Source of the DNA: Micavibrio aeruginosavorus
GTDB lineage: Bacteria; Pseudomonadota; Alphaproteobacteria; Micavibrionales; Micavibrionaceae
Direction: 5' to 3'
Assembly: GCA_016432265.1 (NCBI GenBank)
Contig: CP066681.1
Coordinates: 1-64,000 of the forward strand
Length of the DNA stretch: 64,000 nucleotides
Below the pieces are notes generated by a model that had not been told where the DNA came from, searched no databases, and was given only the letters and a program-made list of their open reading frames with translations. Below, in pieces: positions 1 to 64,000 of the stretch; the first letter of the stretch is position 1; every line of letters begins with the position of its first letter. The position numbers and the translations under genes are program-made.

Positions 1-139
1 ACTTCATCGCCTTCGCCAGACCCTTCTTCGCCAGCACCGTCGCTATCGCCGCCGTCAGCGTCGTCTTCCCATGGTCAACGTGCCCAATCGTCCCGATGTT
101 CACGTGCGGCTTGTTCCGCTCAAACTTTTCCTTTGCCAT
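1..139 (-). CDS. tuf: Elongation factor Tu, N-terminal fragment (cut by window edge)
   Basis: The minus-strand frame from the ATG at 139 gives the N-terminus of EF-Tu, beginning [20 protein letters not shown]. The G1 P-loop follows as GHVDHGKTT. About 46 codons are present and the rest lies left of the window. EF-Tu is the GTPase that delivers aminoacyl-tRNA to the ribosome A site. A perfect -35 box lies upstream, so this copy probably starts its own transcript. The upstream gene is not fusA, so this may be a tuf copy outside the str operon, but that cannot be settled from the fragment. Confidence 0.97.
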
Positions 140-224
140 TTATTTAATGCTCCTCAATGTGGAAAGAGTATTGTTTCAAAGCGCGGCTCCGCAGGTGATT
201 GGATGCCTCCAGCGCGTAGCCGAG

Positions 225-253
225 GGTTTAGAAAAGTTAAGGCCCTCTGTCAA
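225..253 (-). promoter_or_regulatory. Predicted sigma-70-type promoter of tuf
   Basis: On the minus strand a perfect TTGACA (248-253) is followed after 17 bases by TAAACC (225-230). This lies about 85 bases before the tuf ATG. The -10 match is modest (three of six), so the call rests on the perfect -35 box, the ideal spacing and the position ahead of a highly expressed gene. Confidence 0.5.
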
Positions 254-295
254 CAGCTTTTCTGCGGAAAATCCCGGTCTGGAAGGATTTCAGGC

Positions 296-916
296 CTATG
301 CCCTTTCCGATAAAACCCGGGGCCCGGGAATCTCGCGACAGCCGGACGGCCACAGACAGCCCGACGGCGCCTCTGTTATAATCTGATTCCCGGACAGCCA
401 GGCGTCATGGTCAAGCCGTGCCTGACCACCCACCCAGCAGCAGCCCATAGCATGCGCCTGCCCCGAGACGACCGCCTGCCCCGCAACCAGCACATGCCCC
501 CCAACATATGATCGCCCGTAAACCTGAGCTTGACCAAAGACGCGCGCCGAACCGGCTACAACCGCCTGTCCACAAACAACCGCTCTTTCAAAAACCCAGG
601 CCTGGTCACAGACAGTTGCCGCGCCCCCGACCCACGCATCACCCCATATCCGGGCATTGCCCAAAATGCAGGCCCGGTCTGCCACCCAGCAATTCCCCGC
701 ATGGGAAAGGTTATCAAGCGATTGGACATAACCGCCAAGATCTCCACGCCGCACTACATCGCGGATCGCGCGCACGGCCCGGATGCGATAAAGCGTTAAG
801 CGCCCCCTCCCCTGCGGATCCTCAATTTCACGGCTGTCCTGAAAAAGCAGCTCGTATTTGTCGCCGGCAGGGCGGCGGCAGAAAGGCAAGAGTCTTGTAC
901 GCTGGCTAACAGGCAT
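296..916 (-). CDS. Left-handed beta-helix / hexapeptide-repeat-like protein of unknown function
   Basis: This 206-residue protein has an N-terminal lead (residues 1-65) ending in a DLGGYVQSLDNLSHAGNCWV segment. That segment is typical of small YdcK-like repeat proteins found in phage and bacterial genomes. Residues about 75-190 consist of short repeats with alternating A-x-V/G-x-A units (examples GNARIWGDAWV, GSARVFGQAQVYG), which should fold as a left-handed parallel beta-helix. No acyltransferase catalytic histidine motif is evident, so an enzymatic role is not supported. It is on the same strand upstream of tuf and divergent from the Ter-like genes. The start ATG has a GAGG about 12 bases upstream, a weak ribosome site. 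The basic, proline-rich C-terminal 30 residues do not continue the repeat. Confidence 0.7.
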   Translation of the reverse strand: MPVSQRTRLLPFCRRPAGDKYELLFQDSREIEDPQGRGRLTLYRIRAVRAIRDVVRRGDLGGYVQSLDNLSHAGNCWVADRACILGNARIWGDAWVGGAATVCDQAWVFERAVVCGQAVVAGSARVFGQAQVYGRSYVGGHVLVAGQAVVSGQAHAMGCCWVGGQARLDHDAWLSGNQIITEAPSGCLWPSGCREIPGPRVLSERA

Positions 917-1073
917 GAGTGAAGAAAACCTCGCAAGGTCAAGTGGGGCTGCTCACATAGCACAGCTTCATCGTCATGGCGAGAGGAAACGCGATAAATA
1001 ATTAACAATAACTGAAGAAAAAACAAAGTTTCGTTACCAACAGCTTGCAATAAACATTTTTCTCTTTCATTAA

Positions 1074-1086
1074 CCAGCAATGCTGG
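1074..1086. promoter_or_regulatory. Short perfect dyad in the divergent intergenic region before the Ter-like genes
   Basis: CCAGCA-A-TGCTGG is a 13-bp perfect inverted repeat lying 108 bp upstream of the TerA-like start, in the 278-bp gap between the divergent genes at 916 and 1195. It could be an operator for either gene. The rest of the gap is AT-rich near 1000-1070 and shows no convincing -35/-10 pair. The dyad is short enough to occur by chance. Confidence 0.25.
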
Positions 1087-1194
1087 AAAATATCAGGGGA
1101 GAGTCCTCAACGCGCCGTCATTTTTTGAGGTTTTGCGCGGATCGCTGTTGATGATATCCTCCCACGTGCACACATCCTGCAGGAGACTTCACCT

Positions 1195-1929
1195 ATGCCC
1201 CGCGATACGATTTCAACCGACGCCCTTACCGAGGCCACGCGCGACCGTTCCGAATTTTCCGGCCACGGCAACGCCAAGGGTTCCGCCGGGTACCGTGCCG
1301 ATAACGAGGAACATGTCGAAAACCTGCTGAACGGCTTCGGCGAAACCATAGTTGTCAACGCGCCGGACGCCGGGTTTGACGATATCATCGTGGCCGCGTC
1401 ATGGGACAATATACAAGTTAAAGAAGCCGGATTGATCGGCAAGCTGGTGAAGAAAGTCACCAAGCAGGGCGTCGATATCGACCTAGGCTGCCTTTATGAG
1501 CTACAGGACGGCAGCCGCGGCTGCCTGCAGGCGTTCGGCGAAATGTTCGGCGCCTACGACGAAAACCCGTATATGAACATTTCCGGCGACGAACGCACGG
1601 GCGATAAAGAAGGCGACGACGAGTCGATGCACATCAATGGCAAGAAATGGTCGGAGGTTCGCCGCCTGATCATCTATGTCTATATTTATAGCGGCAATGT
1701 GAACTGGGATCAGATCCGCCCCAAAATCCAGATCCGCATGCCGGGCGAGCAGCCGCTGACAATCACTCCCGCAATCAAGAAAACCGATCTGCCAGTCTGC
1801 GCGATCGCCGGAATCGAGAACATCAACAACAACATCAAGTTCACAAACTTCGGTGAGTATTTTCCGGGCCACGCCGAAATGGATCGCGCCTATGGCTATG
1901 GGCTGACCTGGGACGACGGCGAGAAATAA
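1195..1929 (+). CDS. TerA-like tellurium-resistance/stress-response domain protein
   Basis: This 244-residue protein matches the C-terminal TerD-like beta-sandwich domain of TerA. It has the VDIDLGCLYEL start of the domain (residues about 93-103), then the QAFGEMFG, NISGDERTG and MHINGKKWSE stretches, and ends with YFPGHAEMDRAYGYGLTW, all typical of TerA. The acidic and asparagine residues in the D-E-R-T-G/E-G-D-D segments are the expected calcium-binding type for this family. The family acts in a membrane-associated Ter stress complex linked to tellurite, phage and colicin resistance, but the biochemical role is not settled. The first 60 residues are polar and unassigned. The ATG at 1195 has AGGAGA nine bases upstream. 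It is followed after 19 bp by a TerD-like gene, so the two are very probably co-transcribed. At 244 aa it is shorter than classical TerA (about 385 aa). Confidence 0.85.
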   Translation: MPRDTISTDALTEATRDRSEFSGHGNAKGSAGYRADNEEHVENLLNGFGETIVVNAPDAGFDDIIVAASWDNIQVKEAGLIGKLVKKVTKQGVDIDLGCLYELQDGSRGCLQAFGEMFGAYDENPYMNISGDERTGDKEGDDESMHINGKKWSEVRRLIIYVYIYSGNVNWDQIRPKIQIRMPGEQPLTITPAIKKTDLPVCAIAGIENINNNIKFTNFGEYFPGHAEMDRAYGYGLTWDDGEK

Positions 1930-1948
1930 CGGTTAAAGGATTTACCCG

Positions 1949-2758
1949 ATGAGCGACTTCGATAGCGACGACGACATCTTCAAGAAGATGCAAGCGGAAG
2001 ACGACGAGGTGAAGCCGATCGACATCGGCGCGGGGGCCCCGTCAACCCGGAGCCCTTCACCGGGCAGCCCGCCGTTTCATGAATCCGACCTGATCAACCC
2101 GGCCGAGGAGTTCAGGCAGGAAATCCCCGAGGAAATCGCCTCGCATATGTTCGACAACGACATCAATTTTATCCGCAAGGGCGAATATGTCGACATCCTG
2201 CGCAAAGATCCGACACTGCGTCAGTTGCGGATTGGCGGAGGGTGGGAGCAACGCGCGATAGAAGAAGACAAAGTCGACATCGACCTCTCGATTTTCTTCC
2301 TCGACCGCAACGATAAGACGAGGGAAGATTCAGACTTCATTTTTTACAACAATCAAAGCGGTTTTGAAGGCGGCTGCAAGCATGGCGGCGACAGCCGCAC
2401 GGGTGCCGGCGAGGGAGACGACGAAACCGTTCTTCTCGACCTGAACGCCTTGCCCTTCGACATTCAGAAAATCATGTTCGTGTTTTCGATCTACGATGAG
2501 GAGATGAAAGGGCTGAACTTCAGTTTGGTTCGCGATGTCTTCCTGCGCATCGTCAACGAAGAAAGCGGCGATGAAGTCTGCCGCTTCGCCTTTGAAGACA
2601 ATGAGCTGATCGGCGGCAACGGCATTTATGTAGCCTCTTTGATCCGCGAGGGGCCGCGCTGGACTTTCGAAGCCATCGGCCAGTTCGTCAACGGCGGTCT
2701 GGCCGAAATCGCCAGCAAATACGGGATCATCGTGCAAGAATTGCAGTCAACAGGTTGA
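1949..2758 (+). CDS. TerD-family calcium-binding stress protein with acidic N-terminal extension
   Basis: Residues about 95-265 form a TerD domain: KVDIDLSIFFLD at the start, then DSDFIFYNN, GDSRTGAGEGDDE (the signature calcium-binding acidic loop) and FSLVRDVFLRIVN. It ends with the family-typical GGLAEIASKYG. The first 90 residues are a separate acidic, proline/serine-containing region that normal TerD proteins (about 190 aa) lack. TerD proteins bind calcium and are part of a cytosolic/membrane stress complex. It sits 19 bp downstream of the TerA-like gene with a TAAAGGA site before the ATG. No terB, terC, terY or terZ follows; the next gene is convergent three bases away. Confidence 0.87.
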   Translation: MSDFDSDDDIFKKMQAEDDEVKPIDIGAGAPSTRSPSPGSPPFHESDLINPAEEFRQEIPEEIASHMFDNDINFIRKGEYVDILRKDPTLRQLRIGGGWEQRAIEEDKVDIDLSIFFLDRNDKTREDSDFIFYNNQSGFEGGCKHGGDSRTGAGEGDDETVLLDLNALPFDIQKIMFVFSIYDEEMKGLNFSLVRDVFLRIVNEESGDEVCRFAFEDNELIGGNGIYVASLIREGPRWTFEAIGQFVNGGLAEIASKYGIIVQELQSTG

Positions 2759-2761
2759 CGA

Positions 2762-3265
2762 TCAGAAACCGCGACCTTTGATATTGAGCATCTGCTCAGG
2801 TTTGATTTTCGGCGATTTGCTGCTGCCGCCGCCGTACTGATCGGCGAAGCGGTCGCGTGAATGGAAAGCTTCTTCCAGGAGGTCGTCTATATTCGGGATC
2901 TCACCGGCCATCAGCTCCTGCACTACCATCTGAAAAAACGTGCAGGCCTTTTCTTCCCAGTTATATTTGTCGGCACCGTAAGACTCGCCGCGGATTTTGA
3001 AATCGGAAACGTTCCAGTTTCCATCTGCTTGCGGGATAGCGCGCAAAAAGCAGACAGGCTCCATCGGTTTTTTACCAGCCGGCGGATTTTCATACATGAA
3101 CTGGATTTCGCCTTCGATCTCATCAGCATCCGCACCCATGCGTATTTCGGCGCTGCAGGTTACCCCCTTGACCGCGTCATAGGCCGACCACGGCACGCTT
3201 TCATAGGCCCCGGGCACAAACCCGACACCCATTTTATCCATCAACTCCTTGAGCGGCACACGCAT
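2762..3265 (-). CDS. Hypothetical protein, convergent with the TerD-like gene
   Basis: This 167-residue protein is not one I recognise. It is mildly acidic with no signal peptide or membrane segment. It has a mixed alpha/beta composition with a C-terminal helix-rich stretch (residues about 100-135, including MVVQELMAGEIPNIDDLLEE) and a flexible glycine/serine/lysine tail. It ends three bases from the stop of the TerD-like gene on the other strand. Position alone suggests a link with the Ter-like module. The 157-bp gap upstream (3266-3422) holds no recognisable motif. Confidence 0.65.
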   Translation of the reverse strand: MRVPLKELMDKMGVGFVPGAYESVPWSAYDAVKGVTCSAEIRMGADADEIEGEIQFMYENPPAGKKPMEPVCFLRAIPQADGNWNVSDFKIRGESYGADKYNWEEKACTFFQMVVQELMAGEIPNIDDLLEEAFHSRDRFADQYGGGSSKSPKIKPEQMLNIKGRGF

Positions 3266-3422
3266 GATTTAATTATAATCCTTCAGCCTCAATCCGTGCG
3301 CGGAAAATAGAGCAAAAAGGCAACTTTGTGAAAGGAAAAACAGTACCCCCCCTGAATCTGCGGCCATTTTTAACCGCCACCGCACGCATTTCGCTCAAAA
3401 AGGCAGAAATTCTTCCGCAGGT

Positions 3423-3791
3423 TCAACGATTCGCCAGCTTGAATAAGCCCGAAAATCTCTGGCGCGGGCCATCATCACGTTTTTCCATCACCGCCACAAC
3501 GACGCGGCGCGTCAGGTCGCGTATGTCCTGAAACTCCCCGACCCAGTTGTTATGCGACAACTCCGCAAAAAGCTTGACAGCATCGGCGCTTCTGGAATGC
3601 GGACATGTGGATTGCAAGTTGGATTTGAGAGGCCGCGAGAGCTTCCTGCAATCGTCATAGCCCAGACGCAGCCCGACATGTTGTTTATGAGCATCCCAAA
3701 CGTTGTCCATGATGAAATTGACCGCATCCACAGTGACGGAGTTGACCGGAGCTGAGGATGAAGCGGCGGAAGAATGGGATTCTTGTGACAT
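3423..3791 (-). CDS. Hypothetical protein downstream of a perfect palindrome
   Basis: Starting at the ATG at 3791 (MSQESHSSAA), this is a 122-residue polar protein without recognised domains. Residues 1-17 are serine/alanine-rich and the remainder looks helical. An ATG at 3884 would extend the frame by 31 residues, but that stretch reads through a 30-bp perfect palindrome and is cysteine- and arginine-rich, so I prefer the internal start. No strong ribosome site is visible (ACAGG about ten bases before), so the exact start is uncertain. It shares strand with the hypothetical gene at 2762-3265 and with xseA upstream. Confidence 0.5.
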   Translation of the reverse strand: MSQESHSSAASSSAPVNSVTVDAVNFIMDNVWDAHKQHVGLRLGYDDCRKLSRPLKSNLQSTCPHSRSADAVKLFAELSHNNWVGEFQDIRDLTRRVVVAVMEKRDDGPRQRFSGLFKLANR

Positions 3792-3823
3792 GACATAACC
3801 TGTACATGGTTGAAGGACTCTTG

Positions 3824-3853
3824 TTCTCGCCATGGTAGCTACCATGGCGAGAA
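3824..3853. repeat. Perfect 30-bp palindrome
   Basis: The 30 bases from 3824 to 3853 equal their own reverse complement, centred on TAGCTA with arms TTCTCGCCATGG and CCATGGCGAGAA. There is no loop, so it suits a dimeric protein site or cruciform better than a transcription terminator. It lies 33 bp upstream of the preferred start of the gene at 3423-3791, where an operator would be expected. Confidence 0.85.
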
Positions 3854-3924
3854 TGAATCCTATGCACCTATTTGTGCGACGCACAAAACCGGACTGCCTG
3901 AGAAAATCGACAAATTTGTGCCTG

Positions 3925-3962
3925 CCGGAAAAATTTACGGTAATTTTATTACAAAATTTCGG
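3925..3962. repeat. AT-rich imperfect inverted repeat
   Basis: The core GTAATTTTATTAC (3940-3952) is a 13-bp dyad, flanked by imperfectly matching arms of the CCGGAAAAATTT / AAATTTCGG type. It lies between the xseA stop and the 3423-3791 gene. It may be a second regulatory dyad or a weak terminator for xseA on the minus strand, though no clean T-run follows. Confidence 0.35.
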
Positions 3963-4008
3963 TGGGCGTCCCGATTTTTGACTGCGGCTAACACGGTAAA
4001 AAACGATG

Positions 4009-5382
4009 TCAATCTATCAAGGCGCGACGGCGCTGATTCCCCTTGAACTGCAAGGAAACGGCCTGACCCGATGCAATTTGCCCTGATTCACCCAAAGGCC
4101 TGTCATCCGCCGGATCGCGCACGACGACATAGCCCCTATCCAAGACCCGTTCGAAAGACAGGCTTTCGAGCATGCGCCGCAGCGACCTTAAAGCCTGCGC
4201 CTTATCCGAAATCAAACGCGGCGCGGTGTTTTTAAGCCGATCCACGCGATCCTGCAGACGCTGGCTTTCGCGTTCGATCAGACTGCGCGGATGGCGCAGG
4301 GCCGCACCCAAACGCACGACCCGCGTTTCCCGTTCCCTGATGTTCGTGGCAAAAGCCGTATCCAGTCTATGCAGGGCGTGATCGAGCGATTGCGTCTTGG
4401 TCGCCAGCAGGCGCTGCGGATCGCCCAGCCGCGCAGCCATACCCTGCACGCGTTCCCGCCGGTGGTCGATCAGGCGTGTCATGCCGGTAAAGAGACGACG
4501 TGTCTGCTCCATCACCGCAGCCAACAATTCCGCACGAACCGGCACGGCCATCTCCGCCGCTGCCGTCGGTGTCGGCGCGCGCACATCGGCGGCATAATCA
4601 ATCAGCGTGGTGTCTGTCTCATGCCCCACGGCGGAGATCAGCGGGATACTGCAATCCGCCGCCGCACGCACGACAGCTTCCTCGTTGAATGCCATTAAAT
4701 CCTCAAGCGAGCCACCGCCCCGCGCCACGATCAGAAGATCAGGCCGCGGCACTTTGCCCGAAGCAGGCAGTGCATCGAAGCCGCGAATGGCGCCGGCAAT
4801 CTGTTCGGCCGCGCCTTCGCCCTGCACCAGCACCGGCCAGACCAGAACATGACGCGGGAAGCGATCATCCAGCCGGTGCAGAATATCGCGGATCACGGCC
4901 CCCGTGGGCGATGTCACCACGCCGATCACACGCGGCAGGTATGGCAACGGTATTTTGCGCGCCGGATCGAACAGCCCCTCGGCGGCCAGCTTCTTCTTGC
5001 GGTCTTCCAGCATCTTGAGCAAGGCGCCCGCGCCCGCCAGCTCGATCGAATCGACGATCAACTGATAACGCGAGGATTTGGGATAGGTCGTGATCTTGCC
5101 GGTACATATGACTTCAAGCCCCTCTTCAGGCCTGATCTTCAGACGCTGCATGGTCGAACGCCAGCATATGATGCTAATGCTGGCGTTTTCGTCTTTCAGA
5201 TCGGCATACAGGTGACCCGAAGCCGCCAGCTTCATCCCCGCTATTTCTCCGCGCACGCGCACGCGGCCAAAACTTTCCTCGAGCGAACGCTGGATGCTGC
5301 CTGACAGCTCGGACACGCTTAATTCCGGTACATTGGAACGCGCAGGAACGGGAGCGGGGTTGCTGAACAGGTCAGAGTTCAT
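4009..5382 (-). CDS. xseA: Exodeoxyribonuclease VII large subunit
   Basis: The product has 457 residues, the normal XseA length. The N-terminal OB fold (residues about 20-115, including VRVRGEIAG and SGHLYADLKDENASI) is followed by the catalytic domain with GVVTSPTGAVIRDI, the glycine-rich VARGGGSLEDLMAFN and AVGHETDTTLIDYAADVRAPTPTAAAE signatures. A long coiled-coil region and a C-terminal RGYVVVRD barrel segment complete it. ExoVII degrades single-stranded DNA from both ends with the small subunit XseB, which is not encoded here. The gene is transcribed away from the aminotransferase gene, with 64 bp between the starts. Confidence 0.97.
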   Translation of the reverse strand: MNSDLFSNPAPVPARSNVPELSVSELSGSIQRSLEESFGRVRVRGEIAGMKLAASGHLYADLKDENASISIICWRSTMQRLKIRPEEGLEVICTGKITTYPKSSRYQLIVDSIELAGAGALLKMLEDRKKKLAAEGLFDPARKIPLPYLPRVIGVVTSPTGAVIRDILHRLDDRFPRHVLVWPVLVQGEGAAEQIAGAIRGFDALPASGKVPRPDLLIVARGGGSLEDLMAFNEEAVVRAAADCSIPLISAVGHETDTTLIDYAADVRAPTPTAAAEMAVPVRAELLAAVMEQTRRLFTGMTRLIDHRRERVQGMAARLGDPQRLLATKTQSLDHALHRLDTAFATNIRERETRVVRLGAALRHPRSLIERESQRLQDRVDRLKNTAPRLISDKAQALRSLRRMLESLSFERVLDRGYVVVRDPADDRPLGESGQIASGQAVSLQFKGNQRRRALID

Positions 5383-5446
5383 AGTAAATTTGCAATATGT
5401 AAAAATGTAGTGCTAGGGTAGCCCCATCCTAAACGATGGGCGAGCC

Positions 5447-6997
5447 ATGGCAAAGCGCAAAGTCCTTGATATGTCCCTTGGCAATCCGCTGCACCCGTTC
5501 CGCAGCGCGGCCCGTTACGCCTTCCGTGAAGCCGCCAAAGACCTGAATCAGTACCGATTCATGAACCGCGGCAGTGGCGATCCCGAAATCCGCCGCGTTT
5601 ACGAGGCGGTCAGCGATTATTTCACCGACCGCGGCATATATCCGCCGCGCTGGACGGGTTTGCCACTGGATAATCTTTCGCTGATGGGCGGCGGCACCAC
5701 CGAGGGCTACAACCTCGTGATCCAGCTTTTGATTCAGGATGTCATGGCGGAAAACAAACGTCTGAACCGCGCCCTCAAACCCGCGATCCTGATGCCGATC
5801 CCCACCTACGGCTTTTTCATGCACGCTCCTGAAAGCTGGGGCATCCGGATCGTGCCGATTGAACGGCACCTCCAAACAGGAGGGCAAATCAAAAAAAATG
5901 AACTGGTCGCGGCGATCAGGAAGGCGCACGCTGAAGATTTGCGCATCGTTGCCTATTTCGATTCCAATCCCAACAACCCGCTGGGTACGATCAGGGATGA
6001 AAGCGTGACACGTGAACTGGCAGACGTATTTCTTGCATTGAACGCGCATTACAAAAGAATCGACGAGGAAGCGCTGGTGGAATGGCAAAAGACGCAGCCC
6101 GCGATCGATTCTGACTTGATGGACGGCCTGACATTCAAACCCGGCCGCATATGGGAAGGCCCGGCCAGCCGCGTCCGCACCATTGATGACATGGTTTACG
6201 ACGGACTGGAATACGGTGCGCGCAGGGCGTTTGCGTTTGCGCAAATCCCCGAATTCTATAAAGACGCCATCACGCTGGCCGGGCCTTCGAAAGCAGGGCT
6301 GGCCAATATGCGCGGCGGGGTTGTAATCGCGAACAGCAACGATATCGGACAGCTCGAACGCCTGCGCATCAATAACAACTACTTCCCCTCGCGCGCCACG
6401 CTTGCAGCGCTGGAAGCCTTTTACAGCCCGAAAGAGCCTTTTGCCAGCGTGCGAAAAGAGCATCTGATCAGGATGAATCACGATCACCGCTTCCATGGCC
6501 TGTTTATGAAAGCCCTGATCAACGGTCTGCCGACGATGCCGGAAGCTGCGGAAGACGACCGCCGCCGGATTGTTGAAACCTACGCGCGCATAAAATCTTG
6601 CGGTCTGCAAAAAGCCGAAGAGCGGTTGTCAAGGGGAATAGGCGGGATCAAGGTCATCACGACGCCGGAGGCCGGCTTCTTTCACCTGATCGATTTCGAA
6701 GAGCTGCGTGGCGGCACATACCAATCGCCCCGCCATCACTGGGAAGACGCCAAGCCTTTCACCGACGCGTACAGCCTGATCGACATTCTGACGACGGGAC
6801 AAAGCATCCATTCCTGCAACGGCAGTTGGATGGGTATGGGCATGGATTCGCTGTTGACACGGGCAACGTTCGCCATCCCCCTGAAAGATATTCTGGAATA
6901 TGCCGAACGCCTGCAAAGGGCCGTTGGACACATCAGGAAAGCAGAACGACGGCCTGTCCGCTCCCGCAACGCACAAAACCGCAGCCTCGGTCTTTAA
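5447..6997 (+). CDS. PLP-dependent aminotransferase, class I/II fold
   Basis: This 516-residue protein has the fold-type I aminotransferase signatures: GGGTTEGYN (PLP phosphate cup, residues about 81-89), IPTYGFF, SNPNNPLG (residues 173-180) and YDGLEYG (252-258, aspartate and tyrosine contacting the ring). The Schiff-base lysine is K282 within AGPSKAGLANMRGG. The C-terminal 110 residues include a second substrate-domain segment and an arginine-rich tail. It is longer than standard aspartate/tyrosine aminotransferases (about 400 aa), with an insertion around residues 205-250. Its amino-acid substrate cannot be assigned. It lies 47 bp upstream of putA on the same strand, which suggests a link with amino acid catabolism. 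Confidence 0.85.
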   Translation: MAKRKVLDMSLGNPLHPFRSAARYAFREAAKDLNQYRFMNRGSGDPEIRRVYEAVSDYFTDRGIYPPRWTGLPLDNLSLMGGGTTEGYNLVIQLLIQDVMAENKRLNRALKPAILMPIPTYGFFMHAPESWGIRIVPIERHLQTGGQIKKNELVAAIRKAHAEDLRIVAYFDSNPNNPLGTIRDESVTRELADVFLALNAHYKRIDEEALVEWQKTQPAIDSDLMDGLTFKPGRIWEGPASRVRTIDDMVYDGLEYGARRAFAFAQIPEFYKDAITLAGPSKAGLANMRGGVVIANSNDIGQLERLRINNNYFPSRATLAALEAFYSPKEPFASVRKEHLIRMNHDHRFHGLFMKALINGLPTMPEAAEDDRRRIVETYARIKSCGLQKAEERLSRGIGGIKVITTPEAGFFHLIDFEELRGGTYQSPRHHWEDAKPFTDAYSLIDILTTGQSIHSCNGSWMGMGMDSLLTRATFAIPLKDILEYAERLQRAVGHIRKAERRPVRSRNAQNRSLGL

Positions 6998-7044
6998 GAA
7001 AAAAAGACGGGGTGATAGAGTGCCTTCCGTGCGAATAAACACGG

Positions 7045-10014
7045 ATGCAAGCCATGCCACAAAATCTTTCCGCCCTGCTCTATGCCGATGAAGCCGCGTG
7101 CGTCGACGCTCTACTCAAGGATCTGCCGTGGGACGCCGCCCGCAGCCAACGCGTTCACGCCAGCGCCAAATCCATCGTCGAGCGCGTCAGGGCAGGAAAA
7201 CGCAAGATGGGCGAGCTGGAAAGCTTCCTGCGCGAATACGGGCTTGATACCGAAGAAGGGCTGGCGCTGATGACGCTGGCCGAGGCCCTGCTGCGGATTC
7301 CCGATGCCGCCACCGCCCACGCCCTGATCCGCGATAAAATGAAAGCCGCCGACTGGCTGGCGGCGCAGGGCGACACCAAAGACCTGATGATGAAGGCGGC
7401 GGGAATCGGCCTGTCGCTTACCCGGAAAACGCTGGATTCGGCGCTCTCCCGATTAGGCGAGCCTGTAATCCGCAAGGCGATCGTCGAAGCACTCAAGATG
7501 CTCGGCAAGCAATTCGTGCTTGGCCGTACGATTAACGAAGCCATCAAGAATGCCGCCGCTTATGAGAAAAAAGGCTATCGCCTTTCTTATGACATGCTGG
7601 GGGAAGGTGCGCGCACCGCTGAAGACGCCGAACGTTACTTTCAATCCTATGTCGATGCCCTGAAAGCCGTCGGCAACCACACGCATCAGGGCATGAAATC
7701 CGGCATATCGGTGAAACTATCGGCGCTTCATCCGCGTTACAGCGCGGCACAAGCGGATCGCTGTCTGCCCGTGATGACCGAACGCCTGCGCGATCTGGCC
7801 ATACTCGCGGCGAATTACGATGTACCGATGACGGTAGATGCCGAAGAGGTCGACCGCCTTGAAATATCGCTGCAGATCATCGAAACTGTCGCCCGCGCGC
7901 CACAGATGAAAGGCTGGGAAGGATTCGGGCTGGCCGTGCAGGCTTACCAGAAGCGTTGCCCAGTGGTGATCGATCGCGTGATCACAATGGCTGAAAGCGC
8001 GAACCGCCGCCTGCAGGTGCGTCTGGTCAAGGGCGCATACTGGGATGCGGAAGTCAAGCGGGCGCAGGTCATGGGCCTGAGCGACTATCCGGTCTTTACC
8101 CGCAAATCCAATACCGACCTGTCCTACATCGCCAATGCCCGCAAACTGCTGGAGCGGCGCGACGTGCTGTATCCGATGCTCGCCACTCATAACGCCCATT
8201 CAGTAGCCGCCGTGATGGAGCTGGCGGGCAACAACCGCGGCGGATTCGAGTTCCAGCGCCTGCATGGCATGGGCGAATCGTTGCACGATCTGGTTCTGAA
8301 CGACGGCATGGCCGGAGTTTCCGTCTACGCCCCGTGCGGCAGTCACGAGGATTTGCTGCCTTATCTGGTGCGGCGCCTGCTGGAGAACGGCGCCAACAGC
8401 AACTTCGTCAACCAGATGCTGGACGAGAAGGTTCACAGTGACGTAGTTGTATCCGACCCGGTGCTCGCAGCACAAAATCATACGCTAAAGCGCCACAAGA
8501 ATATCCCGCTGCCTGCAAATATCTACGGCCCCGGGCGTCGCAATTCGAAGGGAACCGATCTCTCTGACGATTCAACGCGTCGGCCCTTGCTGGCGAAGAT
8601 AGCGGCTTTTGACATCAATCTTGTGAAAACGGAAACGCAGGACATCGACCGCGCTTTTGAAAAAGCAAAGGCTGGCTATGCCGCATGGTCAAAAACCCCG
8701 GCGAATGATCGTGCCCGCGTTCTGGAAGCCTCTGCCGATCTGATGGAAGAACACACCGCCGAACTGATTGCCTTGTGCACCAAAGAAGCCGGCAAGACAC
8801 TGGACGACGGCATAGCCGAAGTCCGCGAGGCTGTCGATTTCTGCCGCTATTACGCGCAACGCGGCCGCACCGATTTCGACGAGGCAGGCGAACGTCTTCC
8901 CGGCCCCACCGGCGAGAGCAACGTCATGACGCTGCACGGCCGCGGCACGTTCGTATGCATCAGCCCGTGGAATTTTCCGTTGGCTATTTTCATCGGCCAG
9001 ATCGCCGCCGCCCTGATGGCCGGGAACGCCGTCATCGCCAAACCCGCCGAGCAAACCCCGAAAATCGCCGCTTACGCTGTAACCCTGATGCGTAAAGCAG
9101 GACTCCCCGAGAACGTGCTGCTGCCGGTGCAAGGCGACGGTAAAACCGGTGCGACGCTGGTCGCACACCCGGGCGTAGCCGGGGTCGCCTTTACCGGATC
9201 AACCGAGGTTGCCCGCTTGATTAACCGGGCACTCGCCGCCAAGGACGGGCCTATCGTCCCCCTGATCGCCGAAACCGGCGGCCAGAACGCCATGATCATC
9301 GACTCATCAGCGCTGCCGGAACAGATCGTCGATGACGTCCTGACCAGCGCCTTCGGTTCCGCCGGACAGCGTTGTTCGGCTTTGCGGGTTTTATTCTTGC
9401 AAGAAGACGTCGCCGATAAAATCATTCACATGCTGAAGGGCGCCATGGCCGAGCGCCGCGTCGGCAATCCGCTGGATTACAGCACGGATATCGGCCCGGT
9501 GATCGATGGCGAAGCCCTGGCGATGCTCAACGCCCATCGGCAAAAGCTGGATCGCACCGGCACGCTGATCGCTGCCTGCCCGATGGATTCATCATTAAGC
9601 GCGCACGGCCATTACTTCGCGCCTGTGGCCTATGAAATCAAAAGCATCAAGGATTTGGAACGCGAGGTTTTCGGCCCCGTCTTGCATGTAATCCGTTATA
9701 AGGCTGGCGAACTTGACCAAATCATCCATGATATCAACGCCACCGGATACGGCCTGACGTTCGGCCTGCACACGCGCATCGGATCGACCATTCGCCGGGT
9801 GACGGAATCCATGGATGTCGGCAATGCCTATGTCAACCGCACCATGATTGGCGCCGTGGTGGGTGTGCAACCGTTTGGCGGTCAGGGCCTCTCCGGCACC
9901 GGCCCCAAGGCGGGCGGCCCGCATTACCTCTATCGCTTCGCAACAGAAAAAGTGGTCAGCGTAGATACAACCCGACAGGGTGGGAATGCAACTCTGGTGT
10001 CGCTGAAGGAGTAA
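7045..10014 (+). CDS. putA: Bifunctional proline dehydrogenase / L-glutamate gamma-semialdehyde dehydrogenase
   Basis: The 989-residue product converts proline to glutamate using FAD then NAD. The first half (to about residue 480) is the PRODH barrel with LVKGAYWDAEVKRAQ and the LATHNAHSV and FEFQRLHGMG motifs. The second half is the aldehyde dehydrogenase with ISPWNFPLAIF, AGNAVIAKPAEQTP, the active-site glutamate in AETGGQNAMI and the catalytic cysteine in SAGQRCSALRV. No N-terminal ribbon-helix-helix DNA-binding domain is present, so it is the short non-repressor PutA usual in alphaproteobacteria. The start could also be the second ATG at 7054; neither has a clear ribosome site. lolA follows after 54 bp. 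Confidence 0.97.
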   Translation: MQAMPQNLSALLYADEAACVDALLKDLPWDAARSQRVHASAKSIVERVRAGKRKMGELESFLREYGLDTEEGLALMTLAEALLRIPDAATAHALIRDKMKAADWLAAQGDTKDLMMKAAGIGLSLTRKTLDSALSRLGEPVIRKAIVEALKMLGKQFVLGRTINEAIKNAAAYEKKGYRLSYDMLGEGARTAEDAERYFQSYVDALKAVGNHTHQGMKSGISVKLSALHPRYSAAQADRCLPVMTERLRDLAILAANYDVPMTVDAEEVDRLEISLQIIETVARAPQMKGWEGFGLAVQAYQKRCPVVIDRVITMAESANRRLQVRLVKGAYWDAEVKRAQVMGLSDYPVFTRKSNTDLSYIANARKLLERRDVLYPMLATHNAHSVAAVMELAGNNRGGFEFQRLHGMGESLHDLVLNDGMAGVSVYAPCGSHEDLLPYLVRRLLENGANSNFVNQMLDEKVHSDVVVSDPVLAAQNHTLKRHKNIPLPANIYGPGRRNSKGTDLSDDSTRRPLLAKIAAFDINLVKTETQDIDRAFEKAKAGYAAWSKTPANDRARVLEASADLMEEHTAELIALCTKEAGKTLDDGIAEVREAVDFCRYYAQRGRTDFDEAGERLPGPTGESNVMTLHGRGTFVCISPWNFPLAIFIGQIAAALMAGNAVIAKPAEQTPKIAAYAVTLMRKAGLPENVLLPVQGDGKTGATLVAHPGVAGVAFTGSTEVARLINRALAAKDGPIVPLIAETGGQNAMIIDSSALPEQIVDDVLTSAFGSAGQRCSALRVLFLQEDVADKIIHMLKGAMAERRVGNPLDYSTDIGPVIDGEALAMLNAHRQKLDRTGTLIAACPMDSSLSAHGHYFAPVAYEIKSIKDLEREVFGPVLHVIRYKAGELDQIIHDINATGYGLTFGLHTRIGSTIRRVTESMDVGNAYVNRTMIGAVVGVQPFGGQGLSGTGPKAGGPHYLYRFATEKVVSVDTTRQGGNATLVSLKE

Positions 10015-10068
10015 AAACACCCTTTTTCAGCCTTTCTTTCGCCGCCTTGTTTCTTTAGAAATAAGGTT

Positions 10069-10689
10069 ATGAAACATCTCATTCTGGCTTTGGCCCTGCT
10101 CTGCTTTCCGTTTCCCGCCACTGCGCAAACGCCGGTGGAAAACCCCGCCGCGGTTACCGCGCAGGTCGAAGGCTACCTGCAGAACCTGAAGACCGCCAAA
10201 GCCCGATTCCTGCAAACCGCAGGCGACGGATCGCAGGCGATCGGCACGTTTTATCTTTCGCGCCCGGGCAAGCTGCGGTTCGAATACGACCCTCCGATCA
10301 AGGACTATGTCGTGGCCGACGGCTATTTTATCTATTTCTATGACGGGCAGTTACAAGAACAGAGCAACGCACCGATTGGCCAGACCATGGCCGACTTCCT
10401 GCTGCGTCCGGATCTGAAACTTAAGGGCGATGTGAGCGTTACCAAAGTCGAGCGCGGCGGCGAACTGACGATGGTCAGCCTGGCGCAGGCAAGCGACCCT
10501 GCGGCCGGAACGCTGACGCTGGCTTTCAGCGAAGAACCTTTCGCCTTGAAGAAATGGCGCGTGACCGACGCGCAGGGCGCGATTACCGAAGTCGAGCTGT
10601 TCCAGCTGCAGACGGGCGTCAACCTGCCTTCGAGTCTTTTTGTGTACACCGATCCGAAGAAGCTGGAAGGACGCCGCTTCAACGACTAG
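10069..10689 (+). CDS. lolA: Outer-membrane lipoprotein carrier protein LolA
   Basis: A Sec signal peptide (about residues 1-20, ending ATAQ) precedes a 186-residue mature domain. It shows the LolA features [35 protein letters not shown] and the YDGQLQE and [14 protein letters not shown] segments. LolA shuttles lipoproteins across the periplasm from the LolCDE exporter to the outer membrane. AATAAGG lies just before the ATG. recR begins 10 bp after its stop. Length matches the family. Confidence 0.93.
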
Positions 10690-10699
10690 ACTGGCCCTC

Positions 10700-11311
10700 A
10701 TGTCTTATTCATCACGTCAGAATGACGGGCCGCTCGACAGCCTGATTCGCGCTCTGGCCGGACTTCCTGGCCTGGGCCCCCGTTCCGCCCGGCGGATCGC
10801 GTTGTATCTGCTGACCAACCGCGAAAAAACGATGACTCCGCTGATGCAGGCGCTCGAACAAACAGCCGCGCAGGTCAGGGCCTGCTCGGCATGCGGCAAT
10901 CTTGACCTCTCCGACCCTTGCCGGATATGCGCCAACCCGCAACGCGCACAAAATATAATGTGCGTGGTCGCTGGCGTAGCCGACCTCTGGGCGATCGAGC
11001 GCACAGGGGTTTTCAAGGGCCGTTATCACATTCTGGGCGGCATTCTTTCGGCGTTGGATGGCGTCACGCCGGATATGCTGAGCATCCGCGCCCTGCTGGA
11101 TCGTCTGGAAGGCACGGAAGAGGTAATATTGGCGCTTTCCGCCACGGTCGACGGGCAGACGACCGCCCACTATCTGGGTGATCGTCTGCAAGATGCGCGC
11201 CCCGGCATTAAAATTACACGCCTTGCCCACGGCGTTCCCGTCGGCGGCGAACTCGATTATCTGGACGAAGGCACGATCATGACCGCAATGAAATCCCGCG
11301 CCCTGGTTTGA
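10700..11311 (+). CDS. recR: Recombination mediator RecR
   Basis: The 203-residue product has the N-terminal helix-hairpin-helix ([20 protein letters not shown]), a C4 zinc finger ([16 protein letters not shown]), and a Toprim domain with [27 protein letters not shown]. The C-terminal [15 protein letters not shown] motif follows. RecR works with RecF/RecO to load RecA on gapped DNA. I chose the ATG at 10700 because an upstream start would overlap lolA and lacks family similarity. The stop is immediately adjacent to the stop of the convergent gene at 11312. Confidence 0.97.
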
Positions 11312-11650
11312 TTACTCCTTCTCCGAAATATACAAAACGCCATCGCTGCCGCCTTCACGCAACACAGCCAGATACGGGTAATGCCCGACCTTGCCTCCGC
11401 CAATCGAGACATCGTAATAAACCCCTGCAGGAAAGTAGTGATCGCTCGTCGTCGCCGTCACGCCGGCGCCGCCGAATCTCAGACGTACCGGTACCGTGGC
11501 GTAGAGGCTGATAATTTGCGTATCGGATGAAAACGCCGTGCTGTTGCGCGCCGAACTGGCGGTAGCGTTGATGGCATGAGCGGCGCCGTCTTTCAGGCGC
11601 ACAACCGGAATAATATTATTTTCGCTATCGCGGGGAAGCATGGCTGGCAT
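11312..11650 (-). CDS. Small protein resembling phage head/tail accessory proteins
   Basis: The 112-residue product starts MPAMLPRDSENN and has a strong ribosome site (AAGGAGATATAC) before the ATG. It is rich in Thr, Ser, Gly and Ala and predicted all-beta. Patterns such as STAFSSDTQIISLYATVPVRLRFGG and PAGVYYDVSIG resemble small structural proteins of prophages and gene-transfer agents. That resemblance is from memory of the pattern, not a search. No other phage genes flank it, so it would be a solitary remnant or a domesticated gene. The stop abuts that of recR. Confidence 0.6.
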   Translation of the reverse strand: MPAMLPRDSENNIIPVVRLKDGAAHAINATASSARNSTAFSSDTQIISLYATVPVRLRFGGAGVTATTSDHYFPAGVYYDVSIGGGKVGHYPYLAVLREGGSDGVLYISEKE

Positions 11651-11677
11651 GTATATCTCCTTCAGGAAAGGGCTATG

Positions 11678-11702
11678 AAAAAACCCGCCACATGGGCGGG
11701 TT
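11678..11702 (-). terminator. Rho-independent terminator for the REC-GGDEF gene
   Basis: On the minus strand the hairpin AACCCGCC-CATG-TGGCGGGTT (with one extra paired base) is followed directly by a run of six T. It lies about 105 bp after the stop of the gene at 11806-12642 and just before the gene at 11312-11650, separating the two transcripts. Confidence 0.75.
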
Positions 11703-11805
11703 GGGAAAGATGCAGGGCAGAATCGTCCTGCTGCGTTTTCAGTCTGCGGCAGGAAGCCGCGTGCCGTCAAGCGATCTGCGCTATATGATATACATACGCA
11801 TGTGG

Positions 11806-12642
11806 CTAAATGGCATTGGCACGTTTCTTCGTGAAAGTCACCACGTGCTCAACATGCTTGTGACCGACCGGCAGATCGATCAACGTAACCGAAACTTCCA
11901 CCTTCACGTTCTCGCTGGCGCAGATATCGTCAAAGCGGCGCAACGCATCGGCAAAGCGATTGGCTGCTTCCATCGGCTCAGTCTCGTACATCGGGCGCTG
12001 CAGCATCAGGCAGAATTCGTTCTTGCCGGTCTGGGCGATGATATCCGACTGGCGACGCAGGCGCACCAGATATTGCGACAGCTTGGCGCTGGCATATTCG
12101 GCGGCATACGCACCATCCATCGCCAGAATTTCCTGGAAATTCTTGATGCCGATAAACACAAGATAGGAACGCTCGCCATAACGATCGGCACGGTCGATGC
12201 AAGAAAGAAACAATTGGTTGAATGCGGATTTGGCAATCACCCCGCCAGCCGACGGGAAGTCCTCACTTTCATCGCCCATGCGCTTGATCAGGCCGGTCAG
12301 GCGCTCGGCGTTTTCCATCACGACCTCAAGGCCGCTATGATTGATCGGCTTGACCATGATTTCGTTGGCCCCGGCGCGCAAGGCCTCTTCGCGCGGCATA
12401 TCCTGCGACATCAGGACGACATAAGGATAGTTGCGAACAGCGCGGCGAATACCGAGCACCACGGGGCGTGCGTTGTTAAGCGGGGCCGGGTCAATAAAGA
12501 CGACTTCGAAAGGCTCACGCTCAAGCAAGGCGATCGCGTTATTCTTGACCCCCTCTTCGACGATCGTATGGCCTTTGACCTCAAGCCGCGAACGAATCAG
12601 CTGGGTCGCCAGCGTGTCACGATCAATGACAAGAATTCTCAT
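11806..12642 (-). CDS. Response regulator with REC domain and degenerate GGDEF domain
   Basis: The product has 278 residues. Residues 1-115 form a receiver domain with acidic pocket D7/D9, phospho-acceptor D51 in VVFIDPAP and the conserved lysine K98 in MVKPI. Residues about 130-270 have the outline of a GGDEF domain (SAFNQLFLSCIDRADRY, then IIAQTGKNEFCLML), but the active-site loop GGDEF is TGKNEF (205-210). It should therefore not make cyclic di-GMP, and there is no RxxD inhibitory site. It may act by protein contact. There is no cognate kinase nearby. A terminator follows at 11678-11702. Confidence 0.8.
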   Translation of the reverse strand: MRILVIDRDTLATQLIRSRLEVKGHTIVEEGVKNNAIALLEREPFEVVFIDPAPLNNARPVVLGIRRAVRNYPYVVLMSQDMPREEALRAGANEIMVKPINHSGLEVVMENAERLTGLIKRMGDESEDFPSAGGVIAKSAFNQLFLSCIDRADRYGERSYLVFIGIKNFQEILAMDGAYAAEYASAKLSQYLVRLRRQSDIIAQTGKNEFCLMLQRPMYETEPMEAANRFADALRRFDDICASENVKVEVSVTLIDLPVGHKHVEHVVTFTKKRANAI

Positions 12643-12790
12643 TTAATATCAAGCCCTTCCAATATTCTTAGCGGCGCAGTTCTTCGACTCTCCTCTTCCA
12701 GTCTGCCAACAGAGTCTTAAAAAAGCAGAAAAACAGGGCATGAGGAGCCGGATCCGAACCGACCCAAGCGACGCATGATCATAAACCCGT

Positions 12791-12819
12791 TTGACATTCT
12801 TGTCACCGTGGGTTAATAA
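12791..12819 (+). promoter_or_regulatory. Predicted promoter of tRNA-Leu
   Basis: TTGACA (12791-12796), a 17-bp spacer and TAATAA (12814-12819) lie 36 bp upstream of the mature tRNA 5' end. The perfect -35 and correct spacing make this a likely sigma-70-type promoter. Confidence 0.55.
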
Positions 12820-12855
12820 ACGCCTGCTTTTCCCCGAATGCCCGTATATCGGCAT

Positions 12856-12942
12856 GCCCAAGTGGCGGAATTGGTAGACGCGCACGGTTCAGGTCCGTGT
12901 GACAGAAATGTCATGGAAGTTCGAGTCTTCTCTTGGGCACCA
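12856..12942 (+). tRNA. tRNA-Leu (anticodon CAG)
   Basis: The 87-nt sequence folds as a class II tRNA. Acceptor arms GCCCAAG/CTTGGGC are followed by an encoded CCA. The D arm contains TTGGTAGAC, the anticodon stem-loop CACGG-TTCAGGT-CCGTG gives CAG, there is a long variable arm, and the T arm contains GTTCGAGTC. It reads CUG leucine codons. It is preceded by its own promoter and followed by the RNase D-like gene. Confidence 0.96.
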
Positions 12943-13025
12943 CTCTCTTTCAGGGGGAACTAACCAACCCTTTGATTTTCCGGCCATTCCGGCTAAACTG
13001 AGCACATCAGCACAGGGGTTTTATT

Positions 13026-13649
13026 ATGGCATCCAAAACCAAGATCCATCTGCACCAAGGCGATCTGCCCAAAGGCCTGAAACTGGGCAGATCGGTCGCG
13101 ATTGATACCGAAGCCATGGGGCTGAACAACCACCGTGATCGCCTGTGCCTGGTACAATTATCGCCCGGCAACGGCGAAGCCCACCTGGTGCAAATCGCGC
13201 CGGGAAAAATCAGCGCCCCGAACCTCAGGGCTTTACTAACGGATGCCAAGGTTGCAAAGCTGTTTCACTTTGGCCGTTTTGACATAGCCATCCTGCAACA
13301 TAGCCTGAAAATTGACATAACAAACGTTTACTGCACCAAGATCGCTTCACGCCTGTGCCGCACCTACACGGACAAGCACAATTTAGCCACGCTCTGCCGA
13401 GAGCTGCTGGGCGTCGAACTGAATAAACAGCAACAATCCTCGGACTGGGGGCAGGCGCGGCTGACCAGGGAACAAATGGCTTACGCCGCAGACGATGTTT
13501 TATATCTGCACCGCCTCCGGGAAAAACTGGACGAGATACTGGCCCGCGAAGGGCGCACCGCTCTGGCGCAGGCCTGCTTCGATTTCCTGCCCGCCCGCGC
13601 CAGACTGGACACCGAAGGCTGGCCGGAAATTGACATTTTTGCCCATTAA
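13026..13649 (+). CDS. Ribonuclease D-like 3'-5' exonuclease (single-domain)
   Basis: The 207-residue product carries the DEDDy exonuclease motifs: ExoI AIDTEAMGL, ExoII LFHFGRFDIAIL and ExoIII AYAADDVLYLHRLR with the catalytic tyrosine. It lacks the C-terminal HRDC domains of E. coli RNase D (375 aa), as is usual for the short alphaproteobacterial form. A role in tRNA or structured-RNA 3' trimming is inferred from the family, and its position just after tRNA-Leu is suggestive only. AGGGG precedes the ATG. kdsD follows after 34 bp. Confidence 0.88.
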   Translation: MASKTKIHLHQGDLPKGLKLGRSVAIDTEAMGLNNHRDRLCLVQLSPGNGEAHLVQIAPGKISAPNLRALLTDAKVAKLFHFGRFDIAILQHSLKIDITNVYCTKIASRLCRTYTDKHNLATLCRELLGVELNKQQQSSDWGQARLTREQMAYAADDVLYLHRLREKLDEILAREGRTALAQACFDFLPARARLDTEGWPEIDIFAH

Positions 13650-13683
13650 GCCCATTTTGCTCGCGGATATGAAGGATTTTCAG

Positions 13684-14700
13684 ATGAACCCAAAACCCGC
13701 GTCACAATCCCCGGATCACGAACAAAAACAAACCGACATCGAAAGCGGCATCCGCACCTTAAATAGCGAAGCCGAAGGGCTCAGCGCACTGGCCAGAACT
13801 CTTGACCGCCGTTTCAGCGAAGCCGTAGCTGCCATCCACGATATGAAGAAGGATCGCCGCGGCCGCCTGATCGTGGCCGGGATCGGCAAAAGCGGCCATG
13901 TCGCCAAAAAAATCACGGCGACGCTGGCATCCACCGGAACGCCCTCGCACTTCGTCCACCCTGGCGAAGCCAGCCATGGCGACCTCGGGATGATCACCGA
14001 ATGTGATATTGTCCTGTTGTTGTCAAACGGCGGCGAAAGCGCCGAGCTTTCTGACCTTATCCATTACACAAGGCGTTTCGGCATCACCCTGATTGCGATG
14101 ACCAGCAACCCGGATAGCACGCTTGCCAAGCACTCCGACATCCAGTTGATCATGCCGAAAATGCCCGAAGCCTGCCCGAACGGTCTGGCACCAACCACAT
14201 CGACCACGATGATGATGGCTCTAGGCGATGCGCTTGCGGTCGCCTTGCTGGAGCGCACGGGCCTTACAGCCGAGCAGTTCCGTGTCTTTCATCCCGGCGG
14301 CAAGCTGGGTCAGAGACTGCGCAAGGTGAGTGAGATCATGCAGCCGCTTGAGAAGCTGCCGCTGGCGCGTGAAGCCGATACGATGGATAAAGTCCTGCTG
14401 GTGATGACAGAAAAAAACCTCGGCGCGGTCATGATCGTGGATGAACGCGCGCAGCTTCTGGGCATTATCACCGACGGCGATTTGCGTCGCCATATGGGCC
14501 CTTCACTGCTGACGAAGACGGCTGGCGAGCTGATGACCCGTAACCCCAAGGCAATAGAGGCCGATCTGCTGGCCGCCGAAGCTGTCGACCTGATGCTGAA
14601 CGGATTCAAATCCGCGATCACTTGCCTGGCCGTGATGGAAGAGGGCCGCTTTTGCGGCCTGATCCGGATGCAGGACTGCCTGCAGGCCGGCATCGCCTAG
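13684..14700 (+). CDS. kdsD: Arabinose-5-phosphate isomerase
   Basis: The 338-residue product has an N-terminal SIS domain (residues about 45-180) with VAGIGKSGHVAKKI, STGTPSHFVHPGEASHGDLGM and LSNGGESAEL. Two CBS domains (about 215-330) follow, including VMIVDERAQLLGIITDGDLRRH. KdsD converts ribulose-5-phosphate to arabinose-5-phosphate, the first step of Kdo synthesis for LPS. I chose the ATG at 13684 because AAGGA sits seven bases before it; an in-frame ATG at 13669 is the alternative. Its location before the lpt genes fits the LPS role. Confidence 0.95.
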   Translation: MNPKPASQSPDHEQKQTDIESGIRTLNSEAEGLSALARTLDRRFSEAVAAIHDMKKDRRGRLIVAGIGKSGHVAKKITATLASTGTPSHFVHPGEASHGDLGMITECDIVLLLSNGGESAELSDLIHYTRRFGITLIAMTSNPDSTLAKHSDIQLIMPKMPEACPNGLAPTTSTTMMMALGDALAVALLERTGLTAEQFRVFHPGGKLGQRLRKVSEIMQPLEKLPLAREADTMDKVLLVMTEKNLGAVMIVDERAQLLGIITDGDLRRHMGPSLLTKTAGELMTRNPKAIEADLLAAEAVDLMLNGFKSAITCLAVMEEGRFCGLIRMQDCLQAGIA

Positions 14701-14734
14701 ATTAGGGCGGGCGTACCGAAATAAAGGAACGACA

Positions 14735-15349
14735 ATGCATTTTGACATCATACCGTTGATCAAATCGCTCGGTTATTTCGGGATCTGGGGTGCCGTTTTC
14801 GCCGAGTCCGGCATTGTTTTTTGCTTCTTCTTTCCCGGCGACAGCCTGCTGTTCACTGCCGGCGTGATCGCCGCACAGGGTTTTCTCAATCTCGGCATAC
14901 TGGCAGCGGGCTGCTTTATCGCCGCCGTGACCGGCAACATGCTGGGCTACGAAGTCGGCAAGCGCACCGGTTTGCGCCTTTTCAAGAACGGCGATACGCG
15001 TTTTCTGAAACGCAAACATCTGGAGATGACCCAGCGCTTTTTCGACCGTCATGGCAAAATGGCGATTATTCTGGCGCGTTTTCTGCCCATCATCCGCACC
15101 TTCACCCCGTTTCTGGCAGGTATGGCGCAAGTGCCTTACCGCCTGTTTATCCTGTACAGCATCATCGGCGCGCTGGCTTGGGCTGTCGGATTGGCGCTAC
15201 TGGGTTACTTCCTTGGCGAGATGATACCGGCGGAACAGCTTGACCGTTACCTCCTGCCGATTGTGCTCGGGATCATTGTTCTGTCCATCATGCCTTCAGC
15301 ATGGCATCTCTATAAAGAAATGAAAATGGTCAAGAAGGGGGCGGAATGA
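14735..15349 (+). CDS. DedA family membrane protein
   Basis: The product has 204 residues with several hydrophobic helices. It shows the DedA signature FPGDSLLFTAGVIA near the N-terminus, the ARFLPIIRTFTPFLAGMA re-entrant motif with its conserved arginines, and a glycine-rich helix GALAWAVGLALLGYFLGE. DedA proteins act in membrane lipid scrambling/undecaprenyl phosphate recycling and envelope homeostasis. AAAGGAACGACA precedes the ATG. The stop overlaps the lptC start by four bases (ATGA), placing it in the lpt operon. Confidence 0.92.
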   Translation: MHFDIIPLIKSLGYFGIWGAVFAESGIVFCFFFPGDSLLFTAGVIAAQGFLNLGILAAGCFIAAVTGNMLGYEVGKRTGLRLFKNGDTRFLKRKHLEMTQRFFDRHGKMAIILARFLPIIRTFTPFLAGMAQVPYRLFILYSIIGALAWAVGLALLGYFLGEMIPAEQLDRYLLPIVLGIIVLSIMPSAWHLYKEMKMVKKGAE

Positions 15350-16023
15350 GCGGCTACCCGCTGCAAAAACGCCTGCGCGCGCAAAGGCTGGGGCGGCTGA
15401 TGCAGCAAGCCCGCCAGCCGGTCAAGGCCGGACGCTCCTATACACGTTTCGTCAAAACCATGCGTCTGATCCTGCCGATGGCGGCACTGCTGGTGATGGC
15501 TGTGGTCATGGCCTGGCCGAAGATGGAGCAATCTATCACGCCTTTGACTCCTGAAAGCGTATCGCAAACCCCGCAAACAGTAACCCAGAACGAACTGATC
15601 AACCCCCGCTTCGAAGGCGCGGACTTACAGAACAACCCCTATGTACTGATCGCGCAACGCGCGACGCAAAGCGCACAAAACCCTGATATTCTGCTGCTGG
15701 AAAGCCCGAGCGGCGATATCACCCTCGGCGCGGAAGAGAAACTTGCAATTACCGCGCAAAAGGGCACCTATCGCCAGAACGCGAGCAAGCTGCTGCTGGA
15801 AGGCCAGGTTCGCCTGATGCACAGCAACGGTTATATCATGGATACAAACCGCTTGAGCATTGATATCAAAGCGCAGGAATCGCGCACCGATCAACCGGTA
15901 ACCATCAGTGGCCCGGCCGCCGCGTTGAAAGCGACCGGCATGGATGCCCGCAACAGTGAAGGACTGATCATTTTTACCGGCCCGGCGACACTGATCCTGA
16001 AAGAACGGCTGGAAGGTTTATGA
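15346..16023 (+). CDS. lptC: LPS export protein LptC
   Basis: The 225-residue product has a basic cytoplasmic N-terminus, one membrane anchor at about residues 40-60 (LILPMAALLVMAVVMAW) and a periplasmic beta-jellyroll domain. That domain has the LptC/LptA repeat features (NPRFEGADLQNNPYVLIAQRA, GQVRLMHSNGYIMDTNRLSI). LptC links the LptBFG transporter to LptA in the periplasm. It overlaps dedA by four bases and lptA by four bases, so translation is likely coupled. Confidence 0.9.
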   Translation: MSGYPLQKRLRAQRLGRLMQQARQPVKAGRSYTRFVKTMRLILPMAALLVMAVVMAWPKMEQSITPLTPESVSQTPQTVTQNELINPRFEGADLQNNPYVLIAQRATQSAQNPDILLLESPSGDITLGAEEKLAITAQKGTYRQNASKLLLEGQVRLMHSNGYIMDTNRLSIDIKAQESRTDQPVTISGPAAALKATGMDARNSEGLIIFTGPATLILKERLEGL

Positions 16024-16973
16024 TCATGAGAACGTTTCTTTTCACGATGGCTCTTATGGCGCTATCCCTTCCGGCGATGGCGCAACAGGCCGTCAACAGC
16101 GAGAAAGACAAACCGCTTGAAATCACCGCCGAACAGACTCTGGAATGGCATCGCAACGACAAGAAATACATAGCGCGCGGTAGCGCCGAAGCCGTGCAAG
16201 GGGCAGTCCGTATTCACGCCGATACCCTGAGCGCCGATTACCGTGAGGGAAAGACCTCAAATTACGACATCTACCGCATGACCGCCGAGGGGCAAGTCGT
16301 GATTACCTCGCAGGGAAACCAGGCATACGGCGACAAGGCCGTTTATGAGATCGACAGCGGCATGGCTGTGATGACGGGTCAGGCCCTGAAAATGACCGCC
16401 CCCAACCAGATCCTGACAGCGCGCGACAAATTTGAATACGGCGTGACAGAGGGGCGTTTAAGCGCGTACGGCGATGTGGTCGTCACCCGCCCGAACGACA
16501 AGATGCAGGCCGACAAAGCTTCCGCCTTTTTTTCGCAGGATGCGCAAGGCGCAGACCGGCGCAAACTGGAACGGCTGGAGGCCGAGGGCAACGTTATCAT
16601 CACCACAGCCACAGAAACGCTGCGCGGCGACCGGGGCATATACAACGCTGGCACCAATATTGCCGAAGTCACAGGAAACGTGAAAATCATCCGCGGCCCC
16701 AATGTGCTGGAGGGTAACCGCGCCGAGATCAACCTGACCACAAACGTAAGCCGCATGTTCGGCAATCAGACCGGCTCTGGCAACAGCGGCCGCGTCAAGG
16801 GCGTGTTCTATCCCGACAGCGCCTCGAAACCAACCGCTCCGGCGCCCGCCCCCGCCGCCACTCCTGCCATGCCGTCTGCGGTGACAGTTATTCCGGATGA
16901 AAGTCCGGACGCCCTACCCCCACCGCTGAAACAGCCCCGGACACCGGCCAGCGGCCGCCTGACAGCGCCTTGA
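16020..16973 (+). CDS. lptA: LPS transport periplasmic protein LptA
   Basis: A signal peptide (about residues 1-22, MAQQ at the cleavage region) precedes the LptA jellyroll. Repeats there include PLEITAEQTLEWHRNDKKYIARGSAE, AVRIHADTLSADYRE and GNVKIIRGPNVLEGNRAEINLTTNVSRM. The mature protein would form the periplasmic bridge that carries LPS to LptDE. At 317 residues it is long, with a proline/alanine-rich C-terminal tail (from about residue 265) after the folded part. The ATG overlaps the lptC stop; a second ATG at 16026 is equally possible. Confidence 0.92.
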   Translation: MIMRTFLFTMALMALSLPAMAQQAVNSEKDKPLEITAEQTLEWHRNDKKYIARGSAEAVQGAVRIHADTLSADYREGKTSNYDIYRMTAEGQVVITSQGNQAYGDKAVYEIDSGMAVMTGQALKMTAPNQILTARDKFEYGVTEGRLSAYGDVVVTRPNDKMQADKASAFFSQDAQGADRRKLERLEAEGNVIITTATETLRGDRGIYNAGTNIAEVTGNVKIIRGPNVLEGNRAEINLTTNVSRMFGNQTGSGNSGRVKGVFYPDSASKPTAPAPAPAATPAMPSAVTVIPDESPDALPPPLKQPRTPASGRLTAP

Positions 16974-17037
16974 TACATCATGATTTTTCAAGCATTTTTT
17001 GACTTTCCCTGCCATTACATGCAAGATAAAAGCCACT

Positions 17038-17808
17038 ATGAGTGATATTGTCAAAAGACCGCGCAGACGCCAATTAAAGGCCGTTCCCAAAGGCCTAACC
17101 ATCACCCATCTAGCCCGCAGTTATAAAAAACGTCCGGTGCTGCGCGATGTCAGCCTGACCTTGCAGCGCGGCGAGGCTGTCGCTCTTCTCGGCCCCAACG
17201 GCGCCGGCAAAACCACTTGTTTTTATATTATCAGCGGCCTGATCAATCCCGACTCCGGCTATATCCAGCTCGACGGGCAGGACATCACGGGTCTGCCGAT
17301 GTATCGGCGCGCCCGGCTAGGGATCGGCTATCTGCCGCAGGAAGCTTCCATTTTTCGTGGCCTGTCGGTCGAAGACAATATTCGTGCTGTCGTGCAGGCG
17401 CAGGATCTCAATCAGGAAGATCAAGAGCAATTGCTTGAGGATCTGCTGGCGGAATTTTCCATCAGCCATTTGCGCCGCACCCCGGCGATCGCCCTTTCCG
17501 GCGGCGAACGCCGCCGCGTCGAAATCGCCCGTGCGCTGGCAAGCCGCCCGCAATTCATCATGCTTGACGAACCGCTGGCCGGCGTCGACCCGATTGCCGT
17601 CGGCGAAATCCGTAACCTGATCGGCTATCTCAAAACCAAAAATATCGGCGTGCTGATCACCGATCACAACGTGCGCGAGGCTCTGGGCATCGTCGACCGC
17701 GCGTACATTCTGCACGACGGCAAGGTGCTGATGGAAGGCACGCCCGCCGATATCGTCGGCAACGACGATGTGCGCAAGGTTTATCTGGGCGAAGGCTTTT
17801 CGCTTTAA
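17038..17808 (+). CDS. lptB: LPS export ABC transporter ATP-binding protein LptB
   Basis: The 256-residue product has Walker A GPNGAGKTT, the ABC signature LSGGERRR, Walker B FIMLDEPLAGVDP and the H-loop in TDHNVREAL. The GYLPQEASIFRGLSVEDN segment is highly typical of LptB. It powers LPS extraction by LptFG, which are not in this window. I chose the ATG at 17038; an upstream in-frame TTG at 16999 would add 13 residues without a ribosome site. It follows lptA by 64 bp, and a likely terminator follows at 17901. Confidence 0.97.
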   Translation: MSDIVKRPRRRQLKAVPKGLTITHLARSYKKRPVLRDVSLTLQRGEAVALLGPNGAGKTTCFYIISGLINPDSGYIQLDGQDITGLPMYRRARLGIGYLPQEASIFRGLSVEDNIRAVVQAQDLNQEDQEQLLEDLLAEFSISHLRRTPAIALSGGERRRVEIARALASRPQFIMLDEPLAGVDPIAVGEIRNLIGYLKTKNIGVLITDHNVREALGIVDRAYILHDGKVLMEGTPADIVGNDDVRKVYLGEGFSL

Positions 17809-17900
17809 TGAATTATTCTGAAGCTTTCCATGCCAGGTTACATGGCCGAATGGCTGACACTGATAGGCGTATTTCCACTGGCGGTGATTTCACTGAAACC

Positions 17901-17939
17901 GGCCCCGAGCAAGGCGCCTGTGCGATCTCAGGGGCTTTT
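17901..17939 (+). terminator. Probable terminator after lptB
   Basis: The stem GGCCCCGAG pairs with CTC-A-GGGGC-T (one bulged A), enclosing a loop that contains a GGCGCC dyad. TTTT follows. It overlaps the last codons of the convergent ATPase gene. The bulge and short T-run keep confidence moderate. Confidence 0.5.
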
Positions 17940-18659
17940 CAAGCTGGCAAAAGGGTTCATCTGGTTCCGTTTTTGTGATCGCTGCATATCCTCTGCCAAT
18001 TTGACACGGTAATCCGGGCCGCTGGTATCGACAGAAAATCCACGGCCACCGACCAATTCTTGCACGCGGCTGGTAATACGGCCGATCCGATCATGCCTTT
18101 GCAGGAACGGCAGCAACTCATCCGCCAGCGAGAAATTCGACGACATGACCGCCAGGCATTTCTTCTCATAAACCATCGTCAAGAAAGTAGAGAGCGTTTT
18201 GTAATCGGAGGAATCAGCTTGCTGCAAAGACTGTTTGTCGGCAAAAAGATCATCCACGACGATGATCGGTTTACGCTCATAATCCAGATGCATGTTATCG
18301 CTGCCGTCCAGAACCGGATAATGCAGCTTGCCGCGATAAAAATAGATACTCGGTAAAATTTCCGGAGCGTCATCCTTCAATTGGTTGATTACCGCCTCTA
18401 TCAGGTGACTCTTGCCAGTCCCCGACGTTCCGTGCAGAAAAATGATCATGCCGTCCGGAAAAGGACTGGGTTTTGCAACATGACCAAACGAAGGGGAGAG
18501 TGCCGCCGCCCCTCCTGCAAACAGGGCTTTGTTGTCGACGAAAGACTGTGCAAGCGCCCGCAGGTTGCTGGCGGCGGTTTTCTGATTCTCGTTTTGCGGC
18601 GCATAATTCGAGAATGTGCTGCCCGGTCTGATATCCTGAATCTGGTTCTTGCCGCCCAT
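17928..18659 (-). CDS. DnaC/IstB-like AAA+ ATPase
   Basis: The 243-residue product has Walker A HGTSGTGKSHL (about residues 76-86), Walker B IIVVDDLF (about 131-138), a sensor-1 asparagine in MSSNFSLADE and an arginine-rich segment DRIGRITSRVQELVGGRGFSV. The latter resembles the arginine finger/sensor region of DnaC- and IstB-type helper ATPases. The first 65 residues are low-complexity with an N-terminal MGGKNQIQDIRPG lead. There is no adjacent transposase, phage replication gene or helicase, and it interrupts the lptB-rpoN order on the opposite strand. DnaA-like regulators of the Hda type are an alternative, but their N-terminal clamp-binding motif is not obvious. Confidence 0.75.
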   Translation of the reverse strand: MGGKNQIQDIRPGSTFSNYAPQNENQKTAASNLRALAQSFVDNKALFAGGAAALSPSFGHVAKPSPFPDGMIIFLHGTSGTGKSHLIEAVINQLKDDAPEILPSIYFYRGKLHYPVLDGSDNMHLDYERKPIIVVDDLFADKQSLQQADSSDYKTLSTFLTMVYEKKCLAVMSSNFSLADELLPFLQRHDRIGRITSRVQELVGGRGFSVDTSGPDYRVKLAEDMQRSQKRNQMNPFASLKSP

Positions 18660-18727
18660 TTGTCACCCTATAAAAAGCTGTTCGGCAGAATATATTCCCT
18701 TGTAAATGATTATGTCAATACAAAACA

Positions 18728-18759
18728 GGTGCCATTTTTTCAGGGGCGGGTGCCATTTT
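18728..18759. promoter_or_regulatory. Two 11-bp direct repeats upstream of rpoN
   Basis: GGTGCCATTTT occurs at 18728-18738 and again at 18749-18759, 21 bp apart (two helical turns), immediately before a TACAAT hexamer (18763-18768) and the rpoN start at 18776. Phased direct repeats next to a -10-like element suggest a regulator site acting on rpoN, the divergent ATPase gene, or both. Confidence 0.45.
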
Positions 18760-18775
18760 ATGGTACAATTTTTGC

Positions 18776-20260
18776 ATGAGCGCGAATCTCACCCAACGTC
18801 TGGATCTCAGGCAGTCACAAAATCTCGTCATGACCCCGCAACTGCAGCAGGCCATCAAGCTGCTGCAGATGAACAATGCCGAATTGAACGAATTCGTCGA
18901 AGAAGAGCTGGCGCAAAACCCCCTTCTGGAGAAAGCCGAACCGGAAGGCGGAACAGCAGAGCCGATGGAAACTCCTGCGCAAGATACGCGTGACGGCGTC
19001 GGCGAGGAATTTGACGAGGCCTGGACAGGAAACGAGGCCGAAAGCAAGGCTGAGCCTTCGGGTGCCGTCGACTTCGACCTTGGCACCCAGCAGGCCGGAA
19101 GCGGCGGCAACCGGTCATTCGAGGATAGCGAGCTTTCTCTTGAAAACACGCTCTCGCGGCAAACCACACTGCGCGAGCATCTGCACGAACAGATGCTGAT
19201 GGCCTTCAATGACCCCAAAGACCGCCTGATCGGCGGCTTGATGATCGAGATGCTGGATGAAAGTGGCTACCTCAGGCTCGATATTGACGTGCTGGCGGAA
19301 CGCCTCGGCGCAAAAAAAGAACTGGTGCGCGATATCCTCGACCGCCTGCAGCAGTTTGACCCACCCGGCATCTTTGCCGGATCCCTCGCGGAGTGTTTGA
19401 AACTGCAACTGGATGAACAGGGGCAATTGGACGAACCGATGGAAAAACTGCTGGCGCATTTGCCGCTGCTGGGCTCACATGACTATGAAGCCCTATGCAG
19501 GATATGCGGCGTCAACCAGACCTACCTGATGGATATGATCGCTGAGATCAAGTCTTTGAACCCTCGCCCGGCAAGCCTGTTCGAGCATATGATCGTCCAG
19601 ATGATCGTACCTGACGTTGTGATGAAGGCGATCCCGAAATCGGAAGGTGGCGGCTGGCGCGTCGAACTGAACAGCGACACCCTGCCCCGGGTTTTGGTCA
19701 ACCAGGAATACGTCGCGGAAATTTCGGCGCACGCCAAGGATAAGAAGTCGCGCGAATATCTGAATGAGCAACTCAATTCGGCCAACTGGCTGATCCGCGC
19801 CCTGGATCAACGCGCCAAGACCATCCTTAAGGTCGCCAGCGAGATTATCGAACAGCAGGAACCTTTTTTCCTTTATGGCATCGAGTTCCTGCAACCGCTG
19901 ACGCTCAAGGATATCGCCGAAAAAATCGATATGCACGAAAGCACGGTCAGTCGCGTCACCAGCAACAAATATATCGGCACGCCGCGCGGGCTGTTCGAGC
20001 TGAAATATTTCTTCTCAACCGCCATCACCAGCGCAGACGGCAGCGTGCACAGCGCCGAAGCGATCCGGATGAAAATCAAGGCGCTGATAGACGCTGAAAA
20101 GCCTGAAGCTATCCTCTCCGATGACGCCATTGTCGAGATTCTGCAAAAAGACAAGATCGACATCGCCCGCCGCACTGTGGCCAAGTATAGGGAATCATTG
20201 AATATTCCCTCTTCAGTGCAACGGCGGCGCATCAAAAGGTCGCAGGCTGGACGATCTTGA
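18776..20260 (+). CDS. rpoN: RNA polymerase sigma-54 factor
   Basis: The 494-residue product begins with the glutamine-rich activator-binding region (LTQRLDLRQSQNLVMTPQLQQAIKLLQ), an acidic region II, the core-binding region, a helix-turn-helix (LKDIAEKIDMHESTVSRVTSNKYI) and the RpoN box ARRTVAKYRE (464-473). Sigma-54 reads -24/-12 promoters with AAA+ activators. No activator is encoded nearby. The downstream hpf and ptsN genes are its conserved neighbours. Direct repeats at 18728-18759 precede the start. Confidence 0.98.
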   Translation: MSANLTQRLDLRQSQNLVMTPQLQQAIKLLQMNNAELNEFVEEELAQNPLLEKAEPEGGTAEPMETPAQDTRDGVGEEFDEAWTGNEAESKAEPSGAVDFDLGTQQAGSGGNRSFEDSELSLENTLSRQTTLREHLHEQMLMAFNDPKDRLIGGLMIEMLDESGYLRLDIDVLAERLGAKKELVRDILDRLQQFDPPGIFAGSLAECLKLQLDEQGQLDEPMEKLLAHLPLLGSHDYEALCRICGVNQTYLMDMIAEIKSLNPRPASLFEHMIVQMIVPDVVMKAIPKSEGGGWRVELNSDTLPRVLVNQEYVAEISAHAKDKKSREYLNEQLNSANWLIRALDQRAKTILKVASEIIEQQEPFFLYGIEFLQPLTLKDIAEKIDMHESTVSRVTSNKYIGTPRGLFELKYFFSTAITSADGSVHSAEAIRMKIKALIDAEKPEAILSDDAIVEILQKDKIDIARRTVAKYRESLNIPSSVQRRRIKRSQAGRS

Positions 20261-20427
20261 TCTCTGACTTATATCAAGGCAGGGATACCTTAGATATTCC
20301 TTAATGATTTGACAATATTCTCAAGCCTAAGATGAAGGAAGGAGGGAGACTTGCCAAAGACACATAATCCTTTCAGACTTTCCAACGATTTTAACTTTCC
20401 CAACACCAACATATGGAAGTGAATGCC

Positions 20428-21177
20428 ATGCATATTACCGTACAAGGTAAACAGATGAACGTGGGCGATGCCCTGCGTACCCATGTCACCAACAAGCTGG
20501 AGGATATGAACAGCAAATATTTCAATCATGGCACCGATGCGAATATTACTTTCTCCAAAGAGGGTCATGGACATGGTCTGATCCGCGCTCATATTTCCGT
20601 ACGGGTCGGCAGCAGCATCATGGTGATGGCCGACGCCGAAGAGGGCGATGCCTATCTGGCCTTCGACACAGCCGCTGAAAAAGCAGCCAAGCAGTTGCGC
20701 CGCTATAAGCGCCGTCTGCGCGACCACCACGACCGTCTACAACGCACTCCTGAATCCGACATGCTCAAAGCACGCGATTACACGCTTTCAAGCAATGATT
20801 CGGACGAAGAAGGCGATTTGCCCAAAGGGGACGAAGCGCTGGTGATCGCAGAAATGACTACGCATATCCCGACCCTGACGGTTTCGGAAGCTGTGATGCG
20901 CCTTGACCTGGCACACCAGAACGCCTTCTTGTTCCGCAGCGCCAAACATGGCGGCATCAACATGGTGTATCGCCGCGCTGACGGGAATATCGGCTGGGTC
21001 GACCCCGGTCTGGCCGCCAGCCTGCCTAAGGCCAGCAGCAAGGCGACCACCAAGGCTCCCGCGAAGAAAGTCGCCACCAAAAAATCGGCGGCCAAATCGA
21101 ATGTGAAAAAGCTGCCGGCGAAAAAGAAGGCCGCCGCCAAAAAGACAACGGCCAAGACGGCACGCAAGCGAGCCTGA
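20428..21177 (+). CDS. hpf: Long-form hibernation promoting factor with lysine-rich C-terminal tail
   Basis: The 249-residue product has an N-terminal ribosome-binding domain (1-105: MHITVQGKQMNVGDALRTHV, then the YKRRLRDHHDR basic helix) and a C-terminal dimerisation domain (about 135-192, including TLTVSEAVMRLDLAHQNAFLF and GGINMVYRRADGNIGWVDP). Long HPF dimerises 70S ribosomes into inactive 100S particles. Normal long HPFs end soon after the YRRxDGxxGW motif. This one continues with a 49-residue tail (201-249) with 17 lysines and 2 arginines in KKAAAKK/KTTAK patterns, like histone H1 or AlgP. I chose the ATG at 20428 (GGAAG ahead) over 20413. A strong terminator follows. Confidence 0.93.
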   Translation: MHITVQGKQMNVGDALRTHVTNKLEDMNSKYFNHGTDANITFSKEGHGHGLIRAHISVRVGSSIMVMADAEEGDAYLAFDTAAEKAAKQLRRYKRRLRDHHDRLQRTPESDMLKARDYTLSSNDSDEEGDLPKGDEALVIAEMTTHIPTLTVSEAVMRLDLAHQNAFLFRSAKHGGINMVYRRADGNIGWVDPGLAASLPKASSKATTKAPAKKVATKKSAAKSNVKKLPAKKKAAAKKTTAKTARKRA

Positions 21178-21199
21178 GAAGAGATCGTTAGACAGAATC

Positions 21200-21226
21200 A
21201 AAACGCCCCTTTTTGGGGCGTTTTAC
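21200..21226 (+). terminator. Rho-independent terminator after hpf
   Basis: AAAACGCCCC-TTTTT-GGGGCGTTTT is a perfect 10-bp stem with a five-base loop, running into a T-tract, 23 bp after the hpf stop. The A-run on the other side makes it potentially bidirectional. Confidence 0.9.
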
Positions 21227-21338
21227 TTTGGGAAAAACCGGATCGCCAGGATCCTCTTTACAGATTGTTTTTATTGAATATTTTTTATGCGCCGCACAGG
21301 CGAAGTTTCTGGATTGGCGGAGCGATCTATTGTATTTC

Positions 21339-21854
21339 ATGGCCATAGACGCCGCCGAATCAACAAAGGTGACTCCCTTGTACGTTTCTGATGATGAACG
21401 CCTGCAGCTTGATCTGATCTTGCCCGACCTCAAGGCGCCGCATATAACGCAGGCTTATCAAGCGATCTGCAACAAGGTCGATATGATGACCGGATTCCCG
21501 GCCCGCACATTGTTCACACAGTTGATGACCCGCGAGCAGCAAGCCAGCTCAGGGATCGGCGAAGGTGTGGCGATCCCGCACTTGCGGCTGCCTAAATTGC
21601 AGAAACCTTTTATCTTGCTGGCGCGCCTGGCGCGCCCTTTAGAATTCAACGCCGTTGACGATTATCCTGTCGACCTGATCACTATGTTGCTCTCGCCTGG
21701 CAGCGACGGCCCGCACCACTTACGGCGACTCTCCCGGATATCCCGGCTGATGCGCAATCCTGCCTTGCTGGAGGATTTGCGTAACGCCGCTGACGCCGAT
21801 GCCCTGCGCAGCCTGTTGGAGCAAGGCAGCCAGCGCTTGCTGGCCGCCGCCTAA
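21339..21854 (+). CDS. ptsN: PTS IIA-Ntr nitrogen regulatory protein
   Basis: The 171-residue product has the EIIA-Ntr fold with DLILPDLKAPHITQAYQAIC and MTREQQASSGIGEGVAIPHLRLPKL, where H81 is the phosphorylated histidine. FILLARLARPLEFNAVDDYPVDLITMLLSP follows. It is the last step of the PTS-Ntr phosphorelay (PtsP-NPr-PtsN), which controls potassium transport, nitrogen responses and stress. PtsP and NPr are not in this window. The ATG at 21339 is preferred to upstream non-ATG starts, which would run into the hpf terminator. Confidence 0.93.
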   Translation: MAIDAAESTKVTPLYVSDDERLQLDLILPDLKAPHITQAYQAICNKVDMMTGFPARTLFTQLMTREQQASSGIGEGVAIPHLRLPKLQKPFILLARLARPLEFNAVDDYPVDLITMLLSPGSDGPHHLRRLSRISRLMRNPALLEDLRNAADADALRSLLEQGSQRLLAAA

Positions 21855-22058
21855 GCCCCTGTTTTCTTTTTTATAAATCATCCCCGGCACCAACCGTTTG
21901 ACAGTCTTGGTCAAGTTTGCCATGGTGGAGGGGCTTCAAGATTTTTACGCGCTGCGTTGCCGGATTTGGGATTCCAGTTGCATGGATACGGTGGCCCGCG
22001 CGGGGTTTGGGAAGGGGAATACTCCAATTGCCCTGGGGTTCACGACTTTCCAAGACTA

Positions 22059-22096
22059 GAAAGGCTGGTTCTTGCTCCTTGCATGACCAGCCTTTC
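22059..22096. other. Long hairpin in a 269-bp intergenic stretch between convergent genes
   Basis: GAAAGGCTGGT (22059-22069) pairs perfectly with ACCAGCCTTTC (22086-22096) over a 16-base loop. The stretch 21855-22123 lies between the ptsN stop and the DUF1150 stop and holds no convincing gene. It also contains the dyad TTGAC-N7-GTCAA near 21898 and several GC-rich tracts. The hairpin may be a shared terminator, but neither side has a strong T-run, so part of a small RNA is another possibility. Confidence 0.4.
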
Positions 22097-22123
22097 GCTT
22101 TCTTCCGATCCTTCCGGCAGATA

Positions 22124-22357
22124 TCAATGCAAAGACACAGGATCGAGGTCGTTTTGCCGTGCCAGCACGGCAGCGACGCCAGCCTGATTCTGAATTGTCA
22201 GCACCGTTCCATCGGCCGCATGCAGCGCCCACGCCACCTGTCCTTCGACTCTTATGGGGCGCACATAGGCGATCTGCGCCAGGCCATAGGCGAGGAAATC
22301 CTGGGCCGAAAGGGCGCGTAGCACGCCTGGTAAAACCGGCGGCGAAGACGGGCTCAT
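22124..22357 (-). CDS. DUF1150 family protein
   Basis: The 77-residue product matches the small alphaproteobacterial DUF1150 family: FLAYGLAQIAYVRPI near the middle, then WALHAADGTVLTIQ and a C-terminal AVLARQNDLDPVSLH. Function is unknown. The family is commonly encoded directly after an Hsp20 gene, as here, where the start overlaps the hsp20 stop by four bases, implying coupled translation and a shared stress-related role. Confidence 0.88.
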   Translation of the reverse strand: MSPSSPPVLPGVLRALSAQDFLAYGLAQIAYVRPIRVEGQVAWALHAADGTVLTIQNQAGVAAVLARQNDLDPVSLH

Positions 22358-22842
22358 TCCGCTTCCTCCTTGCGCGCCGTCACCTCAACATCAATTGCCT
22401 GCGGGCCGCTTATGACTCCTCCATTGGCGCTCTTGCTGTGAATTTCTATCTTGCGCGCCGTGCTTTCAGGCTGAACGCGCCGCATATCTATGTGTAACAA
22501 CCCATTATCGAGCGCCGCACCCAGCACCTCAATTCCATCGGCCAATACAAAATTGCGCTGGAATTGCCGGGCTGCAATGCCGCGATGCAGGTAAACCCGC
22601 GTGCCATCGTCTTCTTGTTTACCGCGTATGGTCAACTGGTTGTGGTCGAGCTCGATATCGAGATCTTTCATGCCAAATCCAGCTACCGCGAGCGTGATGC
22701 GCAAACCGTGTTCGCCAATCTGTTCCACGTTATAGGGTGGATAGCCATCCGACGTTTTTTTCAAACGGTCGAGTTCACGTTCGAAATGATCGAAACCAAG
22801 AAAAAAGGGATGATCAAAAAGCGAGAGTCGCGGGTTATTCAT
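22354..22842 (-). CDS. Small heat-shock protein, Hsp20/alpha-crystallin family
   Basis: From the ATG at 22842 the product is 162 residues (MNNPRLSLFDHPFFLGFDHFERELDRL). The alpha-crystallin domain spans about residues 40-125 with YNVEQIGEHGLRITLAVAGF, LTIRGKQE and YLHRGIAARQFQRNFVLADGIEV, as in IbpA-type proteins. It is a holdase that keeps unfolding proteins soluble. A GTG 17 codons upstream is possible, but ACAGGGG lies before the ATG. A good promoter lies 70 bp upstream. A DUF1150 gene follows with overlap. Confidence 0.95.
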   Translation of the reverse strand: MNNPRLSLFDHPFFLGFDHFERELDRLKKTSDGYPPYNVEQIGEHGLRITLAVAGFGMKDLDIELDHNQLTIRGKQEDDGTRVYLHRGIAARQFQRNFVLADGIEVLGAALDNGLLHIDMRRVQPESTARKIEIHSKSANGGVISGPQAIDVEVTARKEEAE

Positions 22843-22910
22843 CGAAAAGCCCCTGTCAAAAGCGAGCAAACCTGTCTCAGCGGCCCGCACCATGCAGCAC
22901 CACCTGAGTA

Positions 22911-22940
22911 ATTATATAGAAAACCCATAGATAAAATCAA
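22911..22940 (-). promoter_or_regulatory. Promoter of the hsp20-DUF1150 operon
   Basis: On the minus strand TTGATT (22935-22940), an 18-bp spacer and a perfect TATAAT (22911-22916) lie about 70 bp before the hsp20 ATG. The match is to the housekeeping consensus rather than to a clear sigma-32 element. Confidence 0.6.
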
Positions 22941-22948
22941 ATGCGCGG

Positions 22949-23155
22949 TCAGACGGATAGCGTGGAGTGGCTGCGCTTGATAAATTCGCGATCGCAATAC
23001 TGGCAGGTCACACGGCTACGCCCATCGAAGCTGTACCAGACAGCCGGGTGCCCGAGCGCCCTGCTGCCGCCATCGCAATAGACTTCGTCCGCATCGTCGT
23101 CAACGATCAGAACTTCCGGAGCCGGTATGCCGGCAAGAGGATTAGGCTGGTTCAT
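22949..23155 (-). CDS. CHCC zinc-finger domain protein (NDUFS6-like)
   Basis: This 68-residue protein ends with the zf-CHCC motif VYCDGG, then GHPAVWYSFDGRSRVTCQYCDREFI, with one cysteine, one histidine and a CxxC pair as zinc ligands. The bacterial family is homologous to the mitochondrial complex I accessory subunit NDUFS6, and a role in assembly or iron-sulfur/redox maintenance is inferred only. It is transcribed divergently from the gene at 23264. Confidence 0.88.
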   Translation of the reverse strand: MNQPNPLAGIPAPEVLIVDDDADEVYCDGGSRALGHPAVWYSFDGRSRVTCQYCDREFIKRSHSTLSV

Positions 23156-23263
23156 GCAATTTCCCTAATATCTGAGGGCTTTACGATTTATTTCCAATTC
23201 CTCCGTAATCTGGCATTGACGGACAACTGTTTCAAGCGGTCTTTGCGGGAAATGAGGCCAAAC

Positions 23264-23668
23264 ATGACTGTGCAGACACGAACAGAGCTTCAGGATATAA
23301 AGTTCACCGATAATCCGGTGGCCCGAAACCGCCCCGATCACTATACAGAAATCACGGTCGACACCGCTGAAATCATCAAAAGCTGGCGCGAATCCCTGTT
23401 TTCCTTCGAGTGGCTTCTGCCTGACGGGCGCATCAAGTCGTCGGGCGAACTCTCTGAAGCTGAAAGACCTCGTCGCGAGGCGGTGGAAGCGGCGATGGCC
23501 AGTCAAACCCCGCTCGACAAACCGGTCTTAGGGATCGGCATGCTCGATAACGTCGAAATCGGTTCGGGGCGCGCGACCTTCCTGACGCTCGTAGCCCACG
23601 GATTCAAAACCCTGCCTGTTCACATTCCGCGCACCAATGAAGCCGATTTCAAAAAATTCCGGGTCTGA
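23264..23668 (+). CDS. Hypothetical protein
   Basis: The 134-residue product is soluble, without signal peptide or recognised motifs. It is moderately charged, with SWRESLFSFEWLLPDGRIKSSGELSEAE in the middle and a C-terminal half predicted as alternating strands and helices (GIGMLDNVEIGSGRATFLTLVAHGF). I chose the ATG at 23264 because GAGG lies six bases before it; the in-frame ATG at 23252 has no ribosome site. It precedes the pseudopilin-like gene by 13 bp, so the two probably share a transcript. Confidence 0.6.
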   Translation: MTVQTRTELQDIKFTDNPVARNRPDHYTEITVDTAEIIKSWRESLFSFEWLLPDGRIKSSGELSEAERPRREAVEAAMASQTPLDKPVLGIGMLDNVEIGSGRATFLTLVAHGFKTLPVHIPRTNEADFKKFRV

Positions 23669-23681
23669 TAAACTAGACAGC

Positions 23682-24359
23682 ATGAGACATTCCGAAAGCG
23701 GCAACGCCATCTTCTATATCTTTGTCGCCATCGTTCTGCTGGCTGCACTTTCCTTCGCCGTCGCCGAGGGCAGTCGCTCAAGCGGAAAGACGCTTAGCGA
23801 GGATCGTGCGCGACTGGCCGCATCGGAGATTATTTCGTACGGCGATGCCGTCAACAAAGCTGTGGGCATGCTGCGCCTGCGCGGGATTGCCGCCACGGAT
23901 ATAAGCTTTGCTCACCCCGATGCCGACGTTGGCTACGGCACCTACGGCACAACGCCGACAGCAGAAGTCTTTCACCCCGAAGGCGGTGGTGTCACCTATC
24001 GCCTGCCCCCGGATCTCGGGATTGCAACCGCCGGAACGGCCTATTTGTTCACTGGCAGCAATCAGGTCGAGAATATGGGGTCGGTTTGCGGCACAGCCGC
24101 ATGCAGCGATTTGCTGCTGTTGTTGCCCGATGTCAAGCTGGAGGTCTGTCAGATCATAAACGTCATTCTCGGCTATAGCGACAAAAACGCCGTGCCCGTC
24201 ACCGACAGTGATACCGATCTGACATTATTCGCCGGCACATTCACGAACATCGAAACGTTGAGCGATGAAGATCCGCTGCTGGCGTCGCGCGCCGCTGGCT
24301 GTTATCAGGATTTAAACACGTCAAATTACATATACTATCAGGTTCTGCTGGCGCGCTGA
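23682..24359 (+). CDS. Membrane-anchored protein with pseudopilin-like N-terminus
   Basis: The 225-residue product begins MRHSESGNAIFYIFVAIVLLAALSFAVAEGSR: a short polar lead with glycine then a single hydrophobic helix (about residues 9-30), as in type IV pilin-like and Tad-type pseudopilins. The remaining 190 residues are extracytoplasmic in character (acidic, Thr/Gly-rich) with cysteines in SVCGTAACSD, LEVCQIIN and AAGCYQD that could form disulfides. There is no prepilin peptidase or assembly ATPase nearby, so its processing is inference. The convergent cysS stop lies 14 bp away. Confidence 0.6.
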   Translation: MRHSESGNAIFYIFVAIVLLAALSFAVAEGSRSSGKTLSEDRARLAASEIISYGDAVNKAVGMLRLRGIAATDISFAHPDADVGYGTYGTTPTAEVFHPEGGGVTYRLPPDLGIATAGTAYLFTGSNQVENMGSVCGTAACSDLLLLLPDVKLEVCQIINVILGYSDKNAVPVTDSDTDLTLFAGTFTNIETLSDEDPLLASRAAGCYQDLNTSNYIYYQVLLAR

Positions 24360-24372
24360 TCCTATCAAATCC

Positions 24373-25761
24373 TTACGACGCTTTGCGCCATTTCGTCCCT
24401 TGCGGCGTATCCTCAATTTCAATTCCCATGGCTGAAAGCTCACGACGTATTTCATCAGCGCGGCTGAAGTCCTTGCTTTGCCTCGCCTGCTGGCGTTCCT
24501 GCAGCAACCTTTCAACCACCGCACCATCAACACCGTCCTGCACGCCGTAACCAAGCCACTGGGTTGGATCGGCCTGCAACAACCCCAGAAAATTCCCCGC
24601 TGCCAGAAGCGCTGATTTGATGTGGCGGCGCTGTACGGCATCGGCGCTTGCGACGTCGCGCGCCAGTGCATTCAGTTCGGCGATCGCCTGCGGCGTATTC
24701 AAGTCATCGCACAAGGCCGCCATCACCGCGGGTGGAACATCACCGGCCACAGCCTCTACGTCTTTCAGATCGAAGAGAATGCGATAGTAACGATCAAGCG
24801 TGCTGCGCGCTTGGTTGAGCGCATCGGATGTGAAGCTGAGAGGCGCACGGTAGTGCGCCGATAACAGCGTCAGGCGCAAGACCTCGCCCGGATAGTGGGC
24901 GATCAAATCGTGAACCAGCCGGATATTGCCGATTGATTTCGACATCTTCTCGCCTTCAACGGTGACAAAACCGTTATGCACCCAGTAGCGCGCGAACGCA
25001 GCCAGATCGTCTTCGCGACCGTGGGCGCAGCAGCTTTGCGCAATTTCGTTCTCATGATGCGGGAATTTCAGATCGGCGCCGCCGCCATGGATATCAAACG
25101 GCAGCCCGAGGTGCTTCTCCGCCATCGCCGAACATTCGATGTGCCAACCCGGGCGGCCACGTCCCCACGGCGAAGCCCAGCCCGGCTGATCGGGCGCGCT
25201 GGGCTTCCACAGCACGAAATCAGCCGGATCTTTCTTGAACGGAGACACTTCGACCCGGGCGCCGGCGATCTGATCGTCGCGACTGCGCCCCGAAAGCCCG
25301 CCATAGGCCGGGAACGAAGGCACATGGAACAAGACGTGTCCCTGCGCAGCGTAAGCATGCTTACGCGCAATCAGTTGTTCGATCTGGGCGATCATCTCGC
25401 CGATATGTTCGGTGGCCCGGGGCTGGATATCCGGTTTGACTACGCCCAGCGCCGCCATATCCTCGTTATAGATGGCTTCATAGCGGCGCGTGATCGTATC
25501 AATGTTCTCACCCGTCTGCCGGGCCGCATCCATAATCTTGTCGTCAACATCCGTGATGTTGGATACGTAAGTCACGCAAGGGTAAAGCTGGCGCAAGACC
25601 CGCACTAGCTGGTCGAACACGACCGCCATTCGTCCGTTGCCGATATGGGCGTAGTTATAGACGGTCGGCCCGCAAGCGTAAACGCGGACATGGGCAAGAT
25701 CGGCAGGAACGAAAGTCTCTTTGCGGCCGGTCAGGGTGTTATGCAGGGCGAGTATCGTCAT
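24373..25761 (-). CDS. cysS: Cysteinyl-tRNA synthetase
   Basis: The product (462 residues from the ATG at 25761) has the class I signatures [17 protein letters not shown] (HIGH variant HIGN, first zinc cysteine), [38 protein letters not shown] (zinc ligands and the cysteine-discriminating site) and [10 protein letters not shown] (KMSKS loop). The C-terminal anticodon-binding helix bundle follows. It charges tRNA-Cys. A GTG five codons upstream could also serve as start. Length is as expected. Confidence 0.98.
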
Positions 25762-25827
25762 GATAGCGTCTTTCACTTAAAAATCACGACCCAGAAAACA
25801 TGATTTTCGAGCAATCGGCAATAGCGA

Positions 25828-26721
25828 TCAGAAATGCTGCGGCAGACCGCTGCTGCGCGGCGGTTTGTAGAAAGGCGAAGTCTTGACCATGGCGATCATA
25901 CGCTCCTTGGTGAAGGGCTTCTTCAAGAAGCCAGCCGCTCCCCCTTTAGAAGCCTCGACGATATTCGTTTTAACGGCATCCACACTCAGCATAACCACAT
26001 GCGCCGCCGGATCGATCTTGCGGATGGCCTCCAGAGTCTGGTGGCCGCTGAGGCCCGGCAAGTGAATATCGAGAAACACGACGTCCGGAGCGTGATCCAT
26101 ATAAGAAATAATTGCATCTTCCCCGGTTTTGGCATGAACGATCTCGTAGTCCTTGTTCAGAATGTTGGCAGCAATGGCGGCAGTGAAACGGTCGTCTTCA
26201 ACGATCAGCACCAGCGTATCCTTGCGCCGGTCACGCCGCAACGGCACGGAGCTTACCCGCACCTCATCCGCCATGGTTTCATAAGCCGTCATGCGCCGGG
26301 CAGAGACGAACCGCTCGTCGGCCAAACGCTGGTAGCTGTATATATCCTGGTTGAGACTGCCATAACGGCAGAAACGGCCGCTCAAGTCCCCGGCCAGTTC
26401 GCGGTAAAATTCCTGCAAGGCCTGTTCTTCAATGCCACCGCCGGGATTGGCCAGCAACAGTAAATCGCCATCGGTGAACACATAAAGCGTGGCGTCGCTG
26501 AAATCGACCGCTGCCTTTGCAAGGCGCGTCACCAGCATCTCGCAAGCTTGCCGGTATTCATGCAACCTGCCCCGGATGCGCGTCAGATCCTCGATCATGT
26601 TTTCATGGTTGAGCGTTTCCGATTGGGCGCAGTGGATCGCAAACCAGCTATTCCCGTCCTGCTTCACCTTGTCGAGAAAAGTCAGGAAATGATGTTCGGG
26701 GCTTTCCCGGATCGTCTTCAT
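25828..26721 (-). CDS. Response regulator with N-terminal uncharacterised domain and C-terminal REC domain
   Basis: The product has 297 residues. Residues about 168-290 form a receiver domain: VLIVEDDRFT (E175-D177), VVFLDIHLPGLSG with phospho-acceptor D218, and the conserved lysine in FLKKPFTKERM (about K268). Residues 1-160 are a separate domain with no obvious family, containing DATLYVFTDGDLLLLANPGGG, which faintly recalls a nucleotide-cyclase/GGDEF-like core strand pair. The REC at the C-terminus is unusual for a lone regulator. It is divergent from pyrC with an inverted repeat between them. No kinase is adjacent. Confidence 0.78.
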   Translation of the reverse strand: MKTIRESPEHHFLTFLDKVKQDGNSWFAIHCAQSETLNHENMIEDLTRIRGRLHEYRQACEMLVTRLAKAAVDFSDATLYVFTDGDLLLLANPGGGIEEQALQEFYRELAGDLSGRFCRYGSLNQDIYSYQRLADERFVSARRMTAYETMADEVRVSSVPLRRDRRKDTLVLIVEDDRFTAAIAANILNKDYEIVHAKTGEDAIISYMDHAPDVVFLDIHLPGLSGHQTLEAIRKIDPAAHVVMLSVDAVKTNIVEASKGGAAGFLKKPFTKERMIAMVKTSPFYKPPRSSGLPQHF

Positions 26722-26793
26722 GTCAGCCCATGTCCTTCTTTTTTCTCATTATTTTATGACAACTCTTAATTTTCTGTGTATGGTGGCCGTGAT

Positions 26794-26816
26794 AGCCTTG
26801 TATGATCATAAAGGCT
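26794..26816. repeat. Inverted repeat between the REC gene and the dihydroorotase gene
   Basis: AGCCTT-gt-ATGATCAT-aa-AAGGCT-type symmetry: outer arms AGCCTT/AAGGCT around an inner ATGATCAT palindrome. It lies in the 148-bp divergent intergenic region, 54 bp before the dihydroorotase-like ATG, and could be an operator or a leader hairpin. Confidence 0.4.
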
Positions 26817-26869
26817 TTGACCCGGAGCGGGAATCCCCCTTAATGACTCAAATTTTGAAAGTTTAAGAA

Positions 26870-28264
26870 ATGGCCGAAACTTTTGACCTGATTTTGCGTG
26901 GCGGAACTGCCGTCCTGCCGGGGATGACCCTGGAGGTGGATATCGGCGTGCGCGACGGAAAAATCGCTGCCATAGGCGACCTGGAAGGGGCGGCCGCCGA
27001 CAATGTCATCCCTTGTCGCGGTCTGCACATATTGCCCGGGGTGATCGATACGCAGGTTCACTTCCGCGAACCCGGCGCCACCCATAAGGAAGACATCGAG
27101 CACGGCACCATGGCCGCAGCAGCAGGGGGCGTCACCGCCGTTTTTGAGATGCCCAATACCACACCCCTGACGACCACGCCCGAAACGCTGGCGCAGAAAA
27201 TGGATATCGCCAGCCAAACGGCATATTGCGATTATGCTTTTTACCTCGGCGGCACCGCGATCAATGCGCGCAATCTGCCAGAATGGGAGAACCTGCCCGG
27301 CGTTTGCGGCATCAAGATCTTCATGGGATCATCAACCGGCGATTTGCTTTCCGCGACAGACGATGAAGTGCGTACCGTGCTCGCAAACGGCCATCGTGTC
27401 GTCGCCGTCCATGCCGAGGACGAAATGATGATGAACGAAAACAAAAAAACGATTCTCGGGGACAGCAACAACGTCAACCTGCATCCAGCCTGGCGTTCAC
27501 CGGAATCATGCGTCAGCGCCACAAACCGCTTGCTGCGAATCGCGCGCGACTGCGGCCGCCGCGTCCATGTTCTGCATATTTCAACGGCGGAAGAGCTGGA
27601 TATTCTGGCCCAGAACCGGGACATCGCCACCTGCGAAGTGCTGCCGAATCACCTGACGCTGGCAGCGCCGGAATGTTACGAGCGCCTGGGAACCCGCGCA
27701 CAGCAAAACCCGCCCATCCGCGAACGGCGCCATCAAGACGCCTTGTGGCAAGCGGTGCGAAATGGCCTGATCGATATTCTGGGGTCGGATCACGCCCCTC
27801 ACACGCTTGAGGAGAAAGGCAAAACCTATCCCGCCAGCCCCAGCGGCACGCCAGGCGTGCAAACGCTGGTGCCCGTGATGCTCAACCATGTCAATGAAGG
27901 ACGGCTCACGCTGGAGCGGTTCGTCGACCTGACGGCCTACGGCCCGGCCCGGATCCACCAGATCGCCGGAAAAGGCCGCATTTGCCCTGGTTATGACGCC
28001 GACTTCACCATCGTCGACATGAAGGCCAGAAAGGAAATCACGGCAAAACAACAAAAATCAAAGGCGGGATGGAGCCCCTATGAAGGCATGAAAGTCACAG
28101 GATGGCCTGTGGCAACCATTATCCGAGGTCAGATCGTCATGCAAGACGGGGAAGTCAGCGGTCTGCCCCGCGGCTTGCCTGTACGATTCAAGGAAACGCT
28201 GGCAGGTGAATCAGCCGCCGCGACGATCGTGCCCCTCACCCGGAACCGGCAACAATCCGCATAA
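26870..28264 (+). CDS. pyrC: Dihydroorotase-like amidohydrolase
   Basis: The 464-residue product has the class I dihydroorotase layout. The metal motif reads DTQVHFREPG (60-69), then GIKIFMGSSTG (carboxylated lysine), VVAVHAEDE, VHVLHIS and the catalytic aspartate in LGSDHAPHTLEEKGK. In typical enzymes the first motif is HxH; here the first position is Gln62, leaving His64. The other ligands are present. It should catalyse ring closure of carbamoyl-aspartate in pyrimidine synthesis, but the altered ligand leaves activity open; the TQVH form may be a subfamily trait. pyrF lies 10 kb away; pyrB is not present here. Confidence 0.83.
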   Translation: MAETFDLILRGGTAVLPGMTLEVDIGVRDGKIAAIGDLEGAAADNVIPCRGLHILPGVIDTQVHFREPGATHKEDIEHGTMAAAAGGVTAVFEMPNTTPLTTTPETLAQKMDIASQTAYCDYAFYLGGTAINARNLPEWENLPGVCGIKIFMGSSTGDLLSATDDEVRTVLANGHRVVAVHAEDEMMMNENKKTILGDSNNVNLHPAWRSPESCVSATNRLLRIARDCGRRVHVLHISTAEELDILAQNRDIATCEVLPNHLTLAAPECYERLGTRAQQNPPIRERRHQDALWQAVRNGLIDILGSDHAPHTLEEKGKTYPASPSGTPGVQTLVPVMLNHVNEGRLTLERFVDLTAYGPARIHQIAGKGRICPGYDADFTIVDMKARKEITAKQQKSKAGWSPYEGMKVTGWPVATIIRGQIVMQDGEVSGLPRGLPVRFKETLAGESAAATIVPLTRNRQQSA

Positions 28265-28483
28265 TTTGGCTTTTATTTTAGCATCTTTTGATATACCCTA
28301 AAAATGCATTGTTTTACAGTGCGTTATAAACAATCATACAGGCCGGTTCAGGCCATTTTTAAATATATTCTTAATGACTCGGGCCGTAAAATGGAACTGT
28401 GGGGACTTGTGGTGGGAGAAACTCACGTTTCGCTGCGTTGCGGGTCGAGTAATCAACTGTATCAGGGCAAAATTTAAAGATAC

Positions 28484-30733
28484 ATGACAACTCCGGGTAA
28501 ACAACCGATGGCACGGCCATCACCGTCAGCGCGTGTCCATCATGCCAGCAGTCCGGCATCCGCTGCCCGCACGAAAGGCGCTGCGCGCGCAAGCGCCAGA
28601 CCCGCCGCCTCAGCAAGAAAGTCAGCAACCTTAAGCAACCGCCTGATGCGCTCGCCCGGCGACATTTGGAAAAGCCGCCTCAGTTGGCGTATCACGCTCG
28701 TCGTCTTCCTGACTATCCTGACCGTTCAGGTCGGGATCATGAGCATGACAATCGCCGATTACCGTCAAAAACGTCTTGATGAAATCAGCGAATCGGCCCG
28801 TTCCGCGATTGTGCCGCTGATCGAAGAACGCATTCAGAACCTGCTCACGTCCCCCATCAGTGAAGAGGAAGCCAGGCGCGTGCTGGAGACAACCCGCATT
28901 TCCGGCTTTTCCGTTTATTCTGTCGATTTCAACCTGCTCCGGGCTTACGGCGAACCGTTGGTGACCCGCCTGGCCCTGCAAAACGGCTATCAGGCGAAAA
29001 ACCGTTTGAGCGGCGACGGTACTTCCTATGAAGTGATCTTCCGGCCGCGCAACCTGTTCAGCCGGCCGTTCGTGATCGTAGTGAAAATCGATTCCAGCTC
29101 GGTGCAGCAGCAAGTCTTCGATTATGTCGAACAAAACATTCTGGTGATGCTGCTGATGTCAGCTTTTGTCACCACGGTATTGATGATGGCCCTTGGATAC
29201 TGGCTGCTGGAACCGATCTTGTTCCTGCGTTCAAACCTGATGCGCGCCTCGGAGAACCCCGAGAATCCGCGCGTCGAAAGATCCCCCTTCAACCCGACGG
29301 ATGAAATAGGCAGCGCCATCGATATCGCGCTTTCCCTGATCAAGCAAAACGCAGACAACATCAAGCGAATCAAGAGCGCAGCGCAAGACCAGATTCACAA
29401 ACTTGCCTATTTCGACACGCTGACCAGTTTGCCAAACCGTACCTTGTTCCTGCAGAAGCTGAACGAAATGGCCCGCGCGCAAGGCGCGGAAAATCCGGGC
29501 CGCTACGCCGTAATCGCCCTCGACCTCGATCATTTCAAGGATATCAACGATTCCATGGGCCATAACGTGGGCGATGCCATTCTGCGCGGTGTCGCCAAGC
29601 GTTTGCGCGCCTCGCTGCCGGAGCAAGCGATCGTCGCCCGGTCAGGGGAGGATGAATTCGCCATCACCATGCCGCTTACGGGCAAGGCCATCACATCACG
29701 CGACGTGGCTGATCGCGTGATCGGCGTGATTCGCGCGGAACCCTTCAAAGTCTTTAATGAAAATTTCCAGATACGTTCGTCGATCGGCGTTGCAACCTTC
29801 CCCGATGACGGCGTCGACCCCGATCAGGTGTTGAAACACGCCGACATTGCCCTGAACCGCGCCAAGGAAGACGGGCGCGACACGATCAAGGAATATTCGG
29901 AAGACTACGACCGTGCTGTGCAATTGCGCTTCCAGATGCTGCGCGACCTGCGCGATGCCATGGAAAAGAACCAGTTGCTGCTTTACTACCAGCCACAACT
30001 GGATCTTAAGTCCGGCAAGGTAATTGGCGCCGAAGCTCTTATCCGCTGGTGGAAGCCCGACAGCAGCAAGGAAGGCGGCCATTTTATTTCCCCGGCCGAA
30101 TTTATTCCGATTGCCGAGCAATCAGGGCTGATCGTGCCGATTGGCGAATGGGTCATGAAAACGGCCGTTGAAACAGCCATGGCCTGGCGGCAGGCCGGAT
30201 ATGAAATCCGTATCGCCGTCAACGTATCGGGCGCACAATTCTATCAAAGCGATATCGTCGCTTATACATCGAAGATTCTGCGTGAAAGCGGCCTGCCTCC
30301 GCATCAGCTTGAGCTTGAAGTCACCGAATCTGTATTTATGGAAGACATCCAGCACACCATCACCATCTTGCAAAACCTGCATAATCTGGGTGTCGAGCTT
30401 GCGATTGACGACTTCGGCACAGGTTATTCATCATTGTCTTATCTGCGGCAATTCCCGATCGACCGCCTGAAGATCGATCAATCGTTCATCCGCAACGCCC
30501 TGCAAAACCCGGACGACGCCGCAATCGCCCGCACGATTGTCGCGCTGGGCCACTCCTTGAGTCTGAAAGTCATCGCCGAAGGTGTTGAAACCAAAGAGCA
30601 CGAAGCCTTCCTGCAAGCGCAAAACTGCGACGAAGTGCAAGGATTCCGCTATTCACGACCGATCCCCAAAGATAAATTCGCCGAATTTGCTGCGACTTAT
30701 AACGGCGACATCAACAGCTTCAACATGAATTAA
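28484..30733 (+). CDS. Membrane-bound GGDEF-EAL cyclic di-GMP protein
   Basis: The product has 749 residues. There is a 65-residue basic Ser/Ala/Arg-rich cytoplasmic lead, membrane helix 1 (about 70-90), a periplasmic sensor region, membrane helix 2 (about 219-245), a HAMP-like linker, a GGDEF domain (about 305-465) and an EAL domain (about 485-735). The GGDEF loop is SGEDEF (387-392), changing the first glycine. The EAL domain keeps GAEALIRW, the VTESVF glutamate, DDFGTGYSSL, KIDQSFI and EGVET, so phosphodiesterase activity is likely. The 219-bp leader (28265-28483) is AT-rich without a clear promoter. A bidirectional terminator follows. Confidence 0.95.
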   Translation: MTTPGKQPMARPSPSARVHHASSPASAARTKGAARASARPAASARKSATLSNRLMRSPGDIWKSRLSWRITLVVFLTILTVQVGIMSMTIADYRQKRLDEISESARSAIVPLIEERIQNLLTSPISEEEARRVLETTRISGFSVYSVDFNLLRAYGEPLVTRLALQNGYQAKNRLSGDGTSYEVIFRPRNLFSRPFVIVVKIDSSSVQQQVFDYVEQNILVMLLMSAFVTTVLMMALGYWLLEPILFLRSNLMRASENPENPRVERSPFNPTDEIGSAIDIALSLIKQNADNIKRIKSAAQDQIHKLAYFDTLTSLPNRTLFLQKLNEMARAQGAENPGRYAVIALDLDHFKDINDSMGHNVGDAILRGVAKRLRASLPEQAIVARSGEDEFAITMPLTGKAITSRDVADRVIGVIRAEPFKVFNENFQIRSSIGVATFPDDGVDPDQVLKHADIALNRAKEDGRDTIKEYSEDYDRAVQLRFQMLRDLRDAMEKNQLLLYYQPQLDLKSGKVIGAEALIRWWKPDSSKEGGHFISPAEFIPIAEQSGLIVPIGEWVMKTAVETAMAWRQAGYEIRIAVNVSGAQFYQSDIVAYTSKILRESGLPPHQLELEVTESVFMEDIQHTITILQNLHNLGVELAIDDFGTGYSSLSYLRQFPIDRLKIDQSFIRNALQNPDDAAIARTIVALGHSLSLKVIAEGVETKEHEAFLQAQNCDEVQGFRYSRPIPKDKFAEFAATYNGDINSFNMN

Positions 30734-30747
30734 ACAAGAGAAACAAA

Positions 30748-30767
30748 AAAGCGGCATACCCGCCTTT
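30748..30767. terminator. Bidirectional terminator between convergent genes
   Basis: AAAGCGG-CATAC-CCGC-C-TTT forms a short GC stem (one bulge) between the GGDEF-EAL stop and the stop of the minus-strand gene. Six T follow on the minus strand, with TTTAT on the plus strand, so it is stronger for the minus-strand transcript. Confidence 0.5.
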
Positions 30768-30785
30768 ATCCTCTACATCAAAAGC

Positions 30786-31292
30786 TTAAAAGAACGGCGG
30801 GCGAAAGGCGCTGCCGGAGAAGCCCGCCAACGCGCTCCGCGCGGCGTCAGCTTGTTGCCGCAAGGGGAACGATATCGTATGCGCACAAACCGATTCGATC
30901 TCGCGGTACTTCTGATCGCGCGCAAGTTGATCGTCATTCATCAACAGTAAGCGCCAGTAGGAGGCAAGTTTATTCTCAAAAGCCTCGTAACCTCGCGATT
31001 CGGAGCCCCCTGCGGTTTGGCCTTTGCGTTCGGCAAGCGTCTGTGCGAGCAATGCGCTCAACTGACGAATATTTCGCATGCTGCAATACTCCAGCAAGTC
31101 CTCAAGCGCCAGCATGATATGGCCTTGCGTATCGGCGTCATGACCATACTCACTTGCCATATCCCGCAACATTGACTGTAACGGAGCCGTATCGTACGGC
31201 ATGGTCGTGGCGGCGGCAAAGGCCGCTCCCGCTAACTGGTCATGCAGACCCGCAATCATCTGGTCGCGCTTAAGTAAAAGATCACGTTCCAT
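30786..31292 (-). CDS. Hypothetical helical protein
   Basis: From the ATG at 31292 (AAAGGA seven bases before it) the product is 168 residues; an ATG at 31322 would add ten. It looks wholly alpha-helical, with charged heptad-like stretches (MERDLLLKRDQMIAGLHDQLAG, LASYWRLLLMNDDQLARDQKYREIESV). There is no signal peptide or membrane segment. I do not recognise a family. It is convergent with the GGDEF-EAL gene. Confidence 0.6.
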   Translation of the reverse strand: MERDLLLKRDQMIAGLHDQLAGAAFAAATTMPYDTAPLQSMLRDMASEYGHDADTQGHIMLALEDLLEYCSMRNIRQLSALLAQTLAERKGQTAGGSESRGYEAFENKLASYWRLLLMNDDQLARDQKYREIESVCAHTISFPLRQQADAARSALAGFSGSAFRPPFF

Positions 31293-31419
31293 CCCTGAAT
31301 CCTTTGTGTTTTTTTGCTGCATCCGTAAGCTATCAGCGCCCTGAAAATTATGTCAAACTTAATCGAATCGGCCCTGAAATTTTTTTGCGTTTGCGGCATA
31401 GCTGGTCTATTTAGGCACC

Positions 31420-32769
31420 ATGACACTCGCAACCCCCCTTATTTCCCGGAAATCCGGGCCTTTGACCGGTACCACCAAAATCCCGGGCGACAAATCCATT
31501 TCCCACCGTTCCTTGATGTTCGGCGCGCTGGCCGAAGGCGAAACCATGATCTCCGGCCTTCTGGAAGGCGAGGATGTAATGAACACCGCCGCCGCGATGC
31601 GCGCCCTGGGCGCAAGAATCATCGACGACAGTGACGGGCTGTGGCGGGTGCAAGGGATTGGTATCGGCAACCTGAAGGAACCCACCGACATACTGGATAT
31701 GGGCAATAGCGGCACCTCGACCCGCCTGTTGCTGGGTATCTGTGCCTCGCACGAGTTGAACGCCATTTTCACCGGCGACAAATCCCTGATCAAACGCCCG
31801 ATGAAGCGGGTGATGGAACCCCTCACCCGGATGGGGGCCCAATTTCTTTCACGCGACGGCGGCCGTCTGCCGCTGGCCATCAAAGGCACCGCCGCCGCCA
31901 AAGGAATTGAATACACGCTGCCCGTGGCCTCGGCGCAAGTCAAATCTGCCATCCTGCTCGCGGGCCTGAACGCGCAAGGCACCACGACAGTGATCGAAAG
32001 GCACGCCACGCGCGATCATTCCGAAAACATGCTGCGCCATTTTGGCGTCGATGTTGATATCGCCAAAGCGCCGGAAGGTGAAGCCATCTCGGTCAGGGGA
32101 GGCGCCAAACTGTTGGGATGCGCGGTCGATGTGCCGGGGGATCCATCATCGGGCGCGTTCCCGGCGGTAGCCGCCTGCATCGTGCCGGATTCGGCCATCC
32201 GTCTACAGCGCATTTGCGTCAATCCGCGTCGCGACGGCATTTATAAGACATTAAAAGAAATGGGAGCCGATATCACCTATGTGAAAGTTGAAACCGACGC
32301 CGGAGAGCCCGTCACCGATATCGTCATCCGCTATAACGGCGCGCTCAAGGGGATCGATGTCCCGCCGGAGCGCGTCCCCAGCATGATCGATGAATTCCCG
32401 GTTCTGGCGATGGCGGCGGCCTGCGCCAACGGCGTCACACGCATGACCAACCTCGCCGAACTGCGCATCAAGGAAAGCGACCGTCTGAAGATGATCGCGG
32501 ATGGTCTGATCGCTTGCGGCGTGAAGCTGGAAATGGACGAAGACAGCCTGACCGTATACGGCAATGGCAAACCGCCCCGCGGGGGAGCACTGATCGAAAC
32601 GGCGCTTGATCACCGCATCGCGATGAGTTTTCTGGTATTGGGGCTGGTCAGCGACGAGCCCCTACAGATCGACGACGGCGCCCCGATCCGCACCAGTTTT
32701 CCCAATTTCATCAAGCTGATGAATGAATGCGGGGGCATGATCGAGGCTGCCGAACCGAAAGCGGCCTGA
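31420..32769 (+). CDS. aroA: 3-phosphoshikimate 1-carboxyvinyltransferase (EPSP synthase)
   Basis: The 449-residue product has the family motifs GDKSISHRSLMFGALAEGE near the N-terminus and LDMGNSGTSTRLLLG. GDKSLIKRPMKRVMEPL and RIKESDRLKMIADGL follow, then a closing DHRIAMSFLVLG. It condenses shikimate-3-phosphate with PEP in the chorismate pathway. The alanine-for-glycine-free NSGTSTR loop and SGAFPAVAACIVP segment suggest the class II type common in alphaproteobacteria. It supplies aromatic precursors used by the trp genes further along, and cmk follows after one gene, a common aroA-cmk-rpsA-ihfB order. Confidence 0.97.
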   Translation: MTLATPLISRKSGPLTGTTKIPGDKSISHRSLMFGALAEGETMISGLLEGEDVMNTAAAMRALGARIIDDSDGLWRVQGIGIGNLKEPTDILDMGNSGTSTRLLLGICASHELNAIFTGDKSLIKRPMKRVMEPLTRMGAQFLSRDGGRLPLAIKGTAAAKGIEYTLPVASAQVKSAILLAGLNAQGTTTVIERHATRDHSENMLRHFGVDVDIAKAPEGEAISVRGGAKLLGCAVDVPGDPSSGAFPAVAACIVPDSAIRLQRICVNPRRDGIYKTLKEMGADITYVKVETDAGEPVTDIVIRYNGALKGIDVPPERVPSMIDEFPVLAMAAACANGVTRMTNLAELRIKESDRLKMIADGLIACGVKLEMDEDSLTVYGNGKPPRGGALIETALDHRIAMSFLVLGLVSDEPLQIDDGAPIRTSFPNFIKLMNECGGMIEAAEPKAA

Positions 32770-32777
32770 GATCATTT

Positions 32778-32805
32778 TTGACAAATCAGCGCTGGCGCGT
32801 CTAAT
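32778..32805 (+). promoter_or_regulatory. Promoter upstream of the hypothetical gene at 32846
   Basis: TTGACA (32778-32783), a 16-bp spacer and TCTAAT (32800-32805) match the consensus at eleven of twelve positions and lie 41 bp before the ATG, just after the aroA stop. Confidence 0.6.
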
Positions 32806-32845
32806 CTGCCCCGTTGACATATCAGAAGAACAAACAGGGTCGATC

Positions 32846-33499
32846 ATGCCGGACAGCCGCCACAACGCTTCTCTTGCCATAGAGCTGGAAAATTTTCTGG
32901 CACATATAGCGACGACTGCGTTCGACGGCGATGAAGCGCAGGCAGTCTTGGCAAATCTGCTGACCACAGCCGAAAAAGGAATCCGCCAGATCGGTGGCCC
33001 GACCTCGGCCATGACCGAAAGCCTGAAACAAATCACCCTGAATAACCCCGCCCATCAGGAAACCCTGCGGGCCTTAACCGATGGCGTCAGTGAAAGCTGG
33101 CTGGCGAACATCGACTTGCTTGATATCTCCTGCCTGCCCGAGGGTGCGTGCATTCCCGGCAACCCGGTAGATCTGGCGCAAATGCTGGCACCAGAAATTC
33201 CCTTTGTCGCCCCGCCCCAGCCACCCGCCATTCCGCAGGACGAAGGCAAGCCCTTGCAGGCAGTCTTGCCCGGCGAAAAAAACGGAGGCTGCGAATGGTC
33301 GACCGGCAAGCTATCAGGCTTTTTCAGGCAACATTGCAGCGCGGCGCTTGCCACACCGGAAGAACGTGCCGCCCTGCGCCGTGAATTCGGTTATGGCAGC
33401 CTGCCGGACAACAAACCCTCTTTGTTCCGGACGCAGCCTTATTGCCCGGCTCATCTGCGCCGTTCGATCCAGCCCTCACGCAAGGCCCAGATCGACTGA
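32846..33499 (+). CDS. Hypothetical protein between aroA and cmk
   Basis: The product has 217 residues. The first 100 are helix-rich and alanine-rich (LANLLTTAEKGIRQIGG, ETLRALTDGVSESW). Then comes a proline-rich linker (VAPPQPPAIPQDEGKP) and a C-terminal basic segment with cysteines (GGCEWSTGKLSGFFRQHCSAAL, QPYCPAHLRRSI). No signal peptide or known domain is seen. It has its own promoter and interrupts the conserved aroA-cmk neighbourhood. Confidence 0.6.
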   Translation: MPDSRHNASLAIELENFLAHIATTAFDGDEAQAVLANLLTTAEKGIRQIGGPTSAMTESLKQITLNNPAHQETLRALTDGVSESWLANIDLLDISCLPEGACIPGNPVDLAQMLAPEIPFVAPPQPPAIPQDEGKPLQAVLPGEKNGGCEWSTGKLSGFFRQHCSAALATPEERAALRREFGYGSLPDNKPSLFRTQPYCPAHLRRSIQPSRKAQID

Positions 33500-33550
33500 C
33501 CCTCCGAACGACTGATTTACAAACGCCGCGTTTTCACTTAACAACAGGGA

Positions 33551-34189
33551 ATGAAAAAGCCCGTCCCCGTCATCGCAATCGATGGTACCGCCGCCAGCGG
33601 CAAAGGCACGATGGCGCGGCGGCTAGCCACGCATCTGGATTATGCCTACCTTGATACGGGCCTGCTTTATCGCCGCGTGGCCTATACCCTGTTTGAAAAA
33701 GGCCTGCCGTTTGAAGAGGCGGACGCAGCCCTGCAAGCCGCCCGCACTTTAGATGCCACCAAACTTGATGATCCTGCCTTGCGCGGCCCGGAAGCCGGGC
33801 GCGGCTCCTCCATCGTGGCGGCCATGCCCACCGTACGCTTGGCGCTGTATGATTTCCAGCGTGAATTTCCTGCTAAAAGCGGCAAACCGGGGGCTATTCT
33901 TGATGGCCGCGATATCGGCACGGTTATTTTTCCGGAAGCGATCCTGAAGTTCTACGTCGACGCCGATCAGGCCGAGCGTGCCCGCCGCCGCCATAAAGAA
34001 TTGCTGGGACAGGGTTTGGATGTTTTCTACGAAAAAGTGCTTGAAGACATGAAAATCCGTGATGCCCGCGATGCCGGACGCCCGGATGCGCCCATGAAAG
34101 CGGCCCCTGATGCCATCCATATCGACACCACTCACATGGGGCCGGATGAAGTCTTTCAGGAAGCGCTGAAATACATTCAGGATCGTTAA
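33551..34189 (+). CDS. cmk: Cytidylate kinase
   Basis: The 212-residue product has the P-loop DGTAASGKGTMARRLA, the YLDTGLLYRRVAY substrate motif, the conserved LDGRDIGTVIFPEA segment and the lid RARRRHKELLGQG. It phosphorylates CMP/dCMP. It sits in the widespread aroA-cmk-rpsA-ihfB order, here with one extra gene on each side. The ATG is preceded by CAGGGA. Its last four bases overlap the stop of the convergent gene. Confidence 0.96.
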   Translation: MKKPVPVIAIDGTAASGKGTMARRLATHLDYAYLDTGLLYRRVAYTLFEKGLPFEEADAALQAARTLDATKLDDPALRGPEAGRGSSIVAAMPTVRLALYDFQREFPAKSGKPGAILDGRDIGTVIFPEAILKFYVDADQAERARRRHKELLGQGLDVFYEKVLEDMKIRDARDAGRPDAPMKAAPDAIHIDTTHMGPDEVFQEALKYIQDR

Positions 34190-34635
34190 CCCTGAAGGCC
34201 TGGCTCTTGCTGTGCACGTTCTTTACGTACCCGAATGCAATCCACCATCGAATTCTCTAAGGCCTCACGACTGCGCCGTAATAACGCCCGTCCGGCCCAT
34301 GTTGCCGCCGCGCCAAAAACCAGACACAACAGCGGCTCGCCCAACGTTATCGTCGCCAATCCGGTAATACCCGTCCCTGCCAGCAGATAAACACGCTCAG
34401 CGCTTTGCCCCTGTCGCACGGTTTGCAGCGTACTGCGCAAGGCTTCAACATGTCTGTAAGTGAAAGCCTGATCGACATCGGCGCATGATGTGCCAAAATG
34501 CTCCGCTATCGCCGCGTGGACAGCAGGTCTGCTCATGGTTGCGAGGTCGGTTTGCTCTTTCAATTTTGCCACCACTTTCCGCTCTATTGCGTTTATTTGA
34601 CACCAAAAGCAGCATGATGTCATCATATTTTTCAT
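34186..34635 (-). CDS. Hypothetical membrane protein
   Basis: The product has about 149 residues if begun at the ATG at 34635; GTG at 34572 or ATG at 34536 are alternatives, as no start has a clear ribosome site. The N-terminal half is polar and helical (SRPAVHAAIAEHFGTSCADVDQAF). Residues about 84-115 form two adjacent hydrophobic stretches (VYLLAGTGITGLATITLG, LLCLVFGAAATWAGRALL), likely a membrane hairpin with an arginine-rich cytosolic tail. Family unknown. Confidence 0.5.
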   Translation of the reverse strand: MKNMMTSCCFWCQINAIERKVVAKLKEQTDLATMSRPAVHAAIAEHFGTSCADVDQAFTYRHVEALRSTLQTVRQGQSAERVYLLAGTGITGLATITLGEPLLCLVFGAAATWAGRALLRRSREALENSMVDCIRVRKERAQQEPGLQG

Positions 34636-34813
34636 AAATAAAGAGGAGATTGGCAAAAATCCCCGTTATTTCATTGATTTGATTCATGTTTTCCACTATG
34701 AATCGGGCCGTCCTTGCGGGTACGAAAGCTTGGCGCGGTTTCTTTCAGAAACCCGGCCCGACCTTATCCTCTGGCCGCACGGGCGTATCTTCCTAAAAAA
34801 GGAAAACAAAACC

Positions 34814-36529
34814 ATGGCATCTGTAGCCAAAAATCTGAAAGACCGTGACGAAGGGTCAGACTTCGCCAGACTACTGAACGAAACGATGGGTAAAGGCACG
34901 CGCGTTGAAGGTAACGTCGTTGTCGGTCGCATCGTCAACATGACAGACGACTTCGCGATTATCGATGTCGGCCTGAAATCCGAAGGCCGTGTGCCTTTGC
35001 GTGAATTCTCCATGCCCGGCCAGCCGCCCGAAATCAAAATCGGCGACAAGGTCGAGGTATTCATCGAGCGCATGGAAAACCGTGATGGCGAAACCGCCAT
35101 CAGCCGTGAGAAAGCCCGCCGCGAGGAAGTTTGGGTCGAGCTTGAAAAAGCCTGCAACAAACAAGAACGCGTCACCGGCATCATCTTCGGCCGCGTCAAG
35201 GGCGGTTTCACTGTCGACCTCGGTGGCGCTGTGGCCTTCTTGCCGGGATCGCAAGTAGACATCCGCCCTGTGCGCGATGTATCCCCGCTGATGGGCACGC
35301 CGCAACCGTTCCAAATCCTGAAAATGGATCGCTCCAGAGGCAACATCGTCGTCTCGCGCCGCGCCGTTCTCGAGGAAAGCCGTCAGGAAGTTCGTTCCGA
35401 AATCCTGGGCACCCTCAAGGAAGGCCAGGTTCTTCAGGGCGTAGTCAAGAACATCACCGATTACGGCGCGTTCATTGACTTGGGCGGTGTCGACGGTCTT
35501 CTGCACGTCACCGATATCTCCTGGAAACGAGTCAGCCATCCCTCCGAGATGCTGCACGTGGGCCAGAGCATTCAGGTGCAGGTCATCCGTTACAACGAAG
35601 AAAACCAGCGTATTTCTCTGGGCATGAAACAACTCGAAAGCGATCCCTGGAAAGGTATCGCCCAGAAATATGTTCCAGGCCAAAAATACACGGGCCGCGT
35701 CAACAACATCACCGATTACGGTGCGTTCGTTGAACTCGAAGCCGGTATCGAAGGTCTGGTGCACGTTTCCGAGATGTCGTGGACCAAGAAAAACGCCCAT
35801 CCGGGCAAAATCGTTTCGACTTCGCAAGAAGTCGAAGTCATGGTTCTGGATGTCGATGAAGAGAAACGCCGTATTTCCCTTGGTATCAAACAATGCTCGG
35901 AAAATCCGTGGATCAAGTTTGCTGCCGACCATAAAGACGGTCAGATTCTCGAAGGTGAAATCCGTAACATCACCGAGTTCGGCCTGTTTGTGGGCCTGTC
36001 CGGCGATATCGACGGCATGGTTCACCTCTCCGACATCTCGTGGGACGATGAAAGCGAAGAAGCCCTCAAGGCCTTTAACAAGGGTGACACTGTAAAAGTG
36101 AAGATCCTTGAAATCGACGCCGAGAAAGAGCGCGTCGCTCTGGGGATCAAGCAGCTCTCCGGCGAAGACCCGAACGTTGGCGCCCTCGAAGGCATCAACA
36201 AAGGCTCTGTCGTTACCTGCACGATCACCGCCGTGGACGATAAAGGCATTGAAGTGTCCGTAAACGAAAAAGTTTCCGGTTACATCAAGAAGGCCGACCT
36301 TTCCCGCGAACGTTCCGAGCAACGCCCCGACCGTTTCGCCATGGGCGAGAAGGTTGACGCAAAAGTTGTCTCCATCGACAAAAAATCGCGCAAGCTGGGT
36401 CTGTCGATCAAGGCGCGCGAAATCGACGAAGACAAACAGGCGATGGAAGAGTTCGGCTCGACCGAGTCCGGCGCGTCTTTGGGCGATATTCTGGGCGCCG
36501 CCCTCGGCGAAGCCAAGAAAACCAAATAA
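34814..36529 (+). CDS. rpsA: 30S ribosomal protein S1
   Basis: The 571-residue product contains six S1 RNA-binding repeats. Repeats 3-6 carry the hallmark phrases ITDYGAFIDLGGVDGLLHVTDISW, ITDYGAFVELEAGIEGLVHVSEMSW and ITEFGLFVGLSGDIDGMVHLSDISW. S1 unwinds mRNA leaders and helps 30S initiation. The ATG at 34814 follows AAGGA; earlier in-frame non-ATG starts would add unrelated residues. A clean terminator follows at 36556. It is flanked by cmk and ihfB as in many proteobacteria. Confidence 0.98.
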   Translation: MASVAKNLKDRDEGSDFARLLNETMGKGTRVEGNVVVGRIVNMTDDFAIIDVGLKSEGRVPLREFSMPGQPPEIKIGDKVEVFIERMENRDGETAISREKARREEVWVELEKACNKQERVTGIIFGRVKGGFTVDLGGAVAFLPGSQVDIRPVRDVSPLMGTPQPFQILKMDRSRGNIVVSRRAVLEESRQEVRSEILGTLKEGQVLQGVVKNITDYGAFIDLGGVDGLLHVTDISWKRVSHPSEMLHVGQSIQVQVIRYNEENQRISLGMKQLESDPWKGIAQKYVPGQKYTGRVNNITDYGAFVELEAGIEGLVHVSEMSWTKKNAHPGKIVSTSQEVEVMVLDVDEEKRRISLGIKQCSENPWIKFAADHKDGQILEGEIRNITEFGLFVGLSGDIDGMVHLSDISWDDESEEALKAFNKGDTVKVKILEIDAEKERVALGIKQLSGEDPNVGALEGINKGSVVTCTITAVDDKGIEVSVNEKVSGYIKKADLSRERSEQRPDRFAMGEKVDAKVVSIDKKSRKLGLSIKAREIDEDKQAMEEFGSTESGASLGDILGAALGEAKKTK

Positions 36530-36555
36530 ACGTCTTGCATAAACGATCTAAAGAG

Positions 36556-36589
36556 TCCCCGCCTGAAGGCAACTTCGGCGGGGATTTTT
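36556..36589 (+). terminator. Rho-independent terminator after rpsA
   Basis: TCCCCGCC-t-GAAG-GCAA-CTTC-GGCGGGGA is a 12-bp stem with one bulge and a GNRA tetraloop, followed by TTTTT, 27 bp after the rpsA stop. Confidence 0.93.
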
Positions 36590-36829
36590 GCTACCCTGGT
36601 CGATGGTAAAAAACCCGGAAATCCCCCGGTTTCAGCCTTTCTACACGGATGACTTCCTAAAAAATCCTTTCTGTTTCAAAGACTTTCCCTGTTTTCAGCA
36701 CGATTCTTCCCTTGACGGCGGCCCTGAATTTCAGGCATTCTGGAAGTGTAGCCTTAAGTGTATGAGAACGCTCAGCAATTTGCTTTTTTAAGGCGGCCGC
36801 GCCAACGACAACGATGAAGGGGAAAAGGC

Positions 36830-37147
36830 ATGACCAAGTCGGAACTGATCCAGCGTTTGGCTGAAAAAAATCCGCACCTGTACATGCGTGACGTCGAAAA
36901 AATCATCGACACCATTTTTGATGAGATCAGTCAGGCTCTGGCGCGGGGCGACAGGGTCGAACTGCGCGGCTTCGGCGCGTTCTCAGTCAAGGTGCGTGAA
37001 CCACGCGTCGGGCGCAACCCGCGCACAGGGGAAAGCGTGCAGGTCGATGGCAAACGCCTGCCGTTCTTCAAAACCGGCAAAGCTTTGCGCGAGCGCCTGA
37101 ATGGCGGCGTCGATCACGGTGAAGACGACGAAGGCGATGAGGATTAA
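36830..37147 (+). CDS. ihfB: Integration host factor beta subunit
   Basis: The 105-residue product has the HU/IHF fold, with [17 protein letters not shown], the beta-arm segment [20 protein letters not shown] and a C-terminal KALRERLN helix. The IHF-beta type is supported by the context after rpsA. The last dozen residues (GEDDEGDED) form an acidic tail not usual in IhfB. IHF bends DNA at replication, sigma-54 promoter and recombination sites. AAGGGGAAAAGGC precedes the ATG. The 240-bp stretch upstream (36590-36829) after the rpsA terminator holds no gene; it has a TTGACG at 36712 but no good -10. Confidence 0.93.
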
Positions 37148-37171
37148 AAGCCGGTCACGGCGGATTTCTTA

Positions 37172-37203
37172 AACAGGGGCCGCCATCAGGCCCCTGTTTT
37201 TTT
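37172..37203 (+). terminator. Rho-independent terminator after ihfB
   Basis: AACAGGGGCC-GCCATCA-GGCCCCTGTT is a perfect 10-bp stem followed by seven T in total, 24 bp after the ihfB stop. Confidence 0.93.
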
Positions 37204-37207
37204 CGAG

Positions 37208-38029
37208 CTAAAAATTTTTCGGTGTGCGTTTGTTGCCAAAGGACGGAAACACCGGCGGCTTCCCCCGTACATGCGCTCCGATCACCTCGGGGAAGGCATG
37301 AGAGAATTGCCGCATGCTCATATACTGCGCGGGAGTAGCCGCCGGATCATGAATGGACAAGGCATATTCCGCCCGTATATAGATGCCGCGGTTTTCTTCT
37401 TTCAACTGTGTCGGCACCGCAATCAATACACGGCGCTTGTTCAGGAGTCGATCCAGACTGCCGGGGTTTGCCTCACCCGGCCTTTTATAAACGCCGGGAT
37501 CGACAGTCGTTTGCACGATCACGAAATCGGCGCTGATACGGTGCGGATCGATAAAAAAGGTGTGGCCAGTGCGATGCTGCAACGTATAAGCCAGATCTGC
37601 ATAGCGCGATGCCTGCGCCCCGCCGTTTGGCAAATGATCTCCTTTTATATAGGAAGGCACCGCATGCGATGCCGACATCGTGATTGGCGCCACCTGTGTC
37701 GCGCGATACCGGAACGCCTCGACCAGACCACGCCATGAGCGTTCACGCGGCAGAGGTGTCGTATCGAATGTAACCTGCAAGGCGTCTTCAGGCGGAGCCG
37801 ACGTGCGCAAGCTGGTGACGGCGCGAAAGCGCGGATCGTCAAGGCGGCGAAACTCCATCATGAAGAACCCCTGCGGACAGGATGGCTTGGTTTCATCGCT
37901 GACATGCAACACAGGGATATAGCCGGAACGGGCAAGACAGCGATGCAAACGTTCTGGCATAACCATATCCGCTTCCGCGGCAGTTTCGCGCACTGCATAA
38001 TCCAGAATGGTCTTTTGATAATCCGTCAT
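37208..38029 (-). CDS. Hypothetical protein
   Basis: From the ATG at 38029 (GGGAGG ahead) the product has 273 residues. It is soluble, with no signal peptide or membrane helix. The middle has HRTGHTFFIDPHRISADFVIVQTTVDPG and the C-terminal third has RRVLIAVPTQLKEENRGIYIRAEYAL. Histidines and arginines are spread without a recognised catalytic motif. It ends five bases after the ihfB terminator and is divergent from pyrF. I cannot assign a family. Confidence 0.62.
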   Translation of the reverse strand: MTDYQKTILDYAVRETAAEADMVMPERLHRCLARSGYIPVLHVSDETKPSCPQGFFMMEFRRLDDPRFRAVTSLRTSAPPEDALQVTFDTTPLPRERSWRGLVEAFRYRATQVAPITMSASHAVPSYIKGDHLPNGGAQASRYADLAYTLQHRTGHTFFIDPHRISADFVIVQTTVDPGVYKRPGEANPGSLDRLLNKRRVLIAVPTQLKEENRGIYIRAEYALSIHDPAATPAQYMSMRQFSHAFPEVIGAHVRGKPPVFPSFGNKRTPKNF

Positions 38030-38158
38030 ACGCCCGCCTCCCATGGCGGTTATATATTGTTTTATTATTACTTAGAGCTTCGCAGTCGATGTGGCAAGGG
38101 ATTGATTTTCACCTGCCGCAGTGCGACAAAAGGACATGATCTTGGAAGGAACCCCGTC

Positions 38159-38878
38159 ATGACCATTACAACTGTCGCCACCATGCCGCGGATATTTTGT
38201 GCGATCGACACATCTGATATCAAACACGCCGCCGCGTTGGCAGACGCCATGCGAAACAGCGGCTGCGGCATCAAGCTGGGACTGGAGTTTTTTAACGCCA
38301 ACGGGCCGCAGGGCATCCGGGCGATTGCCGACGCGTTTCCGCAACTGCCGATTTTTCTGGATCTCAAGCTCCATGACATACCCAATACAGTTGCAGGCGC
38401 CGTGCGCTCCGTACTGGATCTCAATGTGGCCTACCTAACCCTGCACGCATCGGGCGGCCTTGAGATGATGAAAGCCGCACGGCACGCCGCCGGTAACAAA
38501 ATCCGCCTTCTGGGCGTTACGATCCTGACCAGTCTCGATAACGAAGCGCTCGCGGAAATCGGCTACGCGCTGCCCGCACATGAAAGCGTGATGCGCCTGA
38601 CCAACCTTGTGCACGAAGCCGATCTCGCCGGGATCGTCTGCTCGCCGCAGGAAATCCAGGCCGTGCGCGCCAGCCATGGCGACGATCTGATTCTGATGGT
38701 GCCGGGCATACGTCCGGCAGGTGCCAAGACACAGGATCAAAAACGCGTGATGACGCCGTCAGAAGCCATGACCCTCGGCGCCACTCACCTTGTGATCGGC
38801 CGGCCGATCACCGAAGCCGCAGACCCCGCGCAGACCGCCGCCGAAATTTTGGCTAGTCTGCAAAAGGCCGCCGCATGA
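38159..38878 (+). CDS. pyrF: Orotidine 5'-phosphate decarboxylase
   Basis: The 239-residue product has the catalytic motif FLDLKLHDIPNTVAGAV, the phosphate-binding LMVPGIRP and LVIGRPITEA segments and normal length for the bacterial group I enzyme. It makes UMP from OMP. GGAAGGA lies before the ATG at 38159. Its stop overlaps the trpF start by four bases, so the two are co-translated. Confidence 0.97.
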   Translation: MTITTVATMPRIFCAIDTSDIKHAAALADAMRNSGCGIKLGLEFFNANGPQGIRAIADAFPQLPIFLDLKLHDIPNTVAGAVRSVLDLNVAYLTLHASGGLEMMKAARHAAGNKIRLLGVTILTSLDNEALAEIGYALPAHESVMRLTNLVHEADLAGIVCSPQEIQAVRASHGDDLILMVPGIRPAGAKTQDQKRVMTPSEAMTLGATHLVIGRPITEAADPAQTAAEILASLQKAAA

Positions 38879-39537
38879 CAGCTATCAAGATCTGCGGCAT
38901 CACCGGCAATGAAGCCCTGATCGCAGCCGGGGGGTTGGCTGTGCACTATGTCGGATTTATGATGTGGCCGCTGTCGCCGCGCGCTTTATCAATTGATCAG
39001 GCCGCATTCTTGTCGGTAGCCGCTCCTGAGAACCTGAAGATCGTCGGCGTCTTCGTCAACCCGACGAATGAAGAACTGGAAACCGCCATCGCTGCCACAT
39101 CGTTTGATCTGATTCAACTGCACGGCGACGAAGATGCGCGCCGGGTCGCCGATGTTCGCAGCCGTTTCGGCCTACCCGTTATCAAGGCGCTGCGCATCGC
39201 CGCCAAAGGCGATCTGATCCCGCTCGCCGATATTGAACATGTCGCCGATTATGTGCTGTTCGATACCAAGGTCGATCCGAAAATCTCCGTCCTGCCCGGC
39301 GGCACCGGCCTTTCGTTCGACTGGCAAATTCTGTCCGAGCGCAAGATGCGGCGCCCCTGGATGTTGTCGGGTGGATTGAACGCCGAGAACATTGGGCGTG
39401 CCCTATCCATCCTGAGTCCGGATGCGGTGGACGTTTCAAGCGGGGTAGAAGACCGCCCCGGCATAAAGAATACGGCAAAGATGAAAGAATTTGTGCAAGC
39501 CGTGCGCACGATGCGCCCTCAATCGCCGCTCTCTTAA
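38875..39537 (+). CDS. trpF: Phosphoribosylanthranilate isomerase
   Basis: The 220-residue barrel has KICGITGNEALIAAGG with the catalytic cysteine near the start, VGFMMWPLSPRAL, VGVFVNPTNEEL, IQLHGDEDAR, the catalytic aspartate in YVLFDTK and the phosphate-binding LSGGLNAENIGRAL, ending DVSSGVEDRPGIK. It performs the third step of tryptophan synthesis. It overlaps pyrF by four bases and overlaps the convergent gene at 39534 by four bases. Confidence 0.96.
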   Translation: MTAIKICGITGNEALIAAGGLAVHYVGFMMWPLSPRALSIDQAAFLSVAAPENLKIVGVFVNPTNEELETAIAATSFDLIQLHGDEDARRVADVRSRFGLPVIKALRIAAKGDLIPLADIEHVADYVLFDTKVDPKISVLPGGTGLSFDWQILSERKMRRPWMLSGGLNAENIGRALSILSPDAVDVSSGVEDRPGIKNTAKMKEFVQAVRTMRPQSPLS

Positions 39538-40049
39538 AGGGGTCGCGGAGTGATCGCCGGCATCGTCTTGATTCTGGCGGCGTCTTCATAGGTCAGGCCA
39601 GAATGCTCCAGCAAAGCGCTGCGTAGTCTTTCTACCAGGGCTGAAGGGCGGCACGATGCGACAAAAGAAGTCTCATAGCGCAGCCATTGCGCATGAGTAG
39701 CCACCAGCACCCCATACGGCTTGGCAGTCGCTGCGAACACCGGGCCGTCATTCTGGCAACCAGACAATTTCACCCAGAACGATAACACGCAGGTCTGCGG
39801 GAGATGGCTGATCAGTTCGCGAGCTTCCTCTCGGTTTCTGACGGGTTTGTAATGGGCGGTTTGCCCGGGGTCACTGTCCCGCACCAAAATTTGCAAGTGC
39901 TGCGCCGTACCGGCTTTTTTCATTTCATCCGCCACATCGAAAGCAGCGCCAACCATGGCGAGGAAATCAGCATAGGGGTCGCGGCGGGACAGCAATCCCG
40001 CCACCTTGGGAAAACCTGTTTTCAACTGCTCAGCGATATTGGCCTTCAT
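39534..40049 (-). CDS. Hypothetical protein between trpF and trpB
   Basis: The 171-residue protein starts MKANIAEQLKTGF with GAGAG before the ATG. The N-terminal third is helical with AMVGAAFDVADEMKKAG; the rest alternates short strands and helices (LQILVRDSDPG, CVLSFWVKLSG, YGVLVATHAQWLRY). There is no signal peptide or known domain. It separates trpF from trpB, which are normally adjacent in alphaproteobacteria. Function unknown. Confidence 0.58.
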   Translation of the reverse strand: MKANIAEQLKTGFPKVAGLLSRRDPYADFLAMVGAAFDVADEMKKAGTAQHLQILVRDSDPGQTAHYKPVRNREEARELISHLPQTCVLSFWVKLSGCQNDGPVFAATAKPYGVLVATHAQWLRYETSFVASCRPSALVERLRSALLEHSGLTYEDAARIKTMPAITPRPL

Positions 40050-40202
40050 GGCGCGCTCTCGATTTTTTATGAATTATGATTGCAGGTTATTTCCTGAAAA
40101 CGGCAATCCTGGCCCATCCCGGCTATATCCAGCTTGCAGGCAGAAGGGCGCACGTGTATTTCTTGAATAGAGACAAATTCATATTCTGTAAAGAGTAAAA
40201 CC

Positions 40203-41417
40203 ATGGCCCGGAGCGCCTCCCTATATAAAAGTGTCCCTGATGAAAACGGCCATTTCGGCATTTATGGGGGCCGCTATGTTTCGGAAACACTGATGCCGCT
40301 GGTTCTCTCAGTCGAACAGGCATGGGAGAAGGCGAAAGACGACCCCGCATTCTGGGCTGAGTTCGATGAGCTGGCACGCGATTATATCGGGCGCCCATCG
40401 CCACTTTATTTTGCCGAATCGACCACCCGCCATCTGGGGGGCGCCGAAGTCTGGTTTAAACGTGACGAGCTAAATCATACAGGCGCGCATAAGATTAACA
40501 ATTGTCTGGGCCAGATCCTGCTGGCCCGACGGATGGGAAAAACCAGAATCATCGCCGAAACCGGCGCGGGGCAGCATGGCGTTGCCACCGCCACGGTCTG
40601 CGCGTTGTTCAAATTGCCCTGCACGATCTTTATGGGCGCCACCGATATTGAGCGCCAGAAGCCAAACGTGTTCCGCATGAAACTGCTCGGCGCGGAAGTG
40701 CGCGCCGTGACCAGCGGCGCAGGGACACTCAAAGACGCAATGAATGAAGCGTTGCGCGACTGGGTAACAAATGTGAACGATACGTTTTATATTATTGGGA
40801 CGGTTGCAGGCCCCCACCCCTATCCAGCGATGGTTCGGGACTTCCAGAGTGTGATTGGACGCGAAGCAAGGCAGCAATTCATGGACAGGACAAAGACGCT
40901 TCCTGATACCCTTGTGGCCTGCATCGGTGGCGGGTCGAATGCGATCGGACTCTTTCACCCTTTCCTCGACGACGCCGTGGTTAACATCATAGGAGTTGAG
41001 GCTGGCGGACACGGCCTTGAAACCGGGCAGCATTGCGCCAGCCTGACCGGGGGTCGCCCTGGCGTTCTGCACGGAAATCGTACCTATCTTCTGCAAAATG
41101 AAGACGGCCAGATTCTCGAGGGCCACTCGATCTCCGCCGGGCTCGATTATCCCGGGATCGGCCCGGAACATTCATGGCTGCATGACCAGAAGCGGGTCAA
41201 CTATGTCAGCATCACCGATAAAGAAGCGCTGGAAGCTTTCCAGATGATGGCCAGACTCGAAGGAATCCTGCCGGCACTGGAACCTTCCCACGCGTTCGCC
41301 CATGTGATGAAAATTGCTCCGACCCTGCCCAAGACACACCGGATTTTGATGAATCTCTGCGGTCGGGGTGACAAAGATATCTTCACCGTGGCGGATCGTT
41401 TGGGTGTCACACTTTAG
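40203..41417 (+). CDS. trpB: Tryptophan synthase beta chain
   Basis: The 404-residue product has [17 protein letters not shown] and the PLP lysine in [32 protein letters not shown] (written here in part), the GGGSNAIG phosphate cup and the [13 protein letters not shown] segment follow. It condenses indole with serine. The partner trpA lies 2.8 kb downstream after four inserted genes. The ATG is preceded by AAAGAGTAAAACC. No attenuator is evident in the 153-bp upstream region. Confidence 0.98.
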
Positions 41418-41431
41418 GTCACATATAAAAT

Positions 41432-42310
41432 ATGGATATTTTTCAACAAGATAAATATCTGATTGTGATCGAAGGTGGCGGGTCAACCTGCCGTGGCCTG
41501 CGTTATGACCTGGGGCAAGGCCGGATAGATCAGCGCCTGATCCTCGACCAGCACCCCTGCAACCTGCACCGCAACCGCGTCCGAACCGAAGCTTCAATCC
41601 TGACCATGCTCGGGCGGATCGGCGATGCAGGCGGCCCGCTGTTTCTCTCATTGCCCGGGGTCAGCAATCGTGAAAACGTGGTCTGGCTGACAGCACAGCT
41701 ATCCCAGCGCGGATGGGGGCCGGTCTATATTGTCAGCGATGCCGTGGCAGCGCTGTGGGGCGCCTTTGAAGAGCCTGCCCCCGGCCAAGGTGTTTTTATC
41801 GGCGGCACGGGTTGCATCGCCCTTGGCTATGACGGCCATCATTTATGGCGCACAGGCAGTCCGGAAACCGAGGTCGCCTGCGGCCCATGGCTGGCGGCAG
41901 AAGCCCTGAAGCGGGTGCCTCATGACCCGCAACTGGCGCTTTTTATGGGCCAGCCCCCCTCTGATCCGGCGGAGGAGCGCCATCAGCAGGCCCTCAGAGC
42001 GCCGCGCGTCTTTGCCGCAGCCGCTGCCGGAAATAAAACGGCACAAGAACTGCTTCAGGAGGCCGCCACTTCAATCGACGCGCATCTCGCGCAGCTCAGG
42101 CCTTGCGGCATTCATGACTTCGCCCTCTGCGGAAGCATCGCACAGGCCTTGCGACCCTGGGTCAAAACCCCGACCCGTATCGCCTGCGCTAACGGCCTTG
42201 AGGGTGCGCTTGCGCTGGGATTATCTGTTTATAACAACCCGGGAATGCTTCACTGGCTCTGCGATCTGCGTAAGATAGAAACAGACTCACCCCTTGCCGC
42301 ACAGGCCTGA
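41432..42310 (+). CDS. BadF/BadG/BcrA/BcrD-type ATPase, probable N-acetylglucosamine kinase-like
   Basis: The 292-residue product has the actin-like ATPase fold: phosphate-1 motif VIEGGGSTCRGLRYDL, a SDAVAALWGAF segment with the catalytic aspartate, phosphate-2 GVFIGGTGCIALGYD, GPWLAAEAL and a C-terminal adenosine motif ALCGSIAQAL followed by GLEGALALGL. In this family such proteins phosphorylate N-acetylhexosamines or act in benzoyl-CoA reductases. A sugar-kinase role, perhaps in cell-wall recycling, is the better fit but not proven. It lies 14 bp after trpB, so it is likely transcribed with it. Confidence 0.8.
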   Translation: MDIFQQDKYLIVIEGGGSTCRGLRYDLGQGRIDQRLILDQHPCNLHRNRVRTEASILTMLGRIGDAGGPLFLSLPGVSNRENVVWLTAQLSQRGWGPVYIVSDAVAALWGAFEEPAPGQGVFIGGTGCIALGYDGHHLWRTGSPETEVACGPWLAAEALKRVPHDPQLALFMGQPPSDPAEERHQQALRAPRVFAAAAAGNKTAQELLQEAATSIDAHLAQLRPCGIHDFALCGSIAQALRPWVKTPTRIACANGLEGALALGLSVYNNPGMLHWLCDLRKIETDSPLAAQA

Positions 42311-42315
42311 CCGCG

Positions 42316-43011
42316 ATGACACGCCGCACCAGTATCAAGCCTGACTTTGCCTGCGCCGTGCATGAATATCTGCTGATCGAGCAGACGACGCTGGCCCCGG
42401 CAGACTTCGCTCTGGTTTTCGGCAACAAGAATATTATCGCCGCGCTGGCTGAAAAAGCCGCCGACCTTTACCACAGCGGATACGTTCCCCTGATCGCGGT
42501 ATCCGGAGGCGTCAAGGTTAAAGGCCGCCTGACCGAAGCCGAAGCCCTGCGTCAGGGTTTGCTTGCACATAACGTCCCGGATGACGCGATTCTGACCGAG
42601 CCGAAGGCGGGCCATACCGGGGAGAACGTGACCTTTACCCGGGCGCTGATGGCGGCAGGCGGTCTTGATGCCGGCCTGGGATCGGTTATCAGTATTGGAC
42701 ATATTATAGCAGCACGGCGCTTTTTGATGACTCTTGAGCGCCACTGGCCCGAGCTTCACAAAATGCATGTCAGCGCCAATCCCTTTGCTGTAGCCGCTCG
42801 GGACTGGCACCTGCACGAGACATTCCGCCGCCATACCTTGATGGAGTGGCGCAAAATCGCACCTTATCTGCAACAGGATCTGATCCGTGAAATCGACCGG
42901 ACGGCGCTGGATGCCGAAACGGCGCGCCGCCTCAACGCCCCTAGGGTTGCGCCCCCGGCTTCCTGCCCCGGCCCGGCGCTTGCGGGCCCGGACGACCCGA
43001 TACCGGGCTAA
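42316..43011 (+). CDS. YdcF/SanA (DUF218) family protein
   Basis: The 231-residue product contains the DUF218 core: FALVFGNKNIIAALAEKAADLYHSGYVPLIAVSGG, the TEAEALRQGL helix and the HTGENVTFTRAL motif, followed by VISIGHIIAARRFLMTLERHWP. No N-terminal membrane anchor is present, unlike SanA. The family binds nucleotides or acts on envelope precursors, but its chemistry is unclear. It starts five bases after the BadF-type kinase gene. The proline/alanine-rich C-terminal 25 residues overlap the 3' end of the convergent SRPBCC gene by 71 bp. Confidence 0.83.
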   Translation: MTRRTSIKPDFACAVHEYLLIEQTTLAPADFALVFGNKNIIAALAEKAADLYHSGYVPLIAVSGGVKVKGRLTEAEALRQGLLAHNVPDDAILTEPKAGHTGENVTFTRALMAAGGLDAGLGSVISIGHIIAARRFLMTLERHWPELHKMHVSANPFAVAARDWHLHETFRRHTLMEWRKIAPYLQQDLIREIDRTALDAETARRLNAPRVAPPASCPGPALAGPDDPIPG

Positions 43012-43450
43012 GGGTCAGCGCCGCGTGACGCTCGAACTGACGCAGCGTGTCATCCACCAGTTGTTTAATGAAACCGGAAATGGCCATATCCGCCAGTATC
43101 CCGCGCCCGGATTCGTACTCCATCCGAAAATCAAGGTGCGTGCCCCCTGTCGCCGGCGTTATCAGAGCCCAGTGCAAATTCAGCACCTTCAAAGGCCCTT
43201 TCAGGCCTTCAACCTGAATGCGTCGCGGGTGAGTGCCCGTGACGCGGGAGGTCTGGAATTTGCTGCCAGGGATAAACGGCCCGGCGATATTCAGTTCCAG
43301 CTCAATGTCCTTATGCGTTGGCTTCTGGTCGATGACCTTGACCCCCTTGATCATCGGATAGATCTGCGGATAGGCGTTGATATCCATGATCAGGTCATAG
43401 ATATCGCCTGAATAATACGGGAAATGACGGGTCAGATTGATCTGCTTCAT
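42941..43450 (-). CDS. COQ10/RatA-like SRPBCC (START-fold) protein
   Basis: The 169-residue product matches the ubiquinone-binding COQ10 family. The N-terminal FPYYSGDIYDLIMDINAYPQIYPMIKGVKVID is typical, followed by ELELNIAGPFIPGSKFQT, RIQVEGLKGPLKVLNLHWAL and the final helix MAISGFIKQLVDDTLRQFE. COQ10 proteins bind ubiquinone and support respiration; RatA is the related bacterial name. A GRPGPQAPGRGRKPG tail follows the domain. It is followed upstream on the same strand by a second copy, and overlaps the YdcF-like gene at the 3' ends by 71 bp. Confidence 0.82.
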   Translation of the reverse strand: MKQINLTRHFPYYSGDIYDLIMDINAYPQIYPMIKGVKVIDQKPTHKDIELELNIAGPFIPGSKFQTSRVTGTHPRRIQVEGLKGPLKVLNLHWALITPATGGTHLDFRMEYESGRGILADMAISGFIKQLVDDTLRQFERHAALTLSPVSGRPGPQAPGRGRKPGAQP

Positions 43451-43522
43451 GAATAATCCCTGTTCTATGCTTTTTTATAACCCAGAAATAGCAAGCGCCG
43501 CTTCTGCTGACAAGAGCGCCCC

Positions 43523-44056
43523 CTAGGAAGGCTGGTAACCGCTTTTGCGTCTGCCCCGGCGTGTCACATCCGGCCCTGACGACTCATCGGCCTCGATGGA
43601 AAACGCCCCTGACGCAGCGCAGGCTGCGGCACAGGCTTCGAACCGGGACAGTGTTTCCCCGACTATTTTCTTGACCAGCGGGAAAGCCATATTGTCAGCC
43701 GCATCGCCCTGACCCGTCTGATACGCCAGCGCAAAATCCATATCCGTTCCGCCCCCGCCGTCCGGATTCAAACCCACAGTCATTTTCAACTGCTCTATCT
43801 GGCCTTTGGTACGAATAGCCTCGATCCTGTGCGGCGGGGCGGATGTAACCCGCAACCCCAGCGCCCGACCCTGCAGAATCGCGCCGGAAGCCTTGTGGAA
43901 ATCCATTTCTATGTCGCGATAACCGGGTCTGACCCAGACCGTGCGTGCCGCCTTCAGGGCAGGATGAGCCGCCGGGAATGACTCGGCATCCATCAGGAGC
44001 CGGAAAATATCGGCCGGCGCCCATGGCAAATGCTTGTTCATCCTGAATGTCTTCAT
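43523..44056 (-). CDS. Second, divergent COQ10-like SRPBCC protein
   Basis: The 177-residue protein has the same plan as the gene at 42941: LPWAPADIFRLLMDAESFPAAHPALKAARTVWV, EMDFHKASGAILQGRALGLRV, RIEAIRTKGQIEQLKMTVGL and a final helix MAFPLVKKIVGETLSRFE. It also ends in a basic segment (TRRGRRKSGYQPS). It is most easily read as a tandem duplicate of the 43450 gene that has diverged. The partner residues of the hydrophobic pocket differ, so its ligand may differ. Confidence 0.75.
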   Translation of the reverse strand: MKTFRMNKHLPWAPADIFRLLMDAESFPAAHPALKAARTVWVRPGYRDIEMDFHKASGAILQGRALGLRVTSAPPHRIEAIRTKGQIEQLKMTVGLNPDGGGGTDMDFALAYQTGQGDAADNMAFPLVKKIVGETLSRFEACAAACAASGAFSIEADESSGPDVTRRGRRKSGYQPS

Positions 44057-44201
44057 GGCCTGACGATCCCTGTTATAGTTTTATTATTGCAAATGACTGA
44101 TAGCAGCCCCAGCCCAAACTGGCAACCATTCTGTCAAGGATCATGGTGCATGGCGCCATCGCGTGTGCTAGGGTGTGGCAGTTTTCAAAAGAGGATCAGA
44201 C

Positions 44202-45029
44202 ATGAACCGCATCGACCAGCGTTTTGCCAAAGTCAGACAGGAAGAGCGCGCCGCTCTGGTGACCTTTATCATGGCGGGCGACCCGGACAAGGCCTCTGCA
44301 CAGGATATCATGAACGGCTTGCCCGCCGCCGGGGCCGACATTATCGAGATCGGCATGCCGTTCTCAGACCCAATGGCCGACGGGCTTACGATCCAGCTAG
44401 CCGGGCAACGGGCGCTCGCTGGTGGCATGACACTGGCGCAGACATTGGATATGGTGAAATCGTTCCGGGTTCATGACACGCAGACCCCCGTCGTGCTGAT
44501 GGGTTACTACAATCCGGTCTATATTTATGGGGCAGAGCGTTTCGTAATTGAGGCGGTCAAATCCGGAGTCGATGGCGTGATTATCGTTGACCTGCCGCCT
44601 GAAGAGGAGGCTGAGCTGGGTGATCATGCCCGCGCCCACAACCTCAATATGATACGCCTCGTCACGCCCACCACCGATGATAACAGATTAAGGAAAATTC
44701 TGCCCGGGGCGGGGGGTTTCCTATATTATGTATCGATCACCGGAATCACGGGCGCCGCCGCCGCAAACGCACAGGCCCTGACCCCGCGCCTGAAACACCT
44801 GAAGACCAAAACCGACCTTCCGCTTGCCGTCGGGTTTGGTATCCGCACCCCGGACGATGTCGCCGCTCTGTCTGAAGTCTCAGATGCTGTGGTCGTCGGC
44901 TCTGCCATCGTAGAGACAATAGGTAAGATCGGTAAGGGGCAGGCAAAAATCTCGGATGTGATTACACAAGTGACGGCACTCGCCAGCGCCCTGCGCCAAC
45001 CCGCGCGAAAAAGGGCCACAAACAGATAG
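44202..45029 (+). CDS. trpA: Tryptophan synthase alpha chain
   Basis: The 275-residue barrel has FIMAGDPDKASAQDIMNGLPAAGADIIEIGMPFSDPMADG (catalytic glutamate), LMGYYNPVYIYG, VDGVIIVDLPPEE (catalytic aspartate), IRLVTPTTDDNRLRKILPGAGGFLYYVSITGITGA and VGFGIRTPDDV. It splits indole-3-glycerol phosphate and passes indole to TrpB. I chose the ATG at 44202 because AGAGGATCAGAC precedes it. It is followed by accD after 93 bp. Confidence 0.97.
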   Translation: MNRIDQRFAKVRQEERAALVTFIMAGDPDKASAQDIMNGLPAAGADIIEIGMPFSDPMADGLTIQLAGQRALAGGMTLAQTLDMVKSFRVHDTQTPVVLMGYYNPVYIYGAERFVIEAVKSGVDGVIIVDLPPEEEAELGDHARAHNLNMIRLVTPTTDDNRLRKILPGAGGFLYYVSITGITGAAAANAQALTPRLKHLKTKTDLPLAVGFGIRTPDDVAALSEVSDAVVVGSAIVETIGKIGKGQAKISDVITQVTALASALRQPARKRATNR

Positions 45030-45122
45030 CATATTGACATAATATTATTTCCGCTTGACAGCCTATACTGCTTTGCGAGATAAATCTCCTTCCCTGAAAC
45101 AGCTACAAGGTCTTCTGTACCC

Positions 45123-46142
45123 ATGAACTGGCTGACCAATTTCATCCGCCCGAAAATCCGTTCCATCGTCGAGGCCAAGGAAATCCCTGACAATCTGTGG
45201 CAAAAATGCCCGTCTTGCGAGGGCATGCTGTTTCACCGCGACCTCGCCGAAGCGATGAATGTCTGCTACCATTGCGGCCACCATATGAAAGTGCCGGTCA
45301 AGCAACGTCTGCAAAGCCTCTTCGACGAAGGTAGCTGGAAGGAAATCACTGTACCGCGCGTTCCTTTTGATCCGCTGAAATTCAAGGATCGCAAGCGTTA
45401 CGCCGACCGCCTGAAAGAAACCCGCGTCAAAACCGGCCGTGAAGACGCCATTCTGGTCGCCAAAGGCACAATGGACGGCTTGCCGGTCGTGATCGCGGCT
45501 TTTGACTTCGACTTTATGGGCGGTTCTATGGGCGCTGCCGTAGGCGAAGGCTTGGTGGTCGCGGCAGAACATGCGGTTAAAACCGGCGCAGCGTTGATAG
45601 CCATCCCGGCTTCGGGCGGAGCCCGGATGCAAGAGGGAGCAATTTCGCTGATGCAGATGCCGCGCACGATTATTGCGGCCAATATGGTCAAGGATGCAGG
45701 TCTGCCCTATCTGGTGCTGCTGACCGACCCCACCACAGGCGGCGTATCAGCTTCGTTTGCCATGGTGGGCGATATCCATATCGCCGAGCCTGGTTGCATG
45801 ATCGGTTTTGCTGGCAAGCGCGTCATTCAGGAAACCATCCGTGAGGAACTGCCGCCCAACTTCCAGACTGCGGAATACCTGCAGGAACATGGCATGGTCG
45901 ACCTGGTTGTTCCACGCAAGGAACTGCGCGCCACGCTCATACGCTTGCTCGATCTTTCGATGCGCAAAATGCGCGATCCGCGTCAGCGTCTGGGCGGCGG
46001 CGATGGAGACAACGCAGGGGGAAAAGGCGGGCGGGTTGCCGGTAAATCAGGCGGCGGAATCAAGGCCAAGATCACCCGGGCTAAAACCGGGGCTAAACCG
46101 GCCAACGTCAACAGTGCCAGCCGCAAAAAGAAGGCGGCCTGA
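45123..46142 (+). CDS. accD: Acetyl-CoA carboxylase carboxyltransferase subunit beta
   Basis: The 339-residue product has the C4 zinc ribbon (CPSC...CYHC, residues about 30-55) and the crotonase-type carboxyltransferase core with VVIAAFDFDFMGGSMGAAVGE, IPASGGARMQEG and LTDPTTGGVSASFA. It pairs with AccA for malonyl-CoA synthesis. After the family end (about residue 290) there is a glycine- and lysine-rich tail (GGGDGDNAGGKGG then KAKITRAKTGAKPA...RKKKAA) not found in most AccD. The trpA-accD-folC order is conserved in alphaproteobacteria. Confidence 0.96.
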   Translation: MNWLTNFIRPKIRSIVEAKEIPDNLWQKCPSCEGMLFHRDLAEAMNVCYHCGHHMKVPVKQRLQSLFDEGSWKEITVPRVPFDPLKFKDRKRYADRLKETRVKTGREDAILVAKGTMDGLPVVIAAFDFDFMGGSMGAAVGEGLVVAAEHAVKTGAALIAIPASGGARMQEGAISLMQMPRTIIAANMVKDAGLPYLVLLTDPTTGGVSASFAMVGDIHIAEPGCMIGFAGKRVIQETIREELPPNFQTAEYLQEHGMVDLVVPRKELRATLIRLLDLSMRKMRDPRQRLGGGDGDNAGGKGGRVAGKSGGGIKAKITRAKTGAKPANVNSASRKKKAA

Positions 46143-46176
46143 GCAAGGGCCGGACTTAAAATCGGGAGGGTTTTGA

Positions 46177-47556
46177 ATGACTAGGTCGTCCCTTCTGGCC
46201 AAGCTTGAAATTATATATAACCTGCGGCTGCACGCCCCGCGCAGTTCGCTAGCCGACCGTTCCGATTACCGCACCCTGCTCGAACGTCTGGACAACCCCC
46301 ATAAACGCCTTCCCCCGGCAGTTCACATAGCCGGCACCAACGGCAAAGGGTCAACACTGGCCTTTCTCAAGGCGATGTACGAAGCTGCAGGATATAAGGT
46401 GCACACCTACACATCGCCGCATCTGGTGCGCTTTAACGAGCGCATCGGTCTTGGCGGGCAGGATATCGCAGACGATCTTCTGGAAACATATCTCGACCAT
46501 GTTATGAATATGGCCCAGGGTCTGCAGGTCACATTTTTTGAAATCACGACAGCTTTGGCCTTTCTGGCCTTCAGCCGCCAGCCGGCCAATATCTGCCTGA
46601 TAGAAACCGGCATGGGGGGCAGGCTTGATTGTACCAATATCATCGAAGCCCCGCTGGCGACAATCATCACCCGCATTTCCTATGACCACTGCCAGTATCT
46701 AGGGTCAACCCTGAGCCAGATCGCCACCGAAAAGGCCGGCATCATGAAACCGGATCGGCCCTGCATCATCGGGTATCAACAGGGATTTCAGGGTGCACCA
46801 CCGAGTCATGACTCGGAAACGCTCCCTTTTGAATCGATAGCGGGTCAGATTGGAACACCCTTGCACCGCGCCGGTCGCGAGTGGAGTGTCAGCTTTACCG
46901 AGTCAGATCCGATTCACTTCACGTTTCGATACGGATCGTTACAAAAATTGTATCCAATACCATATCTGGTCGGGGCGCATCAGCTAGAAAATGCGGGCGC
47001 GGCGCTGGCCTGCACCCATGTGATTGATTCATTTCCGATTCATGACGAATCACGCGCTACGGGCCTGACCCGGGTCAGGTGGGCCGCCCGGTTGCAGCGC
47101 CTTGATCATCACCCCCTACAGGGCTTGATTCCGGAGGATTGGGAATTATGGCTGGATGGCGGGCATAACGACAGCGCTGGTGAGGTGCTGGCCCGGCAGG
47201 CGCAGGCATGGCACGTTCATGACCCGCGCCCGCTGCATCTGGTCATGGGCATGAAGCGAGACAAGCAGGCGGATCAGTTTCTGGCACATATACTGCCTCA
47301 CCTGACAAGCATTTCGCTGCTAACCATTCCGGGTATGGAGGAGCAAAGCCATGATCCGCTGACACTGCGCCAACTGGCGCAATCCCGGCGCCCGGACCTG
47401 GCGGTCGCGTGCCCTGCGTCCCTGAACGATGCCTTACGGCGGCTGGCACAGGCTGCCTCCTGCCCCGGACGCATTTTGATTGCCGGATCCCTGTTTCTAG
47501 CAGCTTATATCCTGGGACAAGAACCCTATCCCCTAGAACAGACTTTGAGAGCCTGA
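46177..47556 (+). CDS. folC: Bifunctional folylpolyglutamate synthase / dihydrofolate synthase
   Basis: The 459-residue product has the Mur-ligase-like P-loop HIAGTNGKGSTLAFL, the YTSPHLVRFNERIGLGGQDI motif and ETGMGGRLDCTNI. ISYDHCQYLGSTLSQIATEKAGIMK follows, and the C-terminal domain has LDGGHNDSAGEVL and LVMGMKRDK. It adds glutamate to dihydropteroate and to folates. The gene starts 34 bp after accD. No clear terminator follows; the next gene has its own promoter. Confidence 0.96.
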   Translation: MTRSSLLAKLEIIYNLRLHAPRSSLADRSDYRTLLERLDNPHKRLPPAVHIAGTNGKGSTLAFLKAMYEAAGYKVHTYTSPHLVRFNERIGLGGQDIADDLLETYLDHVMNMAQGLQVTFFEITTALAFLAFSRQPANICLIETGMGGRLDCTNIIEAPLATIITRISYDHCQYLGSTLSQIATEKAGIMKPDRPCIIGYQQGFQGAPPSHDSETLPFESIAGQIGTPLHRAGREWSVSFTESDPIHFTFRYGSLQKLYPIPYLVGAHQLENAGAALACTHVIDSFPIHDESRATGLTRVRWAARLQRLDHHPLQGLIPEDWELWLDGGHNDSAGEVLARQAQAWHVHDPRPLHLVMGMKRDKQADQFLAHILPHLTSISLLTIPGMEEQSHDPLTLRQLAQSRRPDLAVACPASLNDALRRLAQAASCPGRILIAGSLFLAAYILGQEPYPLEQTLRA

Positions 47557-47598
47557 CATTCTCTATTTATTAATCTCAAGGCTATAGAATTTTGGAAA

Positions 47599-47627
47599 TT
47601 GCCTTTGCCGAATAGATCGCTTATAAG
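47599..47627 (+). promoter_or_regulatory. Promoter upstream of the HipA-like gene
   Basis: TTGCCT (47599-47604), a 17-bp spacer and TATAAG (47622-47627) lie 29 bp before the ATG. It marks the HipA-like gene as a separate transcription unit from folC. Confidence 0.55.
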
Positions 47628-47656
47628 ACTATTTCCGTAATATATAAGGATTTGGA

Positions 47657-49096
47657 ATGCCCCGTAACCCGAGTAGTCTGCGCAGCCACTTCGATACCGG
47701 CCCGGCTTATAGCAAACCCGCAGAAGCAAACGGACAACCCCATGTTTACCATTTTCATCTCTGCTGGAACGGCGATCGCATCGGATCTTTTGCCGCACAG
47801 GGCAACGAATTGCGCTGGGAGGGGTATAGCGCAAAAAAATATGAAAAATTGTTCACGCAGCGCCCTGAAGACGGCATGCCCTATTTTCTGGTCAACATGC
47901 ACCCGGACAACAAACTGTTCGAGCTGCTAGAGCAAGATGATCAGGTGACCTATATCGCAGGCGGCCTCCGCTACCTCTCCAATCTTGTCATCTCGCGCAA
48001 TGCCCCCTTCGATCAGCCTGTCATAACCGACCGGTTGCAGACAGATTTCAACCGCTACATTGAGGGCGGCACTTTCAAGGGTACATATACCGGCCCCTTC
48101 CCCAAGGATGCAGAGGAAGACCTGCAAGAGGGCCTGAAAGAATACTGGCGCAACCGCTATGTGCCCCGATTCTCGGGCGCTGAAGTCAAGCTGCCCGCAA
48201 CCCTGCATGAATTCGGCGTGCTGCAGCCGGCCATCACCACCCCCTTTACCCATATCATCAAGTTTCCCACCGACAGCGGCAAGGAAGGGTGGGGTTTTAA
48301 TGAATGGATGTGCCTTGAACTTTCGGAAGCCGCCGGCCTTCGTACAGCTGCCCATGCCCTGCTGCCGCTGGGACACGGCATGCCGCCCGCTTTGCTGGTC
48401 GAACGTTTTGATATTCACCACAATCCCCGCAGCATCAACCCCAACTGGCTGCTGATTCAGGATTTCTGCACGCTGGCGGGGATGTCACCCGATGACCGCG
48501 GCATGGGATCTATGGAACAGGTGGCTAAAACCATGCGCCAGTATTCCACCAATCCGCAAGCCGACCTTGAAGATTTGTACCGCCGCACCGTCCTGTCGGT
48601 CATTATCAATGACGGCGACATGCACCGTAAGAATATCGCGATGCTGTTTGAATACAACCCTGAAAAAGAACAATATGTAAACGTACGTCTCTCCCCCGCA
48701 TACGATGTCACATCCGAGATCTGGCAGTACGATCATGAACAAAAACAAACCTTGAGCATTCAGGGAAAAACAGCAGGCATCAAGACCAAGACCTTGCTGG
48801 CTTTCGGCCAGAATATCGGTCTCGCCCCGGAACGCGCGCAGGAATTACTAACTGGAGTATGCGCAAATGTTGCCGCCCGCGCAGTTGAAATTGCCCGCAA
48901 CATGCCGCACGAGGCTGTGCAACATGAGGCTTGCCGCTTTACAGCCGACCGCATCGCCACGACTGCGGTCAAAAATGCCCGCACCTTTGGCGCACCGGTG
49001 CCGGAATGGGACAATGTCGAAGCCCCAAAAGCGACATACAAGATTATCGATGGGCAAAAAACATTTGTCGTATTGAAACCGCCACCCCCTCTTTAA
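47657..49096 (+). CDS. HipA-family serine/threonine kinase (orphan, no HipB)
   Basis: The 479-residue product shows the HipA kinase motifs: FSGAEVKLP (172-180, the P-loop equivalent), HIIKFP (199-204, ATP-binding lysine), the FNEWMCLELSEAAGL helix, LLVERFD (247-252), the catalytic NDGDMHRKN (318-326) and SPAYD (346-350, the metal-binding aspartate). Residues about 30-140 match the N-terminal HipA subdomain. HipA kinases phosphorylate aminoacyl-tRNA synthetases or other targets and are normally held by a HipB antitoxin. No HipB helix-turn-helix gene lies on either side. AAGGATTTGGA precedes the ATG. A phosphoribosyltransferase gene follows after 43 bp. Confidence 0.85.
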   Translation: MPRNPSSLRSHFDTGPAYSKPAEANGQPHVYHFHLCWNGDRIGSFAAQGNELRWEGYSAKKYEKLFTQRPEDGMPYFLVNMHPDNKLFELLEQDDQVTYIAGGLRYLSNLVISRNAPFDQPVITDRLQTDFNRYIEGGTFKGTYTGPFPKDAEEDLQEGLKEYWRNRYVPRFSGAEVKLPATLHEFGVLQPAITTPFTHIIKFPTDSGKEGWGFNEWMCLELSEAAGLRTAAHALLPLGHGMPPALLVERFDIHHNPRSINPNWLLIQDFCTLAGMSPDDRGMGSMEQVAKTMRQYSTNPQADLEDLYRRTVLSVIINDGDMHRKNIAMLFEYNPEKEQYVNVRLSPAYDVTSEIWQYDHEQKQTLSIQGKTAGIKTKTLLAFGQNIGLAPERAQELLTGVCANVAARAVEIARNMPHEAVQHEACRFTADRIATTAVKNARTFGAPVPEWDNVEAPKATYKIIDGQKTFVVLKPPPPL

Positions 49097-49139
49097 TTTC
49101 TATAACTCATTCTTAACCTTCTGGCTGTAGGCTGTGCCT

Positions 49140-50042
49140 ATGGAGAGAGAAGCCCTGCCGACGAACGCCCGGGAAGCGTCGGCCGAAGAACATCATATGA
49201 CCCGGATTCCCTGGGGGCCTGAGGGCCTGCCGGTGATCGCCCAGTCATTCTGGGGGCCGGAATTGCAGCGCATGGGCAAGCAATTCGAACTGACGTCCGG
49301 ACAATGCCTGCACTGGCACCCCGACTATGAGCAGGCCAAAAAAGGTGGCAGCCTTGAAGCGGCCGCGCGCGCCATCATGTCCGTCATCAACACAAAGCGG
49401 TTGGCCGACCTGCAGCAAAAAATTGCCGGTCGCGAGGTCATTTTTCTGGCCCCTCTGGTGCCGCCCGCGAATGGCGGGCGCAATATGCTACCGATCAGTT
49501 TTGCCCGGTTTCTTGCGCGCCATTTCGGCGGCAAGGTGGCAGAAGATGTGCGGCAGGTCGTAAGGGTCGGGCGCAAGGATATGGACGGGATCGATAAATT
49601 GCTGCACCAGCCCTCATTCGCCGGATCAATCAAGCAAGGGGCGCATTACGTTCTGGTCGACGATTCAAGCAAGGATGGCGGCACCGGCGCCACATTAAGG
49701 TCTTTCGTCGAAGAACGGGGCGGGAAAGTGATCTGCATGGCCACTCTGGCGAACTGCGCCGGATCTCTGCGATCGCTGCATACAAATACTCCGGGCACCC
49801 GCGAGCTGATGGGGCTGTTAAAGCACAATATTGCAGCTACCCCCGCACAAATCGAAACTTTGCAGAAAAAAGTCGGCCCTCATGCCGATCGCATCCTTGA
49901 GAAATACTGCCACTTTGGCATGGCCGCCCTGACCGCGACGGAAGCCCGGGTTGCCGGCGAATACGGACATAACCTGCGAGAGGTTTTACAGCGCCGTTGC
50001 GCAACGACTCAGCCAACACCCCAAAACAGCAACCTGCACTAA
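49140..50042 (+). CDS. Phosphoribosyltransferase-fold protein paired with the HipA-like gene
   Basis: The product is 300 residues from the ATG at 49140; an ATG at 49197 (MTRIPWGPEG) is an equally possible start, as neither has a strong ribosome site. The type I phosphoribosyltransferase PRPP motif is VLVDDSSKDGGTGATL, preceded by EVIFLAPLVPPANGGRNMLP, matching a PRTase core with an N-terminal addition of about 70 residues. A C-terminal helical region follows (GELMGLLKHN-like and AARVAGEYG-like stretches). The substrate base is not indicated. No purine/pyrimidine salvage gene is adjacent, and pairing with HipA is the main clue. Confidence 0.72.
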   Translation: MEREALPTNAREASAEEHHMTRIPWGPEGLPVIAQSFWGPELQRMGKQFELTSGQCLHWHPDYEQAKKGGSLEAAARAIMSVINTKRLADLQQKIAGREVIFLAPLVPPANGGRNMLPISFARFLARHFGGKVAEDVRQVVRVGRKDMDGIDKLLHQPSFAGSIKQGAHYVLVDDSSKDGGTGATLRSFVEERGGKVICMATLANCAGSLRSLHTNTPGTRELMGLLKHNIAATPAQIETLQKKVGPHADRILEKYCHFGMAALTATEARVAGEYGHNLREVLQRRCATTQPTPQNSNLH

Positions 50043-50124
50043 AAAATCTTGCCCCTATGCGGCAAGCATGGTGAAAATGCCCTATTCCCGCCCCATTATG
50101 GCCATCCTGGCGGGGTATAAAAGG

Positions 50125-50145
50125 AAGGCTGAAACAGCCTTTTCC
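50125..50145 (+). terminator. Possible terminator after the HipA-PRTase pair
   Basis: AAGGCTG-AAA-CAGCCTT is a perfect 7-bp stem with a three-base loop followed by only three T (50141-50143 including the stem end). It lies between the phosphoribosyltransferase gene and chvI. Confidence 0.45.
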
Positions 50146-50162
50146 CGGGAGGGTTTTCAATC

Positions 50163-50924
50163 ATGGTCATGTCCGCTATACAGACAGTCAAGACTCCAAC
50201 CAACGCAGGTGCGAACGTGCAGCAGACAATCGCTTTGGTCGATGACGACCGCAACATCCTGACATCCATAACCATGGCGCTGGAAGCCGAAGGCTTTGCC
50301 GTGCGCACCTACACCGATGGCGAGGAGGGCCTGAAGGGCATTACATCTCATACCCCTGATCTGGTCGTGCTGGATATCAAGATGCCGCGCATGGACGGCA
50401 TGGAGGTGCTTTCAAAACTGCGGGAACAATCGGCACTGCCCGTTATCTTCCTGACCTCGAAAGACGATGAAGTTGACGAAGTGATCGGGCTGCGCATGGG
50501 CGCAGACGACTACATCACCAAGCCCTTTTCCCAGCGTCTGTTGATCGAAAGAATCCGGGCTCTCTTGCGCCGCGAAGCTCTGCGCCATCAAGCAGTCAGC
50601 AACACCAAAACCGAAGAGTCCAGCATCACCACCCGCGGCAATCTGGTGCTGGATGATGCCCGCCATGTCTGCACATGGAAGGGGCGAGAAGTCGATCTGA
50701 CCGTCACAGAATACCTTTTGCTCAAGGCGCTTGCGATTCGCCCCGGTCATGTTAAGAACCGTGACCAGTTGATTGACATGGCCTATGGTGAGAATATCTA
50801 TGTCGACGACCGGACGATCGATTCGCACATCAAGCGCATCCGCAAGAAGTTCCGGGCGATCGATAATGAATTTTCACAGATAGAAACCCTGTACGGTGTC
50901 GGATACAAATACAAAGAAGAGTGA
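50163..50924 (+). CDS. chvI: Response regulator of the ChvI/OmpR type
   Basis: The 253-residue product has a REC domain (about 20-135) with ALVDDDRN, phospho-acceptor aspartate in [23 protein letters not shown] and [10 protein letters not shown]. An OmpR-type winged helix (about 155-250) follows with [13 protein letters not shown] and [18 protein letters not shown]. ChvI with ChvG controls envelope, acid and succinoglycan-type responses in alphaproteobacteria. GGGAGGG lies before the ATG; a second ATG at 50169 is possible. The kinase gene overlaps its 3' end. Confidence 0.93.
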
Positions 50925-52680
50925 TGATGCATCAGGGATGGCCGTTTCCGCCGGCGCCCCGCAAAGTCCTGTCCGCAGCATCCTGCACAAAAATCCGCCC
51001 AAGATAAAAAGCGGGCAAAACCGCGCCATAAGGCGTTCCAGCCGCCTGACTTTACGCATTCTGGCGGTTAATCTGGTGGCGCCGTTCGTGTTGCTGCTGG
51101 GCATCCTCTACATGGGTCAGTACCAAGACAATCTGGTGCGCGCCGAGCTGGAGACCGTCAAGGCCGAAGCGCAGGTTTTCGCGGGCGCGATCGCCGAAGG
51201 GGCGGTCAAGCCGGTCGAACAGGGCAGACCCTTCCTTTTCGCCAAGCCGGTCGAGATTGAAACACTGGTGCCCGAACTGGCGCGCCGGATGGTCAGACGC
51301 CTGGGGGAAACAACCGATAGCCGCACCTTGCTCTTCAACGTCGAAGGCAAAATGATCGGGGATTCCGAGCAATTGCTTTCGCGCAGCGCATTGCGGAACA
51401 GGGAACCTATGGGCCCTCCGGCTCCGACCCGGCGAATGCAGGCGGTTTTGCTGGAAACGGCCAAATTCCTGAGTGTGATACTGCCGCACAACGACGATCT
51501 TGAACCTTATCCCAAAATCGAATCAAAGCAAGCCGTCGACTATCCCGATGCTCCTTATGCGCTCGAAGGGCATGTCAGCGGTTCGGCTTTTCGCGGAACA
51601 AATGGCAAAATCATTCTCTCGGCCGCCGCCCCAGTGCAAAAAATCAGGCAGGTTATGGGGGTTGTCGTCCTGACGCGGGAAGGCAAAGCCATTGAACAGG
51701 CGATGAATCAGGTACGCTTTGAAATACTGACGATTTTTATGGGATCGCTGAGCGTGACCATTTTCCTTTCGCTATACCTCGCCGGGATCATCGGCCGCCC
51801 TCTGAAAAAGCTGGCACGCGCCGCCGAACAAATCCGCCACGGCCAAAACCGGCAAGTAGAAATCCCTGATTTAAGCCATCGTCGTGATGAAATCGGCGAA
51901 CTGTCTTTGGCCTTGCGCGCCATGACGCACGCCTTGTGGGATCGGATGGATACGATCGAACGTTTTGCCGCAGACGTATCGCACGAAATTAAAAATCCGC
52001 TGACATCGCTGCGCAGCGCCGTCGAAACTGCGGCGATCGTTAAAAGCCAAAAAGATAAAGATAAACTTATGGAAATTATACAGCATGATGTCCAGCGTCT
52101 TGACCGTCTGATCACGGATATTTCGAACGCCTCGCGTCTGGATGCGGAACTATCGCGCGATGAGATGCTGGATGTCGACATCTATCTTTTGCTGCATAAA
52201 CTGGCCGATGCCCACAAAAACCCGATGGAGCGCAGCGGTCTGCGCGACAACTTCGCCGGGCGCAGTGCCGACGATAGCCCGCAGATTCGCCTTATGACCA
52301 ACGGTACGCCGCCAATTCTAGTGCGCGGTAATGAAACCCGGCTGGCGCAGGTTTTTGAGAATCTGATCTCGAATGCCCTGTCTTTCTCGCCTGAAAAAGG
52401 TTTGGTCACGATCACAATCTCCGTCGAGAAAACCACTGTACGCATCACAGTAGACGACCAAGGGCCCGGTATTCCGGAAAACAAACTCGGGGCGATATTC
52501 GAGCGCTTCTACAGCGAACGCCCCAAGCATGAGGCTTACGGCCGCCATTCGGGGCTTGGACTTTCAATCGCGCACCAGATCGTTACAGCGCACGGCGGTA
52601 AAATCTGGGCTGAAAACATACAGAACAACGGAGAAACGGTCACAGGAGCCCGTTTTACCGTTATTCTAAATCGGGCATAA
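50896..52680 (+). CDS. chvG: Sensor histidine kinase ChvG
   Basis: The product has 594 residues from the GTG at 50896 (overlapping chvI by 29 bp); the ATG at 50938 is an alternative and the start is unresolved. The layout is a cytoplasmic lead, membrane helix 1 (about 55-75), a periplasmic sensor region, membrane helix 2 (about 275-297), HAMP, an H-box [23 protein letters not shown]-box [14 protein letters not shown]1 [10 protein letters not shown] and G2 HSGLGLSIA. The PERFYSERP-like F-box is also present. It phosphorylates ChvI. The usual next gene hprK is missing; rapZ follows after 10 bp. Confidence 0.92.
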
Positions 52681-52690
52681 GGACACATAC

Positions 52691-53533
52691 ATGATGCATA
52701 CGGATACCGCTCCGCTATTAATCGTCACCGGGCTTGCCGGGGCGGGTATGTCTTCGTCCCTGAAACACCTTCAGGATATGGGCTATGAGACGTTTGATAA
52801 TTTTCCTTTAACATTGGTAGAATCTCTGATCGCCAGCGACAGTCCTCGCGCTATCGCCATCGGGATTGATGCCCGATCTCGCGGTTTTTCGCCGGAAGCT
52901 GTCATATCGCTTTGCCAGCAGCTATCGGGAAAACTGTTGTTCCTGACTGCAGACGAAGCCGAACTGCACAAGCGTTTTACAGAGACAAGGCGGCGCCACC
53001 CCTTGGCGAAAGATCGCCCGGTGAGCGCCGGGATCAAGGCCGAGCAGGATTTAATGATGCCGCTGCGCTGCGCCGCCGATCATGTAATCGATACCACGGG
53101 CATGTCTGTGCACGTACAGCATCAGATTATAGAAGGCCTTTTTGGCCAAGGGGTTAAGGGACACTTGACTGTAAGCCTGATGTCCTTTGGCTTTCGCTTT
53201 GGACTGCCGCGCGAGGCCGACATCGTTCTGGACGTACGTTTTCTGAAAAATCCATTCTGGCAACCCGAGCTAAAGGCTCTTTCAGGACTGGATCAGGCCA
53301 TCGGGGACTACGTAGCCGGCGACCCGGACTTCAACAGCTTCCTTGAAGGCGTGGAAAATCTCCTAAATCCGCTGCTGCCCCGGTATGCTGCAGAAGGTAA
53401 AAGCTATCTGACAATCGCAATCGGCTGCACGGGAGGTCGGCACCGATCAGTCTACACCGTTGAAAGGTTAAAGCCATGGCTGGAGGCACGGGGTCTCACG
53501 ACGAATTCAACGCACCGGGACATTAACCGCTGA
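52691..53533 (+). CDS. rapZ: RNase adapter protein RapZ with altered Walker A
   Basis: The 280-residue product has the RapZ N-terminal ATPase-like domain (TGLAGAGMSSSLKHLQDMGYETFDNFPL) and the C-terminal sugar-binding/RNA-binding domain with VSLMSFGFRFGLPREADIVLDVRFLKNPFW and IAIGCTGGRHRSVYTVERL. In E. coli RapZ controls GlmZ RNA decay and glucosamine-6-phosphate level. The Walker A lysine is replaced by Met20 (AGMSSS), which should weaken nucleotide binding. AAGGACACATAC precedes the ATG. Usually hprK precedes it and PTS genes follow; here neither does. Confidence 0.93.
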   Translation: MMHTDTAPLLIVTGLAGAGMSSSLKHLQDMGYETFDNFPLTLVESLIASDSPRAIAIGIDARSRGFSPEAVISLCQQLSGKLLFLTADEAELHKRFTETRRRHPLAKDRPVSAGIKAEQDLMMPLRCAADHVIDTTGMSVHVQHQIIEGLFGQGVKGHLTVSLMSFGFRFGLPREADIVLDVRFLKNPFWQPELKALSGLDQAIGDYVAGDPDFNSFLEGVENLLNPLLPRYAAEGKSYLTIAIGCTGGRHRSVYTVERLKPWLEARGLTTNSTHRDINR

Positions 53534-53565
53534 CCTCTCGCCAACTACAGTCAAAAACTTGGATT

Positions 53566-54033
53566 TTAAGGAACAGCGGGCGGCTCTGGTCTTTTTTGTT
53601 GCAGATCGGGGGCACTTGCCTTTTCAGGTATGATCAAATCGCAAACCCGCTTCATGAAGACCTGATCCATCCGGGTCAGTATGTCCTGGCCGAGATCCGC
53701 AACCGAGCTTTTGCTGCTGACCATCAAGGTCAGAGCCGGAACCGAAACCCCCGCACACTTTCTCGTTCTGAGGATGATGCTGTCATCGGTACGGCTGTAG
53801 AATATGCGTGCGCCGCCGGATGAAAGTTTGTGCAGGGGCGTGCGATGATTCAAAAGATCGGCCATGTTTTCCGCGACCTTCTGGGCTTCAAGCGGAAAAG
53901 CCTCCGTAGCGCCGGAGAAGATCGCCACCGGATACTCATGTCTGGCATTAAAAGGCAACCCCTCTTTCTGGCGCACAAACAAGGCGAGCTGGCTGGTGAC
54001 AGGATCTCTGGCAGCGCGGTATGTCATAGTCAT
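53566..54033 (-). CDS. Hypothetical protein
   Basis: The 155-residue protein is soluble and mixed alpha/beta, with RHEYPVAIFSGATEAFPLEAQKVAENMADLL near the middle and SVPALTLMVSSKSSVADLGQDILTRMDQVFMKRV towards the end, plus a proline-rich tail. No signal peptide or known motif. It lies between rapZ and ahcY on the opposite strand. The 113-bp gap to ahcY (54034-54146) carries no recognisable S-adenosylhomocysteine riboswitch. Confidence 0.58.
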   Translation of the reverse strand: MTMTYRAARDPVTSQLALFVRQKEGLPFNARHEYPVAIFSGATEAFPLEAQKVAENMADLLNHRTPLHKLSSGGARIFYSRTDDSIILRTRKCAGVSVPALTLMVSSKSSVADLGQDILTRMDQVFMKRVCDLIIPEKASAPDLQQKRPEPPAVP

Positions 54034-54146
54034 CGATTAATTACCCCCAAAACGCAGTTTTTCTTGCCTTTTCACTACGAAACCCTATTCTGGCGCAGTT
54101 TTCTTAATAACCGGTAAAACCCTTTAACCTTTTAAGGATCATATCC

Positions 54147-55463
54147 ATGTCTACCGCGCCGAAAGCCGTTCAGAACGACTATAAAGTCAAAGACATCACG
54201 CTGGCCGATTGGGGCCGCAAGGAAATCGTCATTGCCGAAACCGAAATGCCCGGCCTGATGGCAATCCGCAAAGAATTCGGCCCGAAGAAGCCGTTGAAGG
54301 GGGCACGCATCGCTGGTTGCCTGCACATGACGATCCAGACCGCCGTGCTGATCGAAACGCTGGAAACTCTGGGCGCTGAGGTACGCTGGTCGAGCTGCAA
54401 CATTTTCTCGACCCAGGATCATGCCGCCGCCGCCATCGCCGCACGCGGCACCTGCGCCGTTTTTGCCTGGAAAGGCCAGACCAACGAGGAAGCGGAATGG
54501 TGCATCCACCAAACCATCAAGGGGCCCAACGGCTGGACAGCCAACATGATTCTCGATGATGGCGGCGACCTGACTGCGATCATGCATCGCGATTACCCGG
54601 ACTTGATGAAAGACGTAAAAGGTCTTTCGGAAGAAACCACCACGGGCGTCCACCGTCTGCACGAGATGGCGAAGAAAGGCACGCTGAAAGTGCCCGCGAT
54701 CAACGTCAATGACTCGGTCACAAAATCGAAATTCGACAATAAATACGGCTGCCGCGAATCGCTGGTTGACGGCATCCGCCGCGCCACCGACGTGATGATG
54801 GCTGGCAAAATCGCCGTCGTCTGCGGATATGGCGACGTAGGCAAAGGCTCCGCCGAGTCGCTGCGCAGCCAGGGTGCCCGCGTCATTGTCACGGAAATCG
54901 ACCCGATTTGCGCGCTGCAAGCAGCGATGGAAGGTTACGAAGTGACAACCATGGAAGACGCGGCGCCTTACGCCGACATTTTTGTTACCACCACGGGAAA
55001 TATCGACGTCATCACCATTGAGCACATGCGCAAGATGAAAGACCGTGCCATTGTCTGCAATATCGGTCACTTCGATTCCGAGGTTCAGGTCGAGGCGCTG
55101 CGTAACCTGAAATGGCACAACGTAAAGCCGCAAGTGGATGAGATCGAATTCCCCGACGGCAAGCGCATTATCCTGCTGGCAGAAGGGCGCCTTGTAAACC
55201 TCGGTTGCGCCACCGGTCATCCGAGCTTTGTAATGTCCGCTTCCTTCACCAATCAGGTGCTGGCCCAGATTGAACTGTGGAACCACACCGCAAACTACAA
55301 AGCCGGCGAAGTCTATGTCCTGCCCAAGCGCCTTGATGAAAAAGTCGCGGCTCTGCACCTTGAAAAACTGGGCGTCAAGCTGACCAAGCTGAATAAAGAT
55401 CAGGCTGCCTATATCGGCGTCGACATCGCAGGCCCGTTCAAGAGCGATCTGTATCGCTACTAG
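54147..55463 (+). CDS. ahcY: S-adenosyl-L-homocysteine hydrolase
   Basis: The 438-residue product has [46 protein letters not shown] and the NAD-binding [14 protein letters not shown] motif. The active-site cysteine is in [14 protein letters not shown] and the C-terminus ends KSDLYRY. It splits SAH to adenosine and homocysteine with NAD. Length and the long alphaproteobacterial insertion fit. AAGGATCATATCC precedes the ATG. A terminator at 55489 separates it from divL, which often lies next to ahcY in this group. Confidence 0.98.
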
Positions 55464-55488
55464 CCGACTGGCCGGGTATTCTTTGAAC

Positions 55489-55530
55489 TCCGCCCTTCTT
55501 ATGAAAGTGAGAAGGGCGGATTGTCATTTT
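55489..55530 (+). terminator. Rho-independent terminator after ahcY
   Basis: TCCGCCCTTCT-TATGAAAGTG-AGAAGGGCGGA forms a perfect 11-bp stem with a ten-base loop, then TTGTCATTTT. It lies 25 bp after the ahcY stop and 28 bp before the divL ATG. Confidence 0.75.
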
Positions 55531-55557
55531 GGCGAGAGCCTTCTACACTGTTTGGCT

Positions 55558-57876
55558 ATGAACATGACTGCGCCCCAAAAACCAACCTTCTGGAAATCCC
55601 TGACCGCCGTAGTCGGAGGGGAATGGAAGCTGGAGAAAGCCCAGTTGGAAGCTTTCCTGTCGGCGGCGCCCCATGAATATTGCGGCTTTTCCTCTGGCGG
55701 TCAAATCGCCTATAGCCCAGGGTTCGCCAGTTTGCTGAATTTACGGGAAGTCAGGACAATTGAAGATGTGCAAAGCGCTTTGTGCGCCAGCGACGCCGCC
55801 GCGCTTGAAGGCATGTTCGAACGTTTGCAAAGCAACGGCGAAGCCTTCACCTTCACAGCCCGCACTGCCGACCGATCGCGTACGATCCGCCTGAGCGGCC
55901 GTCACGGCAAAGCTGTGACCGCCGATAATATCCATTTCGATATTCTTTGGGCTGAAGATATCACATTGGCCAGCCGTGAGCAGGATATCACAGCGCAAGC
56001 CCGCAAGGCGGCCGAAGAAGAACGCGACCGTCTGCAAGCCGCCCTCGACCAGCAGCCCTACCCGGTATGGATGCGTAACAGCCGCACCGAAATCATCTGG
56101 TGCAACCGCGCCTATGCGCGCGCGCTTGATGTTTCCCCGGCGACGGTGATTGCCGAACAGCGCGAACTGAGCTTCAAGACCGGCAAAAGGGCCGGGGGGC
56201 CGTTGACGGTGCGCGGGCTGGCGCAAACCGCCCTTGATCAGGGACAAAGCCAATCCTTGCGCGCGCATTTGATCATCGGTGGACAGCGCCGTCTGGTCGC
56301 CATCACGGAATTGCCGGTGGGCGGCCTTGGACAAACTCTGGGGCTGGCGCTCGACATCACTCGTGAAGAAGAGCTGGAAACCGAGCAAAAACGCTACGCC
56401 GCCGCCAACCGCGAGTTATTGGAGCAGTTGGGCTCAGCCATCGGCATTTTCGATTCGCAACAGCGCCTTGAATTTTATAATACGGCATTCTCACAGCTTT
56501 GGAGCTTGGAAGAGCAATATCTTAATACCGGGCCCAAGCTGGGCGACCTGATGGAACGCATGCGCGAAAACCGCCGCCTGCCCGAACAAGCCGATTTCCG
56601 CCGTTTCAAGCAAAGCTGGCTGAATATGTTCACCGGCCTGATCGGCCCGCACGAGGACATGCTTTACCTGCCCAACGGCAACGCGCTGCGGATGCTGGTA
56701 ATACCGCACCCGATGGGCGGGTTGATGATGACCTTCGAAGACGTCACCAGCCGCCTTGAGCTGGAATCTTCCTATAACACGCTGGTCGCCGTTCAGCGTG
56801 AAACGCTGGACAACCTGACCGAAGGCGTTGTTGTGTTCGGTGGCGACGGGCGGTTGAAACTGTGGAACCCTTCATTTGCGGCGCTATGGAATCTGCACCC
56901 TGAAGACCTCAAGGATAACCCGCACATCAACCGGCTGATCGAGAAAATGAAAGCCGGATTCTCAGTTGACGCCTGGCCGGCTGCGCGTGATATTTTGCTA
57001 AGGCAGGGCTTGGAACGCGCCAGTCAGGACGGTTTGCTGGCACGTCAGGATGGCTCGCAAATTTCGTGGTCAACCGTGCCGCTGCCCGATGGCGGCGTCC
57101 TGATCACCCACATCGATTCCACAGACAAGATGCGGGTTGAAAACGCCTTGCGCGAAAAGAACGATGCGCTGGAGACGGCAGAGCGGTTGAAACTCGATTT
57201 CCTCGCCAACGTTTCCTACCAATTGCGCACGCCGCTGAGCGCGATCATGGGCTTCAACGAAATTCTGCAGAACGAATATTTCGGCCCGTTAAACAGTCGC
57301 CAGAAGGAATACACGCAAGGAACGCACGAGGCGGGGACTCGCTTGATCCAGTTGATTGATGACATTCTTGATCTTTCCACGATCGAAGCCGGGCAATTAT
57401 CGCTGGCGCAGGACAAAGTCGATATTACCCAGACAATGAACAGCATCTACGACTTGACGCGAGAATGGGCCGGGAAGGAACGGATCGTAGTATTGTTGAA
57501 TTGCGCCGATAACTTGGGAGCCATCAAGGCTGACGAGCGGCGCCTGAAGCAGGTGTTGCTGAATCTGATGCGCAACGCCATCAACTTCACCCCCGAGGGA
57601 GGGAAGATCATCCTCTCTGCGCAAAAAGATGGGCAGGGCATCCATATCAGTGTCAGCGATACCGGCCCCGGCATACTGCCCGAAGACCAGGAGCGCATCT
57701 TTCTACCGTTCGAGCGGGCGCAAACGGGATCAACCTCCGGGGCGCGGGGCGCCGGTCTTGGCCTGTCGCTGGTCAAAACGATTGTCGAACTGCAAGGTGG
57801 TCGCGTCACGCTGGACAGCGCGCTCGGCAATGGCACCACCGTTCATTTGTGGTTTCCGGACGCGCTGTCCCTCTAA
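55558..57876 (+). CDS. divL: DivL, noncanonical tyrosine-for-histidine sensor kinase of the cell-cycle circuit
   Basis: From the ATG at 55558 the product has 772 residues, matching Caulobacter DivL (769). Multiple PAS regions occupy about residues 30-520. The dimerisation helix reads FLANVSYQLRTPLSAI with Tyr554 where kinases have histidine, the same position as the DivL tyrosine (Y550 in Caulobacter). The ATPase domain has LKQVLLNLMRNAINFTPEGG, DTGPGILPED and GARGAGLGLSLVKTI. DivL binds DivK and tunes CckA, so CtrA phosphorylation follows its state. The last four bases overlap the convergent secreted-protein gene. tsaE follows. Confidence 0.95.
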   Translation: MNMTAPQKPTFWKSLTAVVGGEWKLEKAQLEAFLSAAPHEYCGFSSGGQIAYSPGFASLLNLREVRTIEDVQSALCASDAAALEGMFERLQSNGEAFTFTARTADRSRTIRLSGRHGKAVTADNIHFDILWAEDITLASREQDITAQARKAAEEERDRLQAALDQQPYPVWMRNSRTEIIWCNRAYARALDVSPATVIAEQRELSFKTGKRAGGPLTVRGLAQTALDQGQSQSLRAHLIIGGQRRLVAITELPVGGLGQTLGLALDITREEELETEQKRYAAANRELLEQLGSAIGIFDSQQRLEFYNTAFSQLWSLEEQYLNTGPKLGDLMERMRENRRLPEQADFRRFKQSWLNMFTGLIGPHEDMLYLPNGNALRMLVIPHPMGGLMMTFEDVTSRLELESSYNTLVAVQRETLDNLTEGVVVFGGDGRLKLWNPSFAALWNLHPEDLKDNPHINRLIEKMKAGFSVDAWPAARDILLRQGLERASQDGLLARQDGSQISWSTVPLPDGGVLITHIDSTDKMRVENALREKNDALETAERLKLDFLANVSYQLRTPLSAIMGFNEILQNEYFGPLNSRQKEYTQGTHEAGTRLIQLIDDILDLSTIEAGQLSLAQDKVDITQTMNSIYDLTREWAGKERIVVLLNCADNLGAIKADERRLKQVLLNLMRNAINFTPEGGKIILSAQKDGQGIHISVSDTGPGILPEDQERIFLPFERAQTGSTSGARGAGLGLSLVKTIVELQGGRVTLDSALGNGTTVHLWFPDALSL

Positions 57877-58310
57877 TCATGGCACGTGGCCCAACTGCGG
57901 GTGCCGCCCGATTCAAGGATTTCCCCTTTCAGATGTATATCGCTGTGGACAGCCGTGCGGCAGCTAAAAAGCGGCACGAGACTGCGCAACACCAGATCCA
58001 GCTTTTGCCCCTCGTAGAAAGGGCCATAGCTGCAATAAGGCTGGGATTGCCCCGGTTCCAGACGGAAATTCGAAGTATGGCGGGCTTTCCGCCGCTCCTT
58101 GTCCGTATAATAATTCGTATAAAGCGACCCCATCAACATATAGGGCGCATCGTTGATTACGCGGAAACACAGCGGGGCCGTCAATACCTCGCCCTCCGCA
58201 GTCATCGGCACGTTCATATCGGGAAAAGGCGCCTCCCAAGGCGTCCCTTCGGCGGCATGGGCCTGTAATGCCGGAATGAAAACGAATAATAGTAAGAAGA
58301 TGTACTTCAT
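57873..58310 (-). CDS. Small secreted hypothetical protein
   Basis: The 145-residue protein has a clear Sec signal peptide (MKYIFLLLFVFIPALQAHA, cleavage near residue 19-20). The mature part (about 125 residues) contains four cysteines (APLCFRVINDAPY, QPYCSYGPFYEG, LFSCRTAVH and a final WATC) and should be a periplasmic disulfide-bonded beta-rich protein. I cannot name a family. Its stop overlaps the divL stop region by four bases. Confidence 0.72.
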   Translation of the reverse strand: MKYIFLLLFVFIPALQAHAAEGTPWEAPFPDMNVPMTAEGEVLTAPLCFRVINDAPYMLMGSLYTNYYTDKERRKARHTSNFRLEPGQSQPYCSYGPFYEGQKLDLVLRSLVPLFSCRTAVHSDIHLKGEILESGGTRSWATCHD

Positions 58311-58368
58311 CTTTTCATTTTAACCGGAATCGGATGGTTTTCCGATGAAAAATGTCTATAAGGATTCC

Positions 58369-58812
58369 ATGAAATGGACTTCACACAGCGAAGCGGAAAC
58401 TGCCCGGCTGGCCGCGAGGATGGCCACAAACCTTATGCCCGGCGATATGCTGTGCCTGCATGGAGCGCTCGGCGTGGGCAAAAGCGTATTCGCGCGCGCC
58501 CTGATTCGCGCACTGGCCGGCAATCCCGCTCTTGAAGTACCCAGCCCGACATTTACCCTTGTACAGACCTACGACACGGCCAAAGGGCCATTATGGCATT
58601 TCGATCTTTACCGGCTGCAGGCTCCTGAAGAAATATACGAGTTGGGCTGGGAAGATGCCATGGCCGAAGCCATTATCCTGATCGAGTGGCCGCAACGCAT
58701 CCAATCCCTGCTGCCTCCTGAGCGGTTAGATATCCACCTGAGCGAAACCTCCGGTGGCGGGCGACTGTTGCAGCTTGACCTCATAGGGTCTAAGAAGGAT
58801 ATGAGTCTCTAA
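58369..58812 (+). CDS. tsaE: tRNA threonylcarbamoyladenosine biosynthesis ATPase
   Basis: From the ATG at 58369 (AAGGA four bases before) the 147-residue product has the TsaE P-loop HGALGVGKSVFARALIRAL, PSPTFTLVQTYDTAKGPLWHFDLYRL and a C-terminal LIEWPQRI motif. An upstream ATG at 58345 would add eight residues. TsaE hydrolyses ATP to support TsaB/TsaD in t6A37 modification of tRNAs reading ANN codons. The neighbourhood ahcY-divL-tsaE-nucleotidyltransferase-addB is typical of alphaproteobacteria. Confidence 0.95.
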   Translation: MKWTSHSEAETARLAARMATNLMPGDMLCLHGALGVGKSVFARALIRALAGNPALEVPSPTFTLVQTYDTAKGPLWHFDLYRLQAPEEIYELGWEDAMAEAIILIEWPQRIQSLLPPERLDIHLSETSGGGRLLQLDLIGSKKDMSL

Positions 58813-58836
58813 AAAATCATTTCTGGATGGTGCGAT

Positions 58837-59586
58837 ATGGCTCTTGCCGCCCCGATAGAACATGCCTTCATCACCGCTGCCGGTCGCGGCGAGCGTATGC
58901 GTCCCCTGACGGACGACCGCCCCAAACCGCTGGTCGAGGTTAACGGCCAGCCGATTATCGGCCATGTCCTTGATCGCCTGGTAGCCGCCGGAGTGCGTTA
59001 TGTCGGGGTCAACACCTTCTATAGGCCGGAGCCACTGGAGGATTACTTGCAGCAATATGCCGTCCGCCACCCCGGTCTGACCATCACGATTGTTCGCGAA
59101 AGCGAGCTTCTGGACACAGGCGGCGGGATCAAAAACGGCCTTGGCACCATGCCAAATGCTCCTTTCTTTGTCGTCAGTGGCGACTCTTACTGGGAGGACG
59201 CACCCGGTACCTGTACACTTAAAATGATGGCGCAGACGTGGGATAGCCAGAACATGGATATGCTGCTGCTCCTAAAGAAACTGGACGAAATGCATCCGAC
59301 ACGGGGCTCAGCCGACTATGATATCGACAGCCAAGGAAAATTGACACGCTCCCTGAATTTGACGGGTGCGTATGCGTGGACCAGCGTACGAATTATCAAA
59401 AATAAAACCATTTTCAACAACACGCCGGACACCCCTTTCTCTTTTCGTTTGCTGATGGATCGAGCGCAGCAGGCCGGACGGCTTTACGGCCATATCCTTA
59501 AAGATGACTGGCATCATTTCAGCACTAAGGCTGATGTAGATTCTGTCAATCAGATGACGGCACGGCCAAAAATGTCCCTGCCCTAA
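58837..59586 (+). CDS. Nucleotidyltransferase, probable MurU-like (MurNAc-1-phosphate uridylyltransferase)
   Basis: The 249-residue product has the sugar-1-phosphate nucleotidyltransferase signature AAGRGERMRPLTDDRPKPLVEV, the DTGGGIKNG loop and VVSGDSYW with the metal aspartate. MurU in the cell-wall recycling pathway has this length. In many alphaproteobacteria a sugar kinase gene (amgK) lies between tsaE and this gene, but here only 24 bp separate them. A different NTP-sugar product is possible. addB starts nine bases after its stop. Confidence 0.85.
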   Translation: MALAAPIEHAFITAAGRGERMRPLTDDRPKPLVEVNGQPIIGHVLDRLVAAGVRYVGVNTFYRPEPLEDYLQQYAVRHPGLTITIVRESELLDTGGGIKNGLGTMPNAPFFVVSGDSYWEDAPGTCTLKMMAQTWDSQNMDMLLLLKKLDEMHPTRGSADYDIDSQGKLTRSLNLTGAYAWTSVRIIKNKTIFNNTPDTPFSFRLLMDRAQQAGRLYGHILKDDWHHFSTKADVDSVNQMTARPKMSLP

Positions 59587-59595
59587 ACAGCCCTG

Positions 59596-62500
59596 ATGAA
59601 CCCCTCCTCCTCCAAATTGAAATTCTATAACATCCCTGCCGGAGCGGGTTTTGCTGCGGCGCTGGTTGAAGGCGTATTGACCCGCGCCCATACTCTTTAC
59701 GGGGATGACCCTTCAGCCCTGCCCCGCTTTCGCATATTACTGCCAACCAGGAGAGGGTGCCGCGTTATCCGCGATATGTTCCTGCAGCATAGCGAAGGCC
59801 GCCCTCTAATCCTGCCGCGCTTACAGGCCATTGGCGATGTCGATGAGGATGAGTTGTCGCTGCAACTGACTTCGGATGAAGATATCAGCCGCCTTTTGCA
59901 ATTGAAGCCAGCCATGCCGCCAAACCGCAGGCGTTTGCTGCTCGCGCAGTTGGTACAGGAAAAAGAGAAAGGTCTGTCGTGGGGAAAAGCGCTGGGATTA
60001 GCGGATACCCTGGCTCGCCTGCTGGATCAAGTCGAAACCGAAGGTCTGGATTTGCGCACCTTGCCGCAGTTGGTGGACGAAGCGCATTTGGCAGCGCACT
60101 GGCAGGAAACCGTAAAATTTTTAAATATCATCAGTCAGGCCTGGCCAGCCCTGTTGGAAGAAAAAGGTTATATGGGCCCTGCCGCCCGGCGCGACAATTT
60201 ATTGCGCCTGCAAGCCGAAATCTGGCAGCGGCGCGCTCCGGACGGGCATGTCATTGCCGCCGGATCTACGGGGTCATTGCCTGCAACACGGCACCTTCTT
60301 AAGACCATTGCCTCTCTGCAGGAAGGGTGTGTTGTGCTTCCGGGGTTGGATCAGGACATGACAGCCAACGACTGGCAGCATCTCAACGAAAGCCATCCGC
60401 AAGCCACCCTGCGATCTTTGCTGCATGAATGCGAGCTGACCCGGGAAGATATTCCACTCTGGCATGCTGCAGCATGCATGGCTGACAGCCGCAGCAAAAA
60501 TATCCGGCGAAAACTGGCGGCGCAGATGATGCGTCCAGCCCCGGAAACCTATAGATGGGTTGATCTTAAACCTGGAGATATTGGCCTGTTGCAGGCTGAA
60601 GACATCGATGATCTGCAGCAAAAATTATGGTCTATTACCTGCGCAACGCCCGAGGAGGAGGCACGGCTGATTGCTCTGATGCTGCGGCAGACGCTGGAAA
60701 CCGCCGGCAAAACTGCAGCCCTCATTACACCCGACCGCAACCTTGCACGGCGTGTAACCATGGCTTGCCGCCGATGGGGGATAGAAGTCGATGATTCTGC
60801 GGGCATTCCATTGAGCGACACGCCTGTAGGAAGCTATATTTTACTTATTATTCAAGCATGTAGCCGCCACCTTGCACCGGCGGCGCTACTGCCTTTGCTG
60901 CAGCATGAGTTTTGCGGGCTTGGATTCAGCAAGCCACAACGTGATAATATTTTGCATAATTTTGATCACTACCTGTTGCGCGGTGCGCGCCCGGCCGCAG
61001 GAATCGAGGGGTTGAAAGCGCGACTCGAGGAGTTGCGCCAAGGACGCCAGCAGGCGGAGGTGGAACCTATCTCATGGCAACTATCCGAGGCTATTAATAA
61101 AATATCAGAGAGCTTAAGCCCCTTGCTCCAGAGCGGATCTATGCCAGGGGGTATTTTGCTGCGCCTTGTGCTGCAGGCTGCAGAATCATTTGCGAACACA
61201 CCGGAAGCCAGAGGTTCGGACAGAATCTGGTGGGGAGCCGCCGGAGAGGGCGCCGCCCTTTTTTTTGCCGATCTCGCTGGCCATGCCGGGGATATGCCCA
61301 TATTGAAGCTGGATGATCTCTTCGACATGCTGAGTCGGATGATGGGGGGGGTTACTGTGCGAACACCTGTGGGGATGCACCCTCGTCTGCGCATTCTCGG
61401 CCAACTGGAGGCACGGCTTGTGCAAGCTGACCTGATGATTGCTGCCGGGCTAAACGAAGGTATGTGGCCGCCGGATCCCGGGCAGGATCCGTGGATGTCG
61501 CGACCCATGCGACAGCGTTTCGGTCTGCCTGCGCCCGAACGCGGCACGGCACTCGCCGCCCATGATTTTGTGCAATGTTTTTGTGCGGATAGAGTCGTCT
61601 TGACACGGGCCAGCCGGATTGACGGAAAGCCCACCATTCCCTCGCGCTGGCTGCAAAGGATGGAGACGGTTTTCAAGGCTATCGGCCTTGAAGGGCAGAT
61701 TGGCTTTCCCCCGGCAGCACAGCAGCTTTTGACGATAGCCCGCCTGAGCGATCAGGTGCAACAGCCGAAGCCGGCTACAAGACCCGCCCCTTGCCCGCCT
61801 GCGGCGAGCAGACTGAAATCGCTTTCCATTACGCAGATAGAAACATGGCTTACAAACCCTTATGGAATATACGCAGCTGAAATCTTGCGACTAAAGCCGC
61901 TGGATCCTGTCGAAAAGCCTGTCGGCCAAGCTGAGCGCGGAACGTTCATTCATGACGTACTTCAGGAATTTACAAAGCAATACGGAGAGCAATTACCTGA
62001 TAACGCTGATAAAATTATTATCGACCTTGGGAATATCAGGCGTACATCCATGTCAGGCGACACTGCGGATTGGGATTACTGGTGGCCACGTTTTGAGCGC
62101 ATAGCCGAAACTTTTGCTATACAAGAATCTGAATGGCGTACAGATTCGGCACAGAGAATGCCTGAAATCAAAGGGAAACTCGACATTCATATTAATGGCC
62201 ATACATTCACCCTGAAAGGTCGTGCCGACCGTATTGACCGTATGCATGACGATACATACGCCATTATTGACTACAAATCTGGGGGTAACTTTGCAAAAAG
62301 CGGATTGCAGAACGGCCGGCATCCGCAATTGCCTCTGGAAGCCTTGATCCTGCAAGCAGGCGGTTTTGATGGTCTCGCAGCCGGTAAAGCCAGCTATATC
62401 GGATACTGGAAGCTAACGGGTGGGAAAAAGGCTTCTGACACAACGGTTTGCCTGGGGACAGAAGAGGAAGTGCAAAACGCCGTAGACAATGCCTGGCAGG

Positions 62501-62658
62501 GCCTTGAAGAGCTGATCAGGATATATAGCCTGCCTGAAACGCCTTTCACCTGCCGTCCTGATCCGGAGCGCGTTCCACGTTTTGATGATTATAAGCAGCT
62601 CTCCCGCCTTGATGAGTGGGCGCATGGCGAGGATGAGCCCGCGGAGGAGGCGGCATGA
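59596..62658 (+). CDS. addB: Double-strand break repair protein AddB
   Basis: The 1020-residue product matches alphaproteobacterial AddB. The N-terminus has RILLPTRRGCRVIRDMF (a degenerate helicase P-loop region) followed by the helicase-like body with GLNEGMWPPDPGQDPWMSRPMRQRFGLP. The C-terminal RecB-type nuclease domain (about 860-975) has RADRIDRM and AIIDYKSG with its catalytic D and K. With AddA it resects broken DNA ends for RecA. Its stop overlaps the addA ATG by four bases, so the two subunits are co-translated. Confidence 0.94.
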   Translation: MNPSSSKLKFYNIPAGAGFAAALVEGVLTRAHTLYGDDPSALPRFRILLPTRRGCRVIRDMFLQHSEGRPLILPRLQAIGDVDEDELSLQLTSDEDISRLLQLKPAMPPNRRRLLLAQLVQEKEKGLSWGKALGLADTLARLLDQVETEGLDLRTLPQLVDEAHLAAHWQETVKFLNIISQAWPALLEEKGYMGPAARRDNLLRLQAEIWQRRAPDGHVIAAGSTGSLPATRHLLKTIASLQEGCVVLPGLDQDMTANDWQHLNESHPQATLRSLLHECELTREDIPLWHAAACMADSRSKNIRRKLAAQMMRPAPETYRWVDLKPGDIGLLQAEDIDDLQQKLWSITCATPEEEARLIALMLRQTLETAGKTAALITPDRNLARRVTMACRRWGIEVDDSAGIPLSDTPVGSYILLIIQACSRHLAPAALLPLLQHEFCGLGFSKPQRDNILHNFDHYLLRGARPAAGIEGLKARLEELRQGRQQAEVEPISWQLSEAINKISESLSPLLQSGSMPGGILLRLVLQAAESFANTPEARGSDRIWWGAAGEGAALFFADLAGHAGDMPILKLDDLFDMLSRMMGGVTVRTPVGMHPRLRILGQLEARLVQADLMIAAGLNEGMWPPDPGQDPWMSRPMRQRFGLPAPERGTALAAHDFVQCFCADRVVLTRASRIDGKPTIPSRWLQRMETVFKAIGLEGQIGFPPAAQQLLTIARLSDQVQQPKPATRPAPCPPAASRLKSLSITQIETWLTNPYGIYAAEILRLKPLDPVEKPVGQAERGTFIHDVLQEFTKQYGEQLPDNADKIIIDLGNIRRTSMSGDTADWDYWWPRFERIAETFAIQESEWRTDSAQRMPEIKGKLDIHINGHTFTLKGRADRIDRMHDDTYAIIDYKSGGNFAKSGLQNGRHPQLPLEALILQAGGFDGLAAGKASYIGYWKLTGGKKASDTTVCLGTEEEVQNAVDNAWQGLEELIRIYSLPETPFTCRPDPERVPRFDDYKQLSRLDEWAHGEDEPAEEAA

Positions 62659-64000
62659 CCTCGCCTACAGCCAAATCACAAGATTCTCTTTCTACGCCCC
62701 CTCTGGCCGCCCGGCGCCCCGACCCTAACCACGCGCAGCGCGCCGCATCGGATCCAGAATCATCAGTCTGGGTAAGCGCTTCAGCTGGAAGCGGTAAAAC
62801 CAAGGTTCTAACAGACAGGGTTTTACGACTTTTGCTGCCGCGTGCCGATGGCAGTCCTGGCACGCCGCCTGAAAAAATCTTATGCCTGACCTATACCAAG
62901 GCTGGCGCCAACGAGATGGCGCTCAGGATTGGTCATATATTGTCGCTATGGGCAACAATATCGCTAGAATCATCAAACTGTCATACCGGATTAAGAGAAT
63001 ATCTGCAAAACTTGCTGGGTCGCTCGCCCCGGGAAGAAGATATAGCCGCAGCACGCTGCCTGTTTGCTGTAGTCGCTGACGCCCCGGGCGGAATCAAGAT
63101 CGTGACGATTCATGCTTTCTGCCAGTCGATTCTCGGGCGTTTTCCACTCGAGGCCGGATTGACCCCGCACTTCAAAGTTCTTGGCGAAATCCAGTCGCAA
63201 GATTTGATGCGGCAAGCCCGCGATTACATTCTGAAAAATGCTGTGCGGGCTCCGCAGGACAAGCTGAATCAGGCCCTGAGCACACTGGCAACAGCCCTAA
63301 GCGATGACCGCTTTGCCGACCTGCTGGAGACGCTGAACAAGGAACGGCACACACTAGATGCATTGCTGCAGGATCGGGGCGGCGCTGAAGCCCTTTACCG
63401 ACAGATGTGTAGCCATCTGAGAATCAACCCCGAGAACTGCAAACAAGACCTGATTTTAGCGGCTTGCCAGGATTGTGCGCTGAATATAGATGCGCTGCGG
63501 GCGCTTACGCCGGTCTTATGCAGCAGCGAAAAGAGCGTTTCCGACAAGGCAAGCGGGGAGATCCTGGCCCGCTGGCTCTCCGCTGCGCCAACTGAGCGAG
63601 CCGCCCTGTTTGATACCTATACATCGGTGTTCTTGACAGTCAAAGGTGAAATCCGGAGCGCCGCCAGAATCGCCACCAACGAATCGGAGGAAAACTTCCC
63701 CGGCCTCAGGGATCATATGCTGCAAGAAGCCAGGCGCCTGAAAGATCTGCAGGATCAACTCAGAGCGCTTACCTGCGCGCGCATGACTTACAGCCTGCTT
63801 CTGGTGGGTGAAAGCATTATCCGCAGGCATCAAGAGCTTAAAAGCGAAGCCGGCGGCCTTGATTTTGAGGACATGATCGGTCGCACACGATGGTTACTGA
63901 CCAAAGCGCACATGGCGGCGTGGGTGCTGTACAAACTTGACGGCGGCCTTGACCACATTCTGGTCGATGAAGCCCAGGACACCAACCCCGAGCAATGGGA
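62655..64000 (+). CDS. addA: Double-strand break repair helicase AddA, N-terminal part (cut by window edge)
   Basis: The ATG at 62655 (overlapping the addB stop) opens a frame that runs to the right edge, covering the first 448 codons. After a 32-residue lead, the UvrD/Rep-type helicase motifs are visible: SASAGSGKTKVLTDRVLRLLL (motif I, residues about 41-61), LCLTYTKAGANEMALRI (motif Ia), IVTIHAFCQSILGRFPLEAGL and, at the edge, HILVDEAQDTNPEQW (motif II with the DEAQ box). The rest, including the C-terminal nuclease domain, lies beyond the window. Confidence 0.95.
   Translation, partial: MTSPTAKSQDSLSTPPLAARRPDPNHAQRAASDPESSVWVSASAGSGKTKVLTDRVLRLLLPRADGSPGTPPEKILCLTYTKAGANEMALRIGHILSLWATISLESSNCHTGLREYLQNLLGRSPREEDIAAARCLFAVVADAPGGIKIVTIHAFCQSILGRFPLEAGLTPHFKVLGEIQSQDLMRQARDYILKNAVRAPQDKLNQALSTLATALSDDRFADLLETLNKERHTLDALLQDRGGAEALYRQMCSHLRINPENCKQDLILAACQDCALNIDALRALTPVLCSSEKSVSDKASGEILARWLSAAPTERAALFDTYTSVFLTVKGEIRSAARIATNESEENFPGLRDHMLQEARRLKDLQDQLRALTCARMTYSLLLVGESIIRRHQELKSEAGGLDFEDMIGRTRWLLTKAHMAAWVLYKLDGGLDHILVDEAQDTNPEQW

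Follow-up and report, generated by a model that had tools for sequence, protein, structure and literature searches.

Members of the long-form hibernation promoting factor (HPF) family have two domains: the N-terminal one obstructs the 30S decoding region, and the C-terminal one dimerises, joining two 70S ribosomes into a 100S particle. Published 100S structures show the C-terminal domains of HPF paired where the two 30S subunits meet, close to h26, h40 and uS2 (PMC5620043, PMC5620080). Low-complexity, basic C-terminal tails are common on bacterial proteins that bind nucleic acids. Lys-rich tails occur on bacterial ribosomal proteins such as L21, where nucleic-acid binding has been proposed (PMC6821194), and those of TopA and HupB serve DNA binding or processivity (PMC7398561). 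DNA binding by tails that resemble histone H1 is known from other bacteria (PMC7398561, PMC9239181), and AlgP, whose tail is of the KPAA type, is found with polyphosphate granules during starvation (PMC9239181). A Lys-rich tail on HPF was not found in the open-access literature. Because such tails are documented on ribosomal proteins, TopA, HupB and AlgP, the kind of tail described below is already known, and only its placement on HPF looks new.

The DNA analysed here (the window) is a stretch of 64,000 nucleotides from Micavibrio aeruginosavorus, which contains the following features around its hpf gene:

18776..20260, + strand: rpoN (sigma-54), the upstream neighbour of hpf, from family searches
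20415..20419, + strand: GGAAG, the probable Shine-Dalgarno sequence of the hpf start at 20428, from sequence; G001 has GGAAG too
20428..21177, + strand: coding sequence of a long-form HPF of 249 aa, stop included, from translation, Pfam and NCBIfam
20434..20721, + strand: Ribosomal_S30AE (PF02482), the N-terminal ribosome-binding domain, from Pfam
20833..20994, + strand: Ribosom_S30AE_C (PF16321), the C-terminal dimerisation domain, from Pfam and fold matches to 3ka5, 3lyv and 5ngm
21028..21174, + strand: Lys/Ala-rich, predicted disordered tail, residues 201-249, from composition and AlphaFold2
21199..21225, no strand assigned: terminator-like palindromic hairpin AAAACGCCCC-TTTTT-GGGGCGTTTT just 3' of the hpf stop, conserved in G001
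21339..21854, + strand: gene for a ptsN-like PTS EIIA-2 protein, the downstream neighbour of hpf, from family searches (the start at 21339 is our choice; the mechanical ORF begins at 21213)

Judged from its sequence, the product of 20428-21177 is an ordinary long-form HPF in the usual rpoN-hpf-ptsN setting. Pfam places Ribosomal_S30AE at residues 3-98 (69 bits, cut-off 23.7) and Ribosom_S30AE_C at residues 136-189 (59 bits, cut-off 25), and the HPF/YfiA family model TIGR00741 of NCBIfam scores 69.3 bits (cut-off 40.9). The start at 20428 is backed by the upstream GGAAG and by the N-termini of homologues. The protein shares with the long-form HPFs of S. aureus, L. lactis and alphaproteobacteria both domains and their order, an acidic linker, the GW-V-D-P end of the C-terminal domain and the gene neighbourhood; among 53 homologues, W190 never varies and P193 hardly does. 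It is the single HPF found in the whole genome, and by analogy with the family it would be expected to block 30S decoding and to join ribosomes into 100S particles. Upstream of rpoN, between it and an LptB-like ABC gene, lies an antisense ORF (17928-18659, - strand) resembling a P-loop ATPase, with weak matches to RNA_helicase, ZapE and DnaA-like families.

The difference from known long-form HPFs lies at the C-terminus. Ordinary members mostly stop 2-20 residues after the conserved W-V-D of the C-terminal domain, while the Micavibrio protein continues for about 57 residues, 49 of which form the Lys/Ala-rich tail. A preliminary description had reported a normal long HPF ending near residue 192 and followed by an H1-like tail, and this account holds in full: both Pfam domains are present, solved HPF structures match residues 4-192 of the 249, and the tail (residues 201-249) contains exactly the 17 Lys and 2 Arg that had been counted, with no Asp or Glu. 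Residues 195-249 carry a net charge of +19, against -3 for residues 1-194. The window has 221 stop-to-stop frames of 100 aa or longer, and none of the others has a C-terminus as rich in Lys (17 of 49 residues, with 9 of 49 in the runner-up). KKAAAKK, AKKVATKK and similar motifs are irregularly arranged, and regular KPAA-type repeats are absent. AlphaFold2, run with a 53-sequence alignment, gives most of the core outside the linker a pLDDT of 89-97 and the tail 53-59, without helix or strand, so that the tail is predicted to be intrinsically disordered on an intact HPF fold. Foldseek matched the model to HPF in the S. aureus 100S (5ngm) and L. lactis ribosome structures and to the isolated HPF C-terminal domains 3ka5 and 3lyv.

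The tail is shared by the one other genome of the same genus that was compared (G001), whose HPF is 87% identical and runs for 66 residues after W-V-D. The tails differ by two indels, of 4 and 5 codons, both of them whole-codon, and the stretch KSNVKKLPAKKK is identical. Over 57 aligned codons of the tail, the two genomes differ by 30 synonymous and 19 nonsynonymous changes, fewer replacements than expected under neutrality (binomial p ~2e-7). The dN/dS is ~0.09 for the tail and 0.03 for the core, values that are only rough because they come from a single genome pair with synonymous sites near saturation. The preliminary description had allowed that a frameshift might make the tail unique to this genome, or that it might not be translated. 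Since G001 has the tail conserved, in the same reading frame and subject to purifying selection, a frameshift, a sequencing error and an untranslated tail were all rejected. Together, the selection, the whole-codon indels, the identical KSNVKKLPAKKK and the shared hairpin make it very likely that the tail is translated and has been maintained. Terminator-like minus-strand matches within the tail were judged to be by-products of the A runs in Lys codons.

The survey of other HPFs covered the family, class and phylum of the window organism. HPF is present in 99 of 104 family genomes. Some of the related contigs bear the label Micavibrio, which agrees with the Micavibrio-like affinity guessed in the preliminary description. 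Family and class loci yielded 136 HPF frames (counting the Micavibrio gene itself three times), and 89 further frames, partly overlapping the first set, came from named and phylum loci; the class sample comprised about 160 of 250 matches and took in nearly all long frames among the matches listed. In these frames, 57-66 residues follow W-V-D within the genus and 2-36 elsewhere. No comparable tail was found on other HPFs outside the genus, across the 99 HPF-bearing family genomes and the broad class sample, among the matches listed. Family genomes from which no frame was extracted have HPF open frames of ~220 aa or less, which leaves no room for such a tail. When the C-terminal end of HPF and its tail were searched together against 398 phylum genomes, no other HPF matched through the tail without meeting a stop. 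Apparent full-length matches at three loci (L172, L174 and L188) were rejected: the HPF at L172 ends PAGVAGSVKQ and those at L174 and L188 are absent from the 40 longest ends, hence have at most 6 residues there, so that the matches must cross stop codons. A contig scan with the single HPF protein as query gave no match; with the alignment as query, 80 named loci were recovered, and the HPF tails there are no longer than the Micavibrio one.

The scan of homologues that the preliminary description had proposed thus located the tail in G001 and basic HPF tails of 32 residues at most elsewhere, bearing out its statement that ordinary long HPFs lack such an extension. Within the frames compared, the longest basic tail outside the genus has 32 aa with 8 Lys (G015; the groundwater MAG of the named record JACQIJ010000003.1 has the same tail), followed by 24 aa with 6 Lys in a second genome of that genus (G450) and 22 aa with 6 Lys in G497. 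The 36-aa end at L078 is Gly/Cys-rich and of another type, and most remaining HPFs have 2-20 residues beyond the C-terminal domain. On the evidence of these comparisons, the Micavibrio tail is a real basic extension, specific to this lineage, on an HPF that is ordinary in other respects. The shorter Lys-rich 3' ends of hpf in two related genera (L043, L046 and L006) suggest stepwise or repeated gain of basic HPF tails.

The gradation of tail lengths through related genera is also what one might expect of low-complexity drift, in which codons were gained by chance in a lineage tolerant of Lys and Ala and the tail has little function of its own, perhaps staying basic only because acidic or hydrophobic changes are harmful. 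Indels do change the length of the tail within the genus, and it evolves faster than the core (dN 0.16 versus 0.04). However, its dN/dS is far from 1, acidic residues are absent in both species (tail charge +19 in the window and +22 in G001), and part of the tail is identical in the two. Drift is considered unlikely.

A charge of +19 with no acidic residue suits nonspecific binding of RNA or DNA, as had been proposed from the sequence, and the tail probably helps HPF to hold one or the other. The explanation that we favour, with a probability of roughly one half, is that it adds electrostatic, nonspecific binding to rRNA at the 30S-30S interface. In this model, the C-terminal dimerising domain of a functional long HPF is extended, in this genus, by a disordered and strongly basic tail, and the two tails of an HPF dimer would add ~40 positive charges. 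These charges would be placed at the interface because the HPF C-terminal domains adjoin the rRNA helices h26 and h40, and a tail leaving the C-terminal domain would meet rRNA first. The result would be a tighter, nonspecific electrostatic grip of HPF on 16S rRNA (or nearby mRNA), and hibernating ribosomes might thereby become more stable or longer lived. The intact HPF domains, the conservation of the tail and the selection on it in G001, the published 100S geometry and the L21-like tails are all consistent with this reading, which infers binding from charge and physiology from binding, and with them the RNA target and the consequence for 100S particles. Like the tail of L21, that of HPF would be a basic C-terminal extension at the ribosome surface, although L21 is a structural protein and HPF binds at the interface in times of stress. 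A point against the rRNA reading is that close relatives manage without a tail.

Two other genes of the same genome bear on the choice between RNA and DNA. Topoisomerase I, named by its sequence (~2.361 Mb, L235), ends in a tail, KKSVTKKKTAAKKTAAKKKPATAKKPAAKKKSAG / KKTAAKKKPATAKKPAAKKKSAG, with a composition like that of the HPF tail, and a free H1-like protein of 72 aa, nearly all KK-A/P/T repeats, is encoded at ~933.1 kb (L033:1402-1620, + strand). An AKK..AKK pattern matched only these two in the genome, but it is so narrow that the HPF tail itself escapes it, and further tails may be present. The presence of the same type of tail on DNA-binding TopA and on the H1-like protein points equally to DNA. 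The tail might accordingly act as a tether that binds chromosomal DNA, as do the tails of AlgP, PhaF, HupB and TopA, and holds hibernating ribosomes on or near the nucleoid. The HPF tail shares with these its low complexity, disorder, K/A (P/T) composition and C-terminal position, but their carriers are DNA-, granule- or topology-related, whereas the carrier here is a ribosome-bound hibernation factor. For a protein so located, the local concentration of rRNA would far exceed that of DNA. In addition, no DNA kinship of the HPF tail with the topA or H1-like genes was found beyond that expected from the peptides, and the likeness is one of composition that does not imply ancestry. Nucleoid DNA is the main rival to rRNA as the target, but a tether of this kind is considered unlikely. 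More doubtful still is a bifunctional HPF whose H1-like tail fastens dormant 100S particles to the DNA of the nucleoid, or gathers the particles into bundles, so that ribosome storage and chromosome compaction would be coupled. The behaviour of AlgP in starvation would allow a further reading, in which the target of the tail is polyphosphate, or another polyanion of starving cells, rather than nucleic acid; this seems very improbable, as neither PPK1 (PF02503) nor PPK2 (PF03976) was matched in the genome, which is rated ~89% complete.

If the tail strengthens binding to ribosomes or nucleic acid, the genus would represent a natural experiment in which a low-complexity tail retunes a hibernation factor, with tail-less close relatives as ready controls. 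If instead it binds DNA, ribosome storage would be linked to the nucleoid.

Several possible sources of the tail were tried and rejected. Copying from topA or from the H1-like gene was one of them: the best DNA match to topA is 25 nt at 92%, and 46 of 200 shuffles that kept the peptide but exchanged synonymous codons did as well, while the H1-like gene matches less well than expected. Tandem-repeat expansion was likewise rejected, the only repeat being a weak one near the start of the tail with a 12-nt period and 2.4 copies. The H1-like gene adjoins an ORF (L033:515-1177, - strand) that has a paralogue in the window at 23637-24359 (+ strand; 29% identity, E 3e-24). The two share a pilin-like N-terminus, SGNAI plus a hydrophobic stretch, and the copy in the window has no Pfam family.
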